NCBI GenBank assembly: GCA_943704415.1
Contig: CALSCO010001292.1
Span: 1-22,168 of the forward strand
Length of the DNA: 22,168 bases
Source of the DNA: Parvularia atlantis
Taxonomy: Eukaryota; Opisthokonta; Rotosphaerida
Reading direction: 5' to 3'
The notes beneath the pieces are model-generated. The model had not been told where the DNA came from and did not search any database. It saw nothing but the letters and a program-made list of their open reading frames with translations. Below, one piece after another: positions 1-22,168 of this stretch (positions are counted from its first letter, which is position 1; each line of letters opens with the position of its first letter). Position numbers and translations under genes: made by a program.

Positions 1-257
1 GCCGGCTACTCGACAAGGCACGCGAGTACCCCTGGGTGAAGGTCGTGATCGTCGACGAGTCGTACACCAGCAAAACGTGCGGCTGGTGCGGCGTCCTCCA
101 CACCACCCTTTCACTGCAAGTCGTGCGGCACTGCAGTGGGACGCGACATCAACGGCGCACGGAACCACGAGCACTGCTCGTGATGCAGGGGGAAACCCCT
201 GAGGCTGCCTCGGGCCCGGAGAAAGGTGCCACCAAGGACGACTCGGCTCCACAGTGA
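1..257 (+). pseudogene. C-terminal remnant of a TnpB/Fanzor-type transposon nuclease
   Basis: The piece enters from the left edge and holds the end of a TnpB-like RNA-guided nuclease, the protein carried by IS605/IS607 elements and by eukaryotic Fanzor elements. Visible parts are the motif DESYTSKTCGWCG (first half of the zinc ribbon), CKSCG (second half) and RDINGARN, which carries the last RuvC-like aspartate. The two halves of the ribbon lie in different frames and are closer together than in intact family members, and the tail lies in the first frame again, so there are at least two disruptions and this copy is not functional. No terminal repeat or target duplication can be seen because the left end is outside the window. 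Family assignment is firm; Fanzor versus a giant-virus or bacterial TnpB source cannot be decided from this piece. Confidence 0.75.
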
Positions 258-316
258 CACAAGTTCAGTTTATGATCGAGAGAAAGGAAACAAGAATGCG
301 TCACTTTGCTTTCCAA

Positions 317-2620
317 ATGAGAACAACGCGCTCGTCCAACTCGGCGCCGTCTGCGCTGGCGGCGCTGGCGGCGGGCCCGGCGCGGTCGGCGTCGCAGGCG
401 ACGTCGGTGCTGCGCGCGCTGGCGACGGTGCCGCGCGGTACGTCGCGTGCGCCGCGTGCGCGTCGCGTGTGCCGAACGTGCGATCAACACAGACGACGTC
501 GACCTCGCCCTCGCCGTGCCCTGGATCTGCGACGCGCTGCTGCGCTGGGACCGCGACGCCGACGTGGTCCGCGCCGGCTGCACGGCGCTGGGCGGGCTGA
601 CGGACGAGCTGGGTGCGCGCGTGCGGGTTGTCGAAGGCGGGATGGATGGCGCCAGGTGCAACGTGGAAGATGGCGCCAGGTGCCACGTGGAAGATGGCGC
701 CAGGTGCAACGTGGAAGTTGGCGCCAGACTGACGTGGGCCCGGCGCAGACGCACGGCAAGAGACGCTGGGCGCGACGTACGGGATCCCCGCGCTGCTCGC
801 ACGCGACGTGCTCGGGCGGCACGCGCGCGTGCGACGGGAGACCCGGGCCGTGGAAGAACGCGTCTATTGGGCGCTCGAGCGCGTCGTGGGCAAGCACGCC
901 GACAACACGCGCGTGCTGCTCGACATGGGGCTGCACACGCGCGTGTGCATCACGCTGCGCACCGAGCTGGACGCGGCCGATGCCGGCGCCGTACCGCGCC
1001 GCGACGACCCGCTGCGCCTCCCGCTCGTCACGCGCTGCTGCGCGATGCTGCACCGGCTGTCGTGGATCGAGGGCGTCGAGGGCATGCTCATGAGCGAGCC
1101 GTGCAAGGTGCACGACCTCATCGTGCGGGCCGCGCGCACGTACCCAGACGACCCCGAGCTCGTCCGCCGCTGCTGCGCCGTGCTCGGCAATCTCGTGTAC
1201 GACACGGCGCACGAGCTCACGCTCACGCGGCAGCCCTACCGCATGCAAGACCTGGTCGTGGACGCGATGCAGCGCTTCCCGGACCACCCGCAGCTACACA
1301 GCCACGCCGCCCTCGCCCTGTACAACCTCACGAGCACGCGCAGGGCCTACCACCGCGTGGTCGCGGGTAACGAGAATGTCGTCGGTGTGGTGATCGACGC
1401 GGTCGTGCGCTTCGACAAGGTGCGCACGCGCAACAACGCAGCCCGTCGGTTGCACTGACCGCCCGCGCGACGCGACGCAGCACATCATGCCGCTCGAGAA
1501 GCTCGTGTCGTGCCTGTCGCGCATGGCGTGCCACGACGAGAGCATAATCCTGCGGCGCGCGACGCTCGCCGGCGTGCACCGCGTGCTGCTGTGGGTGCTG
1601 GGTGAGGTGGCGGACGGGGTGATGGCCGATCACGAGGAGCTGCTGGCGGAGAGCGGCAACCTGCTGCTGCGCATGGCCCGCATGGACCCCAGCGCGCTGC
1701 GCGAGGCCGCCGTGGTCGCCGACGTCTGCACCGCGTTCAGCCGCATCGTGCCTGCTGCCGGGCCCCTAACGGTGATGCGGTACCGAGCTATCCAGGATCT
1801 GCTGAGCGTGCTGGCGGTCTTCATCTTCGCCGGGCTGCAGCAAGTCAACACGACAGAGACGCTCGGGGGCCTGGTTATGCTGCTGCGTGCGCGCCCCTGC
1901 TACCATCACCGCACCCAGGACATGGCCACGCTGGCCGTGAAGCTGCTGTTGCGCGCGCTGCAAAACGAGAAGCAACAACCGGACCTGTCGCTCCTGTGCC
2001 GCCGGCCGTACGACCTACACAAGACGCTGGTGGCGCTGACGCGGCGGTTTCGCTCGGACGAACAACTGACGGCCATCACAATGCGGCTGGCGCTGATTGT
2101 CGTGCAGCACATGGGCCGGCCGGAGCTGTTCACGGCGCCGCCGTACGCGCTACATGTGCTGGCAGCGTCGCTGGCGCGTCAGCGCGAGACGTCGTCGACC
2201 GTGCTGCATCTGCTTCTGCATCTGCTGCGGCAGTCGGAGGACGCGGCGGCCGATAGCCTGCTGCTCAGCCTTCTCGGCGCGCCGTGCTGCCTCTTCGCGA
2301 CACTGCAGCGCACAGTGGAGACCTTCGTGGAAGACGACGAGCGGTCGTACGCGCTGCGGCTCATGCAGCTGGCCCTACGCGTGCTTCAGCGCGACACGAA
2401 GCGCGCGCGCACACTCCGTCACGCCCTGGTGCCGGATCCGAAGGCCCTCCGGGCGGCCGTCGGGATGCGCCACAGCACCTGGACCTCCTCCCTCGCCGAC
2501 CTCGACGTAGACTTCCTCCGGCCGGACGTGCCCGTTCCCGCGCTGGCGAGCATCGATCACCACATCGACATGACGTTTTTGGAGGCGGACGACGCGGGTA
2601 CAACGTCGGCTGCGGCGTGA
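317..2620 (+). CDS. ARM/HEAT-like helical repeat protein, function unknown
   Basis: Four exons (317-437, 493-612, 749-1419, 1481-2620) give a 683-residue protein. It has no signal peptide and is built of repeated amphipathic helices rich in Leu and Ala, with ARM-like pieces such as RRCCAVLGNLVYD and AALALYNLTS in the middle and a long all-helical C-terminal exon. Such solenoids usually act as cytosolic or nuclear scaffolds; I recognise no specific family. Two in-frame ATGs lie upstream (272, 296); 317 was chosen because it opens the Ala/Leu-rich part, but this is uncertain. Donors are GTACGT, GTGCGC and GTGCGC; the last two introns have CTGAC branch sites. Intron 2 is longer than its peers because it contains a minisatellite. 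It ends convergently with the TIG gene. Confidence 0.7.
645..727 (+). repeat. 24-bp minisatellite (3.5 copies) inside an intron
   Basis: Three full units starting at 645, 669 and 693 and a partial fourth unit are nearly identical (one base change in the middle unit). The array lies within intron 2 (613-748) of the ARM-like gene. Each unit contains CCAGGTGCMA, that is, an acceptor-like CAG placed directly against a donor-like GTGC. The reading frame stays open through the array but the flanking frames and the CTGAC...CAG at 729-748 favour an intron. Confidence 0.9.
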
Positions 2621-2743
2621 GGTCTCTGTGTGTGTCTGTGTGCAAAATGTAGTGCTGCGGCAGGACGAGAACAAAGTTAAAAAAAAAACCGGGGGCACCC
2701 ACTCGGGGAGGGCTCGCCCTTTGCCGCGCCGCACGCTTGTTCA
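2621..2743. other. Convergent 3' spacer with a run of ten A
   Basis: This spacer separates the stop codons of the ARM-like gene (+) and the TIG gene (-). It has a GT-rich stretch just after the + stop and a run of about ten A near 2680, which could serve 3' end formation on the + strand. No AATAAA hexamer is present. Confidence 0.4.
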
Positions 2744-3919
2744 TCAGTCCGACAGGGCCGTGAACGCGCCCTCCATCGGCTCGTAGTCCTGGCCGTTCTG
2801 CGCGACCTCGACCGTGTGCGCACCCGAGCGGGCAAAGCGCGGCGTCGTAAACACTAGCTCGCCCGAGTTGACGTAGTCGGCCACAACGACCTCGCGCTCG
2901 CCGGCCGTGTCGGTCAGGCGCACGGTGTGCTCGCCGGTGTCGCTGAAGCCCGCGCCGACGATGCGCACGCGCGTACCGCCGCCGACTGGGCCGCTGGTCG
3001 GCTCAAAGTACTCGAGCAGGTCCTGCGATCGCGCCAGCAGGCGGGTGAGCGGGCGCGTGCACGCAGCGCGCACAGACCTGGTCGTACGAGATCCAGAACT
3101 CGGAGAAGGCCTCGTACTGCTGGCCGTTGAGCGCGATCGAGACGTCGTACTTGCCGGACTTGGGGAAGCGCTGAGTGCGGGGGGACGTGAGCGAGCAGGG
3201 GGGAAGCCAAGCGCGAGCGGCGCACCTTGGTCACGAGGCGCAGCGTGAACTGGTCGACGTAGACCGCGTCGTGGTACACGTACTCCTCGTTGAAGATGTC
3301 AAACAGCACGCGGATCTCGCCCGTGTTGACGAAGCTGCCTGCCGCCCCACGCCAGGTGTGTGAGGGGAGGGGTGCATGTGCGGAACACGTGAACGCACCG
3401 AAGAAGAGCACCTCCGAGCCGCCCGAGACGGGGCCCGACAGCGGCACGAACGAGTCCTGGAACGTGTTGCTGTAGACGAGGAACTCGCCCTGCGCCGGCG
3501 CGTGAGCCGATGTGCGGCAGATGAGGAGACGGCGGCGGCACCTCGAAGGCGTAGTACGTCGTGCCATCGAACGTGATCGAGACGTCGTGGTCGCCAGTCA
3601 CGTTGAAGCGCGGCGTCGTCGCGATCAGCGTGTTGTCGTTGATGTACGTCACGGGCGTGTCCTGCGCGCCCCCCCCTCTCCGTCGTGAGCGCCACGACGA
3701 ACGCGCGGAGGGGACGGAGAGGCGCACCACACGCTCCGCGCCGGCCAGGAAGCGCAGGCGCGTCGCGCTCGTGTTGGGCAGGCCCTTGCCGTAGATGGTC
3801 ACGAGCGTCTGGCCCGTCTTGGGGCCCGAGCGCGGCTGGAAGTCGTCGATGGCCTGGCCGGCGCACGCCGCGACGAGCAGCGCGGCGACGAGCGCGAGGC
3901 CGATGAGCACGCGGCGCAT
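2744..3919 (-). CDS. Secreted protein with three IPT/TIG domains
   Basis: Six exons (3728-3919, 3542-3661, 3389-3489, 3226-3334, 3078-3170, 2744-3022) give 297 residues. The first ~20 residues are a signal peptide (MRR then a Leu/Ala/Val core ending ACAGQ). The rest is three immunoglobulin-like IPT/TIG units, about 22-104, 105-205 and 206-297, each opening with a P-x-SGP-x-x-GG-type motif (QPRSGPKTGQT, VPLSGPVSGGS, EPTSGPVGGGT) and ending with a V-xx-NGQ-x-Y or FDGTTYY strand. No membrane segment, GPI signal or enzyme domain follows. TIG units occur in extracellular adhesion or sensing proteins, so a wall or surface role is inferred only. An alternative start at 3943 would add eight residues before the signal core. 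In intron 3 the first CAG is skipped in favour of a second CAG four bases later, as the frame demands. Confidence 0.85.
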
Positions 3920-4065
3920 CCTGTCAAGGTCGTCTGAGAGCAAAGCAGCTATCGTTTGATAGGCACGGGTTTGGACAGAGCCGATACACCGTGTAAGACG
4001 TTAGAGTGTGAGTGCTACTGTTGCCGTACATGCACAAACGGAAAGCGCGCGCCGGCTCACTGTGG

Positions 4066-5526
4066 TCACGGTGGCGGGTAGCCAAAGAGAGCGCTCCACT
4101 TAGTGGGCACGAGATCGCACCGAAAGCGGTTGCCACTGATGTGCTCGAACTTCCACGTGCAGCCTGTGACCTTCTGGACGTACTCGCGCACGTCGGCCGC
4201 GATACACTTAAACAGAGCTTCCACGTCCGGATTCAGGTTCTTGGAGGTGACGAGGATGAAGCGCACAGACGAGACGCGCGGCGCGTCCGGCCAGTATCTG
4301 AGCAGCTTTTTGAGCCCGCGCGCCGCAGCGCCGATCATGGGACGAACTTGACGACTCTTGTCACTGCCATCAAACGCTTCACCAGCCGTCAACCAATGCG
4401 CATCTACCGCGCCCAGCTTCGACTGAGCGATGGTGAGATCCCAGCAGCCACCACCGTCAGGCATGATGCCGAGCCCTTCTATGCCCTCTTCGTTGATGAC
4501 TCCAAACATGCCAGCGAGCAGCTTGAGATCATGAGCCGGCGGCCACGGCACCTCGTCTGATTTTGCGTTCTTGTGCGCGCGCAGCACGGGAGGCTGCGTG
4601 CTCTGGATATGCACGTAGTGCGGCGAGAAGGCCGGCAGGCTGTCATCAGACTCGCAGAGCAACTGACGCACAAGCGGCTCGCAGTACGCGCCAGGCGAGC
4701 CAGCGCCCCCGTATGAAGCGGTCACAGCACGCCATGCCGACAGCATCTTCGGATCAATATCTGACATGCTTGTCATGACAAAGTTAAGAGCGCCGGGCAG
4801 CAGCAGGCCGTACGACGTCTGATTGAAATTCTGCACAAAGCCGCGATCAATGAGATCCTCCAGCGCCGAGTGAAAGTCGCCGTCAGCACCGCCGGAGGCC
4901 TTGTAGAGACGCTGCAGCATATAGAACTCGATCGTCTTGCTTGTCATCTCGTACAGATACGACATGACGTGCGATAGAAGGCCGTGCTTGGCAAACTCAG
5001 CAAGGTACTTGCCGAAGAACCTGCTTTCGTCAAAGTCCGCAAGCACTTTGTCGGGCAGGTCCATCAGCGCGTCCATGTAGCGGCCGACTCCGCCCGTGAG
5101 ATTGAAGAAACGGTCAAGCTGACCGGCATATTCGCGGTAGTCTTGGGATGTGTGAACGACGGCGTCAAACACGTCGCGGGTGTTGAGGGCGTGCAGACGA
5201 TACTCCTCAAAGACGGTGTGATTCAGATTGTCGTACGATGTCACCCACGGGCGGCCTGCAGTCATCTCAGCGGAATGAAATGCTAGGCCGGCCAGGCCAT
5301 GAGCCGTGCCCGTCAGGACAATGTCGATGCCGGGCACGCTCTCCGTCAGCTTCTGAATCTGCTTGATCGATGAGCTGCGCAGGTGCGCCGTGCGCCTCAC
5401 GTGGCGTGCGTGCGCAGCGGTGCGCAGCACAAGCTGTCGTGGCTGCGACTGGTGGACGAGGACCAGGGGCGTGACGACGATCAGGGGCAGCCAACTGCCG
5501 CAGCCGCTCGACCTGGCCGAGCTCAT
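4066..5526 (-). CDS. Crinkler/RHS-like ATPase-nuclease protein, incomplete at the amino end
   Basis: A reading frame of about 440-486 residues with at most one short intron near its start. The motif FFNLTGGVGRYMDAL in the first third resembles the TGG-x-x-RY motif of Crinkler/RHS-type NTPase domains. The later segments CWDLTIAQS and VRFILVTSKN resemble the restriction-endonuclease-like core strands of the same proteins. The P-loop part expected upstream is not found, so the copy appears incomplete (one break at the amino end); the exact start is unclear (ATG at 5526 is one choice). Codon third positions are clearly less G/C-biased than in every neighbour and the ~1.3 kb body is uninterrupted, in contrast to neighbours with an intron every ~100 bases. 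I infer acquisition or a mobile-element link. The family call rests on short motifs and could be wrong; the open frame itself is certain. Confidence 0.45.
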   Translation of the reverse strand: MSSARSSGCGSWLPLIVVTPLVLVHQSQPRQLVLRTAAHARHVRRTAHLRSSSIKQIQKLTESVPGIDIVLTGTAHGLAGLAFHSAEMTAGRPWVTSYDNLNHTVFEEYRLHALNTRDVFDAVVHTSQDYREYAGQLDRFFNLTGGVGRYMDALMDLPDKVLADFDESRFFGKYLAEFAKHGLLSHVMSYLYEMTSKTIEFYMLQRLYKASGGADGDFHSALEDLIDRGFVQNFNQTSYGLLLPGALNFVMTSMSDIDPKMLSAWRAVTASYGGAGSPGAYCEPLVRQLLCESDDSLPAFSPHYVHIQSTQPPVLRAHKNAKSDEVPWPPAHDLKLLAGMFGVINEEGIEGLGIMPDGGGCWDLTIAQSKLGAVDAHWLTAGEAFDGSDKSRQVRPMIGAAARGLKKLLRYWPDAPRVSSVRFILVTSKNLNPDVEALFKCIAADVREYVQKVTGCTWKFEHISGNRFRCDLVPTKWSALFGYPPP

Positions 5527-5726
5527 GGGCGGCCCCGCCGCCGCGAGCTGAGCCGTTGTGCCGATCTGCCCCTTTGTGGGTGCAATGACCCCTCTGCCTG
5601 CGCTTCGTACTGCCTGAATGCAAACCGGCGGTGACGGTCCGTCGGAAAGACGAAACGTTCATCAGCGAACCCTCCAGCCAATCAGCGCGCGGTGCAACGG
5701 TCGTGACGTCACTGCCGCGGCGACCA
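5527..5726. promoter_or_regulatory. Bidirectional promoter with CCAAT box and TGACGTCA
   Basis: This is the spacer between the Crinkler-like frame (-) and the BIR gene (+). It holds a CCAAT box followed by CA (5678-5684) and the perfect palindrome TGACGTCA at 5704-5711, the classical CREB/ATF bZIP site, 15 bases before the BIR start codon. The start codon itself sits in ACCAATGG. These elements face the BIR gene closely, so transcription of that gene probably begins within or just after them. Confidence 0.5.
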
Positions 5727-7149
5727 ATGGCGCTCGAGCGTTGGGCGTCGCTCGTGCGGCTGCCGAGGGACCAGCGCGAGGGCGCCGTGGCCAAGGTGCC
5801 GCACGTCGGGGGCGCGGCGGCACGTCGCGGGGGGTGGAGTGCTGATGGTGGCGGCCCGCACAGCTCGCGCGCCTCGGCTTCTCGTTCCACGGCACCGCGG
5901 CCACCTCCGACGTGTTGCGCTGCCGCCACTGCGCCGCCGATGTGCGCGGCTTCGGCCCGACGGCGGCCGATGCGCGGCGCGCGGTGGCGGATCCGATGTG
6001 CGTCGTGGGCGGTGCGCGTTCTCGTGCGACGTGCGCTGACCCCCCTAGTTCGACAGCGCGCACCACCGCGCCGTCGCACCCGGCAGCGTGTGCCTCCTGC
6101 TCATGCTCGACGACGACGGCAGCCGGCGGCGCACATTCGACGCCGGGTGGCCGCACGTGACACCGACGGCGGCGGCAATGAGCGCGGCCGGCTTCGCGTT
6201 CATGCCGCGCCCGGGCGAGCCGGACTTTGTCTGGTGCGCCAAGTGCGACGTCGGGCTGGACGGATGGGAGCCGAGCGACGACCCGCGGTGCGGCGCCGCA
6301 TCCGCCTCCGATCGCGCGCGCGCTAACCGTGACCATGGCAACGCCCGTGCAGCGTCGAGCACGCCAAGCGCAAGCCCAACTGCGCCTTCCTGATCGCGTC
6401 GGCATCTGCGCCTGCGCCGTCGTCTCGTGGGCCGGCAGCATCTGCACCGGCATCTGCACCGGCACCGGCACCGACACCGGCAGAGCCAGCGACGGCGAGA
6501 CGCGGCCGCAAGCGCGCGGTCGAGGTGCCCGTGGAGCAGCCGGTCGAGGTGCCGCAGACGGCGCGCAAGCGGCCCACGCGGCGCGCGGCCGCGACGGAGG
6601 AGGAGGAGCCTGGGAGGACGGGGACGGTCGAGGCCGTTGAGCTGCCCAAGCCGACGCCGGCACGTCGCGGGCGAGCAGCAGCGGCATCGCGCGCACAGCC
6701 GACATCTGCGTCCGAGCCCGAGCCTGCGCATCAGCCTGAGCGTCAGCCTGCGCATCAGCCTGAGCGTCAGCTTGAGCGGACGACTGCGCGGCGCTCGAAA
6801 CCTGAGCCAGCAGCAAAATTGGAGCTTGCGCCCACTCCCGCAGCCGCCCCCGCAGCCGCCCCCGCAGCCGAGGCCGAGGCCGAGCCCGCGCCAGAGCCCG
6901 CGGTCGCCGCGCCAGTAGCGATCGAGTACTTGACACCGCAGGAGCAGCAGATGACCGTGCGCCAGTTCCTGACCAAGGTGCGCTGATCCTTGCGCCGTGG
7001 CACCCACCAACACACGTGCGACGCAGGAGGCGCACAGCATGATGGACGCGTTCGAGCGCGGCATGGCCGCCGACATGAAGGAGTTTGCCGACGCGGCCGC
7101 GCAGCACAGGCAATCGATCGAGCAGCTGCACAACGGGGCGGGTGCGTGA
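5727..7149 (+). CDS. Two-BIR-domain protein (Bir1/survivin-like)
   Basis: Five exons (5727-5795, 5864-5983, 6049-6287, 6353-6977, 7027-7149) give 391 residues. The second BIR domain (from about residue 89) is canonical: RRRTFDAGWP, then CAKC with sixteen residues to His and six to the last Cys, ending VEHAKRKPNCAFLI. The first BIR (about 24-80, LARLGFSFHG, CRHC) is divergent with wider spacing. A basic RRGRKR stretch (likely nuclear) and a long Pro/Ala/Glu-rich linker with PAHQPERQ repeats follow. The end (TPQEQQMTVRQFLT, then a helix) matches the layout of Bir1/survivin proteins, which act in the chromosomal passenger complex at centromeres. There is no RING, CARD or UBC domain, so a mitotic rather than ubiquitin-ligase role is inferred. 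The exon 2 donor is the least certain boundary. Confidence 0.8.
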
Positions 7150-7212
7150 ACGACAATGTTTCTTGTGCGTGTGCTGCCGTGCGCGCTTTCGATTACAAAG
7201 ACAAGCATGCGC

Positions 7213-9751
7213 TCAGCTGTCGTGCGCCGCGTGCGGCTTGCTCTTGGGCAGGCGGCGGTGCGACGGGCCGGTGACGCGCTTGAAGTCGAGCGAGGGCGCG
7301 GGGTTGTCGTACTTGACCGACCTGCGCGCGCGAAGAGCGTCAGCGCACGCAAGCGAGCAGGGCATCGCGCTCGCGCACCCGCTGCGCAGCGGCTCAAGGT
7401 CGAGCTGAAAACCCTCTTCGGGCTTTGGTGAGGCCACGCCGTCTCGTGGCGACTGCGGCGTTCCGGCTCCGCGCGGCGAGAGCGGCGTTGCGGTCTGACG
7501 CGGCGAGGGCGGCGAGGCGGATGGCGAGAGCCGGGCGGCGGGCACCGCGAGGACCTTGGGCTTGGCTGCATGGCGCGGCGTCAGGTGTGCTTCGCGCGGT
7601 CAACGGGCGAGTCACGCACGCTTCGGAACCGGCGTCGGCGACGTCGCGGGCGTGCCCTCCGGCGACAGCTGTGCTCGCTGAGGTGAGCGACGACCAGCGC
7701 CGACGGCGTGACGCACCACGGCCGGCGACAGCACGGGCTTCTTCGGCACGACGGGCTCGGGCGTGTCCGCCGACGGTAGGAAGATCGGTTTCTTGAGCGG
7801 CACCACGGGCTCGGGCGTGTCCGGCGTCGCCGGGCTTGACGGCGGCAGCACGACAGGCTTCTTAGGCGGCACGATGGGCTCGGCGGTCTCGGGGGTGGGT
7901 AGCACAACGGATTTCTTGAGCGGCGAGGGCGAGAGCGCGCCGTCGACCGCGGCGTTCTCGGAGGTGGGCAGCACAGCGGGCTTCTTAAGCGGCGAGGGCG
8001 AGAGCGCGCCGTCGCCCGTAGCGGTCTCGGAGGTGGGCAGCACAACGGGCTTCTTCTTGAACGGCAGCGGCGAGGTCTTCGCGGCAGGCGCCTCGTCCGG
8101 CCCGGTGGACGCCTCGTCGGCCGGCTTGTTGAACGACAGGTTGCCGTACAACGACACAACGCGGCGGTGGTCGAGCGTGTTGCGGCGCACAGGCGGCGAG
8201 CCTTCGGCCTGCGAAGGCCAAGTCAGCGCACGCTGGCAGCGAAAGCCCGCGAGCGCACCTCGGCGGCCTTGAGCGGCTGCATGGTCAGTGCAGGCGCCGG
8301 CGCCTTGCTGAACGAGCGCGCGCCAAAGGGCGACGCCACAGGCGCCTCGGCAGCAGGCGCAGCAGGCGTGGGCGCGTCGGCGGCTGCTGTTGCGGTTGCT
8401 GTCGGTGCGGTTGTCGCTGGTGCAGTTGCCGCCGGTGCGGCCTTGACCTGCCACGGCTTGAGCGGCTTGTCGGGCGACTCAGCGGCTGGGGCGGCCGCGG
8501 TGCTCTTGACCTGCCACGGCTTCACGGACTTCCCGACTGCCGGCTCGCTCGCAGGCGCTGCGGCCGGTGCAGCTGATGATGCGGCAGTTGCCAGTGCTGG
8601 TGCAGGTACAGCTGCGACGGCGGCCGCGGTGCTCCTGGCCTGCCAGGGCTTGAGCGGCTTGTCTGCTGTTGGCTCCGTGGGCGCCGGGTCCGTTGTCGCT
8701 GCCGGTGCCGTTGCTGCGGGCACGGACACCGATGCCGCTGCGGCTGTCTTGACCTGCCAGGGCTTGAGCGGCTTATCGACTGTGGGGTTGCTCAGCGCAG
8801 TCTCAGGCGTCGATGCAGCTGCGGGCGCGGCTACGGGCGGCGCGACCGATGCCGTTGTTGCGGCTGCGGCCGTTGGAGCAGCGACCTTGACCTGCCAGGG
8901 CTTGAGCGGCTTGTCGGCGCCGGATGGAGCCGCCGCTGTGGTCGCGGAAGGTGCTGCGGCTGCGCCCTTGGCCTCCCACGGCTTGAGCGGCTTGTCCGTC
9001 GATGTCGACGCAGGTGCAGGCGTGGCGTCTGTCGGCGCCGCTGCTAGTGCTGCTGCTGGTGCGACCGATGCGGATGCGGCCGGCGCGGGCGCAGCAGCGG
9101 CCCTGACTTGCCAGGGCTTGAGCGGCGTGTCGGCTGCGAGTGCGGTCGTTGGCGCTGCGGCTGCTGCTGTTGCGCCCTTCGCCTCTGCCGGCTTGGCCAC
9201 GGGTGCGGCCGATGCGACGGCCGCCTTCGCCTCCCACGGCTTGAGCGGCTTGTCAGTCGCGGCTGCCGCAACGGGCGCCGCGGGCGCGACGCTCTTGGCC
9301 TCCCACGGCTTGATTGGTTTCGTCACCGTGTCGCCCGTCTCCGCCTCGCCTGTTGCGGGCTGCGCGCTCGCCCCGTCGACCGCGGGCTGCACGGGCTTGG
9401 CCGGCTTGAGCCCCGCGCGCATCGTCTCGTCGTCGCCGGCGGTCGCGGGTGCGCGCACAGCGAGGTCCGAGGCGGATCGGCCGAAGACGGATTTAGCGTC
9501 AGACTTGGCGGGCGACGTCTCGGCGACGACGACCGGCGTCTTTGCGGCGCCCGGCTTTGGTGCTGCGACCGCTGCCGCTGGCGACGTTGCTGCTGCTGCT
9601 GCTGCTGTTGGTGACGGAGATGGCGATGCGGGCGAAGGCGATGCGGGCGACAGCAGCTCCGACGTCGACGCGGCCTTCTTGACGGGACCTTCGGGCTTGG
9701 CAAAGGCGCGCGAGGCGCGCGTCATGACGAAGCCGCCCGCACCACCGCCAC

Positions 9752-9813
<62 letters not shown>

Positions 9814-10296
9814 TTGATGTTGATACCATTGGCGCTCGTGCTGGTCGCAGCAGTAACAGCAGCAGCCGCCTCAGGCACCGCCGCGGGGAAGGCCAGCGAC
9901 GTGCGCTTCCAGGCCGGCCCGGACGCCGCGTCGCCGCCACCCGCCACCGTCAACGGCCGCGGCCCGTCGCTCGGCTTGGCCGCACGTGGCACGGCGACCG
10001 TCGGCTTGGGCGCGGGCACGGCTGCGCGCGGCGTCGGCGGCGGCTCAGCCAGCACACGCAGGCGCACGTGCGGCGCACGGCACGGCGAGGGCGACGCACG
10101 CTTTGGGCCCGGTGTGGACGGCGTGGACGACGCGGACGACGACGGCGACTGCGACGCACCTGAGACGCACGTGCGACGGCTCGTTTCAGCGCGCCTGCAC
10201 CACAGCGCGCCCCCCCCGAGGCGCACCTGCCGCCGCGCCGGCTGCTGCGGCCGCCGCGGGCGCACCCGGGCCGGCCGAGATGGGCAAAGGCGGCAT
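7213..10296 (-). CDS. Low-complexity scaffold with nine KPW(E/Q) motifs
   Basis: Seven exons (10227-10296, 10100-10159, 8259-10021, 7717-8208, 7620-7668, 7379-7565, 7213-7321) give 909 residues. From the N-terminus: a Pro/Ala-rich start, a Ser run, then nine copies of DKPLKPWQVK or a variant (three end KPWEAK) joined by Ala/Pro/Thr linkers, then a conserved-looking patch (RRNTLDHRRVVSLYGNLSF), about six LKKPVVLP-type repeats, SP-rich segments and a basic tail FKRVTGPSHRRLPKSKP. There is no folded domain or membrane segment. Repeated short motifs spaced by flexible linkers suggest a multivalent docking platform; the SP sites could be kinase targets. I do not recognise the family. Introns 2 (10022-10099) and 4 (7669-7716) have lengths divisible by three and no stop, so they might be retained. 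Confidence 0.75.
8442..9323 (-). repeat. Array of nine ~30-bp units encoding KPLKPW(E/Q)
   Basis: Nine units coding for K-P-x-K-P-W-(E/Q)-(A/V)-(K/R) are spaced by about 70-140 bp of linker rich in Ala codons. The motif is strongly kept at the protein level while linker length and composition vary freely, as expected when selection acts on the motif. Confidence 0.9.
9753..9822 (-). repeat. Interrupted CTG/CAG trinucleotide tract (poly-Ser)
   Basis: About 23 CTG-type triplets with a few TTG/ATG interruptions; read on the minus strand they are AGC/AAC codons giving a Ser run broken by Asn, inside exon 3 of the KPW-motif gene. Likely length-variable between strains. Confidence 0.9.
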
Positions 10297-10383
10297 TGGC
10301 AGACGCGACAAAAGTGGAGCACACAGAACACATCAGCGCGTCGTCGGGCTCATCGCTGAGCCGGCCGCCGCTGTGTAGACGGT

Positions 10384-12352
10384 TCACTTCTTCTTGGCGG
10401 GCTGGCTGGTCGACGCGCCGCTGGCCTTCTTGCGCTCGGCGCGCTTGGCCGCATAGTCGAGCAGCGCCGTGCGCAGCTCCTTGAACAGGAGCAGGTTGTC
10501 GTCCGATGACAGCACGAGACGGCCAATCTACGCGTGCGGGCACGCGCGTCAACGACTCTACCACCGTCGCTGCCGATCGCCAGGCATGCACCACGACGCG
10601 GCCCTGCGCCAGGTCGGTCGGGCGCGCGTAGTCGAGCACGAAGAGCCGCTCCTTCGACTTGTTGTTGACGATGAAGTGCAGGCTGTTGCGCGCGCACAAG
10701 CGTCAGCACGGCCTGCTTCGGTCGCGCGCGCACACGCACCTCTGGATCAGCTTGAGCGGGATGCAGCGCAGGAAGTTGCCCGTGTCGTACTCGCGGATGA
10801 CGAGGCCCGCGTCGCAGCCCTCGGCCTGTGCGCGCGTGAGCACCCTTGGGCGCCACCGCTACTCACGCTCGCGCGGGCCGCACCAGGTACGGGTTGCTCG
10901 TCTTGCTTGTCGAAAGCGAGAACAGGCGCACCTCGTGCAGCGGGCCGCGCGGCGGCCGCTTGCTGTTCTTGAGCGACTCTACGATCGCATCGATCGCGGC
11001 GCTGTGCGTGTCTCAGCCACGGCTCGGTGCGTGACTAGCACACATGCACGCACCGGTTGTGCGGCGACGCGCCGCTGTCGTGGTTCGAGACGGGCAGATC
11101 GAGCGAGCTGCCACCGGTACTCATGGCCGCGGGCGTTGTGTCGAAGACAAGGCTCAGGCCTGCGTTGCGAAGCGAGTATGAGAGGGCTTAATTCGGGGTG
11201 TGTGCGCGGGCGCGCTCACCAGGGCGCTGCTTCGGCATTGGCTTGGCCGTCGCCTCGCCCGGCTCGTCCTCGGCGCTCTTCTCGCCCTCGCTGCGGCCGC
11301 CGCGGAGCATCTGGCCGAGCGACTTGCCTGCCTTGCGCATCGACGCAAACATGCCGCCCTGCTCGCCGTCGGGGGTGCGATCAGTCGGGTCACACAGTGC
11401 ACCAGGCATGTGTCGCGCGCCTTTTTCTTCTCCTCGGCTGGCACGTGCGTCGGCAGCGCCATGAGCGAGCGTAGCGTCGCTTGCTGCGCCTCCTTGCGCA
11501 CGGGCTGCGCGGTTCGTCCGTCAGCGATGCGCGTCCACACAGCCATCGAGGCGCACGGCACGCACGTCCGGCTTCTCCTCAACCTTCTCGACGACGACGG
11601 CCGGCACAGGCTGGCGCACCACACGTCAGCAGACGCCGGCTGAACTGAGCGAGACGGCGCACCGCGGGCGCGTCCTTGTCCTCGTCGTCCTCGTCGCTCA
11701 TGTCGTCGTCGTCATCGTCATCGTCGTCGTCGTCGGCATCGTCCAGCTCCTCGCCGTCGTGCAGACCGCGGGCCGCGCCCTCCTCGCGCTTCTTCTGCCG
11801 GCGCTCCTCTTCAAACTTGTCCATCTGCGCGTCATCGCGCTTAGCTAAACGCGACGACGGCCCCTGGCGCGGCCAGACCTCCTCGGCCGACATGCCGAGC
11901 TTGGCGCCGCGGCGGATGTCGCGCCGGCGCAGCGTCGACTCGAGGCGGATGGTCGAGGGCTGCGACGGCGACGTCTGGGCGGCGCTTCGGTAAGGGAACG
12001 GGACGGTCGAGATCGGCGGGATCTCGCGCACCGCGCCCGACGCCTCGCCAGATCCCTCGTGCGCGACGTGGGCGGCCTGCATGCCGCTCTCGATCTCCTG
12101 CAGCGCCCTGTGCGCCGTCCGTTGCGCCGTGAGCCACACGGCAACGGTCTTCTCCCTCGTCCGCGCACATCTTCGCGGCCTCATCGTCCATCGCCAGGAA
12201 GCGGTCAAACTCGAGCAGCGCAGCCTCCTGCTCCGGCGTGAGCGACTCGCCCACGTCGAGGAACTGCGCGGGCTGCGCGGCGGGGGCGCGCGGCGTGAGA
12301 GGCAGAGAGCGGCACGGGGGCGCGCGCAACGCACACGGGCGGTTGCCATCAT
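10384..12352 (-). CDS. Unrecognised 465-residue protein with acidic run
   Basis: Eleven exons (12335-12352, 12169-12272, 11663-12107, 11566-11610, 11403-11504, 11220-11358, 11054-11159, 10884-11001, 10740-10825, 10592-10682, 10384-10527) join in frame to a single protein. The N-terminal part has a charged helix (LTPEQEAALLEFDRFLAMDD) and a basic/acidic coiled stretch, followed by an Asp run of about eleven residues near 150-175, and a Lys-rich helix. The C-terminal ~170 residues look like a compact fold, with REYDTGNFLRCIPLKLI, FIVNNKSKERLFVLDY and GRLVLSSDDNLLLFKEL, ending PAKKK. No signal peptide or membrane segment; nuclear or cytosolic location is inferred. I do not recognise the family. 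Its stop lies 87 bases before the start of the next minus-strand gene. The 104-nt exon 2 and the 18-nt exon 1 are the least secure. Confidence 0.65.
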
Positions 12353-14495
<2,143 letters not shown>

Positions 14496-14575
14496 GACGC
14501 GCGCTGTGCCTGTGGGTGCGGGCGGCAGAGTGCGCGCTTGCTACAGTCTTTTTTTCGCATGGTGTTGGTACAGCT

Positions 14576-16522
14576 TTAGGTCGCCAGCCCGGCCCCGCCC
14601 GTGCAGTACGAGTTCTTGATGAACTGGTGGCAGCACTTGTAGCCCCATCGCCCGTCGTCCCAGAACGAGCCCCAGACGCTCGTGTGGTTGTTCAGGTGCA
14701 CTGCGCGCGGTCGTGCGTCAGCGCAACGTTTTGCGCGGGCACGCCGGGCACCACGGCGCACCGTCCTCCTCGTACTTGGACCGCACCACCGTCTCCTCGT
14801 CGCCCTTGACCAGCTGCCCCGTGCGCGAGTACTCGACATAGCGTTCCGACTGCGCAAACAGCAGCTCCTTTGGCAGCGACTCGAGGTGCTCGGCGCCGCC
14901 GTACTTTTGCAAGATCGTGTCCTTGGTCGACTCCTGCGCAGCGCGCGCGCGCGCGCGTGAGCGGGCGGAGATGAGGGCGCGCAAGGCTGCCGGCGGACCG
15001 TCATCTTGGCCTTCTTCGACTGGTACTGCTTGGCGAGCATCTCGGCCTGCGTCGGGTCGGCCTGCGAGCGCGTGCGACGCGAATGAGCGCTCGCCCGCGC
15101 CATGCACACACGCGCGGGCACCTGCAGATTCACTTCCGTGCCGCGGTCGTGCGCCTGCCACACAAACATCTGCATCTCGGCCATCTTCTTCGTGTCGCCC
15201 GAGAAGCGCACAAAGTTGTCGCCTGCGCCACGACGTCAGCCAGAGCCAAAGCACGCGAGGGCGCGTGGGCGCACCGGCGTAGGTCAGCTCGTTCGGGTCG
15301 ACCTCCTTGTTCGGGTTGTCGCGCATCGAGCGCGTCTTGGGGTCATAGTGGGCCGAGTTGACGTCGAGGTTGCGCAGGTACTTGGCCGTGTCCTCGCGGA
15401 TGCTGTGTGCGCGGTGCGCGTGAGTGCACAGTGTGTGCGCAGCGCGTGCGTGACGTACCGCAGGTTGCGCACGGTCACGCGCGTCTTCGTGTCGACCTTC
15501 TGGCCGGCCATGTCGGCCTCGTCGGCGTACTTGTCTTCGTCCCCGTTCGCGGCCTCGTCGTCGTCGTCGGGCGCGCCGTCCGTCTTCTCCTCGCCCTCCT
15601 CGCCCTCCTTGCGTTTTTTCCTGCGCGTCCACGCGGCCTGAGCGACCACGCCGTGACCGGCAACGACGACGCACCCGCGCAGCTTCTCGTCGAGCTCGGC
15701 CTGGCGGATCTGCTTGCGCCGCTCCTCGACCTTCTCCCACTCGGCGATGTGCTTCATGTACTCCTCCGGGCTGTAGCCGTTCCACCGGTCGCGCTTGCCC
15801 TCGAACGACAGGTCGAAGCTCTCGACGATCTCGTCCGGCTGGATGTCCTTCCCGGTGATCTTGGCGCCGAGCTTGCGCGGCCGTTCGACGCAATCCTGCG
15901 CCGCACATGAGCTGCGTGCACAGCGCGCGCGCTCGACGCGTGCCTTGGCCTTGTGCGTCATGCTGCCGCAGTTTTCGCACGCGCCCTTGCGGAACTTGGT
16001 CACGGCCTTGTCCTGCGCGTCCTGCGCGTCACACATCCGCCCCCGTCGTCACAGGCACCAGCCGCATCGGCACCTGCACGACGCCGCGGTGGTACCACTC
16101 GTTCGAGTACTCCTTCTGGTTGAGCGACGAGTGCTGGTGCGTCAGCGTCGACATGCCCTGGTCCATGTACCCTGCGCGCATCGCCGTCAGCGCCACCACG
16201 CGAACGACGCACGGCGCACAGCGCACGCACACGGCGTCTTGGAGATATACTGCGGGATGTGCGGGTTGATCTCCTTGCCCGTCACCGCGTCGACCTCGGC
16301 GGGCGCCGTGCCGGCCTTTGCTCGCGCACGTGCTCAGCGGCGTCCGCACGGCGCCAGAGCGCGCGCACGCACCTTGCGCGCCGCGTCCAGGTCCTTGGCC
16401 TGCCGCGCCTCCTCGCGCGTCATCTTGGTGTCTGCACCGCGCGTGAGCGGCGCGTGAGCCGCGAGAGAGAGAGAGCCGACAGGCGCTTTGCCGCGGCGCG
16501 CACTGCTTCGCGATGATGCCAT
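14576..16522 (-). CDS. SLU7: Pre-mRNA-splicing factor SLU7
   Basis: SLU7 acts in the spliceosome in the second catalytic step, helping choose the 3' splice site. Twelve exons (16504-16522, 16373-16431, 16231-16315, 16074-16171, 15944-16012, 15675-15895, 15459-15620, 15275-15402, 15122-15222, 14999-15061, 14762-14933, 14576-14700) give 433 residues. Family blocks are clear: [27 protein letters not shown], the CCHC zinc knuckle [14 protein letters not shown] at about 99-112, [39 protein letters not shown], and the end [15 protein letters not shown]. The protein stops soon after that block, lacking the Lys-rich tail of animal SLU7. A second in-frame ATG at 16555 would put the start 3 bases after the upstream gene's stop. 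Intron 5 needs a GC donor; intron 4 has two CAG acceptors nine bases apart. Confidence 0.95.
14941..14957. repeat. Alternating (GC)8 tract
   Basis: Pure GC alternation, a sequence able to take the Z-DNA form, lies inside intron 10 of SLU7, immediately before its acceptor on the minus strand. Confidence 0.9.
15896..15943 (-). other. GC-AG intron 5 of SLU7
   Basis: The zinc knuckle spacing C-x2-C-x4-H-x4-C is only kept if the exon ends at AAG and the intron begins GCACGC. The nearest GT (six bases further) would add Ala-Arg inside the knuckle. The intron is 48 bases and ends GCGCAG. Confidence 0.8.
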
Positions 16523-16558
16523 CGTGTACGTCCCGCTAGAGCTAAACTGTTTCATGTG

Positions 16559-18854
16559 CTATGTACACCACTGCCCGATCGGCGCAGCCGCCTCGACGCA
16601 GATGTCGGGCAGCTCGACGACCGGCTGCGCGCGGGGCCGTGAGCGGGCAGGCGGCAGGGAGGGTGAGCAAGGCGGCGCACCGATTCGCCAGCGGGCAGGT
16701 TGCGCAGCCACCGCCGCGTGTAGCCCGAGAGCGCGAGCGCCGGGTGGAAGACGGCGATGAGCTCCAGCAGTGCCGCGTCGGGCTGCGCCACGCCGTTCTC
16801 GTCCCAGTCTGCGCGCGTGCACCCGCGCTCGTCAGGTGGGCACGGCGCGCTGCGGCGGATGGCGCACCGCTGAACGCGTCGTTGTTGACCAGCCGGTCGA
16901 AGCGGTACACGCTGCCGTTCGCCTGCGCGCGCACAGTGAGCAACACACGGACACACGCACGCCACCGCCACAGGCGCGCACGATGAACGGCATGGCGTCG
17001 TCCTCCGACAGCTCGTACGTCGACAAGAACTGCCGCCAGTTGAGCGCCTCCTCGCCGACGTCGACTGCACACTGCGTTAGCCATGCGCAAGAGCGCGCAG
17101 CATCTACGCGCACAGAAGATGTCGATCGGCTGCAGCGCCTCGTGCAGCAGCGTCACATTGGTAAAAACGGCGTCGGTCAGGATGGCCGCGCCGCCTGCGC
17201 ATCGCCGTTTCGTGAGCGATGCGAAACACTCACCAATGAGCACCGGGCAGGGAGGGCGCACCGGCGTCTGTGACCAGCGCGGACGTGCGTGGTGAAAGCT
17301 GCAGCGTCCACGTGGGCACGCGGTTGACCTCCGCGTACGACGCAAAGGCGATATTGCTGCGGTCGCGCGTGCGTGTCACGTCGCGCACACCACCGAGCCG
17401 CGGGCACACGCACGGTCGCCGGTTGCCGTTCGCGACGTACTGCACCGCCTTCTGCTGCCAGCACTGGTAGCGGTCCTTGATGCCGTTGAACAGGTCGGTC
17501 ACCTCGCGCTCGTAGTTGAAGAAGCTCATCGCGACCTTGCCCCACTCGGCGGCCTAGGCCCATAGCGGCGCGGGTCAGCAGCAGCAGCAGCAGCATGCCA
17601 TCGCAACGTACCGCTAGAGGCTCGCTCTCCGCGTGCATCGACAGCGCGACGCCCTTCTGGCCGCTGCCGATGGTCGAGACGTCGAACGAGACGTCAACCT
17701 GCCCGCGGGCGGCGTCAGCGACCGTTGCGTGCACGGCAGGTACGCACCGCCTGCAGCTGGATCAGCCGCTGGCCGATGTTGTCCTCCATGGGCTCGATTC
17801 GGCCGCCGTCGATCAGCAGGCTGTGCGCGTTGCGCAGTCGGCGCTCGCACGCGGTGCACAGCCTGCCGCCCGCACCGGAAGCACGGCGAGACGACCTGCT
17901 CCGGGCTGTCCTGGATGAGAACGGTTTGCCGGATGTTGAGCATCTGCCGCGATGGGCCCGTGAGCGGGGCCGGCAAGCAGCGCACAGGCGATCGGCGCAC
18001 CTCGAAGAACGGCAGCAGCGCGCGGTCGACGTTGGCCACGAACTTGACGGGGCAGGTGAAGTTCTTGGTCGCGTCGTCGACAAAGTCCGGCGTGGACGTG
18101 CCGCACTGGGTCACGACGGCGGCGTCGTTGAGCCGCGTGTTGTTGAGCCACTGCGCGCCGTCCGCACGCGATCAGCATCATCAATAATCACAGAGCGCGC
18201 GCGCACCTTGTAGTTGTTGCCGTACGACACGGCGAAGGCGGCGGTGCTCGCGCTGACGCGGTCCGGGAAGTAGTTGATGTTGGGATCGTAGTCGAAGATG
18301 CAGCCGAGCTCGTTGCGGCGCGGATTGGCCTGCCACGTGTCGTCAGCCACCACGTCACGCGCGCCCACGAGCGGGCGTCGCGCGCGCCTTGAGCACGAGC
18401 GTGACGGCGACGATGACGATCGCGGCGACGACGCTGACCACGAGGATGGCCAGCACCCACCGCATCAGCGCGCGCTGCGCCTGGATCTTGTTGAGCGTCG
18501 TCGATCCTGCGCGCTGGTTGCCCGTCTGCCGTCAGTGCGGCACATGCGGCACGGGGACACGCCACGTCCACCTTGCGCCGCGCGGGTATGTTGAGGCTCG
18601 TCGCCGTCGTCGGCAGCAGCGCCGTCGACTCGTCCGCGCCGTTGCCCGCGCTCGATGCGCCCACGTCTGTGCCGCCGGCGCGTCAAGAACGCCGACAGCA
18701 GCAAGGTAGGCCCGCGGGCGGCCGCACCGGTCTCGCCCGCGGTCGTGCGCAGCGTGATGTTGCTCTTGTAGCTGGACGCGAGCGACGCGCCCTCGTCGTA
18801 CGCGACGCCCGCGTCGGGGACGTCGACTGGCGCCGAGCTGCTGCTGTCGGCCAT
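16559..18854 (-). CDS. Type II membrane protein with periplasmic-binding (TroA/BtuF-like) ectodomain
   Basis: Fifteen exons (18728-18854, 18572-18666, 18388-18513, 18207-18329, 18001-18150, 17876-17943, 17748-17820, 17612-17698, 17414-17553, 17262-17356, 17114-17194, 16982-17064, 16868-16922, 16681-16808, 16559-16624) give 498 residues. A ~90-residue Ser/Thr-rich cytosolic tail leads to one membrane helix (about 92-114, RWVLAILVVSVVAAIVIVAV), then an outside domain. Its start (FDYDPNINYFPDRVS, FAVSYGNNYK, VTQCGTSTP, LLPFFEMLNIRQTVL) matches the first lobe of the metal/siderophore/cobalamin-binding class III periplasmic fold that also occurs, membrane-tethered, in some eukaryotes. Several N-x-T/S sites and cysteines fit an extracellular or luminal face. 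A role in capturing a metal complex or cofactor is inferred. Exon 3 may end at 18397 (GT donor) instead of 18388 (GC donor). Confidence 0.7.
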
Positions 18855-19146
18855 GGATATGCTCGCCTCGCTGCTACGCGACAATGCATGCCCGCGACCT
18901 CGTCTCGGCCACGGCGCTGCAGGTGCCTGCCGGGTCGACGAGCAAGCCGAGAGCGATGCAGGCAACTCAGATGCGCAGGGCAGGCAGGCGCGTGTAAACC
19001 GCGCGGCGACCAGCAGCAGCGTCCCGCGCCGACTGGGCCAGATCGCGGGCATGCTGTGGGGCCGCGAGGGTTAGGCAGTGCGCTAAGCATGCCCGCGAGC
19101 CCTCTTTCGGCTCTCTCTCGCGTCTCGCGTCTCTCTCGCGCGGGCG
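18855..19146. promoter_or_regulatory. Divergent promoter region with CT-rich tract
   Basis: Spacer between the starts of the membrane protein (-) and the TatD/zinc gene (+). Just before the + start codon, 19099-19140 holds repeated TCTCTCGCG units, a pyrimidine-rich tract of the kind often found at transcription starts. No TATA box is seen. Confidence 0.4.
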
Positions 19147-21423
19147 ATGTACGGGCGCGTGGACCGCGGCGGGAGCCGCGAGGGCAAAAAGTCGCTGCGC
19201 AAGAACAAGGTGCGCTACGCGTCCCGTGCGCCGCGATGCAGCCCGCTCACGGCACGGCGCTTGCAAGGTGTTCGTGCACGTCGTCAAGACCAAGCACGAG
19301 CAGTGGCTCGCGAACCAGAACCGGCCGGCCGAGGCCGTCGTCTCGGCGCGTGCGTCCGCGCTGCCGATGCGCGAGAGATGCCGCTGACGATGGCGTGATC
19401 GCAGCCGCGCCGCCGCTCCGGCCGCTCGCCGAGGCGCCGCAGGGGACACCTGCGCTTGTCGACGCGTTCTGCAACCTCGTGAGGCGCGTGCGCATCGGCT
19501 GGCCGGGACGTGAGCAAGCGGGCTGATCGCGCGCACGTCGCGCGCCAGCCGCAAGCTGAGCGAGGACCTGGACCGCGTGGTCCGGCGCGCGCACCAGGCC
19601 GGCGTGCAGGCGCTGATCACGCAGTCGCCCGACGCCGAGAAGCAGGAGGCGCTGCTCGAGGTCGCCGGGCAGTTTCTCGACGGTGCGCGCGTCAGATGGA
19701 GACAGACAGACAGCAGCGACGCTGAGACGCGCGCTATGCGGTGGCACGCAGGCCAGGTGCTGTGCATCGTCGGCGTGCACCCGGACAACACCAAGAAGAC
19801 GCACGACGCCAAGGCGATCGCGCAGCGCGTGGCCTCGCTCCGCACGCTCGCGCTCAAGCCGCAGACGGTGTGTGTGGTAGATGCTTGTGCGTCTGACACA
19901 GGCTCACCGCGTACGCCGGCCGCAGGTCGCCATCTCGGCCGGCATCGACCTCCAGCGCGACATCTCGACGCACTTCCCGCAGGAGAAGCTGCTGCAGGCG
20001 CTGGTAGAGCTTGCGGGCTCGGTGCAGCTGCCGCTCGTGCTGTCGGCGCAGGGCGGGTCGGCGATGGCCGAGCGCATCATCAGCAACGTGCGCCGCCGAC
20101 GTGCAGACGCACCCGACGCTGACACGCGCTCGGCAGGTGCGCGAGGGCGCCGTCGGCCGCATCGCGCTCGTGCACTTTGGCGGGATGCCCGCGGACCTGC
20201 TGCGCGTGCGCGAGGAGCTGGGCGACGTGGACGGTGTTGCGGACGAGGACGGCAAGGGCGCTGATGAGCCGGCTGCGGAGCAGGGCGACGACGCGGGCGA
20301 GGGCGACGACGGCGAGGGTGACAGCGACGGCGGCGTGCAGGTGCAAGGGGCGCGCGACATGCGAGGCCCATCCTCAGCCGTGCGCCATGCACAGGTGTAC
20401 TACGTTGTCACGGGCGCGCTGTGCGACCAGACCGAGCTCGGCGAGGCCGAGAAGGCGCTCGCGCTGTCGATGCCGCTGCAACGGCTGCTGCTCGCGTCCG
20501 ACAGGTCTGTGCGGGCGCGACGCCCGCTGCCTTGCTGACAGGGAGCCGTCGCCCAGCCCGCACTACACGCCGCAGACCATCCCGGACCCGTGGATCCGCG
20601 AGAACCGCAACGAGCCGTCGACGCTGCCGTTTGTACTCAAGCAGCTGGTGCGTGGCGCGCCTTTGCGGCACGTCGGCACGCTCACGCGCAGCGCAGGCGA
20701 GCCTGCTGCAGATGGCCGACGAGGGTGCCCTAGCCGCGCAGCTGCACAGCAACACGCAGCGCTTCTTCGGCCTTACTGTAGGCGTGCAGGACGCGTCTGC
20801 TGCCGCCCCCGCTGCCGCCTCGCCTGCAGCGAGCTCGTCTGCGTCACGGACAGCATCCACCGCCGAGGCTGCGAGCACGCCGTCTGACGATACAACCGGC
20901 AAGGCCAAGGCGAGCAAGGCGTCACCCGCGCCGGCGCCCGCGCCCACACCCGCACCGGCCGAGGGCAAGGGCAAGGCAGGCGCCGCCGCGACACGGCCGA
21001 GCAAGGACCGCAAGCCGGTGTGCCCGTGCTTTCTGCCCTTGCGCGCGCGCGTGCGACCGACAATCGCGCAGGTCGAGCGGCCCAAGCCGCAGAGCGAGTC
21101 GCCCGAGCCGGCAGCCCGGGTGCCGTCGCCAGTCGCAGAGCCGTCGCCGTCGCCTGCACCAGTACCGCAGCAGGTGCAGTACGCGTGCAAGCGGTGCCGG
21201 TTCGTGCTGCATACGGCGGCCGAGCAGATCCCGCACCACCGGCTGCTGCGTACGTCGCGCGCATGCCCGTGTCGCTTGCCACCTCACAAGTGCGCGTGCA
21301 GATGCCAAGGACGACGGCGTGTCGTGCCAGACGCTGTTTTTCACGCGGCCGACGTGGCTCGCGCACGACAGCAGCGAGGCGCGCGACGGCGGCGACGGTG
21401 ACGGTGACGGCGACGAGGGTGCG

Positions 21424-21456
<33 letters not shown>

Positions 21457-22046
21457 GACGAGGCCGACGACGGGGCGCTCGGCGACGACGAGGGCAAGCT
21501 TGCCTGCCCCAAGTGCGCCGCGCGGCTCGGGCGGTACCGCTTGGTGGGGTCGGCGCCGGTCGAGTGCTCGTGCGGCGCGCAAAAGCCGCCGCCGGCGTTT
21601 GCCTACGCCAAGAAGCGTCTCGGTGCGTCTGTGCGGCTGCTCGCCGTGCACAGCGCGCCGCTGATTGCGCCGTCGCCGCAGATGTCGTGCTGCCGATCGA
21701 GGACGCGCGCGCCGCGATGGTCTCGTTGCGGCTGCAGGACGAGACGCGGCAGGCCGAGGCGGCGAGCGACGACGAGGTGTGTATCGTGGCCGCCCCACTG
21801 CGATCTGACCGGAAGAGCGCAGGACGCGGGCGCGAGCAAGAAGAAGAAGCGGCAGAAGAAGCAGAAGAAGACGAACGCGGCCAACTTCTCGAGCTTCCGG
21901 TGCGTCGCCCGCTCCCACCCCTGCACGTGGCTGCGATCGTCCCTCGTGACGCGGAAGCCGGCCGCAGGAACAAGTCGTACGGCGTGAAGACGCCGACGGC
22001 GAAGAAGGCCGAGGCCGCGGAGGCATCGGGCGACGACGACGCATGA
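19147..22046 (+). CDS. TatD-like domain fused to YVH1/DUSP12-type zinc domain
   Basis: Fifteen exons (19147-19209, 19268-19349, 19405-19483, 19549-19682, 19752-19867, 19926-20087, 20137-20340, 20395-20508, 20546-20647, 20697-21017, 21072-21249, 21302-21622, 21682-21776, 21823-21899, 21968-22046) give 708 residues. About 66-385 is a TatD-family barrel (LVDAFCNL, IVGVHPDN, ALVHFGG, LLLASD, SPHYTP) with an acidic insert; a Pro/Ala/Lys linker follows; about 498-626 is the zinc domain known from YVH1/DUSP12 (CKRCRFVL, SCQTLFF, GKLACPKCAARLG, ECSCG, PAFAYAKKRLD), carrying a ten-Asp loop; the tail is Lys-rich (likely nuclear or nucleolar). There is no phosphatase domain. The linker exons stay in one open frame, which supports a true fusion. 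TatD metal-binding residues are partly missing. The exon 3/4 junction (GC-AG, or GT with an AAG acceptor) is unresolved. In YVH1 this zinc domain serves 60S ribosome maturation. Confidence 0.8.
20509..20545 (+). other. 37-nt intron in the TatD/zinc gene
   Basis: Between the conserved LLLASD strand and SPHYTP the frame requires removal of 37 bases. Two registers fit: 20509-20545 (donor GTGCGG) or 20505-20541 (donor GTCTGT). Either way the CTGAC branch site lies only 2-7 bases from the final AG. Confidence 0.7.
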
Positions 22047-22168
22047 ACGAGACGGAGAAGAGGGATCCGCCCTGGGGATATCTCTAGCGCCGCGCCGCGT
22101 GACAGAACGTATGCGGAGGGGGGGAGGGGAGTAAACTCGGACGTCGGGCGGGATGGGCGGGCCACGAG
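22047..22168. other. Downstream flank at right edge
   Basis: A G-rich run (near 22120) and a GGGCGG-type motif near the end; no gene is visible in the 122 bases after the stop. Confidence 0.4.

Follow-up and report, generated by a model that had tools for sequence, protein, structure and literature searches.

A conserved eukaryotic protein joining a TatD-like barrel, probably a pseudo-nuclease, to a YVH1/DUSP12-type zinc domain

Sequence comparisons confirmed that a TatD domain and a zinc domain of the YVH1/DUSP12 type are joined in frame in one gene on the forward strand of a 22,168 nt stretch of Parvularia atlantis DNA (the whole of the stretch analysed, hereafter the window; Table 1). The domain architecture is conserved among relatives and is new relative to the literature searched. 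We give an even chance to the reading that the gene belongs to an undescribed and widely scattered eukaryotic family, in which a barrel that does not cut and a zinc domain may together act as an adaptor on nucleic acid or ribonucleoprotein. The family is built of a conserved basic motif at the N-terminus, a TatD barrel that resembles class I and has lost catalytic acids, a linker that is disordered, a zinc domain of the YVH1 type and a tail rich in Lys with an FRNK motif. If the reading is true, a green alga and an amoeba have kept a protein in which a DNA-repair nuclease that has been disabled is combined with a zinc domain of ribosome assembly; a conserved pseudo-nuclease would then carry an N-terminus nearly identical between such distant eukaryotes. 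The protein also shows that YVH1 is not the only carrier of the YVH1 zinc domain.

The host genome is small and GC-rich, comprising 16.25 Mb in 616 contigs, and the window, with a GC content of 68.8%, is located within contig C323. The splice model was not derived from RNA but was made by translating the frames, joining them by hand at GT-AG boundaries and aligning the product with relatives. It is continuous from the ATG at 19147 to the stop codon ending at 22046, exactly the limits given in an earlier note made from the DNA letters. The first version of the model coded for 704 aa. After comparison with the relatives the acceptor of intron 8 was moved to 20556. That of intron 3 (19555) is less certain, since the relatives retain about four extra residues at this place. 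GTG begins 12 of the 14 intron donors (introns within 19210-21967). In two relatives, P0001 and P0002, the frames continue through most of these sites; if the two proteins were called without splicing, their genes would have fewer introns.

Table 1. Positions of the gene, its parts and other features identified in the window
Feature	Position	Strand	Remarks
Whole gene	19147..22046	+	15 exons; 14 introns (GT-AG, 46-77 nt); 699 aa and stop
Exon 1, conserved N-terminal motif MYGRVDRGGSREGKKSLRKNK	19147..19209	+	Alignments with relatives
TatD-like TIM-barrel domain	19455..20774	+	Exons 3-10; no counterpart of E. coli E91, H127 or E201
Low-complexity Ala/Pro/Lys linker	20775..21176	+	Alignments; varies among relatives; contains intron 21018-21071
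YVH1/DUSP12-type zinc domain	21177..21690	+	C-x2-C, H, C, C-x2-C, C-x-C; poly-Asp loop
Lys-rich C-terminal stretch and NFSSFRNKSYG motif	21823..21988	+	Spans intron 21900-21967
TnpB/Fanzor-type protein remnant	3-251	+	Cas12f1-like_TNB, E 8.1e-07; last zinc-finger part in a different frame
BIR-like stretch, then Pro/Ala-rich tail	about 5870-6360	+	By eye only
Weak ADH_zinc_N match	13175-14368	+	E 4.4e-07, 30.3 bits, slightly below the curated cut-off of 31.8
Part of a Slu7 splicing-factor gene	14721-16028	-	Pfam Slu7, E 3.3e-37

The earlier note had proposed that the two domains are joined in a single gene through one open frame. One frame is indeed stop-free from 20322 to 21398, a range that includes the C-terminus of TatD (starting at 20697) and the linker and extends to the first cysteines of the zinc domain, but this is weak evidence for a fusion because long open frames are common at the GC content of the window, in which 47 stop-free runs of at least 606 nt were counted over the six frames (mean 12.7 and range 6-21 in 30 mononucleotide shuffles of the window). 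The fusion is settled by homology instead, since the TatD_DNase match, the profile of the zinc domain that leads to yeast YVH1 and the 12 of 15 relatives holding both domains all agree, and on this point the proposal stood. Two neighbouring genes read as one, with no fusion, would be favoured by the ease with which open frames arise at such GC content, by a splice model built on DNA sequence and by P0007, a transcript-derived relative labelled 'complete' which lacks the zinc domain and passes into unrelated sequence towards the barrel's end, as it would after a frame shift. Despite P0007 this candidate was rejected and is considered extremely unlikely, as both parts are found in one protein in these 12 relatives, which are separate records, two of them with names from transcript assemblies (P0004, marked 'ORF type:complete', and P0005).

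The 15 relatives were collected in three protein searches, each scoring only the about 8000 candidates with most shared words, so that absence from these searches means little. Among them are Chlamydomonas eustigma (Chlorophyta), Pelomyxa schiedti (Amoebozoa) and three EukProt entries. A bacterial TatD, P0016, was among the 13 matches of one search; it was excluded from the family counts and used as outgroup. In the relatives, whose domains the earlier note had suggested searching for, TatD is found together with at least the first zinc cysteines in P0001, P0002, P0004-P0006 and P0008-P0014, while P0003, P0007 and P0015 do not reach the zinc domain. Both the algal CEUSTIGMA_g4962 and the Pelomyxa schiedti entry, 'hydrolase TatD', have the architecture of the window protein and are members of the family, although their database names, TatD or hypothetical protein, leave the zinc domain unmentioned.

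Both ends of the protein are conserved in the family, with DRGGSREGKKSLRKNK at one end and NFSSFRNK at the other. The motif DR(G/S)G(S/A/G)REGKKSLR(K/S)NK was found in nine of the ten family sequences that include the N-terminus (the window and nine of the 15 relatives), P0014 having a variant of it. At the tail, a run rich in Lys that is followed by FRNK or YRNK is present in the window and in six of the 15 relatives (P0004, P0005, P0006, P0011, P0012 and P0014), and in the other nine the sequence stops earlier or diverges. When either terminus was used in a sequence search of the PDB no match was obtained, a weak result with such short queries. The domain order and N-terminus shared by the alga and the amoebozoan suggest an old protein, but the distances of its two domains are only weakly correlated (values below) and a horizontal spread of the family is possible. 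A viral or prokaryotic source was rejected, no relative being found in 14 viral_contigs and 61 genome_contigs stretches, but the exclusion is weak because each scan used one short pattern.

When analysing the barrel, Pfam reported TatD_DNase (E 1.7e-21, with the 704 aa version of the model) as the only domain, in agreement with the earlier claim that the fusion protein contains no phosphatase. The single window sequence retrieved TatD enzymes from the PDB at up to 8.7e-13, and both the TatD nuclease profile and the TIM-barrel fold were found for the window protein. The 50 matches listed for each of Foldseek and VIA concern the barrel, with no YVH1 among them. The family differs from TatD and TATDN1 (class I, PF01026) in its long extensions at both termini, with the zinc domain, and in the loss of E91 and E201 (E. 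coli TatD numbering) from all 16 sequences (the window and the 15 relatives); H127 is mostly lost and H64 mostly replaced by Asp. At the position of E91 neither Gln nor Glu occurs in any of the members, and P0007 has Asp there; the placement of the gaps around E91 and H152 depends on the alignment. D203 is kept in the window and in 13 of the 16 sequences overall, H62 in 15, Asp is found at position 64 in 15 and the DNA-binding arginine R98 is invariant. Two further basic residues, R129 and R219, both named for DNA binding by E. coli TatD in the excerpt of PMC4176340, are not conserved across the family, which speaks against unchanged DNA binding. Strand 1 of the window protein reads DAFCNL and retains the Asn of the class I (G/A)xN motif, with Phe where this has Gly or Ala; GxN is found in P0004, P0008, P0012 and P0015. 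The pattern of residues suggests that the barrel of this family is probably that of a pseudo-nuclease. The argument that the loss of HxH makes the barrel dead was dropped, since class I TatDs, E. coli TatD among them, lack HxH anyway.

To compare the zinc domain with known structures a profile was built from six family zinc domains, and it matched residues 231-342 of yeast YVH1 in the PDB with an E-value of 5.8e-13 (next best chain 0.011), while the single window sequence reached YVH1 at a non-significant 0.43. The ligands C232, C235, H248, C280, C307, C310, C324 and C326 (yeast numbering) are found in the same order as in YVH1/DUSP12 and all eight are present in the window. Five of the 12 family rows, that of the window among them, have all eight positions aligned. 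The third Cys is one place off in P0014 and missing in P0004, P0008-P0010 and P0012, the His is missing in P0012, and the last Cys pair is missing or lies beyond the sequence end in P0004, P0008-P0010, P0012 and P0013. Unlike YVH1/DUSP12 the family has no phosphatase domain, adds the conserved N-terminal motif and the FRNK tail, and has replaced F283 and W329. At the position of F283 all 11 readable rows have L, I, M or H (Leu in the window), and at that of W329 all six readable rows have Q, R, M, E, V or T (Gln in the window). Both residues are kept in yeast YVH1 and in the genome's own YVH1; the loop holding yeast F260 and R269, which stack on the sarcin-ricin loop and on H89, respectively, according to the excerpt of PMC6393466, is uninformative for the family, being short even in the YVH1 of this genome.

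The genome's own YVH1, a gene that the earlier note had wished to see sought, is present at C284 with the phosphatase motif HCAAGVSRSAS and the zinc domain, and the modelled part of 274 aa, without the first exons, matched YVH1 in the PDB at 6.5e-31. A search with its zinc domain gave, of the candidates scored, no more than two places: C284, where the query itself lies, and the window (E 0.001). The window gene as a YVH1 that has lost its phosphatase is ruled out by this finding, and the claim that a TatD barrel replaces the phosphatase did not survive it: with a phosphatase-bearing YVH1 retained, nothing was swapped. The genome also has two further TatDs elsewhere. Ribosomal_L10 matches were found on two contigs; P0 and an Mrt4-like protein would together give such a result.

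Several functions may be proposed for such a protein. The window protein could be a ribosome-maturation factor whose zinc domain acts at the P stalk as in YVH1 and in which the TatD barrel stands where YVH1 has its phosphatase. The homologous zinc domain with its complete ligand set in the window, and the basic N- and C-terminal stretches, which would fit a ribosomal partner, are consistent with this, and in the excerpted text of PMC9404827 it is the zinc domain of the yeast protein, rather than the phosphatase, that accounts for the release of Mrt4. Still, this is a rather unlikely role, as the genome already has a phosphatase-bearing YVH1 and neither an aromatic F/Y at the place of F283 (0 of 11) nor a Trp at that of W329 (0 of 6) was found. 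According to the same excerpt F283L abolishes the removal of Mrt4 and is dominant-negative in yeast, and W329 is described in the excerpt of PMC6393466 as stacking on G1242 of H43 in the P-stalk RNA. The residues found in place of F283 and W329 lend no support to a P-stalk action of the YVH1 kind, although binding elsewhere is possible. F283L also leads to the suggestion that the protein is a natural competitor of YVH1, which would bind the pre-60S site and be unable to release Mrt4. Leu is found exactly at the position of F283 in the window, P0005, P0011 and P0013, and in all four the Cys and Trp that flank it keep the yeast spacing; however, the other seven readable members have I, M or H there and the loss of W329 would weaken binding to the P-stalk RNA too, making this a very improbable role.

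Alternatively the barrel could be an active nuclease with an altered site (for example H62, Asp at 64 and D203), tethered by the zinc domain to RNA or ribosomes. The changed pocket is conserved in H62, Asp64, D203 and R98, which suggests that it is in use, and human TATDN1 tolerates several active-site changes: in the excerpt of PMC10085689 activity is retained by D222A and E220A and is even raised in E112Q, and the authors report some activity left in all active-site mutants. Activity is nevertheless considered unlikely, since E91 and E201 are gone in every sequence and D203 in three, and according to the excerpt of PMC4176340 any one of E91A, E201A and D203A is enough to inactivate the E. 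coli enzyme. A more far-reaching and likewise unlikely idea is an ancient ribonucleoprotein factor of eukaryotes that has been overlooked, in which a dead TatD is attached by its YVH1-related zinc domain to RNA, near the P stalk or elsewhere, and competes with or checks YVH1 during maturation of the large subunit.

The adaptor reading proposes that the barrel, having lost its catalytic acids, would no longer cut but could still hold nucleic acid or a similar ligand, as the invariant R98 suggests, and the protein may be docked on RNA or ribonucleoprotein by its zinc domain together with its basic ends. The whole protein would thus be a non-catalytic adaptor, possibly in ribosome assembly and not by the Mrt4-release chemistry of YVH1. 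As each half lacks key functional residues, neither 'nuclease' nor 'YVH1-like ribosome factor' is a safe label. The new link between a nuclease fold and ribosome biogenesis suggested in the earlier note is accordingly borne out for the domains and weakened for the link by the missing E91, E201, F283 and W329; on the residues compared, a ribosome link is possible and its simplest form is argued against. Some observations speak against the adaptor as well. H127A and H152A of E. coli TatD (in the excerpt of PMC4176340) and the TATDN1 mutants mentioned above keep activity, P0007 has an acid, Asp, at the position of E91, the gaps around E91 and H152 are alignment-dependent, and the zinc ligands are incomplete in six members, the domain being absent from P0007. 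The distances between members in the TatD and zinc domains are also only weakly correlated (Spearman 0.38, Mantel p 0.03, 12 sequences), and with P0008-P0010, close kin of P0004, removed the values are 0.13 and p 0.30 (nine sequences).

In the open-licence literature searched the pairing of TatD with the YVH1 domain was not found, nor was TatD as a pseudoenzyme, a 'catalytically inactive' TatD DNase, or TatD with a zinc finger domain, fusion and ribosome biogenesis; papers on TatD with DUSP12, and on 'TatD DNase' with ribosome biogenesis, by their titles concern other matters only. The pairing is unusual, as first thought, but is not a local oddity, since with its relatives the protein makes up a conserved family. 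TatD occurs in another fusion in the outgroup P0016 (469 aa, from an Ignavibacteria MAG), where it is joined to a radical SAM domain and all seven tabulated active-site residues are kept.
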